Assembly (NCBI RefSeq): GCF_003071365.1
Contig: NZ_CP028960.1
Location: 620,001 to 684,000, forward strand
Source of the DNA: Methyloceanibacter sp. wino2
Lineage (GTDB): Bacteria; Pseudomonadota; Alphaproteobacteria; Rhizobiales; Methyloligellaceae
DNA: 64,000 nucleotides
Direction of reading: 5' to 3'
In this document: positions 1 through 64,000 of the stretch, in pieces
Layout: every line of letters starts with the position of its first letter
Position numbering within the stretch: the stretch's first letter is position 1
Position numbers and translations under genes: made by a program
Notes under the pieces: model-generated
The model's input: the letters and a program-made list of their open reading frames with translations, nothing else
Databases searched by the model: none
What the model was told of the DNA's origin: nothing

Positions 1-206
1 CCGGCCCGGGTGAGACGCATACGGAAGGCGGCGGCGATGAGGACGTCATCGTGTTCTTCTCCAACCGCAACGTGAAGGACGTGGTCTACGAGATCCTGGA
101 TGAGAACGGCGGCGTGGCGACCACGTTCGGCATTCCCGAGTTCTCGGCGCTTCTGGAGCAGCAGCGCGCGGCGGGAGAGAAGTGCAACGAGCCGTATCCG
201 GTCTAG
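1..206 (+). CDS. C-terminal part of an unidentified protein (5' end outside window)
   Basis: An open frame runs from the window edge to a TAG at 204-206 and encodes about 67 residues ending in NEPYPV. It starts acidic and Gly-rich, then has a compact segment beginning VIVFFSNRNVKDVVYEILDE. I do not recognise the family. A strong hairpin follows 10 bases after the stop, which fits a gene end. The start and most of the protein lie upstream of the window, so no function is proposed. Confidence 0.6.
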   Translation, partial: GPGETHTEGGGDEDVIVFFSNRNVKDVVYEILDENGGVATTFGIPEFSALLEQQRAAGEKCNEPYPV

Positions 207-216
207 GGACTTTTTC

Positions 217-249
217 GGAAAGCGACCGGACGTTTTTCGGTCGCTTTCC
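217..249 (+). terminator. 12-bp perfect hairpin after the partial gene
   Basis: GGAAAGCGACCG (217-228) pairs perfectly with CGGTCGCTTTCC (238-249) around a 9-base loop containing five T. It lies between the stop of the partial gene and the beta-lactamase start. There is no U-run after the stem, so it is either an imperfect terminator or an mRNA end structure. Confidence 0.5.
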
Positions 250-266
250 TCCGCTAGACGGAGCCC

Positions 267-1151
267 ATGCTCACCCGCCGCCAGTTCGCTCAGGGCGCTA
301 CGGCCATATCGCTGCTCGCCCTCGCCCGAGGCGCCGAAGCCGCTACCCAAGCGCTTGCCGCCGAAGCCGATCTCGCCAGTCAATTCGCTAAAATCGAAAA
401 GAAAATTGGCGGTCGGCTGGGCGTGGCCGTCTCCGGCGACGGCTTGAAGGCGGCGTATCATGGCGGCGAACGCTTTCCCATGTGCAGCACGTTCAAGCTG
501 CTTGTGGTGGCGGCCGTGCTGCACCGGGTCGACGAGGGCGACGAGATGCTCTCGCGCGAAATCCCGGTCCCGCCCGATGCGATCCTAGACTACGCCCCCG
601 TCGCCAAAGAATATGCCGGCGGCACCATGACCATCTCGGAGCTGTGCGAAGCCGCGATGGTGTGGAGCGACAACACTGCCGCCAACCTCATCCTCGAAAG
701 GCTCGGGGGCCCGGAAGCGGCAACGGCCTATGTGCGCTCGCTGGGCGATACCGTCACGCGGATCGACCGCATGGAGCCAGACGCGAATGTATTTGGCCCC
801 GGCGAGCTGCGCGATACCACAACGCCCGAGGCGATGCTGGGCGATCTGCAAAAGCTGTTTCTGGGCGATGCGTTGTCCCCGCTGTCGCGAGACCGGCTCA
901 CTGAATGGTTCGTCGCCAATCAGACGGGGAAGGATCGGCTTCGGGCCGGCCTGCCGCCGACATGGCGGGTCGGAGACCGCACCGGAACCGGGCCCCACGG
1001 CACGAGCAACGACGTGGCCATGGCGTGGGGGGAAGACGGCCGGCCCATTCTGATCGCCGCCTTTCTGACCGGCTCGAAGGCGGATGCGGCCGCGCGAGAC
1101 AATGCGCTGGCCGATGTGGGCCGCGCCATCGGGGCGGCGGCGGCGGGCTGA
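267..1151 (+). CDS. bla: Class A serine beta-lactamase with twin-arginine signal
   Basis: Predicted periplasmic serine beta-lactamase of 294 residues, the usual class A length. The N-terminus TRRQFAQGATAI with a following hydrophobic stretch looks like a Tat signal. Motifs are in order: STFK with nucleophile S74 and K77, preceded by Cys as in CTX-M enzymes; SDN at 134-136; EPDAN at 170-174 (general-base Glu and Asn of the omega loop); GELRDTTTP. The third box is RTG at 238-240 instead of KTG, a variant known from carbenicillin-hydrolysing (CARB/PSE) enzymes. It is convergent with glucokinase, with 3 bases between the two stops. No AmpR-type regulator is adjacent. Substrate range cannot be read from the sequence. 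Confidence 0.93.
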   Translation: MLTRRQFAQGATAISLLALARGAEAATQALAAEADLASQFAKIEKKIGGRLGVAVSGDGLKAAYHGGERFPMCSTFKLLVVAAVLHRVDEGDEMLSREIPVPPDAILDYAPVAKEYAGGTMTISELCEAAMVWSDNTAANLILERLGGPEAATAYVRSLGDTVTRIDRMEPDANVFGPGELRDTTTPEAMLGDLQKLFLGDALSPLSRDRLTEWFVANQTGKDRLRAGLPPTWRVGDRTGTGPHGTSNDVAMAWGEDGRPILIAAFLTGSKADAAARDNALADVGRAIGAAAAG

Positions 1152-1154
1152 CCC

Positions 1155-2129
1155 TTAAGCGTTTGCGAGTTTGGTGCGCAGCCCCGCGGCGGCCCCCTTC
1201 AGGCCCGGATAGTCGCTGATGACCACGTTGATCGGGATCGTCTCCACGAAGGGTTTCATGCGGCCCTTGCGCTCGAATTCCTCACGGAAATCCGCTTGCT
1301 CCAACCGAGCCAGCATCTTGGGGGCGATGCCGCCCCCGATATACACCCCGCCACGGGCACCGAAGGCGAGCGCCATGTCGCCGGCAAACCGCGCCAGCCA
1401 CTTGACGAAATAGTCCAAGGCCTGGACGGCCATGTCGTCCTCGCCGGCGATGGCAAGCTGTTCGACTTCCGCCGGCGTATGCTCCGCGTCGCTGAAACCG
1501 TAAGACTCGGCGACCGCCCGGTAGATATCGGCAAGGCCCGGACCCGACAGCGCGCGCTCCACGGAGAGACGCTCAAGTCCTTTGCGCATGCGCTCCAGAA
1601 TCGCGAGTTCGCGCTCGTTCTCCGCGGGGAAGGTTTGATGCCCGCCCTCGCCCGGCACCGGCACCCAGCCGGTCGGCGACCAAACGAGGCTTGCCACGCC
1701 CAAGCCCGTTCCCGGGCCGAGGACCACTTTGGGCGCCTTCTCCACGGCAGTCCCGCCGTGCAGCGTGTAGAGCTCATCCGCGGTCAGAACGGGAAGCGCA
1801 TAGGCCTGAGCCTCGAAATCGTTGAACACGTAGGCCGCGTCGAGCCCGGCTTCCTGGGCGAGCGTGCTTCGCTTGAACGTCCAAGTCGCGTTGGTGAACG
1901 AGACGGTGTCTTCCAGCAGCGGCGCCGCCACGGCCAAGCCGGCATGGGCGACCTTCTGCGGCGCATCCTGAAGATACGCGCGCATGGCGGCCGCGAGGGT
2001 CGCATGCTCGGCCGTGGGAAAGGTGCGGATGTCCGAGAGATCGAGCGAGGTAAGATCGGCGATCGCGAAGCGCGCATTGGTGCCGCCGATATCGGCGACA
2101 AGTGCGTACGCTGGAAGTTTTGTCGTCAT
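1155..2129 (-). CDS. glk: Glucokinase
   Basis: ATP-dependent glucose phosphorylation to glucose 6-phosphate, cytoplasmic. The start at 2129 (MTTKLPAYALV) gives 324 residues, typical of the bacterial Glk family; the longer open frame upstream has no homologous look. Visible motifs: phosphate-binding DIGGTNARFAI (13-23), sugar-binding and catalytic FNDFEA (102-107), GPGTGLG (138-144) and GEGGH (160-164). The product feeds the pentose phosphate cluster at 38-48 kb (zwf, pgl, gnd). It stands alone on the minus strand. Confidence 0.95.
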   Translation of the reverse strand: MTTKLPAYALVADIGGTNARFAIADLTSLDLSDIRTFPTAEHATLAAAMRAYLQDAPQKVAHAGLAVAAPLLEDTVSFTNATWTFKRSTLAQEAGLDAAYVFNDFEAQAYALPVLTADELYTLHGGTAVEKAPKVVLGPGTGLGVASLVWSPTGWVPVPGEGGHQTFPAENERELAILERMRKGLERLSVERALSGPGLADIYRAVAESYGFSDAEHTPAEVEQLAIAGEDDMAVQALDYFVKWLARFAGDMALAFGARGGVYIGGGIAPKMLARLEQADFREEFERKGRMKPFVETIPINVVISDYPGLKGAAAGLRTKLANA

Positions 2130-2451
2130 GGCGTCGGACCCTCGGCATCGAACCCGTGGCCCCACCCCAGACATCCGGAGCAGCGACCGCGAAAATTGCG
2201 GCCCCCGTGTTAGCCGATTTGGCGCCGTCCGGCGACTATTTCTCAATCGGCTTTGCCTTTTCCTCGGCTCCGGAACGCTCGACGGCGCCGATCACGCGAG
2301 CGTGACCGGGGCCTGTCTTCCTGAGGCCCCAATACTGCCCTTAGTCTAGTCGGTCGCGATTCGGGGGACGGCGTAACACGGGCTGAGCAAACTGGGACCA
2401 GCCCATCGTCCAACCGCGCCACGTTCAACAATGCCTGCTCGGGAGACTCTA

Positions 2452-2910
2452 ATGAAATTGAAGTTGGCTCAGCTCGTTGCCGTTTGCGCTTTGGTTTTGA
2501 CACCCGCCGTTCTGTCCGCCCACGAAGAAGCGACAGGCGTCGTCAAGGAGCGCATGGACCTCATGGATAAGCAGAAGGACGCCATGAAGGTCCTCGGCGA
2601 CATGGCGAAGGGTAAGACTTCGTTCGATGCGGCGAAGGCAAGCGCTGCCGCAAAGGAGATCGAGGCCACCTCCGCCGAGATTCCGCAGCTCTTCCCCGAA
2701 GGCTCCGGCGGTCATCCCAGCGAGGCGAAACCCGAGGTCTGGACCCAGTGGGACAAGTTCACAACGGATACCGAGAAGCTGGCGACAGCAGCAGCGGCAC
2801 TGGAAGAGGCGGTGTCCAGTGAATCCCCGGAGTGGAAAGCCAAGTTCAAGGACGTCATCGACGCCTGCAAGACCTGTCACAAAACCTTCCGGGCGGAGAA
2901 GAAGGACTAG
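2452..2910 (+). CDS. Cytochrome c'-like periplasmic haem protein
   Basis: Small secreted c-type cytochrome, 152 residues from the ATG at 2452, which has GGGAGA upstream and gives a clean signal peptide (MKLKLAQLVAVCALVLTPAVLSA). An in-frame ATG at 2431 is less likely. One haem site, CKTCH (C139, C142, H143), lies close to the C-terminus, and the rest is helical with many Ala, Lys and Glu. That layout is characteristic of cytochrome c' / c-556 four-helix proteins, which bind NO or serve as electron carriers. The next gene is a LysR regulator 93 bases downstream on the same strand. Confidence 0.88.
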   Translation: MKLKLAQLVAVCALVLTPAVLSAHEEATGVVKERMDLMDKQKDAMKVLGDMAKGKTSFDAAKASAAAKEIEATSAEIPQLFPEGSGGHPSEAKPEVWTQWDKFTTDTEKLATAAAALEEAVSSESPEWKAKFKDVIDACKTCHKTFRAEKKD

Positions 2911-3003
2911 GCTGGACCACTTCAAAGGTTGCTGTGACGGCGTGCTGCCTCCACTATCGGAATTGGCTGCCAAACTAGTACCGGGACGGCGCGCGGGCAC
3001 GGC

Positions 3004-3936
3004 ATGATCGACAAGCTTGAATTCCTCATCGCGCTCTCGCGGGAGCGCCACTTCGGTCACGCCGCAGAAAGCTGCGGCGTGAGCCAGCCGACGTTCTCGG
3101 CCGGAATCAAGCAGCTCGAGGACACGCTTGGGGTGCTTCTCGTCGAGCGCGGCTCGCGCTTCCGCGGGTTCACGCCGGAAGGCGAGCGCGTGCTGGACTG
3201 GGCGCGGCGGATCGTTTCGGACACGCGCGCCATGCGCCAGGAAATTGATGCGCTAAAACATGGTCTTGCCGGGCATTTGCGGATCGGCGCCATCCCGACG
3301 GCGCTGCCCATCGTGGCCATGTTGACGACCCCCTATCAGTCGAACCATCCGGACGTGCGCTTCACCATCCACTCCAGGACCTCCATCGAGGTCTTGAGCA
3401 TGCTGGAGAATCTGGAGATCGACGCCGGGCTGACCTATCTCGACAATGAACCGCTCGGCCGGGTGCAATCCGTGCCGCTCTACACCGAGTACTACCGCCT
3501 GCTCGCCTCCAGCGAGGGCCCGCTGGCGGATCGGGAAAGCGTCACATGGCAGGAGGTCGGCCAGATGCCGCTCTGCCTGCTGACACCCGACATGCAGAAT
3601 CGCCGGATCATCGATGCGCAGCTGGCGGAGGTCGGCGCGGAAGTGGAGCCGAGGCTGGAATCGGACTCCGTCATCGTTCTCATCGCGCATGTGCGGACAG
3701 GCAAATGGACCAGCGTCATGCCGTCACGACTGGCAGAAGTGTTGGGTGTCACCAAGAACGTGCGCGCCATCCCGATCGTCGATCCCGTGGTGACGCACTC
3801 GATCGGGCTCGTCGTACCCCACCGTAACCCGCTGACGCCGTTGATCAGCGCGCTCGTGGCGGAGGCCAAGCAACTTGCGCCGGTTTTGGAGGGCATAGCG
3901 GCGATGAAAGCGTCACCGGAGATCGCAGATGCCTAA
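3004..3936 (+). CDS. fdsR: LysR-family regulator, probable FdsR of formate dehydrogenase
   Basis: LysR-type transcriptional regulator of 310 residues. The N-terminal winged helix-turn-helix (about 1-60) contains HFGHAAESCGVSQPTFSAGI and the substrate-binding domain begins near residue 90 (GHLRIGAIPTALP). It sits 150 bases upstream of fdsG in the same orientation, the place where a LysR regulator is found in many fds operons; control of formate dehydrogenase is inferred from that position. Three GCCTAACGGTT-like repeats between this gene and fdsG could be its binding sites. Confidence 0.85.
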   Translation: MIDKLEFLIALSRERHFGHAAESCGVSQPTFSAGIKQLEDTLGVLLVERGSRFRGFTPEGERVLDWARRIVSDTRAMRQEIDALKHGLAGHLRIGAIPTALPIVAMLTTPYQSNHPDVRFTIHSRTSIEVLSMLENLEIDAGLTYLDNEPLGRVQSVPLYTEYYRLLASSEGPLADRESVTWQEVGQMPLCLLTPDMQNRRIIDAQLAEVGAEVEPRLESDSVIVLIAHVRTGKWTSVMPSRLAEVLGVTKNVRAIPIVDPVVTHSIGLVVPHRNPLTPLISALVAEAKQLAPVLEGIAAMKASPEIADA

Positions 3937-4022
3937 CGGTTGAAAAAAACGATCTAACAACCGGGAAATCCGAGGCAAATGCCTATCGGTTCGATCAGGA
4001 ATCCCGATCCCCTAACGGCTTT
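3929..4022 (+). promoter_or_regulatory. Three direct repeats upstream of fds operon, candidate LysR operator
   Basis: The core CCTAACGG, or CCTATCGG in the middle copy, occurs at 3932, 3982 and 4011. The first copy overlaps the LysR stop codon. The first two copies share the longer ATGCCTA-CGGTT context. They lie in the only noncoding gap before fdsG, and nearby sequence is AT-rich (about 4020-4060), which suits a promoter. Function is inferred. Confidence 0.45.
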
Positions 4023-4086
4023 GCTTTATTGATTTCATAATTCTAAATGTTCATTTTGAACACGGTTGAAGAAACGTTCCTGGGCA

Positions 4087-4560
4087 ATGCAAAAGTACGA
4101 AAAATGGACGTCTGAGCGCGCAATCGAGATCATTGCGCAGCATCAGGATCAGAAGGGCGCGACGCTCCCTATCCTCCATGCTCTGCAGGAGGTTTTCGGT
4201 TGCGTTCCGCTAGAGGCGGAGCCCTTGATTGCCGAGGCCCTCAATATTACACGGGCTGAAGTGCATGGGTGCGTGACATTTTATCACGACTATCGGCGTG
4301 AACCGCCGGGACGCCGTGTCCTCAAGATCTGTCTCGCCGAATCCTGCCAAGCCGCCGGCGTGCGGTCGCTGGAGAAGCGCGCGAAAGAGAAGCTCGGGGT
4401 GGAGATGGGCGGCACCACGGCTGACGCCCGCGTGACCCTCGAGCCCGTTTACTGCCTCGGACTGTGTCATTCCTCCCCCGCCGCCATGCTGGACAAGGAT
4501 GTGTACGCGGGGCTCGACGAGGAGCGGCTGGATGAGCTGCTCAAGGAGGCGCAGGCGTGA
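4087..4560 (+). CDS. fdsG: NAD-dependent formate dehydrogenase, gamma subunit
   Basis: NuoE-like subunit carrying one [2Fe-2S] cluster and passing electrons to the FMN/NAD subunit. From the ATG at 4087 it is 157 residues; a TTG at 4066 would add seven. Cluster ligands are visible as CLAESC (C82, C87) and CLGLC (C123, C127), the C-x4-C and C-x3-C pattern of NuoE-type thioredoxin-like ferredoxins. GCVTFYHDY is also family-typical. It is the first gene of fdsGBAD and overlaps fdsB by GTGA. Confidence 0.95.
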   Translation: MQKYEKWTSERAIEIIAQHQDQKGATLPILHALQEVFGCVPLEAEPLIAEALNITRAEVHGCVTFYHDYRREPPGRRVLKICLAESCQAAGVRSLEKRAKEKLGVEMGGTTADARVTLEPVYCLGLCHSSPAAMLDKDVYAGLDEERLDELLKEAQA

Positions 4561-6112
4561 CCCGCATTTATATTTCCCGCGATTCCGGAGCACTGGCCCT
4601 CGGGCCGAAGCCGTCGTCAAACGCTTCGAGAAAGAAGCCAAGGAACGTGGACTCGATCTTGAGATCGTGCGGAACGGATCGCGCGGCATGTACTGGCTGG
4701 AGCCCTTGGTCGAAGTGGAAACGGACCAAGGCCGCGTCGGCTACGGCCCGGTTCGGGCCTCCAAGGTGGACGACCTCATCGATGCCGGCATGCTCGAGGG
4801 CAAGCCCCACAAGAAATGCATCGGCGTCGTGGATGAGTATCCCTGGTTCAAGAACCAGACCCGCCTCACCTTCGCCCGGGTCGGCACCACCGATCCGCGG
4901 TCCTTGGAGGACTACAAGGCCCATGGCGGTTACGCCGGCCTGAAAAAGGCTCTCGAGGTCGGCCCCGACGGCATTATCGAGGAAGTCCTGGCCTCCGGCC
5001 TTCGCGGTCGCGGCGGCGCGGGCTTCCCCACCGGGATCAAGTGGCGCACGGTCGCCGACTGTCCGCCGCAGCAGAAATACATCGTCTGCAACGCGGACGA
5101 AGGTGATAGCGGCACGTTCGCCGACCGCATGATCATGGAAGGCGATCCTTTCGTGCTCATCGAGGGCATGACGATCGCCGGCGTCGCGGTTGGCGCGACC
5201 TACGGCTACATCTACCTGCGCTCCGAGTATCCGCATGCGAGCGTCGCCTTGCGCGCCGCCATCGACTCGGCGCGCGAAGCAGGCCTTCTCGGCGACAACG
5301 TGGCCGGGTCGGGCTTTGCGTTCGACATGGAAGTCCGCGACGGTGCGGGCGCTTACGTCTGCGGCGAGGAGACGTCCCTGCTCGACAGCCTGGAAGGCAA
5401 ACGCGGCGAGGTACGCGCCAAGCCGCCGCTTCCGGCCCATATCGGCCTGTTCGGGCAGCCGACCATCATCAACAACGTCCTGTCGCTGGCGACCGTCCCG
5501 ATCATCATGGACAAGGGCGGCAAGTATTATCATGACTTCGGCATGGGCCGTTCCCGCGGCACGATGCCGATCCAGCTGGCCGGTAACATCAAGCATGGCG
5601 GTCTCTACGAGACGGCTTTCGGCATTACGCTCGGCGAACTGGTCGACGACATCGGCGGCGGCACCTATTCCGGCCGTCCGGTTCGCGCGGTTCAGGTGGG
5701 CGGCCCGCTCGGCGCCTACTTCCCCCGCGAACTCTTCGACACGCCGTTCGACTACGAGGCCTTCGCGGCCCGCGATGGTCTCATCGGCCACGCCGGTGTC
5801 GTCGTGTTCGACGACACCGTCGACATGGCGCAACAGGCACATTTCGCCATGGAGTTCTGCGCGATCGAATCCTGCGGGAAGTGCACCCCGTGCCGGATCG
5901 GTTCTGCGCGTGGCATGGAGGTGATCGACAAGATCGTCGCCAACGAGAACCGGGCCGAGAACCTGGAGATCCTCGAAGATCTCTGCAACACGATGAAGTT
6001 GGGCTCCCTCTGCGCGCTCGGAGGTTTTGCGCCCTATCCCGTAATGAGCGCGCTAACCCATTTCCCTGAAGATTTCGGCGCCGAGAAGAAGCGCCTCGAG
6101 GCCGCTGAGTGA
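4557..6112 (+). CDS. fdsB: NAD-dependent formate dehydrogenase, beta subunit (apparent frameshift)
   Basis: NuoF-like subunit binding FMN, NAD and a [4Fe-4S] cluster; it hands electrons from formate to NAD. Translation starts at GTG 4557 (MTRIYISRDSGALALG), overlapping the fdsG stop, with AAGGAGG at 4543-4549. The frame breaks at 4602-4604: restoring one G in CTCGGGCCGAAG gives LGAEAVVKRFEKE and a 518-residue protein of normal FdsB length. Motifs: RGRGGAGFPTGIKW for FMN/NADH and ESCGKCTPCRIG plus a later CALGG cysteine for Fe-S. The break is probably a sequence error, because everything downstream is intact. Confidence 0.93.
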
Positions 6113-6122
6113 GGAAAATCCG

Positions 6123-8969
6123 ATGCCTTTGAATCCGGAAACCGACTACGGAACACCAAAATCGAAGTCAGAGAAGCTCGTCACGCTGACCATCGACGGC
6201 GCCGAGGTAACGGTGCCGGAGGGAACGTCCATCATGCGGGCGGCGATGGAGATGGGGACTCAAATCCCCAAGCTCTGCGCCACGGACATGCTGGACTCCT
6301 ACGGGTCTTGCCGGCTTTGCCTGATCGAGATCGAAGGCCGTAACGGAACACCCGCCTCGTGCACCACGCCTGTCGGCGAGGGCATGGTGGTCAAGACGCA
6401 GACCGACCGTCTGAAGCGGCTCCGCAAGGGCGTGATGGAGCTCTACATTTCGGAGCATCCGCTCGACTGCCTGACCTGCTCGGCCAATGGCGATTGCGAA
6501 CTGCAGGACATGGCCGGCGCCGTGGGCCTGCGCGATGTGCGCTACGGCTATGACGGTCAGAAACATCCCAATCCGGGCATCGACGACTCAAACCCCTATT
6601 TCACCTACGAACCCTCCAAGTGCATCGTCTGCTCCCGCTGCGTCCGCGCCTGCGAGGAAGTGCAAGGCACATTCGCGCTGACGATCGCCAATCGCGGCTT
6701 CCAGTCGGTGGTCTCGCCCTCGATGCAGGAGAGCTTCCTCGAGTCCGAGTGCGTGTCCTGCGGCGCTTGCGTGCAGGCCTGCCCGACCGCGACGCTCAAC
6801 GAGAAATCCGTGATCGAGATCGGTACGCCCGACACGGCCACCGTGACGACCTGTGCCTATTGCGGCGTGGGCTGCTCCTTCCGGGCCGAGATGCGCGGCG
6901 ACGAACTCGTCCGCATGATCCCGCAGAAGGAAGGCAAGGCCAATCGCGGCCATTCCTGCGTGAAGGGACGCTTCGCCTACGGCTACGCGCACCACAAGGA
7001 CCGCATCACCAAGCCGATGATCCGCGAGAAGATCACCGATCCGTGGCGTGAGGTTTCGTGGGAAGAAGCCATTCAATACACCGCGTCGGAGTTCAAACGC
7101 ATCCAAGCCAAATACGGCAAGAGCTCGATCGGCGGCATCACCTCTTCCCGCTGCACCAACGAAGAGACCTTCCTGGTGCAGAAGCTGATCCGCGCCGGCT
7201 TCGGCAACAACAATGTCGATACCTGCGCCCGCGTTTGCCACTCGCCAACCGGCTATGGCTTGAAGACGACCTACGGCGAGAGCGCCGGCACGCAGGACTT
7301 CGATTCCGTCGAGAAATCCGACGTCATCCTGGTGATTGGCGCCAACCCGACGGACGGCCATCCGGTGTTCGCCTCGCGCATGAAGAAGCGCCTGCGCCAG
7401 GGCGCGAAGCTGATCGTTGTCGATCCGCGCAGAACCGACTTGGTGAAGTCGCCGAACGTCAAGGCCGACTACCATCTGCCTCTGCGGCCCGGCACGAACG
7501 TCGCCGTCGTGACGTCTCTCGGCCACGTCATCGTCACCGAAGGCCTCGTGAACGAGGACTTCGTCCGTGAGCGGTGCGAGTGGGACGAGTTCCAGGATTG
7601 GGCCCGGTTCGTCGCCGACCCGCGTCACGCGCCCGAAGAGGTCGAGAAGATTTCCGGCGTTCCCGCCGAGCTGATCCGCAAAGCGGCCCGGCTTTACGCG
7701 ACGGGCGGCAACGCGGCCATCTATTACGGTCTCGGCGTCACCGAGCACAGCCAGGGCTCCACCACGGTCATGGCCATTGCCAACCTCGCCATGGCGACCG
7801 GCAATATCGGCCGTGAAGGCGTGGGCGTGAACCCGCTGCGCGGTCAGAACAACGTGCAGGGTTCCTGCGACATGGGATCCTTCCCGCACGAGCTGCCCGG
7901 CTATCGCCACGTCTCCGACACGGCGACCATGGAGCTGTTCGAGTCCCTTTGGGGCCGTCCGCTGCTCGATGAGCCGGGCTTGCGTATTCCCAACATGATC
8001 GACGCCGCGCTCGATGGCTCGTTCAAGGGCATCTACATCCAGGGCGAAGACATTCTTCAGTCCGACCCGAACACCCAGCACATGGCCGCCGGCCTCGCCG
8101 CGATGGAATGCGTGGTGGTGCAGGACCTGTTCCTGGTCGAGACCGCCAACTACGCCCATGTGTTCCTGCCCGGTTCGACCTTCCTCGAGAAGAACGGAAC
8201 CTTCACCAACGCCGAGCGCCGCATCCAGCGTGTGCGCAAGGTGATGGCGCCGGTGAACGGTTATGAGGATTGGGAGATCACCCAGATGCTGTCCAACGCT
8301 CTGGGCTACCCGATGCATTACGATCATCCGTCGCAGATCATGGACGAGATCGCACGCCTCACGCCGACCTTCACGGGCGTCTCATACGAGAAGCTCGACG
8401 AACTCGGCTCCGTGCAGTGGCCGTGCAACGACGAGGCGCCGGAAGGCACCCCGGTCATGCATATCGAGAGCTTCACGCGCGGCAAGGGCAAGTTCGTCGT
8501 CACCGAATACGTGGCAACGGACGAGAAGACCGGCCCGCGCTTCCCGCTTCTGCTGACCACGGGACGCATCCTGTCCCAGTACAATGTGGGCGCGCAGACG
8601 CGGCGCACGGAGAACGTCGTCTGGCACGAAGAGGATCGCCTCGAGATTCATCCCTTCGATGCCGAGAACCGCGGCGTGCGCGACGGCGACTGGGTGAAGA
8701 TCGCCAGCCGCACCGGCGAGACGACCTTGCGGGCGCTGATCACCGAACGTGTGGCGCCGGGCGTTGTCTACACCACGTTCCACCACCCGACGACGCAGGT
8801 GAACGTGGTGACGACCGAGTTCTCCGACTGGGCCACGAACTGCCCCGAGTACAAGGTGACGGCCGTTCAGGTCGCGCCGTCCAACGGGCCGTCCGAGTGG
8901 CAGGAGGAGTACGAGGAGCTGTCGAAGGCAGCGCGCCGTATCGCCGAACCTTTGGTGGCGGCGGAGTAG
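6123..8969 (+). CDS. fdsA: NAD-dependent formate dehydrogenase, catalytic alpha subunit
   Basis: Oxidises formate to CO2 at a bis-MGD molybdenum (or tungsten) centre; cytoplasmic, 948 residues. Order of domains: N-terminal [2Fe-2S] domain (C52, C63, C66, C80), His-ligated cluster site (H112, C116, C119, C125), two ferredoxin [4Fe-4S] sites (C167/170/173/177 and C210/213/216/220), FdhF-type site (C244, C247, C251, C279), then the molybdopterin oxidoreductase core. The metal ligand is Cys, C372 in ARVCHSPT, so it is not a selenoprotein. It starts 10 bases after fdsB with AGGAAA upstream. It completes the chain from methanol oxidation to NADH. Confidence 0.97.
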   Translation: MPLNPETDYGTPKSKSEKLVTLTIDGAEVTVPEGTSIMRAAMEMGTQIPKLCATDMLDSYGSCRLCLIEIEGRNGTPASCTTPVGEGMVVKTQTDRLKRLRKGVMELYISEHPLDCLTCSANGDCELQDMAGAVGLRDVRYGYDGQKHPNPGIDDSNPYFTYEPSKCIVCSRCVRACEEVQGTFALTIANRGFQSVVSPSMQESFLESECVSCGACVQACPTATLNEKSVIEIGTPDTATVTTCAYCGVGCSFRAEMRGDELVRMIPQKEGKANRGHSCVKGRFAYGYAHHKDRITKPMIREKITDPWREVSWEEAIQYTASEFKRIQAKYGKSSIGGITSSRCTNEETFLVQKLIRAGFGNNNVDTCARVCHSPTGYGLKTTYGESAGTQDFDSVEKSDVILVIGANPTDGHPVFASRMKKRLRQGAKLIVVDPRRTDLVKSPNVKADYHLPLRPGTNVAVVTSLGHVIVTEGLVNEDFVRERCEWDEFQDWARFVADPRHAPEEVEKISGVPAELIRKAARLYATGGNAAIYYGLGVTEHSQGSTTVMAIANLAMATGNIGREGVGVNPLRGQNNVQGSCDMGSFPHELPGYRHVSDTATMELFESLWGRPLLDEPGLRIPNMIDAALDGSFKGIYIQGEDILQSDPNTQHMAAGLAAMECVVVQDLFLVETANYAHVFLPGSTFLEKNGTFTNAERRIQRVRKVMAPVNGYEDWEITQMLSNALGYPMHYDHPSQIMDEIARLTPTFTGVSYEKLDELGSVQWPCNDEAPEGTPVMHIESFTRGKGKFVVTEYVATDEKTGPRFPLLLTTGRILSQYNVGAQTRRTENVVWHEEDRLEIHPFDAENRGVRDGDWVKIASRTGETTLRALITERVAPGVVYTTFHHPTTQVNVVTTEFSDWATNCPEYKVTAVQVAPSNGPSEWQEEYEELSKAARRIAEPLVAAE

Positions 8970-9011
8970 TCCTCCGCCCCCTCGCCTCGCATCACGGAGA
9001 GCCTTGCGTTT

Positions 9012-9257
9012 ATGAAGCCCGAGAATCTCGTCTACATGGCGAACCAGATCGGAAAGTTCTTCCAGTACCAGAAGGAAGACGAAATCGTTCCGGGGATCGC
9101 CAGCCATATCAAGAAGTTTTGGGACCCGCGGATGCGCGAGGCGATCTTCGCCTATCTCGACCAAGGTGGAGACGGCCTCGATCCGTACGTGAAAGAGGCG
9201 ATCCTTCATCTGAAAGAGGTGAAGAAGCCCGCCGAGACCAGCTTCCAGGGCACCTAG
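9012..9257 (+). CDS. fdsD: Formate dehydrogenase delta subunit
   Basis: 81-residue protein (MKPENLVYMANQIGKFF) of the FdsD family, a small accessory subunit of the soluble NAD-linked enzyme, 42 bases after fdsA. Family features seen are the N-terminal MANQI segment, the YLDQGGDGL stretch and a Lys-rich tail. The sulfurtransferase gene fdsC, which often stands between fdsA and fdsD, is missing here. Confidence 0.92.
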   Translation: MKPENLVYMANQIGKFFQYQKEDEIVPGIASHIKKFWDPRMREAIFAYLDQGGDGLDPYVKEAILHLKEVKKPAETSFQGT

Positions 9258-9302
9258 GCCTTTACGGCCGCGCGCTGTCGGCAGCAACGCTCACGCTCGC
9301 GC

Positions 9303-9337
9303 AAAAGAAACGGCCGCTCCCGATGATGGAGCGGCCG
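9303..9337 (-). terminator. Intrinsic terminator of the beta-propeller unit
   Basis: Perfect 10-bp stem CGGCCGCTCC (9311-9320) with GGAGCGGCCG (9328-9337), loop CGATGAT. Read on the minus strand the stem is followed by TTTCTTTT (9310-9303), 32 bases past the stop of the beta-propeller gene. It separates the convergent fds and methanol operons. Confidence 0.9.
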
Positions 9338-9368
9338 CCAAATTCACCTGCAATGTATTGCCTGTGAC

Positions 9369-10358
9369 CTAGGCGTCAGGCTTGCCCGGCATCACGGCGA
9401 CACCCCAGGGCAGACGTCCGACGGGCACGGACTTGACCGCCTTCAGCGAGTCGAGGTCGATGATCGTCATGTCGTTCGTCAGGCCGTTGGCCACGTAGTA
9501 TTTCTTGCCGTCCGCGCTGGTCTCGCCGTGCCAGGGGCGCTGACCGACCAGGATGTAGTCCACGACTTCCTTCTTGGCCGTGTCGATGACGGCAACGCGG
9601 TTGGACGGACCGAGCGGCACCATGACGAGCGACTCGTCCTTGACGAAGTCCATGCCGACCGGCTGAAGCTGCTCGGGACGCACGCCCGGCACCTCGAAGC
9701 GAATCTTGTTGGTGATCTCCCAGGTGGACGGATCGATCACGGAAACCGTGCCGCCCACTTCCGAAGAGACCCACAGCTCCTTGCCGTCCTTGGTCCACTT
9801 CGCCTCGCGCGGCCGGGAGTCGACCAGCACGTTGGCGATCAGCTGATGCGTTTCGTTGTCGATGATATGCGCCATGCTCGTGCTTTCCGAGGTGGCGGCG
9901 GTGTACTTGTTGTCCGGGCTGACTGCCATGCCTTCGGGCTCCACGCCCACCGGCACCTCGGCCAAGACGTCGCCGGAGCCGAGATCCATGATCGTGACCA
10001 TGCTGTCGTCTTCGTTGGCGATATAGATGATCTTGCCGTCGGGATCGATGTCCATCAATTCCGGATCAGGGCCGCTTTCGAGCTGTCGCGTGATCTTGAG
10101 CGTCTTGGTGTCGACAACGTCGATGATGTCGCCGTCACCGGCCGCGACGAACAGTTCCTTGTTGTCAGGGCTCAGGACGATGCCGCGCGGACGGCGCGAC
10201 GTCTCGATCGTATCGATGGTCTCCATCGTGTCGCCGTCGATGACCGTGACGGTGTTGTCTTTCTCGTTGGAGACGAAGATCGTCTCGGCGTGAGCCAGCG
10301 GAGCGGCGGCGAGAACAAACGCCGTCGCACAAACAGTTGCAAGGCCGATGCGTGTCAT
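9369..10358 (-). CDS. PQQ-associated YVTN beta-propeller protein, periplasmic
   Basis: 329 residues from ATG 10358 (MTRIGLATV), preceded by AAGGG; a longer frame start at 10394 would run into the upstream gene's end. There is a Sec signal peptide to about AHAE, then seven-blade-like repeats each containing an I-x-V-ID or VIDT strand (TVTVIDGDTMET, IIDVVDTKTLK, MVTIMDLGSGD and so on). It matches the family called PQQ-dependent catabolism-associated beta-propeller protein, found beside quinoprotein alcohol dehydrogenases; the exact role is not established. It lies 23 bases after a substrate-binding protein gene, and the two form one unit ended by the terminator at 9303-9337. Confidence 0.88.
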   Translation of the reverse strand: MTRIGLATVCATAFVLAAAPLAHAETIFVSNEKDNTVTVIDGDTMETIDTIETSRRPRGIVLSPDNKELFVAAGDGDIIDVVDTKTLKITRQLESGPDPELMDIDPDGKIIYIANEDDSMVTIMDLGSGDVLAEVPVGVEPEGMAVSPDNKYTAATSESTSMAHIIDNETHQLIANVLVDSRPREAKWTKDGKELWVSSEVGGTVSVIDPSTWEITNKIRFEVPGVRPEQLQPVGMDFVKDESLVMVPLGPSNRVAVIDTAKKEVVDYILVGQRPWHGETSADGKKYYVANGLTNDMTIIDLDSLKAVKSVPVGRLPWGVAVMPGKPDA

Positions 10359-10381
10359 TTGGTACCCTTTGCGGCAGCTCG

Positions 10382-11740
10382 TTAGAATTTGCACTTGGTT
10401 TCTGGTTTGTCGAAGCCGAGCGTGTCGGTGACGTATTTCGGATGCAGGAAGCCTTCCTGCGGCGACGTGGAGACCGGTACGCGGGTGCCGCCGCCCAGAA
10501 TGATCGGCTGGCGCATCTGGTGATCCCAGGGGCGGAAACTCAGCGCTTGGCCCTTGAAGGCCTCGAGCCGGAACTCGTCCGACAGCATGTAATCCTTCAC
10601 GCCCTTGGGATCGACCGTGCCGGACTTCTGCGCCGCGTCCGACAGAGCGCGGAGGCCCAGCCAGGCCGTATAATCCCGTTCGACCGGCGGGCGGTTTGCC
10701 AGACGCGGAATCGCGCGCTGAAAGCGCATGCCGCCCGACTCCGTGTAGGACTTGTCCCAGGCCGTCGCCTGAAGGCCCTGCGTACCCACTACCGGGCGGG
10801 GCATGGTGGTGCGGTACATCAGATAGTCGCCGAAATCGTCGTCGCTATTGATGGACCAAACGACGTCGTGCTCCGGCGCACGCTGCGTCTCCAGCGCCAT
10901 TTGCTGCTGGATCTGCTGATGGCCCGAGTCCAGATTCCGGGCTCCAGGGGGAAGGTCGTAGAGGTGGTCTTCCACCACCTTGCCGCCGAAGCGCTTGGCC
11001 GCACGCTGGACCTGGGCGAGATAATCCTGATCCTCGGGCGTATCGCGGCGGATGACATACCATTTCGGCCACTTCTTCCAGATCAGGTACTGCGCCAGGG
11101 CGTCGGCGCGCATCGCGTAGTCCGGAATGATATGGAAGACGTTCTGGCGGCATTCCTCCTGGCGCAGCTTGGTCGCGCTGGAGCGGATGTTCATGATGAG
11201 CGCGTCTTTGGCCTCTGGCAGATCGGCCACGGCCAGCAGATCGTCGGGCTCCAGGTCGGCGATGAAGAAGCGGTGGCCGGCCGCCAGCGCTTCCTTGGCC
11301 TTCGCCACGATGTCCTCGTCTGCGGGGATGATGACTTCCTCGAGCTCGAAGCCATAGCCGACGAAATTACCGGCCTGGTTCGCCTCCTTGAGCATGAGGC
11401 GCGCGCCTTGGATGCCTTTGTCGGTGATCACCTTCTCCGCGTAGGAGAGCGGGAGCGGCTCTTCGTATTCCTTACCGAGATAGACGACATGCATCGTCTT
11501 CTTGGCGGCGTCCGGCTTTGCAGCCTTCGGCTTGCCGGCATCCGCGGCAGCGTCGTCGCTAGCCTTCGGCTGCGCGTCGCCGGTCTTGGCTGGCGTCTCG
11601 ACGTCATCTGTGCCCGGGGCGTCTTGGGCACCAGCGGGCAAAGATCCAACAGCAAGAGCTGAAAAGAGGAGTGCCGCACTTACCAGTCCGAAAAAGCGGG
11701 TATGGGGCACACGGGGGGAAATTGAACGCAACGGCACCAT
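10382..11740 (-). CDS. PQQ-associated ABC-type substrate-binding protein, periplasmic
   Basis: Start taken at ATG 11740 (MVPLRSISPRVPHTRF), which gives a signal peptide ending near PAGAQ; the upstream extension has no signal-like character. 452 residues. After the signal comes a low-complexity Ala/Lys/Asp/Pro linker (about 40-80), then a branched-chain amino acid type two-lobed binding fold (HVVYLGKEYEEPLPLSYAEK onward). It resembles the substrate-binding protein family known next to PQQ-dependent dehydrogenases, usually together with the beta-propeller that follows here. No ABC ATPase or permease gene is adjacent. Confidence 0.82.
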   Translation of the reverse strand: MVPLRSISPRVPHTRFFGLVSAALLFSALAVGSLPAGAQDAPGTDDVETPAKTGDAQPKASDDAAADAGKPKAAKPDAAKKTMHVVYLGKEYEEPLPLSYAEKVITDKGIQGARLMLKEANQAGNFVGYGFELEEVIIPADEDIVAKAKEALAAGHRFFIADLEPDDLLAVADLPEAKDALIMNIRSSATKLRQEECRQNVFHIIPDYAMRADALAQYLIWKKWPKWYVIRRDTPEDQDYLAQVQRAAKRFGGKVVEDHLYDLPPGARNLDSGHQQIQQQMALETQRAPEHDVVWSINSDDDFGDYLMYRTTMPRPVVGTQGLQATAWDKSYTESGGMRFQRAIPRLANRPPVERDYTAWLGLRALSDAAQKSGTVDPKGVKDYMLSDEFRLEAFKGQALSFRPWDHQMRQPIILGGGTRVPVSTSPQEGFLHPKYVTDTLGFDKPETKCKF

Positions 11741-11944
11741 CTCTCTTGAACGTTTCCGACCAACATTTTTTGCCGAGGGCTTTGCGCCCTTCTGTCTCAG
11801 ACCTTCAGTCCCTTGGCAATGTGCGCTGCACAATACGGCTTATGCGCCAAGGCAAGAGGACGACGGTTCTGTACTAATGATATAGGCGCGCTCAGGAACC
11901 AATGCCAAGTGATGGTGCTTTTCATTACCAATGTTTTAGGACGC

Positions 11945-11981
11945 AAAAAGGCCGCCGTCCCGGGATGGGGCGGCGGCCTTT
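11945..11981 (-). terminator. Intrinsic terminator of the cytochrome gene
   Basis: AAAGGCCGCCG (11947-11957) pairs with CGGCGGCCTTT (11971-11981). On the minus strand the stem runs into TTTTT (11949-11945), 28 bases after the cytochrome stop at 12009. Confidence 0.9.
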
Positions 11982-12008
11982 CACGACCAAATTGGTAGGC
12001 TGCGAAGC

Positions 12009-12527
12009 CTATTGACCGGGCGTCTGGGCCGGCTCGTTCACCTTCTTCATCGAGCTCGGGTTCTTCGAGCGGATGAACGCGATGACCTTCCACAGATCGT
12101 CGGATGTCTTGGCGATCGTGCCGAACGGCGGCATCGGGCCGGTCACGATTTCCTTACGGACACGCTTGTAGCCCTGCTCCTGCAGCTTGTCAGAGCCCTC
12201 GGCGATCAAGCGGAACACCGTGTCGTCGTCGGCGCCGTAGACCCAGGCATCGTTCGTCAGAGGCGGACACATGCCGCCGCCACCGCCGCCGCCATGGCAG
12301 CCGTTGCAGCTATAGGACAGATAGATCTTATGTCCCGCTTCCGCGACGCCATCGATTTCGTCGTTGTAGGGGTTGTGGAGACCGCCAACCGGGGTCTTCT
12401 CAATGAGTTCCAGCGGGGGCGTGGTGTCGCCCTTCTCGCAGCATTCCTCAGCACGAGCATCCAATGCAAACAGGCCAATCGCGCCGACAAAGGCGGCAGC
12501 TACTACTCCAGTAATAATCTTGCGCAC
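12009..12527 (-). CDS. xoxG: Periplasmic cytochrome c, likely XoxF electron acceptor (c-553i/XoxG-like)
   Basis: 172 residues with a signal peptide (cleavage near DARAEE) and one haem site CNGCH (C74, C77, H78) followed by an unusual run of seven Gly and MCPPLTNDAWVYG. The axial Met candidate is M132 in GPMPPFG. The glycine run and the DAWVYG block resemble cytochrome c-553i of Paracoccus and related XoxG-type cytochromes that accept electrons from methanol dehydrogenase. It lies in the xoxF-xoxJ neighbourhood but has its own promoter gap and terminator. An extra CC pair at residues 29-30 of the mature N-terminus is odd. Confidence 0.85.
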   Translation of the reverse strand: MRKIITGVVAAAFVGAIGLFALDARAEECCEKGDTTPPLELIEKTPVGGLHNPYNDEIDGVAEAGHKIYLSYSCNGCHGGGGGGGMCPPLTNDAWVYGADDDTVFRLIAEGSDKLQEQGYKRVRKEIVTGPMPPFGTIAKTSDDLWKVIAFIRSKNPSSMKKVNEPAQTPGQ

Positions 12528-13038
12528 GGTACGTCTTCCTTACCCTAGTTTCAGTTCTGGTTGAGCCTATCGAAATCAAAAAACGCCTATTTCGACCTTC
12601 CTCGAGCAATTGGCTGACATGCCTTCAATTGAGGGCATGCCGCGCCACACTACCGCCTTTGAAGGCGGTTGCGTCAGAAAAAAGTCGGAAAAAAGCCCAC
12701 GGGCAAAGGACTCGCACGGCAGTTGAGCATGCCAAATCTTCCCCGGCGCGGGACGCGATCGCCCTGCGTTGCCGGTTCCGTGTTGCCCAGCCGCGCCGCT
12801 CATGAAGCGGCCCGTCTTACTCTTCGCCACGATCGAAATGGCGTTGTCCTCCTCAGCCCCGGAAGGGGTGCAATCTTTCGATTGGGAACAATAGGAATTT
12901 TTTCTTTGGATTCTTGGGCGCTTTGGCCGTTTTGCAACCGTCATAGTCGAAATGGCGCGAAGCGCAAGAGTATGTCACATGCGGCAAAGCGATGCGCCCT
13001 AAGCGGGCCCACCCGGCGACGCGCCCTCGCCCTCGGGC
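12528..13038 (-). promoter_or_regulatory. 511-base gap upstream of the cytochrome gene
   Basis: I see no convincing gene. A near-perfect inverted repeat, ATGCCTTCAATTGAGGGCAT at 12619-12638 (one non-complementary pair), lies about 92 bases upstream of the cytochrome start and could be an operator. A second short hairpin is ACCGCC (12652-12657) with GGCGGT (12664-12669). Short open frames here have no plausible start signals. Confidence 0.4.
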
Positions 13039-13872
13039 CTATTGGGTGATCTCGAAATCCATATCCTCGAAGGTGTAGCGCGGCACCTGGATCCAGATGC
13101 CGTCCTCATTGATGGGGACCTTGTGGATCTTCACGTCCGTCACATTCAGCCGGCCCGTCTTCTCGTCGACCCAGAAGTCCACGTCGAAATACTCGTCCTT
13201 GCTGCCGACGCGCCGGAAGTCTGTACAGGCAAAGTAGTGGCCGTCCTTCTTGAGATAGCGAACCGGCTGGTGCATTTCGACGAACTCCAGCGGGATGGTC
13301 TCCCCGGTCTTCTCGTCCTTCAGTTCAAGCGCGCCGTCGTCGTTCTTGTTCTCGGCGATGTAGTTGTGGATGGCACTCATCACGTGCCAAGCCCGCACCA
13401 CTTCCATGTCGCCCGGATGCTCCTGCACCGGCAGCCACCACCAAGCGACCGGCAGACGGGTCACCATGATGTACCCATCGCCTTCGCGCTTCGGTCCCTT
13501 CTGAACGCGGATATCAATGAGATCGAGGCTGTCCCCGTCCCGTTGGGGCTTGAACCAGAAGTCGAGCGCGTATTGTTTCCGAGGATCTTCCTTGTCGTGG
13601 AAGATCGCATTCGCGAACCAGCCGTACCCTTTCATGCCGCGTACGACACGCATCTTCTCGTAGACGAGATTGAGGTCCTTGTTGAGCTTGGGATCGTGAA
13701 AGACGAACACACCGTCCTGCGACCGCTCTTTGATGACCGCTTCTGTTCGTGCCGTTACCGAGGCATCGTCGAAATCCGGATAGTCAGCCGCTTGCGCGAA
13801 ACCGACCGCTCCAAACAAAAGGGCCGCGGCGATCGCCGCAGCCCCCCAGTTTTTCCGCAGAATTCCGGTCAT
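13039..13872 (-). CDS. Secreted protein of unknown function in the xox cluster
   Basis: 277 residues with a clear Sec signal peptide (MTGILRKNWGAAAIAAALLF, cleavage near AQAAD). The mature part is rich in aromatic and charged residues (WFANAIFHDKEDPRK, RLPVAWWWLPV) with many paired Lys/Asp, and has a single Cys in YFACTDFRR; there are no haem, metal or membrane motifs. I do not recognise the family. It begins 4 bases after the XoxJ-ankyrin stop, so the two are almost certainly co-translated, and a periplasmic role in methanol dehydrogenase assembly or function is inferred only from that. Confidence 0.75.
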   Translation of the reverse strand: MTGILRKNWGAAAIAAALLFGAVGFAQAADYPDFDDASVTARTEAVIKERSQDGVFVFHDPKLNKDLNLVYEKMRVVRGMKGYGWFANAIFHDKEDPRKQYALDFWFKPQRDGDSLDLIDIRVQKGPKREGDGYIMVTRLPVAWWWLPVQEHPGDMEVVRAWHVMSAIHNYIAENKNDDGALELKDEKTGETIPLEFVEMHQPVRYLKKDGHYFACTDFRRVGSKDEYFDVDFWVDEKTGRLNVTDVKIHKVPINEDGIWIQVPRYTFEDMDFEITQ

Positions 13873-13876
13873 CGTA

Positions 13877-15706
13877 TCACTGCTTCACGGTGCTGCTGTC
13901 GTCGCTGTCTGCTTTCGTCGAAGCACTGGGCCGCGACAACGACAGAACCCGGATCGCCTGCGAGGCTTCCTTGTTGTCGTTGAGATTGGCGACATCGACG
14001 GCTGTCTGGCCTTCCGTATTCTTGACGTCCGGGTCGGCGCCGGCCGCCATCAGCAGGCCGATCATCGGGGCACTGTTGTTTGCAGCCGCGATCATCAGCG
14101 CCGTCATGCCATTCGCCGCCTGTGCGTCGATATTGGCACCCTCATCGACCAGCGCCTTGGCAATGTCGGTGGGGCGAACACTTCCCGGCAAGAAGATCGA
14201 CCCTTCCGCAGGGCCTGTCTGCGCCGCGACAACCATCAGCGGGGTCAAGCCCTGCTTGCCCGAGGCGACACTGACATCGGCACCGCCGTTCATCAGCGCC
14301 TTCGCGGCCTCGTACTTCTTCTCCGCCAGCGCCAGGGCGAGCGGCCGGAAGTCTTCCTGACCCGGCACCTCAACATCGGCGCCGTGCTCGATCAGAGTCT
14401 TGATCGAGGGAACGTGGTCCCGCATCAGCGCCGCCGCCAAGGGCGTCATGCCATTGCCGTCAGCCTTGTTGGGATCGGCGCCCAACTCGACCAGAAGGTC
14501 GATCGTCTCGTCCCGCCGTTGGCGGGCTGCGGCCGTCAACGGGGTCCAGCCCTGCAAGTCCGGCTTGTTCACGTCGGCGCCCTTGGACACGAGGAATTTG
14601 ATGCGGTCCTTGTCGCCGGACAGGAGCGCGTTGCTCAGTTCCTGATTGGGATCCGCCCCGTCTTCCAGCCAGCCTTCCAGCTTCTCCTGGGTCACGATCT
14701 GATCGGGCGAAGCGAGATCGGGACGCGCCTCGAACTTCTGATCGGCAAGCTTGATGTAGCTGCCGTGGGCCGGCAGATCACCGGGAACGTAGCACTTGCT
14801 GCACTGGACCAGCGGCACGCCGTATTCCTTCATCAGCGCGGTGAGTTCCTCAGCCTTGTCGTCCATGGCCCATTCGAGGAGGTATTTGAGGAAGACGTCC
14901 GTCGGACGCACGCCGATCGACATCTCGAATTCCATCGGCACCGTGTCGTCGTCGAGGTTGATGGGAACGATGTCGACGGGCTCGTTCTTCATGGTCTTCA
15001 CCCAACCGGCGAACGGCCCGAATACGGCTGCAACGTCGAATTCTCCATCCAGCATTCTCTGGATCACGTACCAGGGCTGATTCTCGGGCACGAGGTCGCC
15101 GTCGTGGGTTTGGAGCTGCAGCTTCACGTTGTCGATGATGCCGCGCTTCGCCATCGCCTGGCGCACACCGGAGGTCTGGAAGACGCCGATGGTCAGATCC
15201 TTCAACTTGGGATCGTCCAGGCCCGACAGCTTCAAGCCCTTGTCGTTGCGGTAAACCAAGACATACGGCGTCTTGTAGACCGGCTCGGTCGTAAGCAGAC
15301 GCTCATAGCCCGTGGGAATGTCGAACATGACGTCGCAGAGGCGTTCGTCGAAGGTCGACCGGGTCAGGCCGCGCTCGATAAAGGGCTGCCAGTGATACTT
15401 GATCGTGGCGCCAGTCGCGTCGGCGAGGATTTCGGCCATCTTGTTCTGAAAGCCCTCTCGCTGAATGCTGGAGAGCGGCATGTTCCCGGGGTCGGCACAG
15501 ACATTCAGGGTCTTGAGCTTCTTGCTCTTATAGGCGGCCTTCGCGGCGGCACGGATCGCGATGTGCTCGGCGGGGGTCAGTTCTTCATAGGTCTTATTGA
15601 GATCGCGCCGGACAGGCTGCTTGTCGTCGGCGTGGGCCGACACAACAGAGATCGCAAGCGCAGCGACTGCAATTGTCGCGGAAAGTCTGGAAATTCGGAA
15701 TGGCAC
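13877..15706 (-). CDS. xoxJ: XoxJ/MxaJ-like periplasmic binding protein fused to ankyrin repeats
   Basis: GTG 15706 is preferred: TGAGGC stands 9 bases upstream and it yields a normal signal peptide (PFRISRLSATIAVAALAISV, ending near AHA). ATG 15775 would add 23 residues before it. The 609-residue product has a solute-binding domain of the quinoprotein-dehydrogenase-associated type (about 35-300, with NVCADPGNMPLS), the protein class to which MxaJ/XoxJ belong. A CSKC pair follows (about 302-305), then five to six ankyrin repeats (about 340-590; TPLTAAARQRRDE, TPLAAALMRDH, TALMIAAANN). Usual family members are about 300 residues, so the C-terminal half is extra. It lies directly downstream of xoxF and probably activates it. 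Confidence 0.9.
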   Translation of the reverse strand: MPFRISRLSATIAVAALAISVVSAHADDKQPVRRDLNKTYEELTPAEHIAIRAAAKAAYKSKKLKTLNVCADPGNMPLSSIQREGFQNKMAEILADATGATIKYHWQPFIERGLTRSTFDERLCDVMFDIPTGYERLLTTEPVYKTPYVLVYRNDKGLKLSGLDDPKLKDLTIGVFQTSGVRQAMAKRGIIDNVKLQLQTHDGDLVPENQPWYVIQRMLDGEFDVAAVFGPFAGWVKTMKNEPVDIVPINLDDDTVPMEFEMSIGVRPTDVFLKYLLEWAMDDKAEELTALMKEYGVPLVQCSKCYVPGDLPAHGSYIKLADQKFEARPDLASPDQIVTQEKLEGWLEDGADPNQELSNALLSGDKDRIKFLVSKGADVNKPDLQGWTPLTAAARQRRDETIDLLVELGADPNKADGNGMTPLAAALMRDHVPSIKTLIEHGADVEVPGQEDFRPLALALAEKKYEAAKALMNGGADVSVASGKQGLTPLMVVAAQTGPAEGSIFLPGSVRPTDIAKALVDEGANIDAQAANGMTALMIAAANNSAPMIGLLMAAGADPDVKNTEGQTAVDVANLNDNKEASQAIRVLSLSRPSASTKADSDDSSTVKQ

Positions 15707-15802
15707 GGGCGTTCGCCTCAACTGGTAAGGCGGGGCCGATCGGCGGGACTTGATCCCACCAGGCTTACCCGCCATGGGGGTCTATTTCTTCCCGGAATAT
15801 AT

Positions 15803-15840
15803 AAAAAGAGGCGCCCGATGCCACAAGGGCATCGGGCGCC
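15803..15840 (-). terminator. Intrinsic terminator of xoxF copy 1
   Basis: Perfect 13-bp stem GGCGCCCGATGCC (15810-15822) with GGCATCGGGCGCC (15828-15840), 5-base loop ACAAG. On the minus strand it is followed by CTCTTTTT, 24 bases past the xoxF stop. It separates xoxF from the xoxJ unit. Confidence 0.92.
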
Positions 15841-15864
15841 AATTATTCTACACGTTTACGAGAG

Positions 15865-17754
15865 TTACTCGTAAATGCGGAAGACGTTCAGCGTACCGCC
15901 CTGCGGGATATGCTGCAGGCCAGCGGCCTTGGTCATGGCCGTAGCACCGATGGCGCCGAACTTATCGTTCAGGTCCAGACCAGCGGTGACCGGAAGACCG
16001 ATCCAGCCGCCAATGCCGGAGTACACGCCAACGTACTGCTTGCCACCAACCTTGTAGGTGATCGGGTTACCGATGATACCCGAACCCAGCTTGCGGCTCC
16101 ACAGGACCTTACCGGAGCTCCGGTCGACTGCGCGGAAGTCACCGCCCAGCGAGCCGTAGAACACCAGACCACCGTCGGTGACCATCGTACCACCCCAGTT
16201 CGGATACGGATCCGGGATTTCCCAGAGCGTCTTGCCCGAAAGGACGTCGTACTTCTTGATCTTGCCGGTCGTGCCCTGCTTTTCAGGATACATGTACACG
16301 TTCGCGAACACGTAAACCGTGCCCTGGTTCGTGTGCGTGCGCTCCTGAGGCTCGAGCTCCATGCACCAGTTGTTGGTGGGCATGTAGAAGACGTTCGGCT
16401 CCTTCGGATCAACAGCACCAGGCTGCTGGTCCTTACCACCCATCGCAGACGGGCAGGCAGAGACGTTACGGCCAACTTCGAGCGGCGAGTGGTCACGCAC
16501 CTTGATCGGACGGCCGGTCTTCATGTCGACCTTCTCAGCCCAGTCCGTGGTCACGTACTTCGTGGCGCGCAGAAGCGTGCCGTCGGTACGATCCATGACG
16601 TAGGCAAAGCCATTACGATCGAAGTGGGTGAGAGCCTTCACCTTCTTACCGTCAATTTCCATGTCGGTAAGAATGTTCTCGTTGATGCCGTCATAGTCCC
16701 ACTGGTCAAACGGAGTCATCTGATAGGCCCAGACAGCGTCGCCGTTTTCGATCTTACGAGCGAAGATCGTCATCGACCACTTGTTGTCGAACGCACCAGT
16801 GTTGCACTCCTCATGGGTCTTATCGGGGCAACGATAGGACGGGCTCCACAGGCCGGGGTTACCGGTCGAGTAGTAGACCAGCTTCAGCTCGGGATCGTAG
16901 GAATACCAACCCCAAGCAGCACCACCACCAATCTTGTAGTCCTCACCGGGGAAGGTCTTGATACCAAGATCCTCACCAGCCTGACCGAATTGGGGGTTGG
17001 CCTTGTTGGTTTCAGGCGTCAGGCACACGTCCTTGTCGGAACCCGTGCTGTGGCACACCCAAGCCTCGGAACCGTCTGCAAGATTGAAGGCGGCAACGCG
17101 GCCACGAGCGGCGAACTCATCGCCACCAAAGCCCATGAACACCTTGTTATCGGCGATCAACGGAGCCGGCGTGATGGTCTCACCCTTCTCGGGATAGGCG
17201 TACTTGACGACCCAAACTTCCTTACCGGTCTGGCCGTCCAGGGCAATCACGAAACCATCGAGAGTGCCATAAACGAACTTGCCATCGGCATAGGAGCCGC
17301 CACGGTTGACGGTGTCGCAGCAAGCGCGCGGCACAGCCGACTCGTCACGGTCGGTCTTCTTGACATACGACCAAACCTGCTTCGGGTTGTCGGCATCCGT
17401 CAAATCGAGAGCCTGAACAACGTTACAGTTGGCCATGGACGGGCAACCAGAAACCATGAACAGCATGGTCTTGCCACCAACATCCTTAATCACAAGCGGC
17501 TGACCCTCGTGACCACGAAGGGCGTTCGTGCCCTGGGCCCAAGACATCTGCAGCTTGTTGACGTTATCGGTCGTAATGTCTGAGAGCGTGCTGTGACGCG
17601 TCAGCTGAAAGTCACGACCAGGGGCAGGCCACTGGTCGGGATCAGCCATGCGCTTCAGCTGCTCTTCGTCGGTGTTCATAGCCGACGCCTGGCCAGCAAG
17701 ACCCATCGTCACTGCGACGATGGTGCCAGTCAGGACACCATACTTCAGTTTCAT
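15865..17754 (-). CDS. xoxF: Lanthanide-type PQQ methanol dehydrogenase XoxF, copy 1
   Basis: Periplasmic quinoprotein oxidising methanol; 629 residues with signal peptide (cleavage near GQASA). Active-site features: vicinal disulfide CC at 145-146 (RACCDTVNRG), metal ligand E213 (DEFAARG), N299 (YYSTGNPG), catalytic D353 and the extra D355 in DQWDYDG. That extra Asp replaces the Ala of calcium MxaF and marks lanthanide-dependent XoxF. No mxaI small-subunit gene is nearby. The N-terminal region differs from common XoxF5 proteins, so another clade such as XoxF1 is possible. It has its own leader and terminator; electrons likely go to the cytochrome at 12009-12527. Confidence 0.95.
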   Translation of the reverse strand: MKLKYGVLTGTIVAVTMGLAGQASAMNTDEEQLKRMADPDQWPAPGRDFQLTRHSTLSDITTDNVNKLQMSWAQGTNALRGHEGQPLVIKDVGGKTMLFMVSGCPSMANCNVVQALDLTDADNPKQVWSYVKKTDRDESAVPRACCDTVNRGGSYADGKFVYGTLDGFVIALDGQTGKEVWVVKYAYPEKGETITPAPLIADNKVFMGFGGDEFAARGRVAAFNLADGSEAWVCHSTGSDKDVCLTPETNKANPQFGQAGEDLGIKTFPGEDYKIGGGAAWGWYSYDPELKLVYYSTGNPGLWSPSYRCPDKTHEECNTGAFDNKWSMTIFARKIENGDAVWAYQMTPFDQWDYDGINENILTDMEIDGKKVKALTHFDRNGFAYVMDRTDGTLLRATKYVTTDWAEKVDMKTGRPIKVRDHSPLEVGRNVSACPSAMGGKDQQPGAVDPKEPNVFYMPTNNWCMELEPQERTHTNQGTVYVFANVYMYPEKQGTTGKIKKYDVLSGKTLWEIPDPYPNWGGTMVTDGGLVFYGSLGGDFRAVDRSSGKVLWSRKLGSGIIGNPITYKVGGKQYVGVYSGIGGWIGLPVTAGLDLNDKFGAIGATAMTKAAGLQHIPQGGTLNVFRIYE

Positions 17755-17779
17755 ATCTTTCTCCTCTCCCTAGCTACTC
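17755..17779 (-). promoter_or_regulatory. Conserved 25-base leader with ribosome binding site, xoxF copy 1
   Basis: The 25 bases immediately before the ATG are identical to those before xoxF copy 2 (20387-20411) and include a purine-rich GGGAGAGGAGA ribosome binding site and CTAGCTA. Similarity stops abruptly upstream, so only the translation-initiation region is conserved. Confidence 0.7.
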
Positions 17780-18405
17780 AGTTCACCGAAACGAACTCTG
17801 AGCAATTCTTTATGCCTTGGCGCCCCAACCCTAAGCGTTGCTTAAGGTCAATGAGCCCTCAGCAAATTCCGAAGCTGCCAACGTGTTTGTGGAAATTGGA
17901 GACTGCCAGAAAACGCAGAAGCAAAATCTCGCCTCGCGCCCGCTACTGGCTGCGGGTTCTCCGTTGAACACAAGACGCGGTGACACCTCACGAGGAAATT
18001 GCGCCCGACTCTTTGTAAGTCACGTTGCACCGTTCTTTCTGTGGAACTTCGTCACTCACTCATTGCCGAGCTACCCCCTCATAATTGCCAAATGTAATGC
18101 CATTGCAAGTGAAATGTGCCGATGGCAACGATTTCTGCCAAATCCAGTTTTCATTTGTTGCGCCGCACAAGATTCGACTGTGCGCACGCGGTAGAGCGCT
18201 TTCTCATCTGCATTTCACGTCTGAATTTCACGTCGGGCGAGACGTCGCCGATGACCAATGCGCCTCACCCGGCGGGAAGACTCGGCCTGGCGAAAATGCG
18301 CGGCGCGCCGTCATCGACCGCAAGCGCCGGCGTCACGCGTTCGTCTCCGCCAAGTGATTGCGACTCACGCGCATGCCATTCGGCCGTCAAAGCCGCCGTC
18401 GAACG
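17780..18405 (-). promoter_or_regulatory. Long intergenic region upstream of xoxF copy 1
   Basis: About 630 bases without a credible gene, more AT-rich in the half nearer xoxF than its surroundings. It holds GCCAAATGTAATGCCATTGC at 18087-18106, followed by AAG, closely similar to a sequence upstream of the sensor kinase at 23071-23109. This is a candidate binding site for the response regulator, about 335 bases before the xoxF start. No other strong signal was seen. Confidence 0.4.
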
Positions 18406-18437
18406 AAAAGCGCCCGGTGCTGTGCTGCACCGGGCGC
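18406..18437 (-). terminator. Intrinsic terminator of xoxF copy 2
   Basis: Perfect 11-bp stem GCGCCCGGTGC (18410-18420) with GCACCGGGCGC (18427-18437), loop TGTGCT. On the minus strand it is followed by CTTTTC, 33 bases after the stop of xoxF copy 2. Confidence 0.9.
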
Positions 18438-18469
18438 CAATCCTCTAAGTGTCCTAGCAGATACGAGTG

Positions 18470-20386
18470 TTAGTCGTAGATGCGGAAGACGTTCAGGGTG
18501 CCACCCTGCGGGACATGCTGCAGGCCAGCGGCCTTGGTCATGGCCGTCGCACCGATGGCGCCGAACTTATCGCTCAGGTCCAGACCAGCGGTGACCGGAA
18601 GACCGATCCAGCCGCCAATGCCGGAGTACACGCCGACGTACTGCTTGCCGCCGGTCTTGAACGTGATCGGGTTACCGATGATGCCCGAGCCCAACTTGCG
18701 GCTCCACAGGATCTTACCGGTCTCCCGGTCGACCGCGCGGAAATCACCGCCCAGCGAACCGTAGAACATCAGACCACCGTCGGTGTTCATGGTGCCGCTC
18801 CAGTTCGGATACGGATCCGGGATCTCCCAGAGCGTCTTACCCGTCAGGACGTCGTACTTCTTGATCTTGCCGGTCACGCCCTGCTTCTCAGGATACATGT
18901 ACACGTTCGCGAACACGTAGACCGTGCCCTGGTTCGTGTGCGTGCGCTCCTGGGGCTCCAGCTCCATGCACCAGTTGTTGGTGGGCACATAGAACAGGTT
19001 CGGCTCCTTCGGATCGACCGAAGCGGGCTGCTGGTCCTTGCCACCCATCGCGGACGGGCAGGCAGAGACGTTGCGGCCAACCTCGAGCGGCGAATGATCG
19101 CGCACCTTGATCGGACGGCCCGTCTTGAGATCGATCTTCTCGGCCCAGTCCGTCGTCACGTATTTCGTGGCGCGCAGAACGGTACCGTCGGCAGCATCCC
19201 AGACATAGGCGAAGCCGTTGCGGTCGAAGTGGGAGAGAACCTTCCGCTTCTTACCGTCGACTTCCATCTCCGTGATGATGTTCTCGTTGATGCCGTCATA
19301 GTCCCACTGGTCAAACGGCGTGATCTGGTAGACCCAGACAGCCTCACCAGTCTCGATCTTCCGAGCGAACATGCTGAGGGTCCACTTGTTGTCGAAGCGA
19401 CCCACCTGCCCGTCGAGTGAAGGATCGACTGCGTTGCACTCCTCGTGGGTCTTGTCGGGGCAGCGATATTGCGGGCTCCACAGACCTGGGTTGGCGGTCG
19501 AGTAGTAGACCAGCTTGGTGTCCGGATCGTAGGAGTACCAACCCCACGCCGTGCCGCCACCGATCTTCCAATCCTCACCGGGGAAGGTCTTGATACCAAG
19601 ATCCTGTCCGGCCGTGCCGTAATGCGGGTTGGCCTTGTTGGTCTCGGGCGTCAGGCAGACGTCTTTGTCCGAACCCGTGGTGTGACACACCCAAGCCTCG
19701 GAACCGTCCGCCAGGTTGAAGGCGCCGACGCGGCCGCGAGCGGCGAACTCACTACCACCGAAACCGATGAACACTTTGTTGTCGGCGATCAACGGAGCCG
19801 GCGTGATGGTCTCACCCTTCTCGGGATAGGCCCATTTCACAACCCAGACTTCCTTGCCGGTCTGGCCGTCGAGCGCGATCAAGAAGCCGTCGAGCGTGCC
19901 GAACACGAACTTGCCGTCCGCATAGGAACCGCCGCGGTTGACGGTGTCGCAGCAAGCGCGCGGCACAGCCGACTCGTCGCGGTCGGTCTTTTTCACATAC
20001 GACCAAACCTGCTTCGGATTGTCGGGATCCGAAAGATCCAGACCCTGAACCACGTTACAATTGGCCATGGACGGGCAACCCGAAATCATGAACAGCATGG
20101 TCTTGCCACCCACGTCCTTGATCACAAGCGGCTGACCTTCGTGACCGCGAAGGGCGTTCGTGCCCTGCATCCACGCCATCTGCAGCTTGTTCACATTATC
20201 CGTCGTAATGTCGGACAGGTTGCTGTGACGCGTCAGAGCAAAGTCACGACCAGGGGCGGGCCACTGGTCGGGATCAGCCATACGCTTCAGCTGTTCCTCG
20301 TCGGTATTCATGGCCGACGCCTGACCAGCGAGCCCCATCGTCACTGCGACGACGGTGCCGGTCAGGACACCTAACTTGAGTTTCAT
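18470..20386 (-). CDS. xoxF: Lanthanide-type PQQ methanol dehydrogenase XoxF, copy 2
   Basis: 638 residues, by eye roughly nine-tenths identical to copy 1 over most of the length, so a tandem duplication. It carries the same key residues: CC 145-146, E213 (SEFAARG), N299, catalytic D362 and lanthanide-type D364. Two differences stand out. Copy 2 has nine extra residues around AVDPSLDGQVGRFDNKW (about 319-331), in the loop before the catalytic strand, and it has Ala instead of Gly just before the metal ligand Asn (STAN against STGN). The leader bases are identical to copy 1. It has its own terminator and about 430 bases of upstream noncoding sequence. Confidence 0.95.
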   Translation of the reverse strand: MKLKLGVLTGTVVAVTMGLAGQASAMNTDEEQLKRMADPDQWPAPGRDFALTRHSNLSDITTDNVNKLQMAWMQGTNALRGHEGQPLVIKDVGGKTMLFMISGCPSMANCNVVQGLDLSDPDNPKQVWSYVKKTDRDESAVPRACCDTVNRGGSYADGKFVFGTLDGFLIALDGQTGKEVWVVKWAYPEKGETITPAPLIADNKVFIGFGGSEFAARGRVGAFNLADGSEAWVCHTTGSDKDVCLTPETNKANPHYGTAGQDLGIKTFPGEDWKIGGGTAWGWYSYDPDTKLVYYSTANPGLWSPQYRCPDKTHEECNAVDPSLDGQVGRFDNKWTLSMFARKIETGEAVWVYQITPFDQWDYDGINENIITEMEVDGKKRKVLSHFDRNGFAYVWDAADGTVLRATKYVTTDWAEKIDLKTGRPIKVRDHSPLEVGRNVSACPSAMGGKDQQPASVDPKEPNLFYVPTNNWCMELEPQERTHTNQGTVYVFANVYMYPEKQGVTGKIKKYDVLTGKTLWEIPDPYPNWSGTMNTDGGLMFYGSLGGDFRAVDRETGKILWSRKLGSGIIGNPITFKTGGKQYVGVYSGIGGWIGLPVTAGLDLSDKFGAIGATAMTKAAGLQHVPQGGTLNVFRIYD

Positions 20387-20816
20387 ATCTTTCTCCTCTC
20401 CCTAGCTACTCGGCCGCAAGAGACCAAGCATCCACTTGCCGGAGACCGACACGCGTTGGCTGGTTGTGTCCCAGCCGTGGTCGTTCGTTCTCCGACCTTG
20501 GTTCGGAATGCCAGTGATGCGAATCGGAGTGGGCTGCGCGGGATGACTGGCAATTGCCAATCGCAGCGATCTCACTTGTCATCGTGCGGCATTCGCGACT
20601 TCCAAGTTAGCGCAGAATGCCGAGACGACTTTCACCATAGTAGTTGGAAGATAGCATCCCGCAGGTTGCCACTTTGCACCCGCAGTCTTGCCAATCGAGT
20701 CATTCGAGAGACTTCGATATTCTATGCGTTGCGCCGAATCCTAGCACAGACCTTCCAGTATGCTTGCTGACTAGACTCGCGGCGGCCGCGTAACGGCCGG
20801 CGAACTTATGGCAATG
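20387..20816 (-). promoter_or_regulatory. Intergenic region upstream of xoxF copy 2
   Basis: It contains the 25-base leader shared with copy 1 (20387-20411), and a perfect 12-base palindrome TGGCAATTGCCA at 20548-20559 about 165 bases upstream of the start, a candidate operator. At the far end a CGGCCG hairpin (20783-20788 with 20794-20799) may end the response regulator transcript, though no U-run follows. Confidence 0.45.
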
Positions 20817-21467
20817 CTACCGCTGCATTTTACTGTTGGCGGCTGGAAGATGCTGAATGGCGATTCGCATGAGTTCCGGCAACGTCCGCACACCAAGCTT
20901 TGCCTTCAACTGCGTGCAGGTGTTGGCCACGGTCTTGTAGCTCACGTGCAGATGCTCGGCGATGACTCCGTACGGCTTCCCTTCCGCCACGAGGGCAAGG
21001 GTCTGCAGTTCGCGAACCGTCATGCGGCGTAGCGGATTGGTCGTACCGCGCGCTTCCATGAAGGCAACCTCCGACGCGAGGTCGTGGCTGAGATAGGGCC
21101 TGTTCTCCCGGACGCGCTGAAACGCCGTTTGAACTTCCTCGGGCGGCGTATCCTTGAGGACGTAACCCGTGGCCCCGACCTCGAGCGCACGCGACACGAT
21201 CACCGGATCGGAATGCATCGTGAAAACCAGGATGGGTGTGTTCGGATCGTGCAGCCGCAGGCGACGGATAAACGACAGGCCGCCGAGCGACCCGCTATGC
21301 ATGGCAAGGTCGACAATGATCACGTCGGGCTTCTGCATTCTGTAGGCACGGAAACCGTCGGCCAAACTCTGTGCCTGATGCACTTCTTTTACGCCGACAT
21401 CCTCCAGTAACTGCCGGGTTCCCTGCAAAACGATCGGATGATCGTCGATGACGAGGACTCTAGTCAT
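20817..21467 (-). CDS. NarL/FixJ-type response regulator (MoxX-like)
   Basis: 216 residues: receiver domain with D8/D9 and phosphoacceptor D53 (VIIVDLAMH), switch Lys in YVLKD, then a LuxR-type helix-turn-helix (about 148-200, MTVRELQTLALVAEGKPYGV). It overlaps the kinase gene by ATGA. The pair sits just upstream of xoxF copy 2. It resembles the MoxYX and FlhSR systems that control methanol oxidation in Paracoccus, and xoxF control is inferred from position and type. Confidence 0.88.
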   Translation of the reverse strand: MTRVLVIDDHPIVLQGTRQLLEDVGVKEVHQAQSLADGFRAYRMQKPDVIIVDLAMHSGSLGGLSFIRRLRLHDPNTPILVFTMHSDPVIVSRALEVGATGYVLKDTPPEEVQTAFQRVRENRPYLSHDLASEVAFMEARGTTNPLRRMTVRELQTLALVAEGKPYGVIAEHLHVSYKTVANTCTQLKAKLGVRTLPELMRIAIQHLPAANSKMQR

Positions 21468-22900
21468 GATAGCTCCCTGACCGATTCTCGCGCCCGAACG
21501 GGCGCCGTAGATTCATTTTTTTTCTGCTTGATTGGAATTTCGACGCGAACGGTGGTGCCCTTGGATGGGACACCCTCGATCACGCAGGTACCGCCGACCG
21601 ATCTGACGCGCTCCGTCATGGTCGTAAGTCCGAAACCTTTGGCTTTGTCTGGCTCCATGCCTTTGCCGTCGTCCGCGATCGTCAGACGGACCGCTTCGTA
21701 ATCGCCGGCGCCGTTCGCGAGCTGCATCTGGTCCAGATCCACATCGATGTTTCCTGCATGCCCGTGGCGGATCGCATTGGTGATCGCCTCCTGAACGCAG
21801 CGATAAATCGCAAGATCGACAGACTCCCCGTAGGATTTCGCGACCGATCCGACGGCCGTATGAATCTGCGTATCGGGGTGTTGGCTTTGAAGACCAGCGG
21901 TGAGCTCGACGATCAGGTCCGCCAGCTTGACCTGGCCGAGCGGGCCCGGCCGCAGCTTCTTGAGAAGCCCCCGGTTCATGACCTTCAACCGTTCCGCAAT
22001 CGAGAGGATCTCACCGGCGCGGCTGGAAATCCTCGTCGCCCGTTCCCCGTCCAAATGCCCTGCCGTGGTTTGGATCGACGACGCGTTCGCGGCAATGCCG
22101 AACAGACAGGCGCCCGCCTCGTCGTGGAGTTCGTTGGCGATTTCGCGGCGCTCGGCTTCCTGAACGTTGATTAGCTGCTGGTAGAGGCTCTCGTTCTCCT
22201 TGCGTGCCACGTCCAGCGCGCTTGCCAGCATGTTGAACCGATCCGTGATGACGGCCACTTCCTTGACCTTCGCACTCGGCAACCTGGCCCAATACTCACC
22301 ACCCTCCAGCTGGTGCATGCCTCGAGATAGGCTCGCAAGCGGATTGAGCACCCGCCCGAGCACAATGTAGAGCACCACCAAGACAATGGCGTTGATGGCG
22401 CCCCAGATCAGCGCAAGCGAGAGAAAGTCCTGCCAGGCCTCCGAGATTTCGTCGGACGGCTCTCCGAGAATGATCACAGGATGCGAACCGTCCGGGAGAA
22501 GGCGCACCTTCCTTTGGGCGATCTCGGGATGGACCAGGGAAACGAACCAGCCGGGAGCATGGGATCCCTTGACCCCGGCGGCGGCGCCCTTGGGCGAAAT
22601 GATGGCCAGCTGGCCGGAGTCGCTCAAGAACATGATGCGGACGTGCCGCAGATGTCTCAGCAGGGGCGGCAGTTCCTCGTCGAGGTCATCCAGCTTGCCT
22701 TGCCGGGAGAGATCCCTGAGCGTCACGTCGACGAAGCGTTCGGCGACTTCGAGCGACGACTCCATCTCGGCCTTGGTCGCCGTGCGCGTGTTGAGAATCG
22801 CAACGACGCCGGCCAACAAGGCGGCAAAGAGATTGATCGCCGCCACGACCACAATAAGTTGGGTGCGAACTGGCTGATCATACCAGAGCTTTTGCAGCAC
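21464..22900 (-). CDS. Membrane sensor histidine kinase (NarX/MoxY-like)
   Basis: 478 residues. Transmembrane segments are at about 13-36 and 160-182, flanking a periplasmic sensor region of roughly 120 residues. Then come HAMP, a HisKA_3 box with H259 (ANELHDEAGACLFGI), and an HATPase domain with N-box (CVQEAITNAIRHG) and DDGKGM / KGFGLTTM. The kinase comes first in the operon and couples to the regulator by a 4-base overlap. The sensed signal is not evident. The upstream region carries a motif shared with xoxF copy 1, suggesting common or autogenous control. Confidence 0.9.
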   Translation of the reverse strand: MLQKLWYDQPVRTQLIVVVAAINLFAALLAGVVAILNTRTATKAEMESSLEVAERFVDVTLRDLSRQGKLDDLDEELPPLLRHLRHVRIMFLSDSGQLAIISPKGAAAGVKGSHAPGWFVSLVHPEIAQRKVRLLPDGSHPVIILGEPSDEISEAWQDFLSLALIWGAINAIVLVVLYIVLGRVLNPLASLSRGMHQLEGGEYWARLPSAKVKEVAVITDRFNMLASALDVARKENESLYQQLINVQEAERREIANELHDEAGACLFGIAANASSIQTTAGHLDGERATRISSRAGEILSIAERLKVMNRGLLKKLRPGPLGQVKLADLIVELTAGLQSQHPDTQIHTAVGSVAKSYGESVDLAIYRCVQEAITNAIRHGHAGNIDVDLDQMQLANGAGDYEAVRLTIADDGKGMEPDKAKGFGLTTMTERVRSVGGTCVIEGVPSKGTTVRVEIPIKQKKNESTAPVRARESVRELS

Positions 22901-23070
22901 TTTCAGTATGTCTCCACAGTGCAGCGGACCAAGACAAGCAATGAACCCTCGCGGCTTGTCATCGGCCTTACCTATGCAAGTACCCGGGTGCGCCTATCAT
23001 CAGCCTCAAGCGCGCTACGTAACGCATTGGAATCGCACGGGTAGGCCCTACGCAGTCCACGCCCGAAGTG

Positions 23071-23109
23071 GCCAAATAGCAATGCCACTCGTGGTAATAG
23101 CATTGCAAG
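23071..23109 (-). promoter_or_regulatory. Candidate regulator site upstream of the sensor kinase
   Basis: GCCAAATAGCAATGCCA (23071-23087) matches, with one gap and one substitution, the sequence at 18087-18103 upstream of xoxF copy 1. CATTGCAAG (23101-23109) also recurs at 18101-18109. Within the site GCAATGC and GCATTGC form an inverted repeat around CCACTCGTGG. It lies about 170-210 bases before the kinase start. Confidence 0.45.
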
Positions 23110-23258
23110 ATGTTCCCGACCAAGACTGGGAAAACCGGGACATAGCCGGAGGTCGTCTACATACCCCTCCAATTGGGCGATTTTGCCGGGGCAGGCCTCC
23201 CCGCGATCGCTATAGACCCTGACCATCGCCTTTTTGCCGCCGCTTCGATTTGCGACAC

Positions 23259-23283
23259 GGAACCTCCGTGCCGTTCGGCCGTT
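23259..23283 (+). promoter_or_regulatory. EcfG-type general stress promoter candidate
   Basis: GGAAC at 23259-23263 and CGTT at 23280-23283 are separated by 16 bases. This fits the alphaproteobacterial EcfG (general stress sigma factor) consensus GGAAC-N16/17-CGTT. It points toward the repetitive secreted protein gene starting at 23438, leaving a leader of roughly 150 bases. Confidence 0.55.
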
Positions 23284-23437
23284 TTCCCCGCACCTGCCCG
23301 CGACATTTTCGACAGGGCATGCCGAGGCATTTGTCCTTTCACGCCATACCGCTGGAAAGGTCGAGAGCCGCTCCCATATGGGGGTGGCGATGTTGAATTT
23401 GGCCCGTTCGGGGGCCTACCTTAAGGAGACCAAGCTC

Positions 23438-23854
23438 ATGACATTCACCAAGATTGCAGGCACCACGACGGCTTTCATGCTGCTTCTCGGGGTTGCCGCC
23501 GCGCAGGCCGGCGACGTCAAGGACGGCGCGGAGGCCATGACCGACGGCGCAGCCAAAGGCACTGTCGGCGCCGCCAAAGGGGCCGGTGAAGGCGCGGTCG
23601 ATGCGGGCAAGAGCGCCGTCGAAGGTGTCGGCGGCATGGCCAAGGGCGCTGCCGAAATGACCAAGAATCCGGTCAAGGGCGCTGGCGACGTCGGTAAGAG
23701 CGCCGTGGGCGGCACGGTCGGCGTCGCGAAGGGCGTCGGCGAAGGCGCCGTCAAAGCCGGCAAGAACGTTGTCGGCGGCGCCGCGGGCGTTGTGGGCGGC
23801 GCAGCCAAGATGACCAAGGGCGCGGTCGAAGGCGTTGTCGGCGGCGGCAACTAG
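23438..23854 (+). CDS. Secreted Gly/Ala/Lys repeat protein, LEA-like
   Basis: 138 residues from ATG 23438, with AAGGAG 9 bases upstream; longer frames start before the ribosome site. A signal peptide (MTFTKIAGTTTAFMLLLGVA, ending AQAG) is followed by degenerate 11-13 residue units of the type GAAKGAGEGAVDAGKSAVEG that fill the whole mature protein. Such small-residue amphipathic repeats resemble LEA and apolipoprotein-like helices that protect membranes or proteins under stress. I know no specific family name. A stress-type promoter precedes it and a second, related gene follows at 24026. Confidence 0.8.
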   Translation: MTFTKIAGTTTAFMLLLGVAAAQAGDVKDGAEAMTDGAAKGTVGAAKGAGEGAVDAGKSAVEGVGGMAKGAAEMTKNPVKGAGDVGKSAVGGTVGVAKGVGEGAVKAGKNVVGGAAGVVGGAAKMTKGAVEGVVGGGN

Positions 23855-23882
23855 ACCGTCGATTATCTTTGCAATGCACAAT

Positions 23883-23915
23883 CGGGGTGTGTGATGGGGT
23901 CCATCGCACACCCCG
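23883..23915 (+). terminator. Long hairpin after the first repeat protein gene
   Basis: CGGGGTGTG (23883-23891) pairs with CACACCCCG (23907-23915), and the stem continues inside as GATG/CATC around loop GGGTC. It lies 28 bases after the stop. No U-run follows, so it could be an RNA-stabilising end rather than an intrinsic terminator. Confidence 0.5.
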
Positions 23916-23968
23916 GTCGATTCGACCTATCGGGATTGCCGTCACACACGGCGGCAAGGGACTACGAA

Positions 23969-24010
23969 ACTTCAAGACTACAGAACTTCAAGACTTCGGG
24001 ACTTCAAGAC
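23969..24010 (+). repeat. Three 16-base-period direct repeats before the second repeat protein gene
   Basis: ACTTCAAGAC occurs at 23969, 23985 and 24001, an exact 16-base period, ending just before the ribosome site AGGGAGA of the gene at 24026. It could be a small-RNA or protein target in the leader, or simply replication slippage. Confidence 0.75.
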
Positions 24011-24025
24011 AGGGAGACGAAACCA

Positions 24026-24508
24026 ATGACGATCACCCAAAAGGCTTGCGTCGCGCTTGCGCTGACGATTGGCCTCGGCCTCGGAACGGCGCACGCCGAA
24101 GAGAGCTGGCTGGACACCATCAAGGGTGCCCTCGGACTCTCCGAAGACGCTGCCGATAAGGCAGCGGATAGCGCCGAAGGCGCCGCCGACACGGCCGGCA
24201 AGGCCACGGAGAACGCCGTGGAAGGTGCAACCGGCGCCGCGGAGAATGCCGCTTCAGGCGCGGCCAGCATGACTGAAAGCGCCGTCGAGGGTGCGGCCGA
24301 CATGGCCAAGGACGCCGGTCGCGGCGCGGTCGACATGGGCAAGGAAATGTCCAAAGACGCCATGGGCATGGGCGAAGCCGCCGGCGGCATGATGGATAGC
24401 GCCGTCGAAGGCGCTGCCGGCATGGCGAAGGAAGGCTCCGATGCCGCGGTCGATATGGGCAAGGAAGTGACCAAGGACGCGATGGGCATGGGCGAGAGCG
24501 CTCAATAG
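24026..24508 (+). CDS. Secreted Ala-rich helical repeat protein, LEA-like, second gene
   Basis: 160 residues from ATG 24026 (AGGGAGA upstream). After a signal peptide (ends AHAEE) comes SWLDTIKGALGLSEDAADKA, then repeats with a roughly 11-residue rhythm: SAEGAADTAGKATENAVEGA early, and two long copies of a module ending SKDAMGMGEAAG / TKDAMGMGESAQ. It is rich in Ala, Gly, Asp, Glu and Met with no Cys or aromatics after the N-terminus, so probably extended amphipathic helix. It shares composition and design with the gene at 23438, and ends in a strong terminator. No precise function is claimed. Confidence 0.8.
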   Translation: MTITQKACVALALTIGLGLGTAHAEESWLDTIKGALGLSEDAADKAADSAEGAADTAGKATENAVEGATGAAENAASGAASMTESAVEGAADMAKDAGRGAVDMGKEMSKDAMGMGEAAGGMMDSAVEGAAGMAKEGSDAAVDMGKEVTKDAMGMGESAQ

Positions 24509-24540
24509 GCTTCCATCGCCGTTCGCTCTCAGAACGATAT

Positions 24541-24574
24541 GGGGCGCGACGCCGGAAGGCCCGCGCCCCTTTTT
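24541..24574 (+). terminator. Intrinsic terminator of the second repeat protein gene
   Basis: GGGGCGCG (24541-24548) pairs with CGCGCCCC (24562-24569), with an inner GCC-GGAA-GGC hairpin, followed directly by TTTTT (24570-24574). It lies 32 bases past the stop. Confidence 0.92.
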
Positions 24575-24644
24575 GCGCGTCAGTTTCTACGCGTCCGTCA
24601 TGTGCCTTCCGCGCCTACGCCGGACAGGCTGGAGCGCGGCACGT

Positions 24645-25472
24645 CTAATGGCTCATCAAGACGGCAACGTCGGTGTTGCGCAGCACGTGATCGGTCGCAC
24701 CGCCGAACACCCATTCCTGCCAGCGCCAGCGGCCATATCCGCCCATGACGAGCAGAACGCCTGAACCCGCCTCCTCGAGGATGGCATCGCCGACGTCCCG
24801 TGCGCCCAGAGGGGCCGACGTCAACTCGACCGGCAGGCATGCCGCTTTCAGATAGTTGGCCATCGCCGTGGCCGTCTCGTCTTCGGGTTCGCCATCGGGA
24901 ACAAGACTGATCAGCCGGACCCGCCGCGCTCCTTCGAGAAACGGCGCGGCCGCGGCAACGGCGCGGGCGGATTCGACCGAATCCTTCCAAGCAATGACGA
25001 CCGTCTCGCCGATATGGTCGCTCGCTTCGTCCGGCACGAACAGCGCCGGGCGCCCCGATGAGAACAGCGCGGCATCCCGGGCTTCCCCGAACATCTCGTC
25101 GTCGGCCGCCGAGACGGTCGGCAACACGCTGAAGTCCGCGGTCTTCGCCCGCTGTGCAATCGCCGGCCCCACGAGGCCTTCGACGGTAAGCAATTGCGAT
25201 TCGACGTCGTCCCACTTGGCCGCAGCCTTTTCGAACCAGGCCACCGCCTGCTTTTCCTCGTACTCGACCTGCTTCCGGGACACGTCCAGATAGGCTTCGA
25301 AGTAGACGGGGCTGAGCTCCGTCGCATAGGGCAAGCGTTGGGACGGCGGCGGACAGGGATGCAAGACCTCAAGCTCGGCCTCGAAACGCCGCGCAAGCCC
25401 GAAAGCCACGTCGGAACAGGTGGCCGTCGTTCCTTTCGAATTGATGGGAAGTAGCACTCGTGTGGGCTTCAT
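24645..25472 (-). CDS. Universal stress protein, tandem UspA-type
   Basis: 275 residues, twice the length of a single Usp domain. The N-terminal half begins MKPTRVLLPINSKGTTATCS with a degenerate nucleotide site. The C-terminal half has VVIAWKDSVESARAVAAA and ends in VMGGYGRWRWQEWVFGGATDHVL, matching the Usp ATP-binding G-x2-G-x9-G region and the ETDHVLR-type tail. Cytoplasmic stress protein of unspecified partner. It lies between the repeat proteins and the hibernation factor in the stress-flavoured block. Confidence 0.88.
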   Translation of the reverse strand: MKPTRVLLPINSKGTTATCSDVAFGLARRFEAELEVLHPCPPPSQRLPYATELSPVYFEAYLDVSRKQVEYEEKQAVAWFEKAAAKWDDVESQLLTVEGLVGPAIAQRAKTADFSVLPTVSAADDEMFGEARDAALFSSGRPALFVPDEASDHIGETVVIAWKDSVESARAVAAAAPFLEGARRVRLISLVPDGEPEDETATAMANYLKAACLPVELTSAPLGARDVGDAILEEAGSGVLLVMGGYGRWRWQEWVFGGATDHVLRNTDVAVLMSH

Positions 25473-25634
25473 GACGGACCTCGAAATACTCCGTTCGGCT
25501 AGTTGTACACGCTGTCCGCCGCACCGTATCGGCGCTTTGACTCAACGCAAACAAGACGCTCGCCTTTTCTCCACATTTGGGAGCAAAATAGTGGGTATCG
25601 TTTGCAGAATTGAGACGCAGTATGGAGGCGCTTT

Positions 25635-26011
25635 ATGGAATTTCCCTTGGATATCAGCTTCCGCAACATGGATCCTCTGAGGCAGTCGAAACGCGAATCC
25701 GCGAAAAGGCCGCCAAGCTCGGCCGGCTCTACAATCGTATCATAGGCTGCACGGTCGTCGTCGAAGCCCCTCACCGACATCACCACAAGGGAAAGCTCTA
25801 CAGCGTTCACATCGACATCAGCGTCCCCGGCAAGGACCTTGTCGTGGACCGGGCGAAACCGCTCGACCATGCCCACGAGGATGTCTATCTCGCGGTTCGC
25901 GATGCGTTCAACGCCGCGGAACGCCAGCTCGAAGACCATGCGCGCCGGATGCGCGGTGATGTGAAGAATCACCCGGCCGCCCGCGACAGCGCCGTTCCGC
26001 CTGCGGAGTAG
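25635..26011 (+). CDS. Ribosome hibernation factor, HPF/RaiA family (apparent frameshift)
   Basis: Binds the small ribosomal subunit and inactivates ribosomes in stationary phase. The ATG at 25635 has GGAGG at 25624-25628 and opens MEFPLDISFRNMDP, the typical family N-terminus. The frame then breaks at CC 25674-25675; restoring one C gives MDPSEAVETRIREKAAKLGR and continues to 26011, about 125 residues. Family marks are the basic HRHHHKGKLYSVHIDI segment and the HAHEDVYLAVRDAFNAAERQ helix. It is a short form with no C-terminal dimerisation domain. Starting instead at 25622 in the second frame would give a wrong N-terminus. Confidence 0.87.
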
Positions 26012-26016
26012 TCCGC

Positions 26017-27576
26017 CTAGGCCTTCCAGAAGGGCTTGACGTCGGCGAAGCGCGCATAGGCGTGCTTCGCCGTTTTCATGAGAGCCTTCTCTTCGCCGGG
26101 ATCCACTTTCGGCATGGGCATCGTCCCGGACTCATGCCCGGCGCCGCCGATGTTGAAGATCGTCTGCCGGTTGGCGATATCGTTGAGCGTCCCGAGCGAG
26201 TCTTGCAGCAGCTCCAGCGCCGCGAGGGATTTCCGGCACCTCTTGGCTTGTCTCTTGCCCGGAAACGTCGCGCTGAAAAATTCGCTTCCGTACCGCATCC
26301 GCTTGGCATGGATGCGCACCCTGTGGCGCTCGGCCACGCTCAGCTTCGGCAGGCCCTTCCCCTTCTTCACCACGCTTCGGCGCAGCCGCGATAGCTTCGC
26401 CGACGCGTAGTCCGCGACGGGCTTTCCCGCGAGCGGGTTATCGCTGTGAGTCCAATCGCCAAACTCGATCCACGCCCCGAGATCCAGAAGCGCCATGCGG
26501 AAGCGCGCCGAACCGGTTGCTTCGACGGCCGCTCTTTGGGCCTGCGCCCGCGCTTCCCGCACACGATCCTCGACGGCCTTCCATCCCGGATCGTCGGGAT
26601 ACTCCGCGCGATGCGGTGCCACGATGTCGGAGCTGAACACGTCGAGATCGCGAGCGGTCCCGAGGTGGCTGGCGATCCATTTGAGTTCGGCGGCAATTCG
26701 GGGACGCTGCGGGCTGTCGACGACGTCTCCGAACAGCAGCACGGCTGCCCGCATGCGCCGGAGCCCGACACGCATCTGGTGCAACGCTTCGGCTTTGCCC
26801 TCACGGGTCCCGTGCAAGTTCGCGAGCACTTGTCGCAAGCAATTGCGCGCGGCGATGCGGAATGCGTTCGCACAGGTCTCATCGGGCGGGATGTCGACAG
26901 GGAGTGCCTTTTCGAATTCGGGCTCGCCGCCGTCGAGCAGATCGAAACCGCGTTCCGCCTTGGTCTTGACACTGAGAGTCAACGGCACGGTTTCGGCGAG
27001 GCGCTTCGCCAGTCCAAACAAGACGGCCGCGGTCCCGGACTTCAGTTCGAGTTCAAGCTCGCAAACACGCGCCCTCTCCTCACCGGCGACGATATCGCCC
27101 TGATCGACCGCCACCTCGATCAGACTCCCGCCGTCGTCGATCAGAAATGTCCGGCGCAAAAACCTCGTCTCGAAACGCGGGCCGAGGCCTTCGCGCACCG
27201 CGTCGCTGAGCAGCGGCTCGAGAGCGGTTCCCGCGGCCGCGGACAGGTCGTAGCTTTTGGTCGGCAGATCGCATTCCCACTCGCTCCGTTCCAAGAACTC
27301 GCTCTCGGCGCGCGCGGTCTTGATGGTCTGGACATAGCCCGTGCCGGTACTGCGCACCCGCAAGAAGACGCCGGCTTTTCTCAGAAGATCGTCCGGCGTG
27401 TCGTAATAGACGGAAAGAAGCTCGCGCTCTTTCGTTTCAAGAACGCGCGGCCCAGGCGCCGCGCCATCTCCTGCCGCCAGGAGGGGGTGCGCCAACACGG
27501 CCGAGGCGTGCTCGGGGTCAAAGACGAGCTTGAGCTCGATTTCCTTTGCGTCACTCGCCGGGGTCTCTCCGGACAC
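26017..27576 (-). CDS. CYTH and CHAD domain protein
   Basis: 519 residues. The N-terminal CYTH (triphosphate tunnel) domain starts with the EIELKL signature (12-17) and has alternating acidic and basic strand residues (ERSEWECDLPTKSYD). The C-terminal CHAD helical domain (about 230-510) is rich in His and Arg (ALHQMRVGLRRMRAAVLLF, RHRVRIHAKRMRYGSEFF). Such proteins bind or hydrolyse triphosphates or polyphosphate. Nearby inorganic pyrophosphatase and the hibernation factor fit a phosphate or stress theme, though they are not in one operon. It is convergent with the hibernation factor gene. Confidence 0.9.
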   Translation of the reverse strand: MSGETPASDAKEIELKLVFDPEHASAVLAHPLLAAGDGAAPGPRVLETKERELLSVYYDTPDDLLRKAGVFLRVRSTGTGYVQTIKTARAESEFLERSEWECDLPTKSYDLSAAAGTALEPLLSDAVREGLGPRFETRFLRRTFLIDDGGSLIEVAVDQGDIVAGEERARVCELELELKSGTAAVLFGLAKRLAETVPLTLSVKTKAERGFDLLDGGEPEFEKALPVDIPPDETCANAFRIAARNCLRQVLANLHGTREGKAEALHQMRVGLRRMRAAVLLFGDVVDSPQRPRIAAELKWIASHLGTARDLDVFSSDIVAPHRAEYPDDPGWKAVEDRVREARAQAQRAAVEATGSARFRMALLDLGAWIEFGDWTHSDNPLAGKPVADYASAKLSRLRRSVVKKGKGLPKLSVAERHRVRIHAKRMRYGSEFFSATFPGKRQAKRCRKSLAALELLQDSLGTLNDIANRQTIFNIGGAGHESGTMPMPKVDPGEEKALMKTAKHAYARFADVKPFWKA

Positions 27577-27714
27577 AATCCCCTCCCAATACGACCGGTA
27601 GCGGCACGCCGATGCCGTTTGTGGCGATTATTCTAGCCTTGCGTAACAGGAAGGTACATGTGGCGGCAGCGCGGATCGACCGCCATAAGGCCGTTGGTGC
27701 TGCGGCGGATAGCG

Positions 27715-28983
27715 TCAGGCGGACCGCACCTGCGAGAACTCCAACAGACCGGGCCTCGCAAAGAGCCGTGTTGGAGACGTACGCACGACGCGCCCTTCGC
27801 CGACCGGCACGACCGTGTCGTCGGAGCCGATGAACACGACCCGGTTCCGGCCCGCGCTCTTGGCGGCATACAGGGCCGCATCCGCGCGGCGGAAGAGGCT
27901 CGAGAGCCCGGAGTCGACTTGCCGGTCGGCGGTCACGCCGATACTCACCGTGGCGCCAACCGGAAGGCCACTCACGAACCCGCCGGACTCGGCGAAACGC
28001 GTCCGCAGACGCTCGGCCACTTCGACCGCTTCCTCGGCACCGACGCCAGGCAATATGGCCGCGAACTCCTCGCCGCCGAGGCGGCCGATGACGTGGTTCT
28101 CCTCAAGGCTCAGCTGCGCGACCTTGGCAAAGAGGCGCAGTACCTCGTCACCGAGCGTATGCCCGAAGGTGTCGTTCGTATCCTTGAAGTAGTCGAGATC
28201 GGCGATGATGAGCGAGACCGGCGTGCCCCCGCCGTGCAGGCGCCGCTCCACGACCGACTCCGCAATCTCGAACAGGGCCCGCCGGTTCGGCAACCCGGTG
28301 AGACTATCCGTCAGCGCATTGCGCCGCTGCTCCTCCTCGTCGCGTTCCTTCGCCATGGACAAGACCATGAAGGCCAGCGCAACGCGCAGCAGCAGGGTCG
28401 CGAGCACGACAAAGGGCAGCCATTTGCTGGTCATGGCCGCGGCGACGGACTCGAGCGGCACCGTGACGGCGACCGGGATCCAGGAGACATACAAAGTACT
28501 GGCGAGCACCAAGAGCGCGATGGCGGGCCAAGACTGGGATGCATCGGGCATCCGTCTCAACTCATAGGCCGACGCGAAACCATAAGCGGCCAAGATCGAG
28601 CAAACGACCACGAAGCGGTCGTCCATCGACGTCGCAAGCCCCAACAACACGGAAAGCAGCAGGACTGCCGGACCGAGCAGGATCAGGAACGGCGCCGACG
28701 GGCGCCCGGCAAAGCGCCGCACGGCATGCCATTTCATGCCCCACGCCAGGGTCGCCAGGGTCGCCCCGAGCACCATGCCACCCGTGAAGCCCGACGTGAT
28801 GGACCAGAGCATGGCCATACCGCCCAGGCTGAAAACCAACACCGCGAGGCCCCACGAGCCCACGAAGCGCGGCGCAGCCTCAAGCGACCAGCCGTCGCGG
28901 CCCCAAGTGAGCAGCAACATGCCAGCTAGCACTGCGGCCACAGTAATGTCTGCGGCCGACATTGTTACCAAGTCGAGATGCAT
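27715..28983 (-). CDS. Membrane diguanylate cyclase (GGDEF)
   Basis: 422 residues. The N-terminal half has about six hydrophobic segments (10-210) of no recognised sensor family, followed by a short coiled linker and a GGDEF domain with active-site GGEEF at 303-307 and DSLTGLPNRRALF at the domain start. The inhibitory RxxD site expected nine residues before GG is absent (EENH), so product inhibition by c-di-GMP at that site is unlikely. A further 40 residues follow the domain. Start 28983 is used; ATG 28962 is an alternative. Confidence 0.88.
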   Translation of the reverse strand: MHLDLVTMSAADITVAAVLAGMLLLTWGRDGWSLEAAPRFVGSWGLAVLVFSLGGMAMLWSITSGFTGGMVLGATLATLAWGMKWHAVRRFAGRPSAPFLILLGPAVLLLSVLLGLATSMDDRFVVVCSILAAYGFASAYELRRMPDASQSWPAIALLVLASTLYVSWIPVAVTVPLESVAAAMTSKWLPFVVLATLLLRVALAFMVLSMAKERDEEEQRRNALTDSLTGLPNRRALFEIAESVVERRLHGGGTPVSLIIADLDYFKDTNDTFGHTLGDEVLRLFAKVAQLSLEENHVIGRLGGEEFAAILPGVGAEEAVEVAERLRTRFAESGGFVSGLPVGATVSIGVTADRQVDSGLSSLFRRADAALYAAKSAGRNRVVFIGSDDTVVPVGEGRVVRTSPTRLFARPGLLEFSQVRSA

Positions 28984-29154
28984 ACCAGTTTGTATTGTAA
29001 GGCCCGAAATACCCTAGACTACTCCCAGGCCAATAATACCATCGCGCGGCAGCGACGCACGCCCGTTTTTTCACAATACTGAAACAGACCCTACTGCCCG
29101 GGCACGCATTTGACCGTTTCCCCGGCCGGCCCGCACGGCACCATGCTGTATGCG

Positions 29155-29406
29155 CTAGCTCTTGACGGCCTGGAACAGGGTGGCGTTCGGACAGAACGGT
29201 TGCGGATCGCCTGCGGTGTGGGCGGCGAGCCAATTCGTGCACGCGTCCTTACATTCGCAGGCATGACAATTCGCACGCGCGCGGATGTAGGATTGGCCGC
29301 CGTCGAGATCGACGACATCGAATTGCTCCACGCCGACTGTCTCCATCATGTCCTCCATGAGGACCTGACGGTGGAAGCCGGCTAGTTCAGGCTTTGGATC
29401 GGTCAT
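29155..29406 (-). CDS. Small Cys-rich DUF6455-like protein
   Basis: 83 residues, no signal peptide. Five cysteines are clustered as C47-x2-C50-x-C52-x3-C56 and C72, in CHACECKDACTNWL and FCPNATLF. This resembles the DUF6455 family of small alphaproteobacterial proteins, which may bind a metal or Fe-S cluster; function is unknown. It stands alone between the cyclase and the pyrophosphatase. Confidence 0.75.
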   Translation of the reverse strand: MTDPKPELAGFHRQVLMEDMMETVGVEQFDVVDLDGGQSYIRARANCHACECKDACTNWLAAHTAGDPQPFCPNATLFQAVKS

Positions 29407-29507
29407 GACGTTCCCCCGGGCTGCGCGGATCGATCTCGCGCTGTCCGGGTACTGGACGACAGAGGGAAGGCCGCCACCTTGAGTTGGATCAAGCGATCCG
29501 GACGCCC

Positions 29508-30038
29508 CTAGGCTTCCGCGTTGCGCTCAATTCCGGCGCGGATCAGCTCGCCCGCCTCGCCAACCTCGGCCCAGCGCACGACCTTGACCCATTTGCCCGG
29601 TTCCAGATCCTTGTAGTGCTCGAAGAAATGGCCGATCTGCTCGACGAGAATCTCGGGCAGGTCGCGATAGCTCGACACCCGCTTGTAGTACGGATGGAGT
29701 TCGTCGATCGGCACGGCGATGATCTTTTCGTCGATCCCGGCCTCGTCCTCCATGAGAAGAGCCCCGACAGGACGTGCACGAATGACCGCGCCCGGCGCCA
29801 CGGGCGTCGGCGTGATCACGATGCAGTCGACGGGATCTCCGTCTTCGGAGAGCGTGTGCGGGATGAAGCCGTAGTTCGCCGGATAGAACATCGCCGTGTG
29901 CAGGAAGCGGTCGACGAAAAGCGCGCCCGACTTCTTGTCGACTTCGTACTTCACCGGCGATCCGCCTTGCGGGATCTCGATGATCACATTGACTTCGTGG
30001 GGCGGATTATCGCCGACCGGAATGTGAGGGATATCCAT
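29508..30038 (-). CDS. ppa: Inorganic pyrophosphatase, family I
   Basis: Hydrolyses pyrophosphate to phosphate in the cytoplasm, driving biosynthesis. 176 residues, the normal length of the hexameric bacterial enzyme. Signature [10 protein letters not shown] carries the metal-binding aspartates. Other conserved parts are [28 protein letters not shown] and the C-terminal [10 protein letters not shown] segment. Single gene. Confidence 0.96.
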
Positions 30039-30616
30039 AGAAACGCTCTCTCCTAAGCTCTGTGAACGGCCGGCCGGTCTAGCGCCGCCGTCCTAGTCAA
30101 ACCTGACGCTCCCCGCGTCGCATCCGGCCTGGATGTACCGAGGGGCTTTGCGCGGCAACAGGGCCCGGTAACGACCTTGTCCATCCAAGTCGTTGAAACT
30201 ACGGGCATAGAATGCCCCGCCGGGTCCGCGCCCGGCGCCGTGCCGCTTGTGAAGTCCCGCTGCTGATAGCACGTCCAGAGAGGGTTTCCAGGGCTATATC
30301 CATGCAATTGATAACAAGTCGCACTGTCGTCGAGCCCCCTCCCCGATCCCGCCACGACCCGTCGCCGTAGGGCGCTAAAGCCCGGCCAACATCGTCACAA
30401 AACCGGCTGCCGTTTACGCGAGAGTTCGGCAATTCCGCCCCACGCTCTACCCCGGACCATACCGGCCGGTCTAGAAGCCTAAAGTAGGACGCCGTCTGAT
30501 GCGGTCCTTGGCGCGCCGGAACGCCTCGGACCGCGCGCCCCGGCGGGGCTGTTCACCGCCCGCGCGCTTCGGTAAGAAAAGGGTCGGACGCCCAAACAAA
30601 ACAAATCGGAGGAATC
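30039..30616. other. 578-base gap with no gene recognised
   Basis: It lies between the divergent pyrophosphatase and Cys-rich protein genes. Open frames here have no ribosome sites or family resemblance. CCGGCCGGTCTAG is repeated at 30070-30082 and 30462-30474, probably by chance. A GGAGGA ribosome site at the right end belongs to the gene at 30617. Confidence 0.5.
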
Positions 30617-30904
30617 ATGCGCTCGGGTTTTATTGCTTTCGGCATCGCTGCCGTCGCGCTCACGCTTTGCGGGACCGCCGCCCAAGCCGAGGAGATCCGC
30701 TGCCAGGCCATCCGCGACTCCGCCATGTGCGCGTCCCAGCCCGAATGCTGGTACGACGCGGCCAACAACAAAGGTTGCCTCCCCGGTCCTGCCCCGGCAT
30801 CGGACCCCTGCTCCAATCATCTCGGCGAGTCGACCTGCAATACGAGCAGTTTCGGCTGCACGTGGAACGCCGGCGACGAGACGTGCGTTTCCAAGGGTCC
30901 TTGA
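30617..30904 (+). CDS. Small secreted protein with duplicated four-Cys module
   Basis: 95 residues with a signal peptide (ends near AQAEE) and CGGAGGA ribosome site. The mature 71 residues contain two tandem copies of a C-x8-C-x5-C-x8/9-C module: first CQAIRDSAMCASQPECWYD and GC, then CSNHLGESTCNTSSFGCTW and TC. Each copy has Trp after the third Cys. The spacing suggests two disulfide-bonded mini-domains. I do not recognise a named family. It is followed 31 bases later by a SpoIIAA-like gene. Confidence 0.78.
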   Translation: MRSGFIAFGIAAVALTLCGTAAQAEEIRCQAIRDSAMCASQPECWYDAANNKGCLPGPAPASDPCSNHLGESTCNTSSFGCTWNAGDETCVSKGP

Positions 30905-30935
30905 GGGTCCGTCCTTCAGATACAAGGAGCGCTTC

Positions 30936-31304
30936 ATGATCGAGCTACTCAAAGGCTTCCCGAGCAACGTCGTGGCCATTGCCTGCCACGGCAATGTCTC
31001 GCGGCAGGACTACGATGACGTGCTGATTCCAGCGGTGGAGAAGGCGCTCCAATCCCACGACAAGGTCCGCATGCTGTACGAGGTCGCGCCCGACTTTACC
31101 GGCTACGATGCCGGTGCGGCTTGGGAGGACTTCAAGACCGGCATGGAGCACTTCACCAAGTGGGACCGTATTGCCGTTATCACCGACATCGAGTGGATCG
31201 CGGGCGCGGTGAAGATCTTCGCCGTCTTCCTGCCGAGTTCGGTCCGCGTCTACCCGCTCGCCGAGGCGGCTCAGGCCCGGCTCTGGATCACGCAAGCGTC
31301 CTAG
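30936..31304 (+). CDS. SpoIIAA/STAS-like protein (DUF3478 type)
   Basis: 122 residues from ATG 30936 with AAGGAG upstream. The fold pattern MIELLKGFPSNVVAIACHGN, a Tyr/Asp helix, then WDRIAVITDIEWIAGAVKIF is typical of the SpoIIAA-like family, small cytoplasmic alpha/beta proteins with unclear function that may bind lipids. It is convergent with the ABC permease gene, 2 bases apart. Confidence 0.85.
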   Translation: MIELLKGFPSNVVAIACHGNVSRQDYDDVLIPAVEKALQSHDKVRMLYEVAPDFTGYDAGAAWEDFKTGMEHFTKWDRIAVITDIEWIAGAVKIFAVFLPSSVRVYPLAEAAQARLWITQAS

Positions 31305-31306
31305 CG

Positions 31307-32512
31307 CTACTCGTGCCGGAGCGCATCGATCGGATCGAGCTGCGCAGCGCGGCGGGCCGGAAAATAGCCGAACACCACGCCGATCAGAGCCGAGAAGGCG
31401 AAGGCGATTAGCACGATCCCGGGATCGAAGACGAACGGGATGGCCATGCCGGCGGAGGCCGCGCCCGCAAGCCCCAGCCCCAATAGGACGCCGACCACGC
31501 CGCCGAACAGGGAAAGCACGACAGCCTCCACCAGGAACTGCATCAGCACCTGACTCTCCTGCGCGCCGATCGCCAGCCGGATGCCGATCTCGCGCGTTCG
31601 CTCGGTCACGGAGACGAGCATGATATTCATGATGCCGATGCCGCCGACCAGCAGGCTGACGCCGGCCACGGCGCCAAGCAGCATGGTCAAGACGCCGGTG
31701 GTCGCCGCTTGCGTGTCGGCGATCTGTTTCATATCCGCGACGCCGAAATCGTCCTCCTTGCCGGCGGAGATGCCGCGCCGTTCCCTGAGCAGCCGTTCGA
31801 TGTCCGCCTGAACTTTCGATGTATCGGTGCCGTCTTCCGCCGACACGGTGATCCGGTTGATGTCGGTATTGCCGGCGATGCGCCGTTGATAGGCGCGAAG
31901 CGGGATCAGAACCACATCGTCGCGATCGTTGCCGAAACCGGATTCGCCCTTGGACTCCAGGATACCGATCACCTCGCAGGAGACATTGCTCAAGCGGATG
32001 CGTTTGCCGATTGCGTCTTCGCCGCCAAACAGCTCGTCCTGCACCGTTTTGCCGAGAATGCAGACGGCCTGGCCGCTGCGCGTCTCGCTATCGAGAAAAT
32101 TCCGGCCCTCCGCGAGATTCCAATCTTGCGCGACCACATAGCTTGCGTCGGTCCCGATCGTGCCGGTGCTCCGGCTCTCATTGCCATAGACGACGGTCAC
32201 GGACTGCTGCGCCAACGGCGCGACCGCACGGACGCCGCGCAATTGCTCGCGCATCTCGATAATATCGCGCGCATTGAACGGCTTCGCGGTCGCGCTCGAC
32301 CGTCCCGGCCCCCATTGCCCGGGACGGACGAACAGGACGTTCGTGCCGAGCTTGGCCATCTCTTCCTTGACCTTGGCCGTCGTGCCGTTGCCGATCGTGA
32401 CCATGGCGATGACGGCGCTGACGCCGATGACGATACCCAGCAGCGTCAGGAACGAGCGCAGCGCGTTGCGCCGGATCGCCTGAACCGCAAGCTTCAAGGT
32501 CTCGTAGAACAT
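31307..32512 (-). CDS. MacB-type ABC transporter permease
   Basis: 401 residues. Architecture: first transmembrane helix (about 17-43, NALRSFLTLLGIVIGVSAVI), a large periplasmic MacB_PCD domain, then three C-terminal transmembrane segments (about 280-390) with the FtsX-like stretch ERTREIGIRLAIGA. In tripartite MacAB systems the permease works as a mechanotransmitter pushing substrates to an outer-membrane channel. Here the ATPase is a separate gene that overlaps this one by 1 base, and the membrane fusion protein is upstream; no TolC gene is near. The substrate is unknown. Confidence 0.92.
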   Translation of the reverse strand: MFYETLKLAVQAIRRNALRSFLTLLGIVIGVSAVIAMVTIGNGTTAKVKEEMAKLGTNVLFVRPGQWGPGRSSATAKPFNARDIIEMREQLRGVRAVAPLAQQSVTVVYGNESRSTGTIGTDASYVVAQDWNLAEGRNFLDSETRSGQAVCILGKTVQDELFGGEDAIGKRIRLSNVSCEVIGILESKGESGFGNDRDDVVLIPLRAYQRRIAGNTDINRITVSAEDGTDTSKVQADIERLLRERRGISAGKEDDFGVADMKQIADTQAATTGVLTMLLGAVAGVSLLVGGIGIMNIMLVSVTERTREIGIRLAIGAQESQVLMQFLVEAVVLSLFGGVVGVLLGLGLAGAASAGMAIPFVFDPGIVLIAFAFSALIGVVFGYFPARRAAQLDPIDALRHE

Positions 32513-33240
32513 CAGGCGGCCTTTAGGACGGCGCTGTCGCGGGCGATACGGCCATCGAGAAACTCGACAACGCGGCTGGCATAGCGCGCCATCTCCGGCT
32601 CATGCGTGACCATGAGCACCGTGATCCCACGGGACCGGTTGAGGTCTACCAGCAAGGTCATGATCTCATCGCTCGTCTTGGTATCGAGATTGCCGGTCGG
32701 TTCGTCGGCAAGCAGCACCGCGGGGTTCGTCACGATCGCCCGGGCGATGGCGACGCGCTGCTGCTGACCGCCTGACAATTCCGCCGGCGTGTGTCCGGCC
32801 CGTCCCGCAAGGCCGACACGCTCGAGGGCGTCCATCGCAAGCGGACGGCGTTCGGCCTGCCGCATGCCGCGATAGATCAGCGGCAGTTCGACATTCTCGA
32901 CGGCGGAGGTCCGAGCCAGCAGATTGAAGCCCTGAAACACGAAGCCGAGATAGTTACGGCGCAGAAGCGCGCGCTGGGTGCGATCGAGACCGCCCACCTC
33001 CACGCCGTTGAACAGGTAGCTGCCGGACGTCGGCTGATCCAGGCAGCCGATAATGTTCATGGTCGTGGATTTGCCCGACCCGGACGGCCCCATGACCGCC
33101 GCGAATTCGCCGCTGGGTATCGTCAGGTCGACGCCGTCGAGCGCCCGCACCTCGGCCTCGCCGTGTCCGTAGATCTTCGAGACGTTGCGCAGGTCGATGA
33201 CGGTCGGCGCAGCGCTGCTGCGGGCCTTGTCCGTGCTCAC
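32512..33240 (-). CDS. MacB-type ABC transporter ATP-binding protein
   Basis: 242 residues. Walker A GPSGSGKST (51-59), signature LSGGQQQR, Walker B VLLADEPTG and the D-loop NLDT are all intact, with a LolD/MacB-like length. It overlaps the permease gene by 1 base and the fusion-protein gene by ATGA, so the three are one operon read 34532 to 31307. Confidence 0.94.
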   Translation of the reverse strand: MSTDKARSSAAPTVIDLRNVSKIYGHGEAEVRALDGVDLTIPSGEFAAVMGPSGSGKSTTMNIIGCLDQPTSGSYLFNGVEVGGLDRTQRALLRRNYLGFVFQGFNLLARTSAVENVELPLIYRGMRQAERRPLAMDALERVGLAGRAGHTPAELSGGQQQRVAIARAIVTNPAVLLADEPTGNLDTKTSDEIMTLLVDLNRSRGITVLMVTHEPEMARYASRVVEFLDGRIARDSAVLKAA

Positions 33241-34532
33241 TTGGCCGTCTCCGTGTCGACGATCAGACCCTCGTCCACGCTGAGGTCGCCTTTCACGATC
33301 TCAGTGCGCTTGCCGTCGGTTGCGCCGATGGTGACGGAACGGGCTTCAGGCGCGCCATCGCTGAGCGTCCAGACGGTTCGTTCCGGCCCCGCCGGCTGGC
33401 CTGTTGAACTCGGCCGGCGCAGCCGCGGGGGCCCCGGCATCAGCTTCTGCAGGAAGCTGCGCTGGTCGCGCGGTTCGGTGCTGGGCGGCGTGAACCGCAA
33501 GGCCGCATTGGGCACGGTCAACGCATCGTTGACTTCGGCGACGATGATTTCTGCCGTCGCGGTCATGCCCGGCCGCAACAGCAGTTCGGAATTGTCCGTG
33601 GTCAGCACGGCCTTGTAGGTCACGACGCCCTGAACCACTTCCGACCCGTAACGGAGCTCCCGAATTTCGGCATCGAAGTGCCGGCTGGGATAGGCGTCGA
33701 CGGTGAATCTGGCTTTCTGGCCTTCGTGAACTTTACCGACATCCGCCTCGTCGACATCCACCTGGACCTCCATCTTTTTGAGGTCCTCGGCGATGGTGAA
33801 CAGAATGGGCGCCTGCAGCGAGGAAGCCACGGTCTGGCCGGGTTCGACATTGCGGCTCAAGACGACACCGGTGATGGGTGAAAGGATCTGTGCCTTTTCC
33901 AGGTCGGTCTCGGCCTGGGCGAGATCGGCGCTCGCAGCAGCCACGTCGGCCTTGGCGCTTTCCTCCGACGCCAGGGCGCGCTTGAGATTGGCTTCGGCCA
34001 CTTCCAGATCGAGGATAGAGCCCGCATGGGTCTTGGCCAGCTTGCCCTTGCGTTCGAACTCCAGCCGCGTCTCCGCCACACTGGCTTGCGCTTCGCTGAC
34101 CTTGGCCTTGGCCGCTTGCAGCCTGGCGCTGGAACTGTCGACAGCGGATTTGAGCTTTTGCGTGTCGAGTTCGGCGAGGACCTGCCCCTCGGTCACGGCG
34201 CTGTTGTAGTCCACGAGGACGGTGCGGACGATGCCGGACAGCTCGCTCGAGATCTCGACGTCATTGGTCGGCTGAACCGTGCCCGTGGCCGTGACGGTCA
34301 CGGTCAGATCGCCGCGTGTCACGGGCTCCGAGACGTAGTTGACACCGTTGGTCGACCCGCCGCCCCCGAAGAGCGTGTAGGCGAGCAGTGCGGCGGCCGC
34401 GACAAGGCCGAGAATGATGACAGGACGAAACCGGCGAAGGCGCGATGCCGGTTTGCCAAGCCCTAAGACGGACTCGAGCTCGGCCTTTGTGTCCTCCGGC
34501 TTGATCTTCTCAGGGGGCACGACTTCGTTCAT
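33237..34532 (-). CDS. MacA/HlyD-type membrane fusion protein
   Basis: 431 residues from ATG 34532 (MNEVVPPEKI; GGAAG upstream), 12 codons inside the longest frame. One transmembrane helix (about 37-55), then a split lipoyl-like domain (NDVEISSELSGIV and ILSPITGVVLSRNVEPGQTV) interrupted by a long Ala/Lys/Glu coiled coil (about 125-205), then a beta-barrel domain and a Pro-rich insert near residue 360. It joins inner-membrane pump and outer-membrane channel. First gene of the efflux operon. Confidence 0.92.
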   Translation of the reverse strand: MNEVVPPEKIKPEDTKAELESVLGLGKPASRLRRFRPVIILGLVAAAALLAYTLFGGGGSTNGVNYVSEPVTRGDLTVTVTATGTVQPTNDVEISSELSGIVRTVLVDYNSAVTEGQVLAELDTQKLKSAVDSSSARLQAAKAKVSEAQASVAETRLEFERKGKLAKTHAGSILDLEVAEANLKRALASEESAKADVAAASADLAQAETDLEKAQILSPITGVVLSRNVEPGQTVASSLQAPILFTIAEDLKKMEVQVDVDEADVGKVHEGQKARFTVDAYPSRHFDAEIRELRYGSEVVQGVVTYKAVLTTDNSELLLRPGMTATAEIIVAEVNDALTVPNAALRFTPPSTEPRDQRSFLQKLMPGPPRLRRPSSTGQPAGPERTVWTLSDGAPEARSVTIGATDGKRTEIVKGDLSVDEGLIVDTETAK

Positions 34533-34660
34533 GGACTTCCTTCGGGTCACGGCCTTATGCGAGTGCACCGTGCGCCCGCGTTGACGAGTGTCAAATTAGC
34601 GTCTTGCAGCGCGCGTTGCCGGAAAATTTTGTAACGAAACCAAGCAACTCGCACCCCAGC

Positions 34661-34703
34661 AACGTTTCGAAACAAATTTCCGGCGCGGGAAACGTTCCGA
34701 AAC
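34661..34703. promoter_or_regulatory. Paired operator-like repeats upstream of the efflux operon
   Basis: AACGTTTCGAAAC (34661-34673) and AACGTTCCGAAAC (34691-34703) are spaced exactly 30 bases, about three helical turns. The first contains the perfect palindrome GTTTCGAAAC. A further half-site, AACGAAAC, lies at 34633-34640. They sit in the divergent gap between the membrane fusion gene and the small membrane operon, so a repressor could act on either. Confidence 0.55.
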
Positions 34704-34785
34704 GGTCGAGCACGACCCCGGCAAAGATCGGCGCCTAGTGTCAAGCTCGCACCTTGAAGGGGTCACCCAACCTGCGGGATTGCCG

Positions 34786-34947
34786 ATGCAGATCGAGTTC
34801 ACAATTGCGGCCCTCCGCCTCTTCGCCGCGGCGCTGACGATCGGCGTCCTTTGGCCGATCCTTTCGCCCGCGTGGCAGCGGACGCGCCGAGCCTGGGCGG
34901 ACGGCGCTTCGAAGCAAATGAGCGAGAGAACGAGAAAGACGAGATGA
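34786..34947 (+). CDS. Possible 53-residue membrane protein coupled to the DUF4405-like gene
   Basis: From ATG 34786 a 53-residue peptide (MQIEFTIAALRLFAAALTIG) with one hydrophobic segment and a basic C-terminal half. Its TGA (34945-34947) overlaps the next ATG as ATGA, suggesting translational coupling. The ribosome site is weak, so the call is tentative. Confidence 0.45.
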   Translation: MQIEFTIAALRLFAAALTIGVLWPILSPAWQRTRRAWADGASKQMSERTRKTR

Positions 34948-35444
34948 ACGATACGTTGAAGAAGTACATCACCGCGATCTCCGCGGCCCTGTTCCTTGTC
35001 GTGGCAGGCTCGGGCCTCGCCATGTTTTTCGGCATCGGCGAGGACCTCGTGAAAGAGATGCACGAATGGCTCGCGGTGATCTTTGTTGTCGCCATCGGTC
35101 TTCATATCGTCCGGAATTGGGGTGGCATGAAGACGTATTTCCGGCGCGGTACGATCATCGCCCCGGTCGCCGTCGCCGCGGTCGTTGCTGCGGCCTTTGT
35201 CGTGCCCGCGGCGCTCTCCGGGCGCGAGAATCCGATGCCGGTTCTGTTCCAGTCTCTGGAGAAGGCTAAACTCGACGATCTCGCGCGCGTCCTGGAACTG
35301 CCCGCAGACAGCATTGCCGACATCCTTGAACAACAAGGCTTCGTCGTTCTGTCGACCGATCTCAGCGTATCGGAGATCGCGGCCGACTCAGGGCGCCCGC
35401 CAATGGCTGCGCTCATGACCATCGTCGAAGCCAAACGCGAGTAG
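34944..35444 (+). CDS. DUF4405-like inner membrane protein
   Basis: 166 residues from ATG 34944. Three hydrophobic segments lie at about 9-27, 35-55 and 67-87; the second carries HEWLAVIFVVAIGLHIVRNW with two His 13 residues apart, the arrangement seen in DUF4405 proteins and suggestive of b-type haem binding. The C-terminal 75 residues are soluble, with the DUF4405-associated PADSIADILEQQGF repeat-like helix. Function is unknown; a membrane redox role is inferred. Confidence 0.8.
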   Translation: MNDTLKKYITAISAALFLVVAGSGLAMFFGIGEDLVKEMHEWLAVIFVVAIGLHIVRNWGGMKTYFRRGTIIAPVAVAAVVAAAFVVPAALSGRENPMPVLFQSLEKAKLDDLARVLELPADSIADILEQQGFVVLSTDLSVSEIAADSGRPPMAALMTIVEAKRE

Positions 35445-35481
35445 CACGCATCAACGCGCATCAACTAGACGCGCGCCTGCC

Positions 35482-38022
35482 TTATGCGGCGGCAGGCGCA
35501 GGCGTCTTGCGCTGATCGATCACGGGCTTGGCCGCGGGATCGAAGATGCGGTAGGCGAGCAGCTTCACCCGGTCATTGAAAAGGAACCAGACGAGCGCAT
35601 AGCCCCAGACCATCGCGGCGAGTTCCCAGCTGATGGCGGGCATTAGAAGTCCCGAGACTGCGATGATCGTCGCCAAGGCCTGGGTGCCGAACACGGCAAT
35701 CAAAAGGATCTTTGCCGGTGCGATCGACCAGAACGGCCCGCGCGTGCGCGTGACGAAGATGTTCAGGTGCCCCGCCACCGAGAGCTTCAGATACATCAGC
35801 GTCTGTACCACTTCGCGGTCGAGCTTCAAGACGTCTTCGCCGATATAGAACATGCCGAAGGACGCGGCGACGCCGGCCAGCCCCAACAGCGTCGAGACCC
35901 CGAGCACGCGCCGCATGTTCCAGGCTTCGGGCTTCGGCGACGGTTTCACGTTGTCGTAGGCGATCGAGAGAATCGCGCCGTCGTTCAGCAGCGCCAGCAG
36001 CACGATCATGATCGCGGTGACGGGGTAGAAGTTGAAGACAATGATCGAGAGCGTCATGAACAGCAGCACGCGGATCGTCTCCGCGATGCGGTAGATCGCA
36101 TAGCTGTTCATGCGTTGAAAAATCTTGCGCGCTTCCTGGACCGCGTCGACGATGACCGTCAGGCCCGGCGTCAGCAGCACGATGGCCGCCGCGGCACGGG
36201 CCGCATCGGTGGCGCCCGAAACCGCGATGCCGCAGTCCGCTTTCTTCAGCGAAGGCGCGTCGTTCACACCATCGCCGGTCATGCCGACGATATGGCCGTG
36301 CTTCTGCAGCACATCGATGATGTGGAATTTGTGCTCGGGGAACACCTGCGCGAAGCCGTCGGCCGTTTCGATGTCGTGGTCGAGCTTTGACGTTTCGTGG
36401 GCCTTGGTGTCGCCGAACTGGCTCGCATCGAGAATGTCCGTTCCAAGGCCGAGCTGGCTCGCGATCTCCTTGGCGATGGCAAGCTGATCGCCCGTGATCA
36501 TCTTCACGTCGATGCCGAGTGCCTCGGCTTGCGCAATCATGTCCTTCGAGGACGGGCGCGGCGGATCGTAGAGCGGCAGTACGCCGAGGAACTCCCAGTC
36601 GCCACCATCGGAGGCTTTCGCCACGCCAAGCGCCCGATAGCCGCGCTTCGCCAACGCATCTGTCGTCTTGTCGACATCCTCTTTGACGGCGTCCGCGTTC
36701 TTCGACAGCGCGAGGATCACCTGGACGGCGCCCTTCGTGACCTTGAACGTCTTGCCGCTCTTGTCGGTGACCGTCGCTTCGGTGCGTTTGTGAACCGGGT
36801 CGAAGGGCTGATAGTGGCCGACAGTGTAGTCCTTGAGTTCGGCCGTATCTTTCACGCCCGCGATGACCGCCATGTCGATCGTGTCCTGGTCCTCGGCGCG
36901 GGAGGCAAGCGCCCCGTCGAGAACGAGATCGTCCTGGCTCTCACCGCCGACAGAGACGGGATCGCCGAGGGTCAGCTTGTTCTGGGTTAGCGTGCCCGTC
37001 TTGTCCGAACACAGAACGTCGACGCCGGCGAGTTCCTCGATGGCCGCGAGCCTGCTGACGATGGCTTGGCGCGCCGCAAGCCGGCGGGCGCCGACGGCCA
37101 TGGTCACGGACAGCACGGCGGGCATGGCCACGGGGATAGCGGCGACCGTCAGCACGAGGGCGAACTGCAGCGTCTCCATGACGTCGTCGCCCCGGAACAG
37201 CGCGACGGCGAAGATCAGCGTCACCAGTGCGATGGCGATGATGATCAGGTAATCGCCGATCTTCATCACAGCCTTCTGGAAATGGCTGGTGGTATGGGCT
37301 TCCTGCACGAGCGCGGCGGTCTTGCCGAAGAACGTGTCCCCGCCCGTGGCATAGACGATCGCGTCGGCCTCGCCCTGACGCAGGATCGCGCCCGAATATA
37401 GAACGTCGCCGCTGCCCTTCGACACGGGCAGCGACTCGCCGGTCAGCGCGGCCTGGTCGACCTCGACGGCATCAGGGCCGAGCGAGCGGGAGTCGGCCGG
37501 GACGATGTCACCGAGACGCAAACGGACGATATCGCCCGGCACGAGAAGGCGCGCGGGCACGTCCGACCAGGCACCGCCGCGCTTGACGCGCGCATGGGGC
37601 GCGAGCTTGGCCTTGAGCGCGGCGATGGCGTTGCCGGCCTGATACTCCTCCCAGAAGCCGACGATGGCGTTGGCGAGGAGCAGCACCGTAATAATGACGA
37701 AGTCGGACCAGTGATGGACGATACCGGAAAGAATGGCCGCGGCCTCGATCATCCACGGGATCGGTCCCCAGAAATAGGACAGGAACTTCAGGAACGGGTT
37801 TGTCGTCTTTTCGGCGATCTCGTTGGCGCCGTACTGCGCGAGCCGCTTATCGGCTTCGGCCTTGCTCAGCCCTGTCCCGGGCGAGGTGCCGAGCTTCTGC
37901 TCGAGCTTGCCGATATCGAGATTGGACAAGTCGGATTGGTTAACAGTGGCGGACCCATTACCGGACCCGGATTGCGTCTTCGCGTGGGAACTCGCCGGTG
38001 AATCGGCTGTCGCATCCGCCAT
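35482..38022 (-). CDS. Proton-exporting P-type ATPase (P3A, plasma-membrane H+-ATPase type)
   Basis: 846 residues, the length of plant/fungal-like P3A pumps found in some bacteria. Motifs: TGES (194-197), transmembrane PVAMPA (297-302), phosphorylated D340 in CSDKTGTLT, later KGAVQV, MITGD and GDGVNDAPSLK. Ten membrane spans are expected. PVAMPA rather than the CPx or calcium-type motifs supports H+ transport. The N-terminus has a Ser/Ala-rich extension. It likely helps pH homeostasis or membrane energisation. It is divergent from transketolase. Confidence 0.93.
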   Translation of the reverse strand: MADATADSPASSHAKTQSGSGNGSATVNQSDLSNLDIGKLEQKLGTSPGTGLSKAEADKRLAQYGANEIAEKTTNPFLKFLSYFWGPIPWMIEAAAILSGIVHHWSDFVIITVLLLANAIVGFWEEYQAGNAIAALKAKLAPHARVKRGGAWSDVPARLLVPGDIVRLRLGDIVPADSRSLGPDAVEVDQAALTGESLPVSKGSGDVLYSGAILRQGEADAIVYATGGDTFFGKTAALVQEAHTTSHFQKAVMKIGDYLIIIAIALVTLIFAVALFRGDDVMETLQFALVLTVAAIPVAMPAVLSVTMAVGARRLAARQAIVSRLAAIEELAGVDVLCSDKTGTLTQNKLTLGDPVSVGGESQDDLVLDGALASRAEDQDTIDMAVIAGVKDTAELKDYTVGHYQPFDPVHKRTEATVTDKSGKTFKVTKGAVQVILALSKNADAVKEDVDKTTDALAKRGYRALGVAKASDGGDWEFLGVLPLYDPPRPSSKDMIAQAEALGIDVKMITGDQLAIAKEIASQLGLGTDILDASQFGDTKAHETSKLDHDIETADGFAQVFPEHKFHIIDVLQKHGHIVGMTGDGVNDAPSLKKADCGIAVSGATDAARAAAAIVLLTPGLTVIVDAVQEARKIFQRMNSYAIYRIAETIRVLLFMTLSIIVFNFYPVTAIMIVLLALLNDGAILSIAYDNVKPSPKPEAWNMRRVLGVSTLLGLAGVAASFGMFYIGEDVLKLDREVVQTLMYLKLSVAGHLNIFVTRTRGPFWSIAPAKILLIAVFGTQALATIIAVSGLLMPAISWELAAMVWGYALVWFLFNDRVKLLAYRIFDPAAKPVIDQRKTPAPAAA

Positions 38023-38349
38023 AGGTCGCCCTCCTCGTCCAAGCCCGCCTGGTCGACTGAAGAGCCTGCATGATGCGCGATCCGCTTACCATGCTCCAGG
38101 CTTCCTAAGACATTGTGCAAAATTATCGCGTACAAGACTCATGCGTCAGTTCTAAGACTTGATCGAAACGCCAGAGACGGACACTGTGCGTACTGGCTCC
38201 GGTCTCCTCGGAGCCGCCATCGGCTTATCAGGCTGGCACACGCGGTGAACGGAGACTTTCACCGGCCTGTCATTCGCGTTTGTGACTTTGACGGAAGCCT
38301 TCGCGCACCTGAAGGCTTGAGCATGAGAAGCGTAGGAGGTTCGGGCACC
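38023..38349. promoter_or_regulatory. Divergent intergenic region between the H+-ATPase and tkt
   Basis: Open frames extend through it in several phases but no homologous protein sequence begins before 38350. The tkt ribosome site AGGAGG (38334-38339) is at its right end. I see no clear operator or hairpin. Confidence 0.4.
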
Positions 38350-40422
38350 GTGGCGCAGACTCAAGACAAGATCGACGAGCTGGCGATCAACACGATCCGA
38401 ACGCTGTCGATCGACGCCATCCAGAAGGCCAATTCCGGACACCCGGGCACGGTCATGGACGCGGCGCCCGTCGCCTATACGCTTTGGCAGCAGTTTCTCC
38501 GCTACGATCCCAAGGCCCCTCATTGGATCAACCGCGACCGCTTCGTTCTGTCGGCCGGCCACGCCTCGATGCTGCTCTACAGCCTGATCCATCTTGCGGG
38601 GATCGAAGCGGCGGACATCGGCTACCAAAGCCACGATGGCGCGGCCGTTACGCTCGACGACATCGAGAGCTTCCGCGAGGAAGGCAGCCGCTGCCCAGGT
38701 CACCCGGAATATGGCTGGACGACGGGCGTGGAATCGACCACGGGGCCGCTAGGCCAGGGCGTCGCCACCAGCGTCGGTATGGCCATCGCCGGCAAATGGC
38801 TGGCCGCAACCTACAACAAACCCGATTTCGAACTCTTCGATTACAATGTCTATGCGCTGTGTGGCGAAGGCTGCCTGATGGAAGGCGTCGGCAGCGAAGC
38901 CGCCTCCCTCGCCGGACATCTGAAGCTGTCCAATCTGTGCTGGATCTTCGACAACAACAACGTGACCATCGACGGCCACGCCAACATCACGTTCACGGAG
39001 GATGTGGCCAAGCGCTTCGATGCCTATGGCTGGAATGTCGTGCGCGTATCCGACGCGAATGATCTCGGCGAACTGGCCGGCGCCTTGAACGTCTTTCTGG
39101 CGACGGACGACAAACCGACGATCATCATCATCCACAGTCACATCGGCTATGGCTCTCCCGGCAAGCACGACACGCCCGCCGCGCACGGCGAACCGTTGGG
39201 TCCCGACGAGGTGCGCCGGACCAAGGAGTTCTTCGGCTTCGATCCGGACAAGTTCTTCGTGGTGCCGGACGGCGTGCGCGAACACTTCACATCTCATATG
39301 GGAAGCCGCGGCGCGGACCTGCGCGCCAAATGGGAAGCGCTCTTCGCCGACTACGCCCGCTCCCATCCCGATCAAGCCAAGCAGATCGAACTGATCCGCG
39401 ACCGGGAACTGCCCGAAGGCTGGGACGCGGACATTCCGAGCTTCGATGCGGACCCCACCGGGATCGCGACGCGCCAGGCTTCCGGCAAGGTCCTGAACGC
39501 CATCGCCGCAAAGGTCCCTTGGGTTTTGGGTGGCGCCGCGGACGTGGCCGGCAGCACGAAGGTCATTCTCGACTACCCGGACGCCGGCGACTTCCAGGCC
39601 TATGGCGAACTCGGCGACTATGCCGGCCACAACATGCGCTACGGCATCCGCGAGCATGGCATGTGCGCCGTGGTCAACGGCATGGTGCTGTCGGGCTTGC
39701 GGGCCTACGATTCCTGCTACCTGATCTTCACGGACTATGCGCGCGGGTCGATCCGTCTTTCCTCGCTGATGGATATTCCCGTGCTCCACATCTGGACGCA
39801 CGATTCCATCAGCCTCGGCCAAGACGGGCCGACGCATCAACCGGTCGAGCAGTTGGCATCGTTGCGCGCCATGCCGGGGCTCGTCGTGATCCGGCCGGCG
39901 GATGCCAACGAGACCGCCGAAGCCTATCGCCTGATGATGCCGCATAAGAGCCGGCCCGTGGCGCTGGTTCTGACGCGACAAGCCGTTCCGACGTTCGACC
40001 GCTCCACGATGGCGCCCGCGTCGGGGCTCGCCAAGGGCGCCTATGTGCTGGTGGACGCGGACGGCGGCAAGCCGGATGTGATCCTGATCGGAACCGGCAG
40101 CGAAGTCGCGCTTTGCGTGGCGGCACGTGAACTCCTGTCCAAGGACGGCATCAAGGCGCGCGTCGTGTCGATGCCCTGCCGCGAAATGTTCGAGGACCAA
40201 AGCGACGCCTACAAGCGTTCGGTTCTGCCGCCAGAGATCACCGCGCGCGTCACGGTCGAGGAGGCCTCCCCGCTCGGCTGGGACCGGTACGCCGGGCCTA
40301 AGGGCATCGTGCTCGGCATGAACACGTTCGGCCTGTCGGCGCCGCTCAAGGTCGTCTCGGAGCATTTTGGCTTCACGCCTGAAAAAGTCGCCGAGGCCGC
40401 GAAGAAAACATTGGGACGATAG
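38350..40422 (+). CDS. tkt: Transketolase
   Basis: Thiamine-diphosphate enzyme moving two-carbon units between sugar phosphates. GTG 38350 is chosen for the AGGAGG at 38334-38339 and because [17 protein letters not shown] matches family N-termini; an upstream ATG at 38323 precedes that site. 690 residues. ThDP motif GEGCLMEG ending in NNNVTIDG; other marks are [23 protein letters not shown], catalytic EHGM and [18 protein letters not shown]. It is the first of six genes read in the same direction (tkt, gnd, zwf, HAD, tal, pgi) with gaps of 12-62 bases. Confidence 0.95.
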
Positions 40423-40484
40423 AACTGCCGCGCTCCGCGATCCCGGAGCGCATGTCTTGAGATTACGAATCGAGGAGAGACGCA

Positions 40485-41498
40485 ATGCAACTCGGCATGA
40501 TCGGCCTCGGCCGGATGGGCGCCAACATGGTCATTCGCGCCATGAAGGCGGGACACGACTGCCACGTCTTCGATACCCACGCCGAGGCTGTCGACGGCCT
40601 CATCGCGAAGGGCGCCAAGGGCAGTACCGATTTGAAGACGTTCGTGGACGGGCTCGATAAGCCCCGTGCGGTCTGGATGATGGTGCCCGCGGGCGCCGTG
40701 GACGCGGTCATCGCCGAACTCACGCCGCTGCTCGACGCCGGCGACATCATGATCGACGGCGGCAACTCCTACTATCACGACGACATCCGCCGCGCGGGCG
40801 AATTGAAAGACAAGGGCATTCACTATGTGGATGTCGGTGTCAGCGGCGGCGTCTGGGGCCTCGATCGCGGCTATTGCATGATGATCGGCGGCGAAGACGA
40901 CGTGGTCGCCCGCCTCGACCCCATCTTCAAGACGCTGGCGCCGGGTGTGGACGAAGCCCCGCGCACCCCGGGCGCGACCGGCGAAGCGTCACCTGCCGAG
41001 AACGGCTATCTGCATTGCGGGCCGAACGGCGCGGGACATTACGTCAAGATGGTCCACAACGGTATCGAGTACGGGATCATGGCCGCCTATGCGGAAGGGC
41101 TGAACATTCTGCACCACGGCAATATCGGCAAGACGAAGCAAACCACGGATGCCGAGACGACGCCGCTGCGGAACCCGGAATATTATCAGTACGACATCAA
41201 CCTGCCCGAAGTCGCCGAAGTCTGGCGGCGCGGCAGCGTGATCGGATCGTGGCTGCTCGACCTCACCGCAAGCGCGCTGCGTAAGAGCCCGGACCTTGCC
41301 AATTTCGAGGGCCGCGTCTCGGACTCCGGCGAAGGCCGCTGGACCCTCCTTGCCGCGATCGACGAGGGCGTGCCGGCGCCCGTCATCTCATCGGCGCTGT
41401 TCTCGCGCTTCGCCTCGCGCGGCAATGCGGAGTTTGCCGACAAGCTCATGTCCGCCATGCGTTTCGAATTCGGCGGCCATCTCGAGAAGAAGGACTAG
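40485..41498 (+). CDS. gnd: 6-phosphogluconate dehydrogenase, decarboxylating, short form
   Basis: Oxidises 6-phosphogluconate to ribulose 5-phosphate. 337 residues, the short (GntZ/YqeC-like) class rather than the 470-residue E. coli type. Rossmann motif GLGRMGAN (7-14), substrate loops GGNSYYHDD and VSGGVWGLDRG, and catalytic Lys in YVKMVHNGIEYG. The short class is often NAD-preferring; cofactor use is not proven here. Followed after 12 bases by zwf. Confidence 0.95.
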   Translation: MQLGMIGLGRMGANMVIRAMKAGHDCHVFDTHAEAVDGLIAKGAKGSTDLKTFVDGLDKPRAVWMMVPAGAVDAVIAELTPLLDAGDIMIDGGNSYYHDDIRRAGELKDKGIHYVDVGVSGGVWGLDRGYCMMIGGEDDVVARLDPIFKTLAPGVDEAPRTPGATGEASPAENGYLHCGPNGAGHYVKMVHNGIEYGIMAAYAEGLNILHHGNIGKTKQTTDAETTPLRNPEYYQYDINLPEVAEVWRRGSVIGSWLLDLTASALRKSPDLANFEGRVSDSGEGRWTLLAAIDEGVPAPVISSALFSRFASRGNAEFADKLMSAMRFEFGGHLEKKD

Positions 41499-41510
41499 AT
41501 AGACAGCGCC

Positions 41511-42899
41511 ATGGCCATCCCGAACAATACGCATTCCGACGCCTTCGTCTTCTTCGGCGCCAGCGGCGATCTCGCATTCAAGCAGATCTTTCCCGCGCTT
41601 CTCGGCCTTGTCCGCGACGAGGGATTGGACATTCCCATTATCGGGGTGGCCCGGACGCAATGGTCTCTCGATGAGTTCAAGAAGCGCGCCGAGGAAAGCG
41701 TCAAGACCCATGGCGGCGACATCAAGAGCGATGCCTTCAAGAAGCTCTTGAGCCTGCTTCATTACGTTTCGGGCGACTATGCCGATCCGAAGGTCTTCGC
41801 GCAGCTGCGTAAGGAGTTGGGCGACGCCAAATGTCCCCTGCACTACCTGGCTATTCCGCCGTTTCTCTTTTCCGAGGTCGCCGGCCAGCTCGCGCAATCG
41901 GGCTGCGCGGAAAATGCGCGGCTCGTGGTCGAGAAGCCGTTCGGGCGTGACCGGGAATCGGCGGACGAACTCAGCCAGATCCTCGACAAGTATTTCTCCG
42001 AGAAGAACATCTTCCGCATCGACCACTATCTCGGCAAGGAGCCGGTGCAGAACATTCTGTACACCCGCTTCGCCAATTCGATCTTCGAGCCGCTCTGGAA
42101 CCGCAACTATGTGCGCAGCATCCAGATCACCATGGCCGAGAATTTCGGCGTGCAGGATCGCGGCTCATTCTATGACAGCGCCGGCGCCATCCGCGACGTG
42201 CTGCAGAACCACATGCTGCAGATCCTCGCCTCGCTCACCATGGACCCACCAACGGGCCAGGAGCACGAGGCGCTGCGCGACCGCAAGGCGAGCCTCTTGA
42301 AATCCGTACGTCCGCTTGACGCTAACCATCTCGTGCGCGGCCAGTACAAGGGCTATCAGAGCGTCCCCGGTGTGAAGCCGGGATCGACGGTGGAGACCTA
42401 CGCCGCCGCCAAGCTCTATATCGACAGCTGGCGCTGGGAAGGCGTGCCGATCTTCATCCGCACCGGCAAGTGCCTGCCCGTCAGCGTGGCCGAGGCCGTC
42501 GTCGAGTTCAAACGGCCGCCGCGCGAGACGTTCGGCGAGATCAAGGCCATCGGCTGCGGCCATATGCGGTTCCGGATTCAGCCCGACGTCGCCATTGCAC
42601 TCGGCACGCGCGTGAAGGTTCCAGGCGACCGCATGATCGGCGACGACGTCGAACTGGTGCTGACGCGGCAGCCAGGCGTGGACCGGCCGCCCTATCAGCG
42701 GCTTCTGGGCGACGCCATGGAGGGCATCGCGGACCTCTTTACCCGCGAAGACATCGTGGATGCGGAGTGGCGCATCGTCGGAAACATTCTCGACAACGTC
42801 ACGCCGGTCTACAGCTACGACCAGGGCACATGGGGACCGACCGAAGCCGAGCAACTGTTCGGCATGGATGGACGCTGGCTCAACCCAAGCCCGAAATAG
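41511..42899 (+). CDS. zwf: Glucose-6-phosphate 1-dehydrogenase
   Basis: First step of the oxidative pentose phosphate route. 462 residues. Coenzyme motif FGASGDLA near the N-terminus (15-22), then EKPFGRD, the active-site signature RIDHYLGKE, and the C-terminal [10 protein letters not shown] tail all read as usual. It lies between gnd and a HAD phosphatase in the operon; the lactonase pgl is 4.3 kb further on. Confidence 0.96.
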
Positions 42900-42923
42900 C
42901 CGAACGCGAAAACGTCAAACGCT

Positions 42924-43589
42924 ATGACCGAAACCCACAAGGCCGTCTTTCTGTTCGACGTGGACGACACGCTGCTGGACAACGACCGCATGAAGTCGGA
43001 CTTGGGCGACTACGTTGCGGCGACTTTTGGCGATGCCGCGAGAGACGAGCTTTGGGCGATCTACGAAGAGCAGCGAGACAAGCATGGCTACGCCGATTTT
43101 CTCGGCACGCTGGAGCGCTTCCGTCTCGCGCATTTGGACGACATGCGCATTGGCCAATTGGCGAACTGGGTCATTGACTACCCCTTCGCCGAGCGGCTGT
43201 TCCCGGACGCGTTGGCCGCCGTTCGCCATGTCAGCCAATGGGGCCTGCCCGTGATCCTCACCGACGGCGACGGCGTCTACCAGCCGCACAAATTGGAGCG
43301 GGCCGGGTTGATCACGGCGTTCGACGGGCGTGTTCTGAACTACGTGCACAAGGAAAACGAGCTGGACGCCGTGAAGCGGGCCTTCCCGGCCGAGCACTAC
43401 GTCCTGATCGACGACAAGCTCAGCGTCCTCGACGCGGTCAAGCGCGCCTGGGGCGACAAGGTCACCACCGTTTTCCCGCGCCAAGGCCACTACGCCAACG
43501 ATCCTGAAAAATTGAAAGACTTGCCGCCGGCGGATATCGAAATCGCCCGCATCGCCGAATTGATGACGCACGATTTCAGTACGCTCTGA
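42924..43589 (+). CDS. HAD-family phosphatase embedded in the pentose phosphate operon
   Basis: 221 residues. HAD motif I is FDVDDTLLDND (nucleophile D12, acid D14); motif II is ILTDGD; the C-terminal DDK acts as motif IV region, and a helical cap lies at about 20-90. The substrate is not apparent. It sits between zwf and tal with gaps near 24 bases, so it is co-expressed and may remove a phosphorylated side product or act on a sugar phosphate; that is inference. Confidence 0.85.
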   Translation: MTETHKAVFLFDVDDTLLDNDRMKSDLGDYVAATFGDAARDELWAIYEEQRDKHGYADFLGTLERFRLAHLDDMRIGQLANWVIDYPFAERLFPDALAAVRHVSQWGLPVILTDGDGVYQPHKLERAGLITAFDGRVLNYVHKENELDAVKRAFPAEHYVLIDDKLSVLDAVKRAWGDKVTTVFPRQGHYANDPEKLKDLPPADIEIARIAELMTHDFSTL

Positions 43590-43612
43590 CGGCACAATGA
43601 GGAGATAGACCC

Positions 43613-44689
43613 GTGAAGCCCACGAAAGCCTTGCACGATCTCGGACAAAGCCTGTGGATCGACGACATCACCCGCGACATGCTCGATAGCGGCACGCTCA
43701 AGAAATACATCGACGAGTATTCCGTGACGGGCCTCACGTCGAACCCGACGATTTTCGACAACGCCATCTCGAAGAGCGACAGCTACGACGACGAGGTCAA
43801 GCGCCTGTTCAAGGCGGGCTACTCGGGCGAAGCGCTGTTCTTCGAGCTTGCCCTGCAAGACTTGTCGCGCGCGGCGGACATGTTCCTGCCAGTGCACGAA
43901 CGGACTGCGAGCGTCGACGGCTTTGTCTCTCTCGAAGTCTCGCCGCTCCTCGCTTACGACACGGAGGCGACCGTAGGCGAAGCGAAGCGGCTGTTCGAGC
44001 GGGCACACAAGTCGAACCTGTTCATCAAGATCCCCGGCACGAAAGAAGGCCTACCCGCGATCGAGGAAGCGATCTACTCGGGCGTGTCCGTCAACGTGAC
44101 CCTGCTGTTCTCGTCGCAACACTGCATCGATGCCGCCGATGCCTACATGAAGGGCCTGGAGCGGCGCGTTGCCGAAGGGCTCTCGCCGGACGTGCGCTCG
44201 GTCGCCTCGGTGTTCGTCAGCCGCTGGGACAAAGCGATCATCGACAAGGTGCCGGCGGACCTGAAGGACAAGCTCGGCATCGCGGTCTCGACGCAAGCCT
44301 ATCGCGACTACCGGAACCTTCTGGACAGCGACCGCTGGCAGCGGCTCGAATCCATGGGCGCGCGGCCGCAGCGGCTGCTCTTTGCGTCCACCAGCACCAA
44401 GGACCCGTCCGCGCCCGATACGCTCTATGTGGAGGCGCTGGCCGCGCCGAACACGGTCAACACCATGCCGGACAAGACGCTTCTGGCCTTTGCCGACCAC
44501 GGCAAGCTCAGTGGCGTGTTGCCCCCGAACGGCGGCGATTGCGAAGAGACGCTCGCCGCCTTCGAGAAATCGGGCATCTCCGTTTCAGACCTTGCGGCAC
44601 AGCTGCAGAAGGAAGGCGCGGCGTCCTTCGTGAAGTCGTGGGAGGACCTGCTGCAGTCCATCGAAACCAAGAGCAAGGCCCTCGGCTAG
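43613..44689 (+). CDS. tal: Transaldolase
   Basis: Transfers dihydroxyacetone units between sugar phosphates. 358 residues from GTG 43613 with AGGAGAT upstream. The Schiff-base Lys lies in FIKIPGTKEG, and TGLTSNPTIFDNAI is the family N-terminal signature. The length and NPTIF type match the Tal class that in some bacteria is fused to glucose-6-phosphate isomerase; here pgi follows as a separate gene 12 bases later. Confidence 0.95.
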   Translation: MKPTKALHDLGQSLWIDDITRDMLDSGTLKKYIDEYSVTGLTSNPTIFDNAISKSDSYDDEVKRLFKAGYSGEALFFELALQDLSRAADMFLPVHERTASVDGFVSLEVSPLLAYDTEATVGEAKRLFERAHKSNLFIKIPGTKEGLPAIEEAIYSGVSVNVTLLFSSQHCIDAADAYMKGLERRVAEGLSPDVRSVASVFVSRWDKAIIDKVPADLKDKLGIAVSTQAYRDYRNLLDSDRWQRLESMGARPQRLLFASTSTKDPSAPDTLYVEALAAPNTVNTMPDKTLLAFADHGKLSGVLPPNGGDCEETLAAFEKSGISVSDLAAQLQKEGAASFVKSWEDLLQSIETKSKALG

Positions 44690-44701
44690 GGAGTTTTCGA
44701 C

Positions 44702-46326
44702 ATGTCCAACGTCACCGATACGCCTGCCTGGCAGAAGCTTGCCGTGCACCACGACAAGATCAAGGACGTGCATTTGCGCGATCTGTTCGCCGAGGACGCC
44801 GGCCGCGCGAAAAAGTTCACGGTCGAGGGCGCGGGACTGACGCTCGATTACTCGAAGCAGCGCATCACCGAGGAAACGGTGGGGCTGCTCGCCGAGCTCG
44901 CCAAGGAGCGTAAGGTTGCCGAGCGGCGCGACGCCATGTTCCGCGGCGAGAAAATCAACGTCTCCGAGGACCGCGCCGTGCTGCACGTGGCCTTGCGCGC
45001 GCCCAGCGGCGAGGTGATCGAGACGGACGGACACGACGTGGTGCCGGACGTGCACGGCGTTCTGGATCGCATGGGCGCCTTCGCCGACAAGATCCGGAGC
45101 GGTGAGTGGGTCGGCCATACGGGCAAGCGCATCAAGAACGTCGTGAATATCGGCATCGGCGGGTCCTATCTCGGCCCCGAGATGGCGTATCTCGCGCTAC
45201 GCCCCTACTCGGACCGCGACATGACGTTTCGCTTCGTTTCGAACGTGGATGGGGCCTGCTTCGACGAAGCCACACATGATCTGAACGCCGAGGAGACGCT
45301 GTTCATCGTCTCCTCCAAGACCTTCACGACCCTCGAGACCATGACGAATGCCGCGACGGCGCGCGCCTGGGCGGTGAAAAGGCTCGGTTCGGAGGACGCC
45401 GTCGCCAAGCACTTCGTGGCGAACTCCACCAACACCGAGGGCGTGGAGAAGTTCGGCATCGACACCGCCAACATGTTCGAGTTTTGGGACTGGGTCGGCG
45501 GCCGCTATTCGATGGACTCGGCGATCGGTCTTTCCACCATGATCGCGATCGGGCCGGACGGCTTCCGCGACATGCTGGCGGGCTTCCACGAGATGGATGA
45601 GCATTTCCGCACCGCGCCGGTCGAGAAGAACCTGCCGATGCTGATGGGTCTGCTGACGGTCTGGTACAACAATTTCTTCGGCGCCCAGACGCTCGCCGTG
45701 CTCCCCTATTCGGAGCACATGAAGCGCTTCCCGGCCTATCTGCAGCAGCTGCAGATGGAGAGCAACGGCAAACACGTGGACATGGCCGGCAAGCATGTGG
45801 ACCTGCAGACGGGTCCCATCATCTGGGCGAGCCGGGCACGGACGGGCAGCACTCGTTCTACCAGCTCATCCACCAGGGGACGAAGCTGATCCCCTGCGAC
45901 TTCATCGGCTTCCTGACGCCGCTCAGCGCCCTCGCCCACCACCACGACCTCTTGATGGCGAACCTATTCGCGCAGGCCGAAGCGCTGGCGTTCGGCAAGA
46001 CGGCCGCCGAACTGACGGCGGAAGGCTCCCCGGCGGCGCAGACGCCGTTCCGCGTGACCGAAGGCAACCGGCCGACGAACATGATCCTCGCGGACAAGCT
46101 CGATCCGAAAACGCTGGGACGGCTCGTGGCGCTGTACGAGCACAGCGTGTTCACCCAAGGCGCGGTGTGGAACATCGACTCGTTCGATCAGTGGGGCGTG
46201 GAGCTCGGCAAGGTGCTGGCCAACCGCATCATCCCCGAACTCGAAGCGAAGGACGCGCCGAAGCTCAGCCACGATTCATCGACCAACGCGCTGATCGAGC
46301 GCTACCGGGCACACAAGTTTTCGTAA
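44702..46326 (+). CDS. pgi: Glucose-6-phosphate isomerase (apparent frameshift)
   Basis: Interconverts glucose and fructose 6-phosphates. The frame breaks at 45825-45827: TGGG should read TGGGG to give [20 protein letters not shown] and continue to 46326. The corrected protein is 541 residues, the normal length. Conserved parts are present on both sides: [30 protein letters not shown], the GEPGTNGQHSF-like signature across the break, and [13 protein letters not shown]. Probably a sequence error. Last gene of the operon, convergent with rpe. Confidence 0.92.
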
Positions 46327-46331
46327 GGGCG

Positions 46332-47020
46332 TTAGGCTGCGGCGCGGGCCGACATAGCCGCGTCCCGCAGCGCCTCGATGTTGGCCTCATAGTCGCCGCC
46401 GTCGAACACACCGGAGCCGGACACAAAGACGTCCGCGCCGGCTTCGGCCGCGAGCGGCGCCGTCTGGAGGTGAACGCCGCCGTCCACTTCGAGGTGGATG
46501 GGGCGGTCCCCGATCATCCGTCTGATCGCACGGATCTTGTGCAGCTGTTCGGGAATGAACGACTGACCGCCAAAGCCCGGATTGACGGTCATCACCAGGA
46601 CCCGATGCAGCTTATCGAGCACGTATTCAAGGGCGCTTTCCGGGGTGGATGGCGTAAGCGCCACCCCGGCCTTCATCCGAGACTGCGGATCAGCTGAACA
46701 GACCGGTCCAGGTGCGGCCCGGCCTCCGCGTGCACCGTCACCATGTCCGCTCCGGCCTCGGCGAAATCGGCAAGATACGGATCGCACGGCGCGATCATCA
46801 AATGAACGTCGAAAGGTTTCTTCGTATAGGGGCGGATGGCCTTCACCACATTCGGCCCCATGGTGATGTTCGGCACGAAGTGCCCGTCCATGACGTCGAT
46901 GTGAATCCAATCGGCCCCGGCCTGGTCGACTGCGCGAACCTCTTCACCGAGCTTGGCGAAGTCGGCGGACAAGATCGACGCGGCGATGACGATGTCATCA
47001 GTGACGATGTCTCTGGTCAT
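46332..47020 (-). CDS. rpe: Ribulose-phosphate 3-epimerase (apparent frameshift)
   Basis: Interconverts ribulose and xylulose 5-phosphates. Start ATG 47020 ([20 protein letters not shown]). The frame breaks at 46677-46678: CTCGGATGAAG should read CTCGGGATGAAG, restoring [18 protein letters not shown] and a 229-residue protein. Metal and active-site regions are intact: [28 protein letters not shown] and EVDGGV. It is the only pentose phosphate gene in this island on the minus strand, ending 5 bases from pgi. Confidence 0.92.
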
Positions 47021-47184
47021 AGAGGTCCCTCGGATCGATCCGGGCGCGGCTTACCCTATCGCGAGTCGACGTGCGGTGTCGAAACCCGCGGCACCCCTAA
47101 ACATCTTCCCATCGCACGGTTGCGACACGTGTCACTTTCTGCCCCTATCGTGTCCCGACCCCGAACCGAGAAGAGGCAGGCGAT

Positions 47185-47916
47185 ATGACACCGGCATTTG
47201 GCACATTGCGGATTTGCGAGGACGCCGCCGATCTGGCGCACAAGGGCGCCAAGTTCCTCTGCGAGCACGCAGCGGCGCGGACCGAGCGGACGATCGTGGC
47301 CTTGTCCGGCGGCAATACGCCGAAGCCGTTGTACGAGCTCCTCGCCCAGGAGCCGGTAAAGTCCGCCATGCCCTGGGATCGGGTGCATTGGATTCTCGGC
47401 GACGAGCGCTTCGTGCCGCCATCCGACCCCGCCAGCAATTACGGCATGGCGCGGGCGGCGTTTCTCGACGATGTGCCTGTGCCGCCGCAGAACGTGCATC
47501 CCGTGAAGACGGACGGCGTGACGCTCGACGAAGCCGCCGCGGATTACCAGGCGATGCTGCAGGGGCTTTACGGCGCCGACACGCTGCAGCCCGGCAAGCC
47601 CCTGCTGAACATCACGCTGCTCGGACTTGGCGACGACGGCCACACCGCCTCGCTCCTGCCCCACGAACCGGTGCTGCAGGTGCGCGATCGTTGGGTGGCG
47701 CCGGTGCCCAAAGGCCGGGTCGAGGAACGCGTCACCCTCACCTATCCGGCGATCAATGCGAGCGAGATCGTCGCCTTCCTCGTCTCCGGCGAGGGCAAGC
47801 GTGAGGTTCTCGACAAGATCCTCTCCGGTGACGACAGCTTCCCCGCCTCCCATATCCGGGCATTGGGCGAAGTGCTCTGGTTTGCCGACCGTGCGGCCGC
47901 CGGCCGCTGGGCGTAG
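47185..47916 (+). CDS. pgl: 6-phosphogluconolactonase
   Basis: Hydrolyses 6-phosphogluconolactone. 243 residues of the DevB/NagB-like family, with ALSGGNTPKPLYELL, HWILGDERFVPP and LGLGDDGHTASLLP motifs. It is separated from the main operon by the inverted rpe gene and reads from its own promoter gap (47021-47184), which also serves rpe. Confidence 0.94.
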   Translation: MTPAFGTLRICEDAADLAHKGAKFLCEHAAARTERTIVALSGGNTPKPLYELLAQEPVKSAMPWDRVHWILGDERFVPPSDPASNYGMARAAFLDDVPVPPQNVHPVKTDGVTLDEAAADYQAMLQGLYGADTLQPGKPLLNITLLGLGDDGHTASLLPHEPVLQVRDRWVAPVPKGRVEERVTLTYPAINASEIVAFLVSGEGKREVLDKILSGDDSFPASHIRALGEVLWFADRAAAGRWA

Positions 47917-48023
47917 GAACTCCGCCCCCGGCCCACCGTAACAATTGTTCCAGAACGCGCCCCGCGGCCTGTGCTTCGAAAGGGCGGCGCAAACACGCGC
48001 CGATCTCACAAGGAGCGAGACCC

Positions 48024-48326
48024 ATGCAAAAGATGAAATTCTTCGTCGACACTCACGACCAGGCGAACGGCACATTCCCACAAGGCATCTCTAAGGAAGA
48101 CTTCGCCGGTTTCTACAAGAAGTACGAAGCGGCTTGCGAGGAAGAAGGCGTCGTGAGCCTTCGCGTCCATGTCGGTTTTGAAGCGGGACGGGCTTTCTGC
48201 CTCAACATGGCCCCCGACGCGGACGCGGTCCGGCGCGTTCACGACAAGGTCGGTCTTCCGTTCGACGAAATCACCGAGGTCACCATGGCGACGCCTGGCG
48301 ACATGTTCTTCGCGAAGGTGGCCTGA
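48024..48326 (+). CDS. DUF4242 (SCO4226-like) small protein
   Basis: 100 residues, no signal. The sequence MKFFVDTHD near the N-terminus, the FYKKYEAACEEEGV helix, the GRAFCLNMAPDADAVRRVH segment and the final EVTMATPGDMFF fit the DUF4242 ferredoxin-like fold, members of which bind nickel. It is preceded by AAGGAGCG and followed 28 bases later by the Crp-like regulator, possibly in one unit. Confidence 0.85.
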   Translation: MQKMKFFVDTHDQANGTFPQGISKEDFAGFYKKYEAACEEEGVVSLRVHVGFEAGRAFCLNMAPDADAVRRVHDKVGLPFDEITEVTMATPGDMFFAKVA

Positions 48327-48354
48327 CCCCGCCTATTCCGCTTAAAAGTGGCGG

Positions 48355-49032
48355 ATGACCGTAGAAGACGACGTCTCCGCCGCTTTCCCCTTCGTCCGCG
48401 CCATGAGCCAAGCGGCCCGTGACCGCCTCCTCGGCTCGATCGCGCCCAAGGCCGTGACGCCCGGGACAGACCTGCTCCGGCCGGGCGATCCCGTCGACGG
48501 CGTGTATCTGGTCCGGGGCGGGGCTATTCGCGTCTACTACATCGAGGAGGACGGCCGCGAAGGCACGCTCTACTGGGTCGAACCGGGGCAGAGCTGCATC
48601 CTCGCGCTGAACAGCCTGTTCTCCGAGATCCCCTACCCGGCCTTTGCCGCCGCCGACAAGGATGGCGCCGCGTTTCTGGCGATCCCCGGCGGCGTGTTCC
48701 GCCAGCTGTTCTCGCACGAGCCGGCCGCCCAGCGCTTTCTGTTCGATCAGCTATCGGCGCGTGTCTTCTCCCTGCTCCAACTCCTCGAGCAACGTATGCG
48801 GCTGCCGCAGGAGGAACGGCTCATCGCGCTCCTGCTCGCGAAGGCCGATAGCGCCGGCATCGTGGCATTGTCACAGGATGAAATCGCCCGTCACCTCGGA
48901 ACCAGCCGGGAGGTTATCGCGCGGCTTCTGCGAAATATCGCCAATCAGGGCTTGATTGAGTCGGGCCCACGCCGTATCGCCTTGAGCGACATAGAGCGCT
49001 TACGAGCGAGGCTGTCACGTACGGACAGCTAG
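48355..49032 (+). CDS. Crp/Fnr-family transcriptional regulator
   Basis: 225 residues: cyclic-nucleotide-type beta-roll (about 10-125, with PGDPVDGVYLVRGGAIRVYY), long dimerisation helix, and C-terminal winged helix with LSQDEIARHLGTSREVIARL. It lacks the N-terminal Cys cluster of Fnr, so oxygen sensing by Fe-S is unlikely; the effector is unknown. Position between DUF4242 and glgB does not fix its target. Confidence 0.9.
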   Translation: MTVEDDVSAAFPFVRAMSQAARDRLLGSIAPKAVTPGTDLLRPGDPVDGVYLVRGGAIRVYYIEEDGREGTLYWVEPGQSCILALNSLFSEIPYPAFAAADKDGAAFLAIPGGVFRQLFSHEPAAQRFLFDQLSARVFSLLQLLEQRMRLPQEERLIALLLAKADSAGIVALSQDEIARHLGTSREVIARLLRNIANQGLIESGPRRIALSDIERLRARLSRTDS

Positions 49033-49130
49033 ACGATACACAACTGTTGGCCCGAGACCGTCTCATGCGCCGCAGTATCGTCATCCTTTCCTAGTCCACA
49101 TGGAACCCTAAGCCCAAGATCGTTAGCCCC

Positions 49131-51391
49131 GTGAAAGACCCTATCGTGCCGCGACCCGCCCCGACCTCCGCCACGCCTTTGCCCCGCAAGAGCTGGATGC
49201 CGAGCCAAGCCGACATGGACGCCATTGCGCGCGGCGAGCACGGCAATCCGTATGCGGTACTCGGGCTGAAGCGGTCGCGCGACGGCGCATCGGTCCGCGC
49301 CTTTCTGCCCGACGTGGACTCCGTCAGCGTTTTCGATCCGGAGACGGGCGAGGAAATTCCGCTTGTCCGGCTGCACGAGGCAGGCATTTTCGGCGCCAAG
49401 GTGCCGATGACCTTCACGAGCGCCTATCTCAAGCGCTGCGTGCGGGACGGCGAGACGGAGGAGATCGACGACTCCTACCGGTTCGGTCCGATCCTCGGCG
49501 AACTTGATCTGCATCTGTTGGGTGAAGGCACCCATCTGCGGCTCTACGAGAAGCTTGGCGCTCATCTCATCCGGCACGAGGGCGTCGAGGGCGTCGGCTT
49601 CGCCGTCTGGGCGCCCAATGCGGCGCGCGTCAGCGTGGTGGGCCCGTTCAACGACTGGGACGGCCGCCGTCATGTGATGCGCAAGCGTCCCGAGGCAGGT
49701 GTCTGGGAAATCTTCGTGCCGGGTCTCGAGGCCGGCGCGCTTTACAAATACGAGATCCTGGGCCCGGCAACGAGTTGTTGCCGCTGAAGTCGGACCCGTT
49801 CGGCTTTCAGCAGGAGCATCCGCCTGCTACGGCCTCCATCGTTCATCCGATGCCCCGCCGCCCGGCCGCCGGCTCAGAGTGGCGGAAACACCGGCAAGCG
49901 GCTCACGACATCCACGCGCCCATCTCGATCTACGAGGTTCATCTGGGCTCGTGGATGCGCGGGCCCGGCAATGACTACCTCTCCTACGCCGAGCTTGCGG
50001 ACAAGCTCATTCCCTATGTGCAGATGCTCGGCTTCACCCATATCGAGCTGATGCCGGTGAGCGAGTATCCGTTCGACGGGTCCTGGGGCTATCAGCCCAT
50101 CGGACTGTTTGCGCCCACCTCGCGCTTCGGCACGCCGGAAGAGTTCTCCGAATTCGTCGCACGGTTTCACGCCGCCGGGATCGGCGTCATGGTCGACTGG
50201 GTGTCGGCCCACTTCCCGACCGATGCTCATGGTCTCGGCCGCTTCGACGGCACGGCTCTCTACGAGCACGAGGATCCGCGGCTCGGCTTCCACAAAGACT
50301 GGAATACGCTGATCTACAATTACGGCCGGCGCGAAGTGATGAACTTCCTCCTGGCCAACGCGCTGTTCTGGATGGAGCGGTTCGGGATCGACGGATTGCG
50401 CGTGGATGCCGTCGCCTCGATGCTCTACCTCGACTACAGCCGCGAGGATGGTGAGTGGATCCCCAACAAGTTCGGCGGGAACGAGAACCTCGAGGCCATC
50501 GCCTTCCTGAAGCGGTTGAACGAACTCGTGTTCGCGCAAGAGCCCGGCGCTACGACGGTCGCCGAAGAGTCTACCGCCTGGCCCGGCGTCTCACGGCCGA
50601 CGTACGTGGGCGGGCTCGGCTTCGGCTTCAAATGGAACATGGGCTGGATGCACGACACGCTCGTCTACATGCAGAACGAGCCCATCCATCGCAGTCATCA
50701 TCAGGACAAGCTCACCTTCGGCTTGCTCTATGCCTATTCGGAGAACTTCGTGCTGCCGCTGTCCCATGACGAGGTCGTGCATGGCAAGGGCTCGCTCCTT
50801 AACAAGATGCCCGGCGACCGCTGGCAGAAATTCGCGAACCTTCGCGCCTATTTCGGTTTCATGTGGGGTCATCCGGGCAAGAAGCTTCTCTTCATGGGTG
50901 GCGAGTTCGCGCAAGAGGCGGAGTGGAATCACGACCACAGTCTCGATTGGCATTTGCTCGCCGACGGCATGCATCAGGGCGTGCAGAAACTCATCGGCGA
51001 TCTCAACCGGCTCTACCGCGAAACGCCTGCCTTGCACGTCTACGACACGGAACCGCGCGGCTTTGAGTGGGTCGACACGACGGACAACGAAGCAAGCGTG
51101 ATTTCCTTCCTGCGCCTGGGCAATGACGGCGATGCGCCCGCCCTCGTCGTCTGCAACTTCACCCCGGTGACGCGTGAGGGCTACCGCGTAGGCGTTCCGT
51201 CCGGTGGACGTTGGCTCGAACGGGTCAACACGGACTGCAAGCTCTATGGCGGCTCCGGCGTCGGCAATCTGGGCGCGGTAAAGGCCGAAAAGGTGCGGTG
51301 CCATGGGCGCCCCTACTCGGTGAAGCTGACCTTGCCGCCGCTGTCGACGCTGATCCTGACGCCCGAGGGTCAACCCGCGACCGGCGGCTAG
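49131..51391 (+). CDS. glgB: 1,4-alpha-glucan branching enzyme (apparent frameshift)
   Basis: Introduces alpha-1,6 branches into glycogen. Starts at GTG 49131. The frame breaks at 49766-49767: CCCGGCAAC should read CCCGGGCAAC, restoring [20 protein letters not shown]; the corrected length is 753 residues, typical of GlgB with an extra N-terminal domain. Catalytic core: nucleophile Asp in [13 protein letters not shown], acid Glu in VAEEST, and [10 protein letters not shown]. The substrate loop reads DWVSAHFP rather than the common DWVPAHFP. No other glg genes are adjacent. Confidence 0.93.
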
Positions 51392-51456
51392 ACCGCGTCG
51401 CGTTGAGGATGCGGCAAGGCTTGCAAGGCACAGGCGAAGCGCGTAGCAGGCCTGGC

Positions 51457-52983
51457 ATGGATGCGATCTTCGATCAGGGCCCTCCACCCCCCTGCCCCGA
51501 GCCGTTCAACCTGGCAGCGTACGTCCTGTCCCGGGCGGGCGACCTCAGCGAGAAAACAGCGCTGTCCGTGCTCTCGCCCGATGGCGCGGAGACCTGGAGC
51601 TACGGAGCGCTGGAGGCAGCCGTGCTCGGCGCCGCAACGGGGCTCAAGGAACAAGGTCTCGAGCCGGGGGACCGGCTCCTCATGCGCCTCGGCAACAGCG
51701 TCGAGTTCCCTATCTGCTACCTCGCGGCGCTTGCCGCCGACATCATTCCCGTTCCGACGTCCGCGCTCCTGACGGAAGACGAGGTCGCGCAGATCTGCGA
51801 GGACGTTTCGCCCCGGCTGATCGTCGCCGGCGCCGGGGTCGCCGTCCCGTCCAACACGCCATGCCCGGTGATGGGAGAGGACGCCTTCCGGGCCCTCTAC
51901 AGGTTACCGCCCGGCGGCTACGCGCTCGGCGACCCGAACCGTCCCGCTTACATCATCTATACCTCCGGCACCTCGGGCAGTCCGCGCGCGGTCACCCACG
52001 CCCATCGGGCCATCTGGGCGCGCCGCATGATGTGGGACGGGTGGTATGGGCTGACCGAGGACGACCGGCTGATGCATGCGGGATCCTTCAACTGGACCTA
52101 CACGCTCGGGACAGGATTGCTGGATCCCTGGTCGCACGGCGCCACGTCTCTGATCCCTGCGAAGGGCGTGACGCCCGACCAGCTTGGCGCCCTCATCGGC
52201 GCGCACGAGACCACCCTTTTCGCGGCCTCGCCCGGAGTCTATCGGCAACTCCTCAGAACGCCGCCCGGTCGTTGCGCCTCGCTGCGCCATGGCTTGTCGG
52301 CCGGCGAGAAGCTGCCGGACGCGACGCGGGCGCATTGGGAAGAGGCCACGGGCACGCCGATCTTCGAAGCCTTCGGCATGTCCGAATGCTCCACCTTCGT
52401 ATCAGGCAGTCCGGCTCACCCGGCCCCTCATGGGACGCTCGGGTTTCCGCAAGCTGGACGGCGCGTGGCGGTGCTCGGCGAAAACGGCTGCGTCGCCCGC
52501 GGCGAACACGGCGTCCTCAGTGTCTCGCGGCGCGACCCCGGCGTGATGCTGTTCTATTGGAACGCCGAGGCGGAGACAGCGGCCCGCTTCGACGGTGAGT
52601 GGTTCTTGACGGGAGACCTCGTGAGCATGGCGCCGGACGGGGCGCTCACCTATCTCGGACGCGCCGACGACATGATGAATGCGGGCGGCATCCGGGTCTC
52701 GCCTCTCGAAGTCGAGAACGTTCTCAACGCCCACCCGGACATCGCCGAGAGCGCCGCCGTCGAGGTGCTGGTCAAGGCGGACACGACGGTGATCGCAGCA
52801 TTCTACGTGCCGCATGGGCCCGTCGACCTGGCGGATATAGAGCGGCACGCAGCCGAAAAGCTCGCGCGCTACAAATGCCCGCGCATCTATGCGGAGGTGG
52901 AGTCGCTACCGAAAGGACCGAACGGCAAACTGCTAAGGCGCCGCTTGCGCGAGGAATACGAGACGTCCCACGGTCAGCGTTGA
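51457..52983 (+). CDS. Acyl-CoA synthetase-like AMP-forming ligase
   Basis: 508 residues from ATG 51457, 65 bases after glgB. Adenylate-forming motifs: A3 YIIYTSGTSGSPRAVTHAH, A5 FEAFGMSEC, A7 WFLTGDL, A8 GRADDMMNAGGIRVSPLEVE and the C-terminal Lys in PKGPNGKLLRR. Domain structure and length resemble benzoate/acetoacetyl-CoA ligase-like enzymes, but the acid substrate cannot be assigned. ATG 51409 is an alternative start. Convergent with the L,D-transpeptidase. Confidence 0.87.
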   Translation: MDAIFDQGPPPPCPEPFNLAAYVLSRAGDLSEKTALSVLSPDGAETWSYGALEAAVLGAATGLKEQGLEPGDRLLMRLGNSVEFPICYLAALAADIIPVPTSALLTEDEVAQICEDVSPRLIVAGAGVAVPSNTPCPVMGEDAFRALYRLPPGGYALGDPNRPAYIIYTSGTSGSPRAVTHAHRAIWARRMMWDGWYGLTEDDRLMHAGSFNWTYTLGTGLLDPWSHGATSLIPAKGVTPDQLGALIGAHETTLFAASPGVYRQLLRTPPGRCASLRHGLSAGEKLPDATRAHWEEATGTPIFEAFGMSECSTFVSGSPAHPAPHGTLGFPQAGRRVAVLGENGCVARGEHGVLSVSRRDPGVMLFYWNAEAETAARFDGEWFLTGDLVSMAPDGALTYLGRADDMMNAGGIRVSPLEVENVLNAHPDIAESAAVEVLVKADTTVIAAFYVPHGPVDLADIERHAAEKLARYKCPRIYAEVESLPKGPNGKLLRRRLREEYETSHGQR

Positions 52984-53035
52984 GAACCCCGCTTCAAGGA
53001 GCCCGGCTTGGCGAGCGTGAGCGGAAGCCGTTGGC

Positions 53036-54892
53036 CTAGCGACCGCGCCGGAAGAGGCCGAATCCGCGCGGAGCCGAGACTGAGCGCCGCGTGGTCGTCC
53101 TTTGTCTCGTGATGACGCGACGACGCTGCGTTTCTTCGCGGGCGAAGCGTTTCTTCTGCGAGGCGCGTTGACGCGCAAGATTGCGCTGTTCGGCCTTTGC
53201 CTTCTCCGCGACCACGTTGGACTTGGCCGAGTCAGTCGTCCGCACGATGAAGTCGTCACCCTCTGGCAGGACAGATGAGTGCTTGCCGACATCGGCGACG
53301 ATGAACGACGCGCCCGACGTCAGGCCCCCGGCGATCTCGTCCTTCATATCGTCGGGAATCGTGATCCGGTCGAGCACCGACTGGGAGTCCTCGCCCTCAA
53401 GGCTGAACCCGACCCAGCCTGGATCACTCCCGTCGCTGGGCTGCACATAGGTGAAAAGATGCGTCCCGAGCGGCTTCTTGGGATCGTTCAGCTGCACCGG
53501 AACATGCCGGACCCGGCTGAAGCCTTTGCGCAAGAACAGATAGGCATCGGGAAGCGGGCCCTTGCCGGCGGCCTCGTAGACTTTGGCCGCGATGTCCTCG
53601 CTGAAGCTCCCCCGCTGCCGCAGGCCATGATCTTTTTCGAAGGCACGAATGGCCTTCCTGGTGCCGTCCCCGAGGTAGCCGACGAATTGATCCTGGGGTT
53701 CGAGGTAGCCCATGGCCGCGAGAGCCTCTTGCGTGCCGATCGCGATGTCTCGCTCCTCACGGCGGGTCACGAGAATATGCCAGGGCTTTTCATCTTCTTC
53801 GACGTCGCTGGCCTCACCGGTCGCAACTGCAAGCTTCTCCTCGGGCGCAAAGGCGGCCGCCAGGGCGCCGGCGCGAAGGCCCGCATCGACGCTGTCGTCA
53901 GCCGATACATCACTCGGGTCCGCCGCCGCTGCCGGCATCACCAGGGCGGCGCTCTCGATGCGCTTCGGCGCGACCATCGGCCCCGTCGTCATGGCGACCT
54001 TGCCGCCGACCTCCGTCATGCGGAAGAGTTTAGGCGCAAACGCATAGGGCATGCGTACACAGCCATGGGACGCCGGATAGTTCGGCACGGCACCGGCATG
54101 CAATGCGGTTCCCGAGCGCGTCAGGCGCTGCATCCACGGCATCGGTGCGGCGTCATACAGGTTAGAGAAGTGCTCCGGCTTCTTCTCCAGAATGCCGAAA
54201 ACGCCGGTCAGCGTTTGGTATCCGGTCTTGCCGCTCGACACGCGGGTGCTCTCGACACGCTCAAGTCCGCGGTAGACATGGAGCTGCTGGTCTTTCAGCG
54301 AGATGATGAGCGTTAGCGGCTCGGCGATATGCCGCCCGCTGATGTCCGTGGACGCGATTTCCACGGGCTCAATCGGTTCGCTCGGCTCGATTTCCACCAG
54401 GTCGTCGCGCGCTACCGTCTCAGCCAACGGCTCCGGCACCGCTTTGGACTGGAGGGCGATTTCCTTGAGAGACGGTGTCGTCAGCGAGACCGGCATGAGC
54501 TTGGCGGCCTCGAGCGGCACGGCGTCGGGCAGTTGGAGGCCCGCCAGTTGCTCGTGGCGCGGTTCCGCGGCATCAAGGTTTTCGGACATTGCAATTGGCT
54601 GCATGACCTGAACCACGTCGAGCCCGTCGGACAGCTCCTGTTCCTGTGTGTCAAGCTCGGAGGTCTCGATGGGTTCGCTGTCGCCAGCGACGACCGGTGC
54701 ATCGGTGATACCTGCGGGGCCGGTGTCGATCAGCTCGACCAGCGGCGCCTTGGAGATTTCCGCCGCATCCGAAGCACTCATGGCCGAAAGCGAAGCACTC
54801 ATGGCCGAAGGCTGCGTTTCAGCCGCACCCGCGCACAGCGGGAGCGCCGGGACGAATAAGACTGCCAAGGTGGAGAGGTGCGTAAACCTCAT
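53036..54892 (-). CDS. Secreted L,D-transpeptidase with peptidoglycan-binding domain
   Basis: 618 residues. Signal peptide (MRFTHLSTLAVLFVPALPLC), a long acidic low-complexity region (about 25-185), then a YkuD catalytic domain (about 190-310) with the signature HAGAVPNYPASHGCVRMP (H265, H276, nucleophile C278, R280). A peptidoglycan-binding-1-like region follows (about 385-440, LGDGTRKAIRAFEKDHGL), and a strongly basic Arg-rich tail. It would make 3-3 or lipoprotein cross-links in the wall. The N-terminal linker contains an in-frame 7-residue duplication. Confidence 0.9.
   Translation of the reverse strand: MRFTHLSTLAVLFVPALPLCAGAAETQPSAMSASLSAMSASDAAEISKAPLVELIDTGPAGITDAPVVAGDSEPIETSELDTQEQELSDGLDVVQVMQPIAMSENLDAAEPRHEQLAGLQLPDAVPLEAAKLMPVSLTTPSLKEIALQSKAVPEPLAETVARDDLVEIEPSEPIEPVEIASTDISGRHIAEPLTLIISLKDQQLHVYRGLERVESTRVSSGKTGYQTLTGVFGILEKKPEHFSNLYDAAPMPWMQRLTRSGTALHAGAVPNYPASHGCVRMPYAFAPKLFRMTEVGGKVAMTTGPMVAPKRIESAALVMPAAAADPSDVSADDSVDAGLRAGALAAAFAPEEKLAVATGEASDVEEDEKPWHILVTRREERDIAIGTQEALAAMGYLEPQDQFVGYLGDGTRKAIRAFEKDHGLRQRGSFSEDIAAKVYEAAGKGPLPDAYLFLRKGFSRVRHVPVQLNDPKKPLGTHLFTYVQPSDGSDPGWVGFSLEGEDSQSVLDRITIPDDMKDEIAGGLTSGASFIVADVGKHSSVLPEGDDFIVRTTDSAKSNVVAEKAKAEQRNLARQRASQKKRFAREETQRRRVITRQRTTTRRSVSAPRGFGLFRRGR
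54771..54809. repeat. Tandem 21-base duplication inside the L,D-transpeptidase linker
   Basis: GAAGCACTCATGGCCGAA occurs at 54771-54788 and again at 54792-54809, a 21-base period that keeps frame and repeats the seven residues MSASLSA / MSASDAA. Likely recent slippage. Confidence 0.85.
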
Positions 54893-54990
54893 AATTCTTC
54901 CTCGCTGCGGTCAAACGAGTGGAATCACACACCCGTTTTCCGGGAAACTGGTTACAAGAACGTGACGCAAATCTCGATTTCTGCGCCGAT

Positions 54991-55446
54991 CTATTTCGTC
55001 AGCTCAACGTCGACCCGGCTCGACGGCACGAGGCGCTGAACGCAATCTGACTTGGTTTTTTTGCCCTGCTGGCACTCAAGCACACCGTTGATCAGGAAAC
55101 TCCCGATCTTGTCGCAGGCGATCTTCTTGAACTCGAACATCCGCAAGGTGCGCTTCTTGGCATCGAGCGGCGCGACGCTCATGGCGAACCGGCGCTCGAA
55201 AACATCTTCGGAGTTGAAAACGACCAGATCGATTTTCAGCTTGTCGTATTCGGCAGCGCCCTGGTTATCGAAGACGAAATAGGCCTGACAGCCGGCCGCA
55301 TCGTTGCTCAACTTATTGAGTTCCATGCTGACCTCGTCTGTAGCCGCCTTCGCCGACGGCTGTCCGGCCATGAACACACTCACGACGACCGCCGTGACTG
55401 CGAAACTGGCGCGTCTTACGCCAAGGCCGAATGCTCCACCGCGCAT
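54991..55446 (-). CDS. Secreted protein of unknown function
   Basis: 151 residues from ATG 55446 (GAGGGGG ribosome site; earlier in-frame codons lack one). A hydrophobic signal segment (RRASFAVTAVVVSVFMAGQP, cleavage near AKAAT; the RR could make it Tat-dependent) is followed by a compact domain with YFVFDNQGAAEYDKLKIDLV and four Cys, of which CQQGKKTKSDC probably forms a disulfide. It looks like a conserved hypothetical protein of related bacteria; no role known. Confidence 0.75.
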   Translation of the reverse strand: MRGGAFGLGVRRASFAVTAVVVSVFMAGQPSAKAATDEVSMELNKLSNDAAGCQAYFVFDNQGAAEYDKLKIDLVVFNSEDVFERRFAMSVAPLDAKKRTLRMFEFKKIACDKIGSFLINGVLECQQGKKTKSDCVQRLVPSSRVDVELTK

Positions 55447-55706
55447 ACATCCCCCTCTGATGCCCGTTGTCTGCCACGAATAACCCGTTAGGTGTAACCA
55501 ACTACGCCAATTTACAAGGCCATCATTGTCATTAACCGCCACGCACGGACTTTGTTCGCCAAAAAGGTTGCCGAATGCGGGAGAACGATCAGGATACACT
55601 GTCCGTTCTAGATGGTCGGGCACGCACATCGCCCCCGCGAAGATCGCGTTGCTTCGATATTGTGCAGTTCTTTTGATAGGAACTTACGTTCTATGAGGAG
55701 GTGCCG

Positions 55707-56201
55707 ATGGCCGACAAACAAAGCTTCACACAAGACGAATGGATCACGATCCTGATGAGCCCGACGATCGCCGGCATGGCGATCACAGCTGCCGACCCCA
55801 GCGGACTGTGGGGAATGCTCAAGGAGTCGTTTGCAAGCGGCACAGCCCTCGCCACGGCCAAGTCGGATCCGAATGCCAGTCCGTTGGTCAAAGCCGTCGT
55901 CACCGACTTCGAGTCCGCGGATGGGCGCGGTGAAATCATAGAAGCCCTGAAGGCACGCTTTGCCGGCGCCACGCCAGACGACATCGTGCCCAAGGCTTTG
56001 TCCGTCCTCGCCGATGTCGCCCGCATTCTGGATACCAAGGCGCCTGAAGACGCCGCCGCCTTCAAGGCCTGGCTGGAAGAGATCAGCTTGAAGGTTGCGG
56101 AAGCCTCCAAGGAAGGCGGCTTTCTCGGCTTTGGCGGGGTCAGGGTGAGCGACGCGGAAAAAGCGACATTGGCCGACATACAGAAGACCCTCAGCGCTTG
56201 A
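55707..56201 (+). CDS. Conserved hypothetical cytoplasmic protein
   Basis: 164 residues from ATG 55707; GAGGAG at 55695-55700 suits it better than GTG 55701. It has no signal or transmembrane segment, is helical with Ala, Asp and Lys, and ends in GGFLGFGGVRVSDAEKATLA. The segment SPTIAGMAITAADPSGLWGM is hydrophobic but short. It precedes a DUF937 gene by 33 bases, and the pair is probably an operon. An AGAAC-N17-CGTT sequence at 55582-55607 is a weak general-stress promoter candidate. Confidence 0.75.
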   Translation: MADKQSFTQDEWITILMSPTIAGMAITAADPSGLWGMLKESFASGTALATAKSDPNASPLVKAVVTDFESADGRGEIIEALKARFAGATPDDIVPKALSVLADVARILDTKAPEDAAAFKAWLEEISLKVAEASKEGGFLGFGGVRVSDAEKATLADIQKTLSA

Positions 56202-56234
56202 GCTGCGGGCAACTCACGGAAGGAGGATTCCAGC

Positions 56235-57356
56235 ATGGCAACGTTGCAAGACATCCTCGCCGCCTCCCAGCACGGCGACGCCATGAACCTCATCGCACGT
56301 GCCTACGACCTGACGCCTGAACAGACCGAGGCCGCCGTCGCCGCCCTTCTGCCTGCGATCTCCCTGGGCCTGAAACGGTCCACCGCGACGCCCGAAGGGC
56401 TCGGTGACCTGTTCGATGTGGCCGGGCGCCAGCCCAGTCTTTACGCCATGTACGATGACCCGGACGTCGCGCTCTCGCCGGAAGGGGTCGCTTCCGGCAA
56501 CGCGGTCTTGGCCAACCTGTTCGGGTCACCGCAGGCCAGCCGAGCGGTCGCCGCCCACGCGCAGCAACTGTCCGGCGTGGGCGGGGCGATCCTCGAGAAG
56601 ATCCTGCCTGTTTTGGTGGGGATGCTTCTGTCGGGTCTGATGCGCGGCAGTTCGGGTCAGGCCGAACCCGCACCACAACAGCCGATGCCACGGCAACCGA
56701 TGCCGAGACAGCCTGTGCCCCAACAGCCGGGGCCCGGCGGCGGGGGAATCTTCGATATCTTCCGCGAGATTTTCCAGCAAGGCGGCGGCTCGTCGGCGCC
56801 CTATCAGCCGGGGCAAAGTCCGGTGCCGCCTATTGGCGATATCCTGGATTCGGTCGGCGACGGGCGCCGCGCGCCTGCGGAGCCCGCACGGCCGAAGTTT
56901 CCCGTCCCGGACGTCTCTGCCGAACTGCCGGACACAGACACACAATCGCAGCCGGTTCCCCGTCCCCCTGCATCCGGCGGCGATCAAACCTTCCCGGGCG
57001 GCCCGGCGACACCGGGCGGCGACATCTTCGGACAGATCTTGAAGGAACTCGGCAAGGCCGTTCAGGAGGGGCGCGTCAAACCGGTGATCGTCGGCCCGGG
57101 CGGCACAGGCACTCCCGCTGGCGGCGGACAGGTGCAGCCTCAAGGCGGGGGCATCTTCGGCGATATCCTGAAGGAGATCCTCGGCGGTGCTCTCGGCCAA
57201 GGCCGCTCAGCACGTCAGTCGCTCGCAGCCTCGGGCGCAGGCTCTATGGTCTTCGGAAACGCGCTTGAACACGGCACGAGCCTTGACGAGCACGACACGG
57301 CGAGCTTGCAGGAAATTTTCGATCGTTTCGGAGCGATACCGCCCCAGGCGGATTGA
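56235..57356 (+). CDS. DUF937 protein with Pro/Gly-rich linkers and repeated amphipathic segments
   Basis: 373 residues. The N-terminal domain (about 1-130) is of DUF937/YidB type (MATLQDILAASQHGDAMNLI, GNAVLANLFGSPQASRAVAA, LEKILPVLVGMLLSGLM). The rest is Pro/Gln/Gly-rich, with PMPRQ repeats, and carries three similar helices: GGGIFDIFREIFQQG, GGDIFGQILKELGKA and GGGIFGDILKEILGG. The AAGGAGG ribosome site is strong. Function is unknown. Confidence 0.85.
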   Translation: MATLQDILAASQHGDAMNLIARAYDLTPEQTEAAVAALLPAISLGLKRSTATPEGLGDLFDVAGRQPSLYAMYDDPDVALSPEGVASGNAVLANLFGSPQASRAVAAHAQQLSGVGGAILEKILPVLVGMLLSGLMRGSSGQAEPAPQQPMPRQPMPRQPVPQQPGPGGGGIFDIFREIFQQGGGSSAPYQPGQSPVPPIGDILDSVGDGRRAPAEPARPKFPVPDVSAELPDTDTQSQPVPRPPASGGDQTFPGGPATPGGDIFGQILKELGKAVQEGRVKPVIVGPGGTGTPAGGGQVQPQGGGIFGDILKEILGGALGQGRSARQSLAASGAGSMVFGNALEHGTSLDEHDTASLQEIFDRFGAIPPQAD

Positions 57357-57418
57357 CGCGGCGGGCCTGCCTGCGCGGATTGAATCTCAGAGGTGCGAAG
57401 TCGTGTGCCACCGCCGGC

Positions 57419-58039
57419 CTAGACAGTCACGTCGGCCCCGGCGTCCGCCGGGATGCAAACGTCGCCCGGCAAACACGGATTGGCGAAAAAGCCTTCCGCC
57501 CACCGCAGCCGCTCGTCGGGATCGCGCAATGCTTCGGGGACATAGATGATCCCCTTCCCCACCTGATACGCGAGGAAAGCGTGGGTGCGGAATTCGAGCT
57601 CCGCGCCTTCGAAACCCATCTCGGCAAAAAGCGACCGGCAAAAGAGGTGGCGCCTGGCGTCGACCTTCCGAACCGTCTCGGCCACGGACGGCTCTTGAGC
57701 CGCCCAACTCCGAAAGGCGATGTCATACCGATCCAACCGCTCGCGAACGATGAGGCGCATCATCTCGAGGACGCGCTCGCGCGCGGGCACCTGAAGGGCC
57801 CCGATCTCCTTGATGACGCGATCCGTGTAGCTCCGAGACCAGTAGTCGAGGAGCTTCTGGACGAAATCGTCCCGCGATTTGAAATGATGATAGAAGCTGC
57901 CTTTGGTGACGCCGAGATCGGCCGCGAGTTTGTCGATCCGCAGCTTTGCCTGGCCTTCCTCGGCCAGAACATTCAGCGCCGCGGCGAGCCACGTTTCCCG
58001 GTGGAAGCGCGGACCGGATTCAACCCGTCGTTTCAGCAC
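57419..58039 (-). CDS. TetR-family transcriptional regulator
   Basis: The GTG at 58039 (MLKRRVESGPRFHRETWLAA) is chosen: it has AGGGG upstream and places the DNA-binding domain at the N-terminus; the open frame upstream is unrelated in composition. 206 residues. Helix-turn-helix RIDKLAADLGVTKGSFYHHF is typical. The ligand domain has several Trp/Phe and two Cys. It is convergent with the DUF937 gene and divergent from the phasin-like gene 445 bases away, whose upstream region has palindromes that it might bind. Confidence 0.87.
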   Translation of the reverse strand: MLKRRVESGPRFHRETWLAAALNVLAEEGQAKLRIDKLAADLGVTKGSFYHHFKSRDDFVQKLLDYWSRSYTDRVIKEIGALQVPARERVLEMMRLIVRERLDRYDIAFRSWAAQEPSVAETVRKVDARRHLFCRSLFAEMGFEGAELEFRTHAFLAYQVGKGIIYVPEALRDPDERLRWAEGFFANPCLPGDVCIPADAGADVTV

Positions 58040-58483
58040 CCTAAACCCCTGAAAAGCCAGCCAGTGCACCTCTGATTGGCTTTGGTAACATGGCCTCCAG
58101 AACCGTGCCAAAACGCAGGCTTGGTAAAAATGACGGGAATATGTTGCAAATGTTGTGGCTAGCCACCGGAACTTGGCCTCTCGCCATTGTTCTGGCCGGA
58201 TGATGTCTGGGCACACCCAACGATGCGGTGCTGCGCTCTTCGCGCCGTAGTCGGCGGAGCCAAAGTTTTTCGCATGCCGGCAGGTATTGATCTGTGCAGT
58301 TAGGCCGACAGTCACCACATTGCTGTTACGGGAGTCCCGTATCGCTGCAGCGTCCCGACAATGCTTTCAATGCTGTCGCTACGCGGCTTTCGGCCAGCAG
58401 CCGCACATACAAGAAGAGAGCGGCAATGGAATTGGTGTCCAATTGGCTGTCCCTGGAAACTCCAAGCAAGTGAGGCCTGAGAT
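58040..58483. promoter_or_regulatory. Divergent region between tetR and phasin-like gene with two palindromes
   Basis: GTGGCTAGCCAC (58155-58166) is a perfect 12-base palindrome. ACGGGAGTCCCGT (58328-58340) is a perfect 6+6 inverted repeat around G. The first lies about 115 bases from the regulator start and the second about 145 bases from the phasin start. No gene is seen in this gap. Confidence 0.45.
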
Positions 58484-59101
58484 ATGAGTGAACAATCTCC
58501 CCTTCAGAACAGTGTGAATGTCTTCGTCGATTGGGCGAAAGCACGTCTCGACGAGATGGCCGCCAACGCCGGAACGCTGCAGGCCAATCTCGATAAGCTC
58601 GATGCGAATTCGCGCGCGCAAGCCGAGCAGGCCATTGCGCAATTGAATCAATGGGTCGAGCAAGGCCAGCGCGATATCAAGACCGCGCAAGCGCAGGGCG
58701 AGGCTTCCGTGGCACAGGCCAAGGCCGACATGGAAACCCTCTGGGCCAACTTTCAGAACAACGCCGGCGACTGGGCCGGTCTTCTGAAGGACAATCAGGC
58801 AATGTTCCAGGCGCGGGCCCAAGCGCAAGTTCAAGCCTGGCAGGACACGGTCAACGCGTACATGGCGCGCGTGAGCGACGTCCACGACAAGAACAAGGCG
58901 CAAGCGCAGGCACAGGTCGCGCAGCTCCAGGCGGACGCCAAGAAGGCCCAAGCGGATCTCGCGGCGAAAGTCGACGAACTGACCAAGGCTGGCCAATCCT
59001 CCTGGTCGGCGATGAGCGACGCGCTCGACCAGTCGCGCAATGCCTTTGCGAAGTCGCTTGAGACGACAGCTAAGAACTTCAACGACGCGATGAAGAGCTA
59101 G
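58484..59101 (+). CDS. Phasin-like coiled-coil protein
   Basis: 205 residues, no signal peptide, almost entirely helical and very rich in Ala, Gln and Lys (QAQGEASVAQAKADMETLWA, KNKAQAQAQVAQLQADAKKA). The N-terminus and length fit the phasin class coating polyhydroxyalkanoate granules, although the low-complexity composition could also suit a generic coiled-coil protein. GAGG ribosome site; own terminator follows. Polyhydroxyalkanoate genes are not in the window. Confidence 0.68.
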   Translation: MSEQSPLQNSVNVFVDWAKARLDEMAANAGTLQANLDKLDANSRAQAEQAIAQLNQWVEQGQRDIKTAQAQGEASVAQAKADMETLWANFQNNAGDWAGLLKDNQAMFQARAQAQVQAWQDTVNAYMARVSDVHDKNKAQAQAQVAQLQADAKKAQADLAAKVDELTKAGQSSWSAMSDALDQSRNAFAKSLETTAKNFNDAMKS

Positions 59102-59139
59102 CGGCCCGAGACGTCACAGGCGTGATGCGAGAGTTTTGT

Positions 59140-59168
59140 GGGAGGCGCCGTTCGGTGCCTCCCATTTT
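59140..59168 (+). terminator. Intrinsic terminator of the phasin-like gene
   Basis: GGGAGGCGCC (59140-59149) pairs with GGTGCCTCCC (59154-59163, one G-U pair), loop GTTC, followed by ATTTT. It lies between the convergent phasin-like and phosphatase genes. Confidence 0.85.
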
Positions 59169-59189
59169 CATGATTGCCGCAGCCTAGCT

Positions 59190-59846
59190 TTACAGGAGTG
59201 CGTCGAGAACCGCCGTGAGCGACGGCCCGGCGACGAAGACGTCGGCCCCCGATTTCACCGTCTCGCGGACGACCACGCCGCCGAAGCCGACGATAAAGGC
59301 CCCGGCTTCACGCGCTTCGATGTCCGTCGCGCCGTCGCCGACGAGGGCCACCGACCGTTCCCCGCCGCTCAATAGGCGGCAGATTTCGGCCTTGCCCCCT
59401 GGCTGGGCCAGGGGCGAGTTCCGGTCGAAATCGCAATAGGCACCGTCGCCGCCGAACATCACGTCGACGGCGTGGACATTCGCCACCGGCACGCCGAGCG
59501 TGTCTGCCAAGGGCAGAATTGCCTGCCGCAGTCCGCCGCTGATAATGTGAACGTCCGTCCCGGCGCCGCACAGAGCCTGCACAGACTCCTCCGCGCCCGG
59601 GACCATCTGTTCCACGTAGAGCTGCGCCAGCCATTCGACCGCCGCCCGGTCAGGCCGCACGAGGTCCAGGCGCCTCCCGTACACGGCGTCGAGCGCGATC
59701 TCGCCCGCCATGGCCGCCGCCGTCAGCGGAGCCACCTCTTGCTCCACCCCGGAGCGGCGCGCCAATTCATCGATGCCCTCCACCCGGCTGAGGGTGCTGT
59801 CACAGTCGAAGCAGACGATGTCGAAGGGCTTGCCGGACGCCGTCAC
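59190..59846 (-). CDS. serB: HAD-IB phosphatase, SerB-like phosphoserine phosphatase
   Basis: 218 residues. Motif I FDCDSTLSRVEGID (nucleophile in DCDST), motif II ISGGLRQAI, motif III GGKAEIC and motif IV VGDGATDIEA fit phosphoserine phosphatases of the short (no ACT domain) type. It overlaps serA by ATGA, with serA first, which strongly suggests the serine pathway: SerA makes phosphohydroxypyruvate and this enzyme removes phosphate in the last step. No serC gene is present here. Confidence 0.9.
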   Translation of the reverse strand: MTASGKPFDIVCFDCDSTLSRVEGIDELARRSGVEQEVAPLTAAAMAGEIALDAVYGRRLDLVRPDRAAVEWLAQLYVEQMVPGAEESVQALCGAGTDVHIISGGLRQAILPLADTLGVPVANVHAVDVMFGGDGAYCDFDRNSPLAQPGGKAEICRLLSGGERSVALVGDGATDIEAREAGAFIVGFGGVVVRETVKSGADVFVAGPSLTAVLDALL

Positions 59847-61435
59847 AGCGCAAAGCCCACGGCCTGCTCGATGGGCGGCAGCGACCGGATCTCCTCCATG
59901 GCCGCGGCCGACAGGGAAGCCGAAATGCTGATCAGCGCAATGGCGGTGTCGGGGTCATCGCCCACGCCCACCTGCATGCGCGAGATGTTGATGTTCTCGC
60001 GGCCCAAGATGCTGCCCAGTGCGCCGACGACGCCCGGCTGATCCTGATGGCGCGTGAAGAGGAAGTTCCCCTTGGGGATGGCTTCCACGTCGTAACCGTC
60101 GATCCGCACAAGTCGCGCATGGCTGCCGCCGAGCAACGTTCCCGCCACGGTCGTCGTACGCCCGCCGCTCTGCGCCGAGATCTCCACCAGCGAAACGAAA
60201 TCCCGCGCCTCCTCGGTTCGCGACTCGGTCACCTCGATGCCCTGCTCCTTGGCGAGATGGCCGGCGTTGACCCGGTTCACCCGCCCGGTCATGCGCTGGC
60301 TGAGCAACCCCACCAGTGCCTCGGCGGTGATGGGCCGCGAATCCAACTCCGTTACCCGGCCGAACAGGTGCACGTCCAATTGTGAGATCGGCCCTTCGCA
60401 GAGCGCTCCCACGAGACGGCCGAGCGCATAGGCCAGGCTCTGGTATGGCCCGGTCTGTGTGAGCTGGTCGGCCGTAACGCGGGGCAGATTGACTGCTGTC
60501 TCAGCGGCACCGGTACTTAGGAACTTGATCATGTCCTCGGCGATGCGAAGGCTCACGGCTTGCTGCGCCTCCTCCGTCGAGGCGCCCAGATGCGGTGTAA
60601 AGACAACGTTGTCCAATCCGAGCAGCGGCGATCCCGTGGGCGGCTCGGCTTCGTAGACATCGAGCGCGGCACCGGCGAGGTGTCCGCTCTGCAAGGCATC
60701 GAGCAGCGCCGCCTCGTCGATGAGGCCGCCGCGCGCGCAATTGATAATGCGGGCGCCCGGCTTCATCGTGGCCAAGCGGGGCGCGTCGAGTAGGTGATGC
60801 GTCTTGTCGCTCAAGGGGCAATGAAGCGTGACGTAGTCCGCGGATGCGAGTAGCGTCTCGAGATCGGCGGCCTCGGCTCCGTGTTGGGCCATGATCTCCG
60901 GCGCAACGAAGGGGTCATAGGCAAGCACCCGCATTTTCAGGGACGCACATCGCTCAGCGACAAGGCGTCCGATCGTCCCAAAACCAATCACGCCGATCGT
61001 CTTGCCGGAGAGCTCGACGCCGGAGTAGCGCGCTGGCTTCCACTCGCCGCCTCGCACGGCGCGGTCCGCCTGGGGCAGATTGCGGCTGAGCGACATCAGG
61101 TGGGCGATGGAAAGTTCCGCCGTGGTCGTGGCGTTCGCGTCCGGCGTATTGAAGACGACGATCCCGCGCTCGGTGGCGGACGGGATGTCGATGTTGTCGA
61201 CGCCGATCCCCGCCCGGCCGACGGCCCGCAGGCGGTTCGCCGCCTCGATGACGGGTTTGGTGACCTTGGTCTTGGAACGGACGATCAGGGCGTCATAGTC
61301 GCCGATCCGCGCGATCAATGCCTCCTCGTCGAGCCCTGTTTCGACATCGGCGCGAATGCGGGCGTCGCTGTCGAGAATATCGCGGCCCGAATCGTGGATC
61401 GGATCGGCGATCAGGACACTGTAGAGCGCACTCAT
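59843..61435 (-). CDS. serA: D-3-phosphoglycerate dehydrogenase
   Basis: 530 residues from ATG 61435 (MSALYSVLIADPIHDS; GGAAGG upstream); the open frame extends further but without homology. First step of serine synthesis, and serine is also the C1 acceptor of the serine cycle. Substrate loop RAGIGVDNIDI, NAD motif GFGTIGRLVAERC, catalytic HLGASTEEAQ. It is the long form with an intervening domain and a C-terminal ACT domain (about 455-530, FLFTRHQDQPGVVGALGSIL) for serine feedback. Confidence 0.96.
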   Translation of the reverse strand: MSALYSVLIADPIHDSGRDILDSDARIRADVETGLDEEALIARIGDYDALIVRSKTKVTKPVIEAANRLRAVGRAGIGVDNIDIPSATERGIVVFNTPDANATTTAELSIAHLMSLSRNLPQADRAVRGGEWKPARYSGVELSGKTIGVIGFGTIGRLVAERCASLKMRVLAYDPFVAPEIMAQHGAEAADLETLLASADYVTLHCPLSDKTHHLLDAPRLATMKPGARIINCARGGLIDEAALLDALQSGHLAGAALDVYEAEPPTGSPLLGLDNVVFTPHLGASTEEAQQAVSLRIAEDMIKFLSTGAAETAVNLPRVTADQLTQTGPYQSLAYALGRLVGALCEGPISQLDVHLFGRVTELDSRPITAEALVGLLSQRMTGRVNRVNAGHLAKEQGIEVTESRTEEARDFVSLVEISAQSGGRTTTVAGTLLGGSHARLVRIDGYDVEAIPKGNFLFTRHQDQPGVVGALGSILGRENINISRMQVGVGDDPDTAIALISISASLSAAAMEEIRSLPPIEQAVGFAL

Positions 61436-61819
61436 GGGGTACCCCTTCCTGGCTCTTGGGAATTGCTCGTTTTGCTGCAGTGCAAGAATGCCAGTCTCCG
61501 CGTCCCCTGCAAGGGCCTCCCTGTCTCGTCCTTTGGGACAATGGAAGGGCCTTGGATCGGCGATCGCGCGTGTTTGAAGGCCGATCAAGGGTCCCCAAGG
61601 TTTCACTAACCATGGCCGCTAACCAAGCGAGCTAACCATCGGAGAAAGAACAAGAAGCGCTGGGGGCACCGATGCGGTAGCGTCTTCGTGGCGTCGCGCC
61701 GATGTCCGGATTCGGGGGGACAGGCGGCCTATCGCCCAATCAATCGAGGGGCCCGGTTGAAACGCGAGACGCGCTCCCCCATCTAAACGGTACGGGGGGC
61801 CAGGTTCGGAGATCTGGCC
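61436..61819. other. 384-base intergenic stretch
   Basis: Divergent gap between serA and the small membrane protein gene at 61820. I see no gene, hairpin or repeat that stands out. Confidence 0.4.
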
Positions 61820-62392
61820 ATGACAAGGTTTGTACTCTTTATCGCTCTACTCATCGGCATCGCCTATGTGCTGACTGAGCCGCCTGAGTCCAAGATGGCA
61901 CTCAGCGCGAACGAGATTCCCATCCACAACGATAAGCCGCTTCTGACATCTTGGGGCCCGACCCTCGGGTCGCTCCGCGATGGCATTCGCGTTCGCCCGC
62001 GGGCCGCGACCACGATGCTGGCCGCGAACGAAACGTCGGAACCGTACGGCAGCCAGAGTTCGAGTTCTGCGGGCACGGTCGAGACGGCGGCCCTTGCAGC
62101 CAACACGCCGGCCGAGGATCACCCAGACGTCCAGCGGCATGAGCCCACGACGGTCGCGAGCGTCCAGGAGCCTACACATCCTAAGCAGCCGGTGGCCGAA
62201 CCCGCTGTCGACCGCATCGCCGCGGCACTTCCGCCTCAGCGGCGGGGCCTCTTCAGCCGGGCCTTGGCGCCGCAAGCTACGCGCGAAACGCGCGAGGTCC
62301 AGGCAGCGCCGCGCAATCGCGGTCTGTTCAAGCGCCTCCTGGGGCGGAACAAGCAGCCGGCACGCGCCTGGGCTCTGGGACCGGCGCGATAA
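61820..62392 (+). CDS. Membrane-anchored protein of unknown function
   Basis: 190 residues. The first 19 residues (MTRFVLFIALLIGIAYVL) form a signal anchor, followed by a long Ala/Thr/Glu/Pro-rich, probably unstructured periplasmic segment and a basic C-terminus with two GLFSRAL / GLFKRLLGR motifs. No recognised domain. Coding is supported by a start near a GGAGAT sequence and codon use like its neighbours. Confidence 0.6.
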   Translation: MTRFVLFIALLIGIAYVLTEPPESKMALSANEIPIHNDKPLLTSWGPTLGSLRDGIRVRPRAATTMLAANETSEPYGSQSSSSAGTVETAALAANTPAEDHPDVQRHEPTTVASVQEPTHPKQPVAEPAVDRIAAALPPQRRGLFSRALAPQATRETREVQAAPRNRGLFKRLLGRNKQPARAWALGPAR

Positions 62393-62495
62393 AACCTCAT
62401 AAGCAAGACTTCAGGCGGCACGCGAAAATAGCGTAGACTCCCGGCGTCGCGCGCGCATGTGCCCGCGCGGCATGTTGTCTTGGGAGGATCGCACC

Positions 62496-62606
62496 ATGCA
62501 GGGCGAAACCGTCACGATTTGGGGCGTGCTGGCCGCCGTGGGGATTGGCGTGATCCTCGCCGTTCTAATCGCGTTCGCATTCAACACCTGGAAGAGGCGC
62601 GGGTAG
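62496..62606 (+). CDS. 36-residue single-span membrane protein
   Basis: A short gene with a strong ribosome site GGGAGG 8 bases before ATG 62496. The peptide starts MQGETVTIWGVLAAVGIGVI, continues hydrophobic, and ends NTWKRRG, so an N-out/C-in or reverse single helix with a positive end. It looks like a real small membrane protein; the role is unknown. Confidence 0.6.
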   Translation: MQGETVTIWGVLAAVGIGVILAVLIAFAFNTWKRRG

Positions 62607-62695
62607 ACCAAAAGGAGCGGCTCGGCGGCGGAGCTCTTCGAAGCTCATCGGCCATCCGCCGGGACAGCCCGCTCCCAGTGCCTTCCGCGAGAGCC

Positions 62696-63400
62696 ATGTT
62701 CGAGGACCCGCTATTTTGGATCTTGGTCGCGCCCGGTCTCTTGCTGGGCTTCTATGCGCAGGCGCGGATCAAGAAGAACGTCACGGAATATTCCCAGGTG
62801 CGGACCACCAGCGGGATCACCGGTGCGCAGGTCGCGCGGCGACTGCTCGACGCCAAGGGTCTGCAGGACGTAGCCATCGAATCCACGCCGGGCGTCCTCA
62901 GCGACCACTACGATCCAGCCGCAAAAGTGCTGCGGTTGAGTCAGGACGTCTATTTCACGCCGAGCGTCGCGGCTGCTGGTATTGCCGCGCATGAAACCGG
63001 CCACGCAATCCAGGACGCCGAGGATTACGGGCCCATGGAATTCCGCACCCATGTGGTGCCCTTCGTGCAATTCGCCGGGCAGATCGCGCCGTGGCTGTTC
63101 GTGGCGGGCCTGGTTCTTCAGGCCAACGCCCTGACCTGGAGCGGCGTCATTCTCTTCGGCGCGTCCTTCGTCTTTGCGCTGCTGACGCTGCCCGTCGAGT
63201 TCGACGCCAGCCGCCGCGCGAAGAACCTGCTCGTGACGCACGGCATCATCGAGGGCGACACGCAGATCGACGGCGTCGATCACGTTCTCGATGCGGCGGC
63301 CTGGACGTATGTGGCGGCCGCCGTGTCGGCTATCGGCGTCTGGCTGTTCTACGTTTTCGTGCTGTTGTTCCGGGGGCGCGGGTCCGCGGCGCCGCGGTAG
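62696..63400 (+). CDS. Membrane zinc metallopeptidase, YugP/DUF2265 family
   Basis: 234 residues from ATG 62696. Zinc motif HETGH (H99, E100, H103) in AAHETGHAIQDAEDY. One N-terminal hydrophobic segment (7-21) and three later ones (about 118-170 and 200-225), with conserved PVEFDASRRAK between them. Family members are putative neutral zinc proteases of the inner membrane. Confidence 0.92.
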   Translation: MFEDPLFWILVAPGLLLGFYAQARIKKNVTEYSQVRTTSGITGAQVARRLLDAKGLQDVAIESTPGVLSDHYDPAAKVLRLSQDVYFTPSVAAAGIAAHETGHAIQDAEDYGPMEFRTHVVPFVQFAGQIAPWLFVAGLVLQANALTWSGVILFGASFVFALLTLPVEFDASRRAKNLLVTHGIIEGDTQIDGVDHVLDAAAWTYVAAAVSAIGVWLFYVFVLLFRGRGSAAPR

Positions 63401-63436
63401 TGAGTTCGCGCGCGTGTCCGGTGTAGCCGTCGGAAC

Positions 63437-64000
63437 TTAGGCGAGCTTCATTTCCAACGGCGGTTCATCGACGATCAGCTTCGCCGATGTGGCGGCGATG
63501 ACGTCGTCCACGCTGGAATCGGAAGCCACCTCGCGCAGGACGAGCCCCTCTTCCGTCGGTTCGATCACGGCCATTTCCGTCACGATCAGACTGACCCGGC
63601 GGACGGCCGTGAGCGGCAAAGCGCATTCCGGCACGATCTTGGGCGTGCCCTTCGCGGTGTGGACCATGGCGACGACGACGCGCTTGGCGCCGGCGACGAG
63701 ATCCATAGCGCCGCCCATGCCCGGCACCATCTTCCCGGGCACCATCCAGTTCGCCAGATAGCCACGCTCGTCGACCTGCAGCCCGCCCAGGACCGTCATG
63801 TCGAGATGGCCGCCGCGAATGATCCCAAACGACATGGCCGAGTCGATAGAGGCCGCGCCGGGAACGGCGGTGACGAAACCGCCGCCGGCATCCGTCAGGT
63901 TCGGATCTTCCATGCCCTCGGGCGGACGGGCGCCGAGGCCGATCACGCCGTTCTCGGCCTGGAAGAAAACATCAACCTGGTCGGGCAGATAGTTTGCGAC
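63437..64000 (-). CDS. scoB: 3-oxoacid CoA-transferase subunit B (5' end outside window)
   Basis: The minus-strand frame continues to the window edge, so at least 187 residues are seen. Reading from the edge: VANYLPDQVDVFFQAENG, then VIGLGARPPEG, the family-typical AENG segment with the catalytic Glu, GGHLDMTVLGGLQVD, NWMVPGKMVPGMGGAMDLV and VPECALPLTAVRRV. It transfers CoA between succinyl-CoA and a 3-oxoacid such as acetoacetate. The A subunit is expected just upstream, beyond the window. Confidence 0.94.
   Translation of the reverse strand, partial: VANYLPDQVDVFFQAENGVIGLGARPPEGMEDPNLTDAGGGFVTAVPGAASIDSAMSFGIIRGGHLDMTVLGGLQVDERGYLANWMVPGKMVPGMGGAMDLVAGAKRVVVAMVHTAKGTPKIVPECALPLTAVRRVSLIVTEMAVIEPTEEGLVLREVASDSSVDDVIAATSAKLIVDEPPLEMKLA

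Follow-up and report, generated by a model that had tools for sequence, protein, structure and literature searches.

XoxJ is one of the chief candidates for the protein through which lanthanide and PQQ find their way into the methanol dehydrogenase XoxF. A locus of Methyloceanibacter sp. wino2 adds a question of its own: what is a XoxJ-like protein, encoded directly after a xoxF gene, doing with a set of ankyrin repeats in the same reading frame? The locus lies within a stretch of 64,000 nucleotides (contig NZ_CP028960.1, positions 620,001 to 684,000), which we refer to as the window and in which all features below are numbered unless another locus is named. On balance we think it somewhat probable that the protein matures or activates XoxF1-type lanthanide methanol dehydrogenases specifically, as a secreted factor with two heads, of which the ankyrin half docks a second periplasmic protein.

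Architecture of the fusion protein

The fusion is encoded on the minus strand (13877..15775) by a single uninterrupted frame of 632 codons, running from an ATG at 15775 to the stop at 13877. An earlier note on this DNA had the protein begin at 15706, and this is still the likely start, a GTG preceded closely on its 5′ side by GAGG, although the frame itself is open further, up to the ATG. Initiation at the GTG gives a protein of 609 aa with what is, by eye, a compact signal peptide (residues 24–49 of the longer frame; 15629..15706, minus strand), and the first codons of the 632-aa frame are of low conservation among the aligned fusions. Since this start yields so neat a signal peptide, the mature protein is probably periplasmic.

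The binding-protein half (residues 90–323; 14807..15508, minus strand) belongs to the XoxJ/MxaJ type. The window protein scores 224.4 bits on TIGR03871, the model for quinoprotein-dehydrogenase-associated binding proteins of the XoxJ class, whose curated cut-off is 212.15, and all 29 aligned fusions match the same model at E ≤ 0.001; on TIGR03870, the MoxJ model (MxaJ equivalog), it scores 107.4 bits, under the cut-off of 258.1. The nearest solved structure to this half is that of XoxJ, 6onp (E 7e-34), followed by 5sv6 and 9ism. The ankyrin half (residues 376–613; 13937..14650, minus strand) scores over the Pfam gathering thresholds of Ank_2, Ank_4 and Ank, with 111 bits against 27.3 for Ank_2. 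An AlphaFold2 model predicts seven helix pairs between residues 376 and 613, the fifth carrying a loop insertion, with pLDDT of about 70–90 save in the loop near residues 520–532; for the binding-protein half pLDDT is mostly below 50, which makes that part of the model unreliable and the whole uninformative on domain arrangement. The union of a XoxJ-class protein and ankyrin repeats in one frame, as first proposed from the letters of the window, is therefore borne out by TIGR03871, by Pfam and by the open frame. The repeats are real, but the five to six originally counted become seven helix pairs in the model.

The CxxC junction

The two halves are joined by a junction (residues 324–375; 14651..14806, minus strand) that contains the motifs CSKC and GDLPAHG, and the sequence linking the binding half to the ankyrin half is CSKCYVPGDLPAHG. 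The CSKC pair, already noticed at the domain boundary in the earlier note, was located from the frame and the alignment at residues 325–328 (14792..14803, minus strand), and both cysteines, C325 and C328, are invariant in 29/29 aligned fusions. Another 12 fusions (L100–L103, L105–L108, L149 and L150–L152) likewise have a CxxC with GxL or GxI after it, and no such CxxC/GxL junction was found in any of the ten unfused relatives read (eight distinct and two others). At the level of the alignments, the junction is a family mark of the fusions. A haem c site at CSKC was considered and can be ruled out, because the CxxCH motif is absent from all 29 aligned fusions.

The same pattern of invariance in fusions and absence from unfused relatives could be taken to mean that activity resides in the junction itself, which would serve vicinal disulfide formation or metal delivery as a thiol switch or metal site and which the ankyrin half would only position. 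We consider this quite unlikely, given that a vicinal cysteine pair is present without a CxxC helper in 5/5 dehydrogenases read beside unfused or MxaJ-type proteins, and that a plain structural disulfide fits the conserved cysteines equally well.

Distribution, origin and selection

A search of other genomes, suggested in the earlier note, finds the same domain pair recurring in the genus, family and order of the window, in another order and in another class. Within the genus the fusion occurs in 14/17 genomes (with a split copy in each of G003, G015 and G016), and the three in which none was found are all 81–85% complete. The genome of the window has a second copy, 47% identical to the first and likewise immediately after a XoxF gene, and G001 also carries the fusion twice (L055, L060). 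Within the family it is present in 17/30 genomes (the G020 copy is split) and absent from 13/30. Counts from the larger samples are lower bounds, because the best three to four candidates per genome were scored under strict E limits. They amount to at least 18/297 and at least 23/397 genomes for the order, with carriers in families other than that of the window and a 24th match (G1058) that is unfused; to at least 1/386 for the class, the window's own genome being the only one among the matches listed; and to at least 3/397 for the phylum, namely the own genome, one belonging to a different order of the same class and one to a different class. The fusion occurs in 5/69 genomes of the family of the other-class carrier and in 1/71 of that of the other-order carrier. 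As for plasmid-borne copies, 52 plasmid records match the query, none covering 80% of it.

Fused and unfused binding domains separate cleanly. In a tree of 51 rows, drawn from one list of 49 loci with matches covering at least 200 query residues, a single branch with support 100/98 divides 33 fused from 18 unfused domains, so that one change between the two states is needed; the data do not fix the root, and the unfused side is a convenience set. The 29-member alignment (A1) omits the split or truncated draft copies L012/L028, L029/L036, L033/L038/L074, L037 and L049/L073, as well as L019/L062, the near-identical L008 and the intact L011/L027.

All three parts of the protein are under purifying selection. 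Comparison with Methyloceanibacter caenitepidi gives dN/dS values of 0.09 (binding half), 0.02 (junction) and 0.05 (ankyrin half); the ratio is below 1 in every computable pair and climbs as pairs become more distant, reaching 0.6 in the ankyrin half of L057, a value made unreliable by a dS close to saturation. An assembly error joining two separate genes is ruled out by the recurrence of the fusion across many genomes, by its single clade and by these ratios.

Selection also bears on the reading in which the ankyrin arm is purely structural, fixing the XoxJ half in place or giving a homodimer, with no separate client. Such a role would fit the fact that XoxF is the sole gene present at every place where the surroundings of the fusion were counted, and also the looser conservation of the arm in families f2 and f11, where identity to the window protein is 36–55% for the ankyrin half and 46–56% for the binding half. 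Against it stand the purifying selection on the ankyrin half (with the same caution for the most distant values, where dS nears saturation) and the retention of that half across two classes, and we hold it to be rather unlikely.

Two copies are aberrant. At L073 (6094–7347, in G284) the first half of the binding domain is lost, and the gene reads as a decaying copy. At L062 (2997–6083) a frame of 1028 aa runs from XoxJ and ankyrin regions into a LutA-like gene. A three-part fusion was rejected here: on inspection by eye, a frameshift close to where the ankyrin half ends carries translation on through the signal peptide that belongs to the neighbouring protein, for which reason L062 is no evidence of an interaction.

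The neighbouring XoxF

The XoxF encoded directly upstream of the fusion (15865..17754, minus strand) has the lanthanide-type DYD motif and an Asp212 that corresponds to Asp172 of the XoxF1 structure. Its nearest solved structure is 7o6z (866 bits, the next being 4mae with 559), which we take to be the XoxF1-type structure, the Asp and Cys positions agreeing. In the structural comparison reported in PMC8546591, the residue diagnostic of XoxF1 is an Asp near PQQ (Asp172 in M. thermophilum AP8), where the remaining structures of that comparison have Gly; a second feature is Cys240, which makes room for this Asp.

The diagnostic Asp is found in all 32 XoxF proteins directly upstream of fusions and in 34/35 when the second-class loci are included, L150 and L151 having the Asp motif and L152 an Asn; the XoxF neighbouring L149, 56% identical, stands outside this count. 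At the Cys240 site 32/32 XoxF proteins tested have Ala or Ser, i.e. the second XoxF1 feature is absent from them. At the Asp position, Gly or Ala is found in six distant dehydrogenases whose genes neighbour those of unfused or MxaJ-type proteins. In the order sample of 297 genomes at least 19 have a XoxF as close as these. The 19 comprise every one of the 18 fusion carriers, among them G020 and G284, whose only fusion copy is broken; the 19th, G038, cannot be judged for the fusion because its contig stops 348 bp past the XoxF gene (L125). Judged from these sequences, the fusion belongs with XoxF1-type enzymes.

Further upstream lies a second XoxF gene (18470..20386, minus strand), whose product is 88% identical to the first, with Ser where XoxF1 enzymes have the diagnostic Asp. 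Elsewhere in the genus, XoxF copies that stand alone have Asn (L139, L140) or Asp (L138) at that position, and in the paralogues with Ser or Asn the metal or substrate preference may be shifted. The tandem xoxF genes are directly preceded by those of a response regulator and a histidine kinase (20817–22900). Similar regulator and kinase pairs are found near several other fusion operons, which makes a dedicated two-component control of these operons possible.

Operon neighbourhood and candidate partners

Neighbouring genes were counted at 33 places with full flanks, which are not independent, as many genomes contribute a pair of them and the set contains close relatives. XoxF precedes the fusion at 33/33, and the most constant neighbour besides XoxF is a beta-propeller gene, found at 31 places within the distance limit and at L028 just beyond it, hence at 32/33, with a weak match (27% identity) at L101. 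A LutA-like binding protein is encoded at 26/33 places, and a cytochrome c follows the fusion at 20/33. At L064, L066, L070, L105 and L107 the propeller gene comes after the fusion, and neither a cytochrome gene nor a LutA-like one was found in the interval. The sole place without a propeller is that of the truncated copy L073, where no cytochrome, LutA-like or propeller match occurs within 6 kb. A different arrangement is seen at L028 (10967–14051, M. methanicus), where two tandem LutA-like genes have the cytochrome to one side and the propeller to the other.

In the window these genes all lie on the minus strand. The c-type cytochrome in the XoxG position (12009..12527) falls short of the threshold set for the cytochrome c(L) model, a TIGR03863-like binding protein (10382..11833) reaches 390.7 bits, below the cut-off of 413.6, and the beta-propeller (9369..10394) is over the cut-off of TIGR03866. 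From family and position, we infer that the last two are a LutA/PedA1-like and a LutB/PedA2-like protein. PMC9291206 describes the propeller and the binding protein encoded next to xoxF1 in M. silvestris as homologues of LutB and LutA. The presence of such genes is not specific to fusions, since in published descriptions of the Pseudomonas putida ped cluster both accompany an unfused XoxJ homologue.

The frequency of the LutA-like gene and the binding-protein fold of the first half together raise the idea that the fusion is itself the substrate- or lanthanide-complex-binding component of an ABC transporter, with an ankyrin half that touches the membrane complex. This seems very unlikely to us, as most of the operons already have a separate LutA-like binding protein, and as the role proposed for the fold in MxaJ and XoxJ is that of a methanol dehydrogenase helper.

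Next to the fusion, the window also encodes an orphan of 277 aa (13039..13872, minus strand), which the earlier note had named among the possible partners of the ankyrin repeats. The orphan is a duplicated domain, its two tandem halves being 25% identical (E 1e-6). No family match was found in Pfam, NCBIfam or PHROGs, and a Foldseek search with a low-confidence model gave multicystatin, a phytocystatin and latexin as best hits (E between 1e-3 and 1e-2, no hit reaching E ≤ 0.001), so that the domain is possibly cystatin-like. A second full or partial orphan copy is present at L063 and L058. A tblastn search with the window orphan, which very diverged ones may escape, finds it at 6/33 fusion places. 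The orphan is for this reason disfavoured as a general partner and is unlikely to be what the ankyrin arm is for.

On the neighbour counts, then, the LutB-like propeller and the XoxF dimer itself would be the likeliest proteins for the two-headed factor to dock; less likely candidates would be the cytochrome and the LutA-like binding protein, and the orphan an unlikely one.

Relation to known systems

XoxJ of Methylorubrum extorquens AM1 (6onp) resembles the fusion in its binding-protein fold and its VCxDPGNMP start, and the fold is common also to MxaJ (9ism) and 5sv6. In contrast to the fusion, these chains are of 284–300 aa, with no room for ankyrin repeats, and their alignments stop before any CxxC. 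The AM1 XoxF presumably belongs to another clade than the fusion-linked XoxF proteins. XoxJ is reportedly also found in one chain with a functional partner in the cytochrome cGJ (XoxG–XoxJ) of a methanotroph, where the partner is a cytochrome and not an ankyrin domain. A periplasmic ankyrin protein is known in AnkB of Pseudomonas aeruginosa, which is needed for the catalase KatB; it is encoded by a separate gene and has no binding-protein half.

By gene order alone, the operon can be likened to Msil_3146–3149 of Methylocella silvestris, whose tags run XoxF1, XoxJ1, XoxG1 and ABC binding protein with a YVTN propeller near; there XoxJ1 is repressed by lanthanum (log2 FC −6.0 on methanol), and the word ankyrin is absent from the main text of the paper (PMC9291206). 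No description of the fusion was found among the matches listed for open-licence papers dealing with ankyrin in connection with XoxF or methylotrophs, with XoxJ/MxaJ, or with XoxF1/Methylomirabilis. The XoxJ class and ankyrin repeats are each known families, and it is the joining of the two that appears to be new.

Proposed role

It has been suggested that XoxJ and MxaJ may bind a partly folded apo-enzyme for insertion of PQQ and metal (PMC12997753), and deletion of xoxJ in M. extorquens has the same consequence on methanol plus lanthanum as the loss of the two XoxF proteins (PMC7391723). From this proposed role and this phenotype it follows that the fusion should hold XoxF1 by its first half. 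The chain lists of PDB entries 9ism and 9iso name both a methanol dehydrogenase alpha chain and an MxaJ chain.

In the mechanism we propose, the XoxJ-like half would hold the apo-form of the adjacent XoxF, as MxaJ is thought to do with MxaF, while PQQ and metal enter. The ankyrin half, tethered through the conserved CxxC junction, would dock one more periplasmic protein beside the enzyme, a scaffold function that is plausible for such an arm. A bolder version, which we regard as unlikely, makes the fusion a dedicated periplasmic platform on which XoxF1 receives its lanthanide and PQQ: the XoxJ half would open the apo-enzyme and the ankyrin arm would recruit the LutB-like propeller, together with the LutA-like metal carrier where present, so coupling metal delivery to cofactor insertion. 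If true, this would to our knowledge be the first scaffold for lanthanide insertion.

A conserved XoxJ protein with a docking module, tied to one type of XoxF, means that the ankyrin half could be used as bait in pull-downs, and a cultured host is available in Methyloceanibacter caenitepidi Gela4 (taken here as G001), with its two copies. What the fusion suggests is that in one bacterial branch a XoxJ-type helper may bring its enzyme together with a second, candidate partner.
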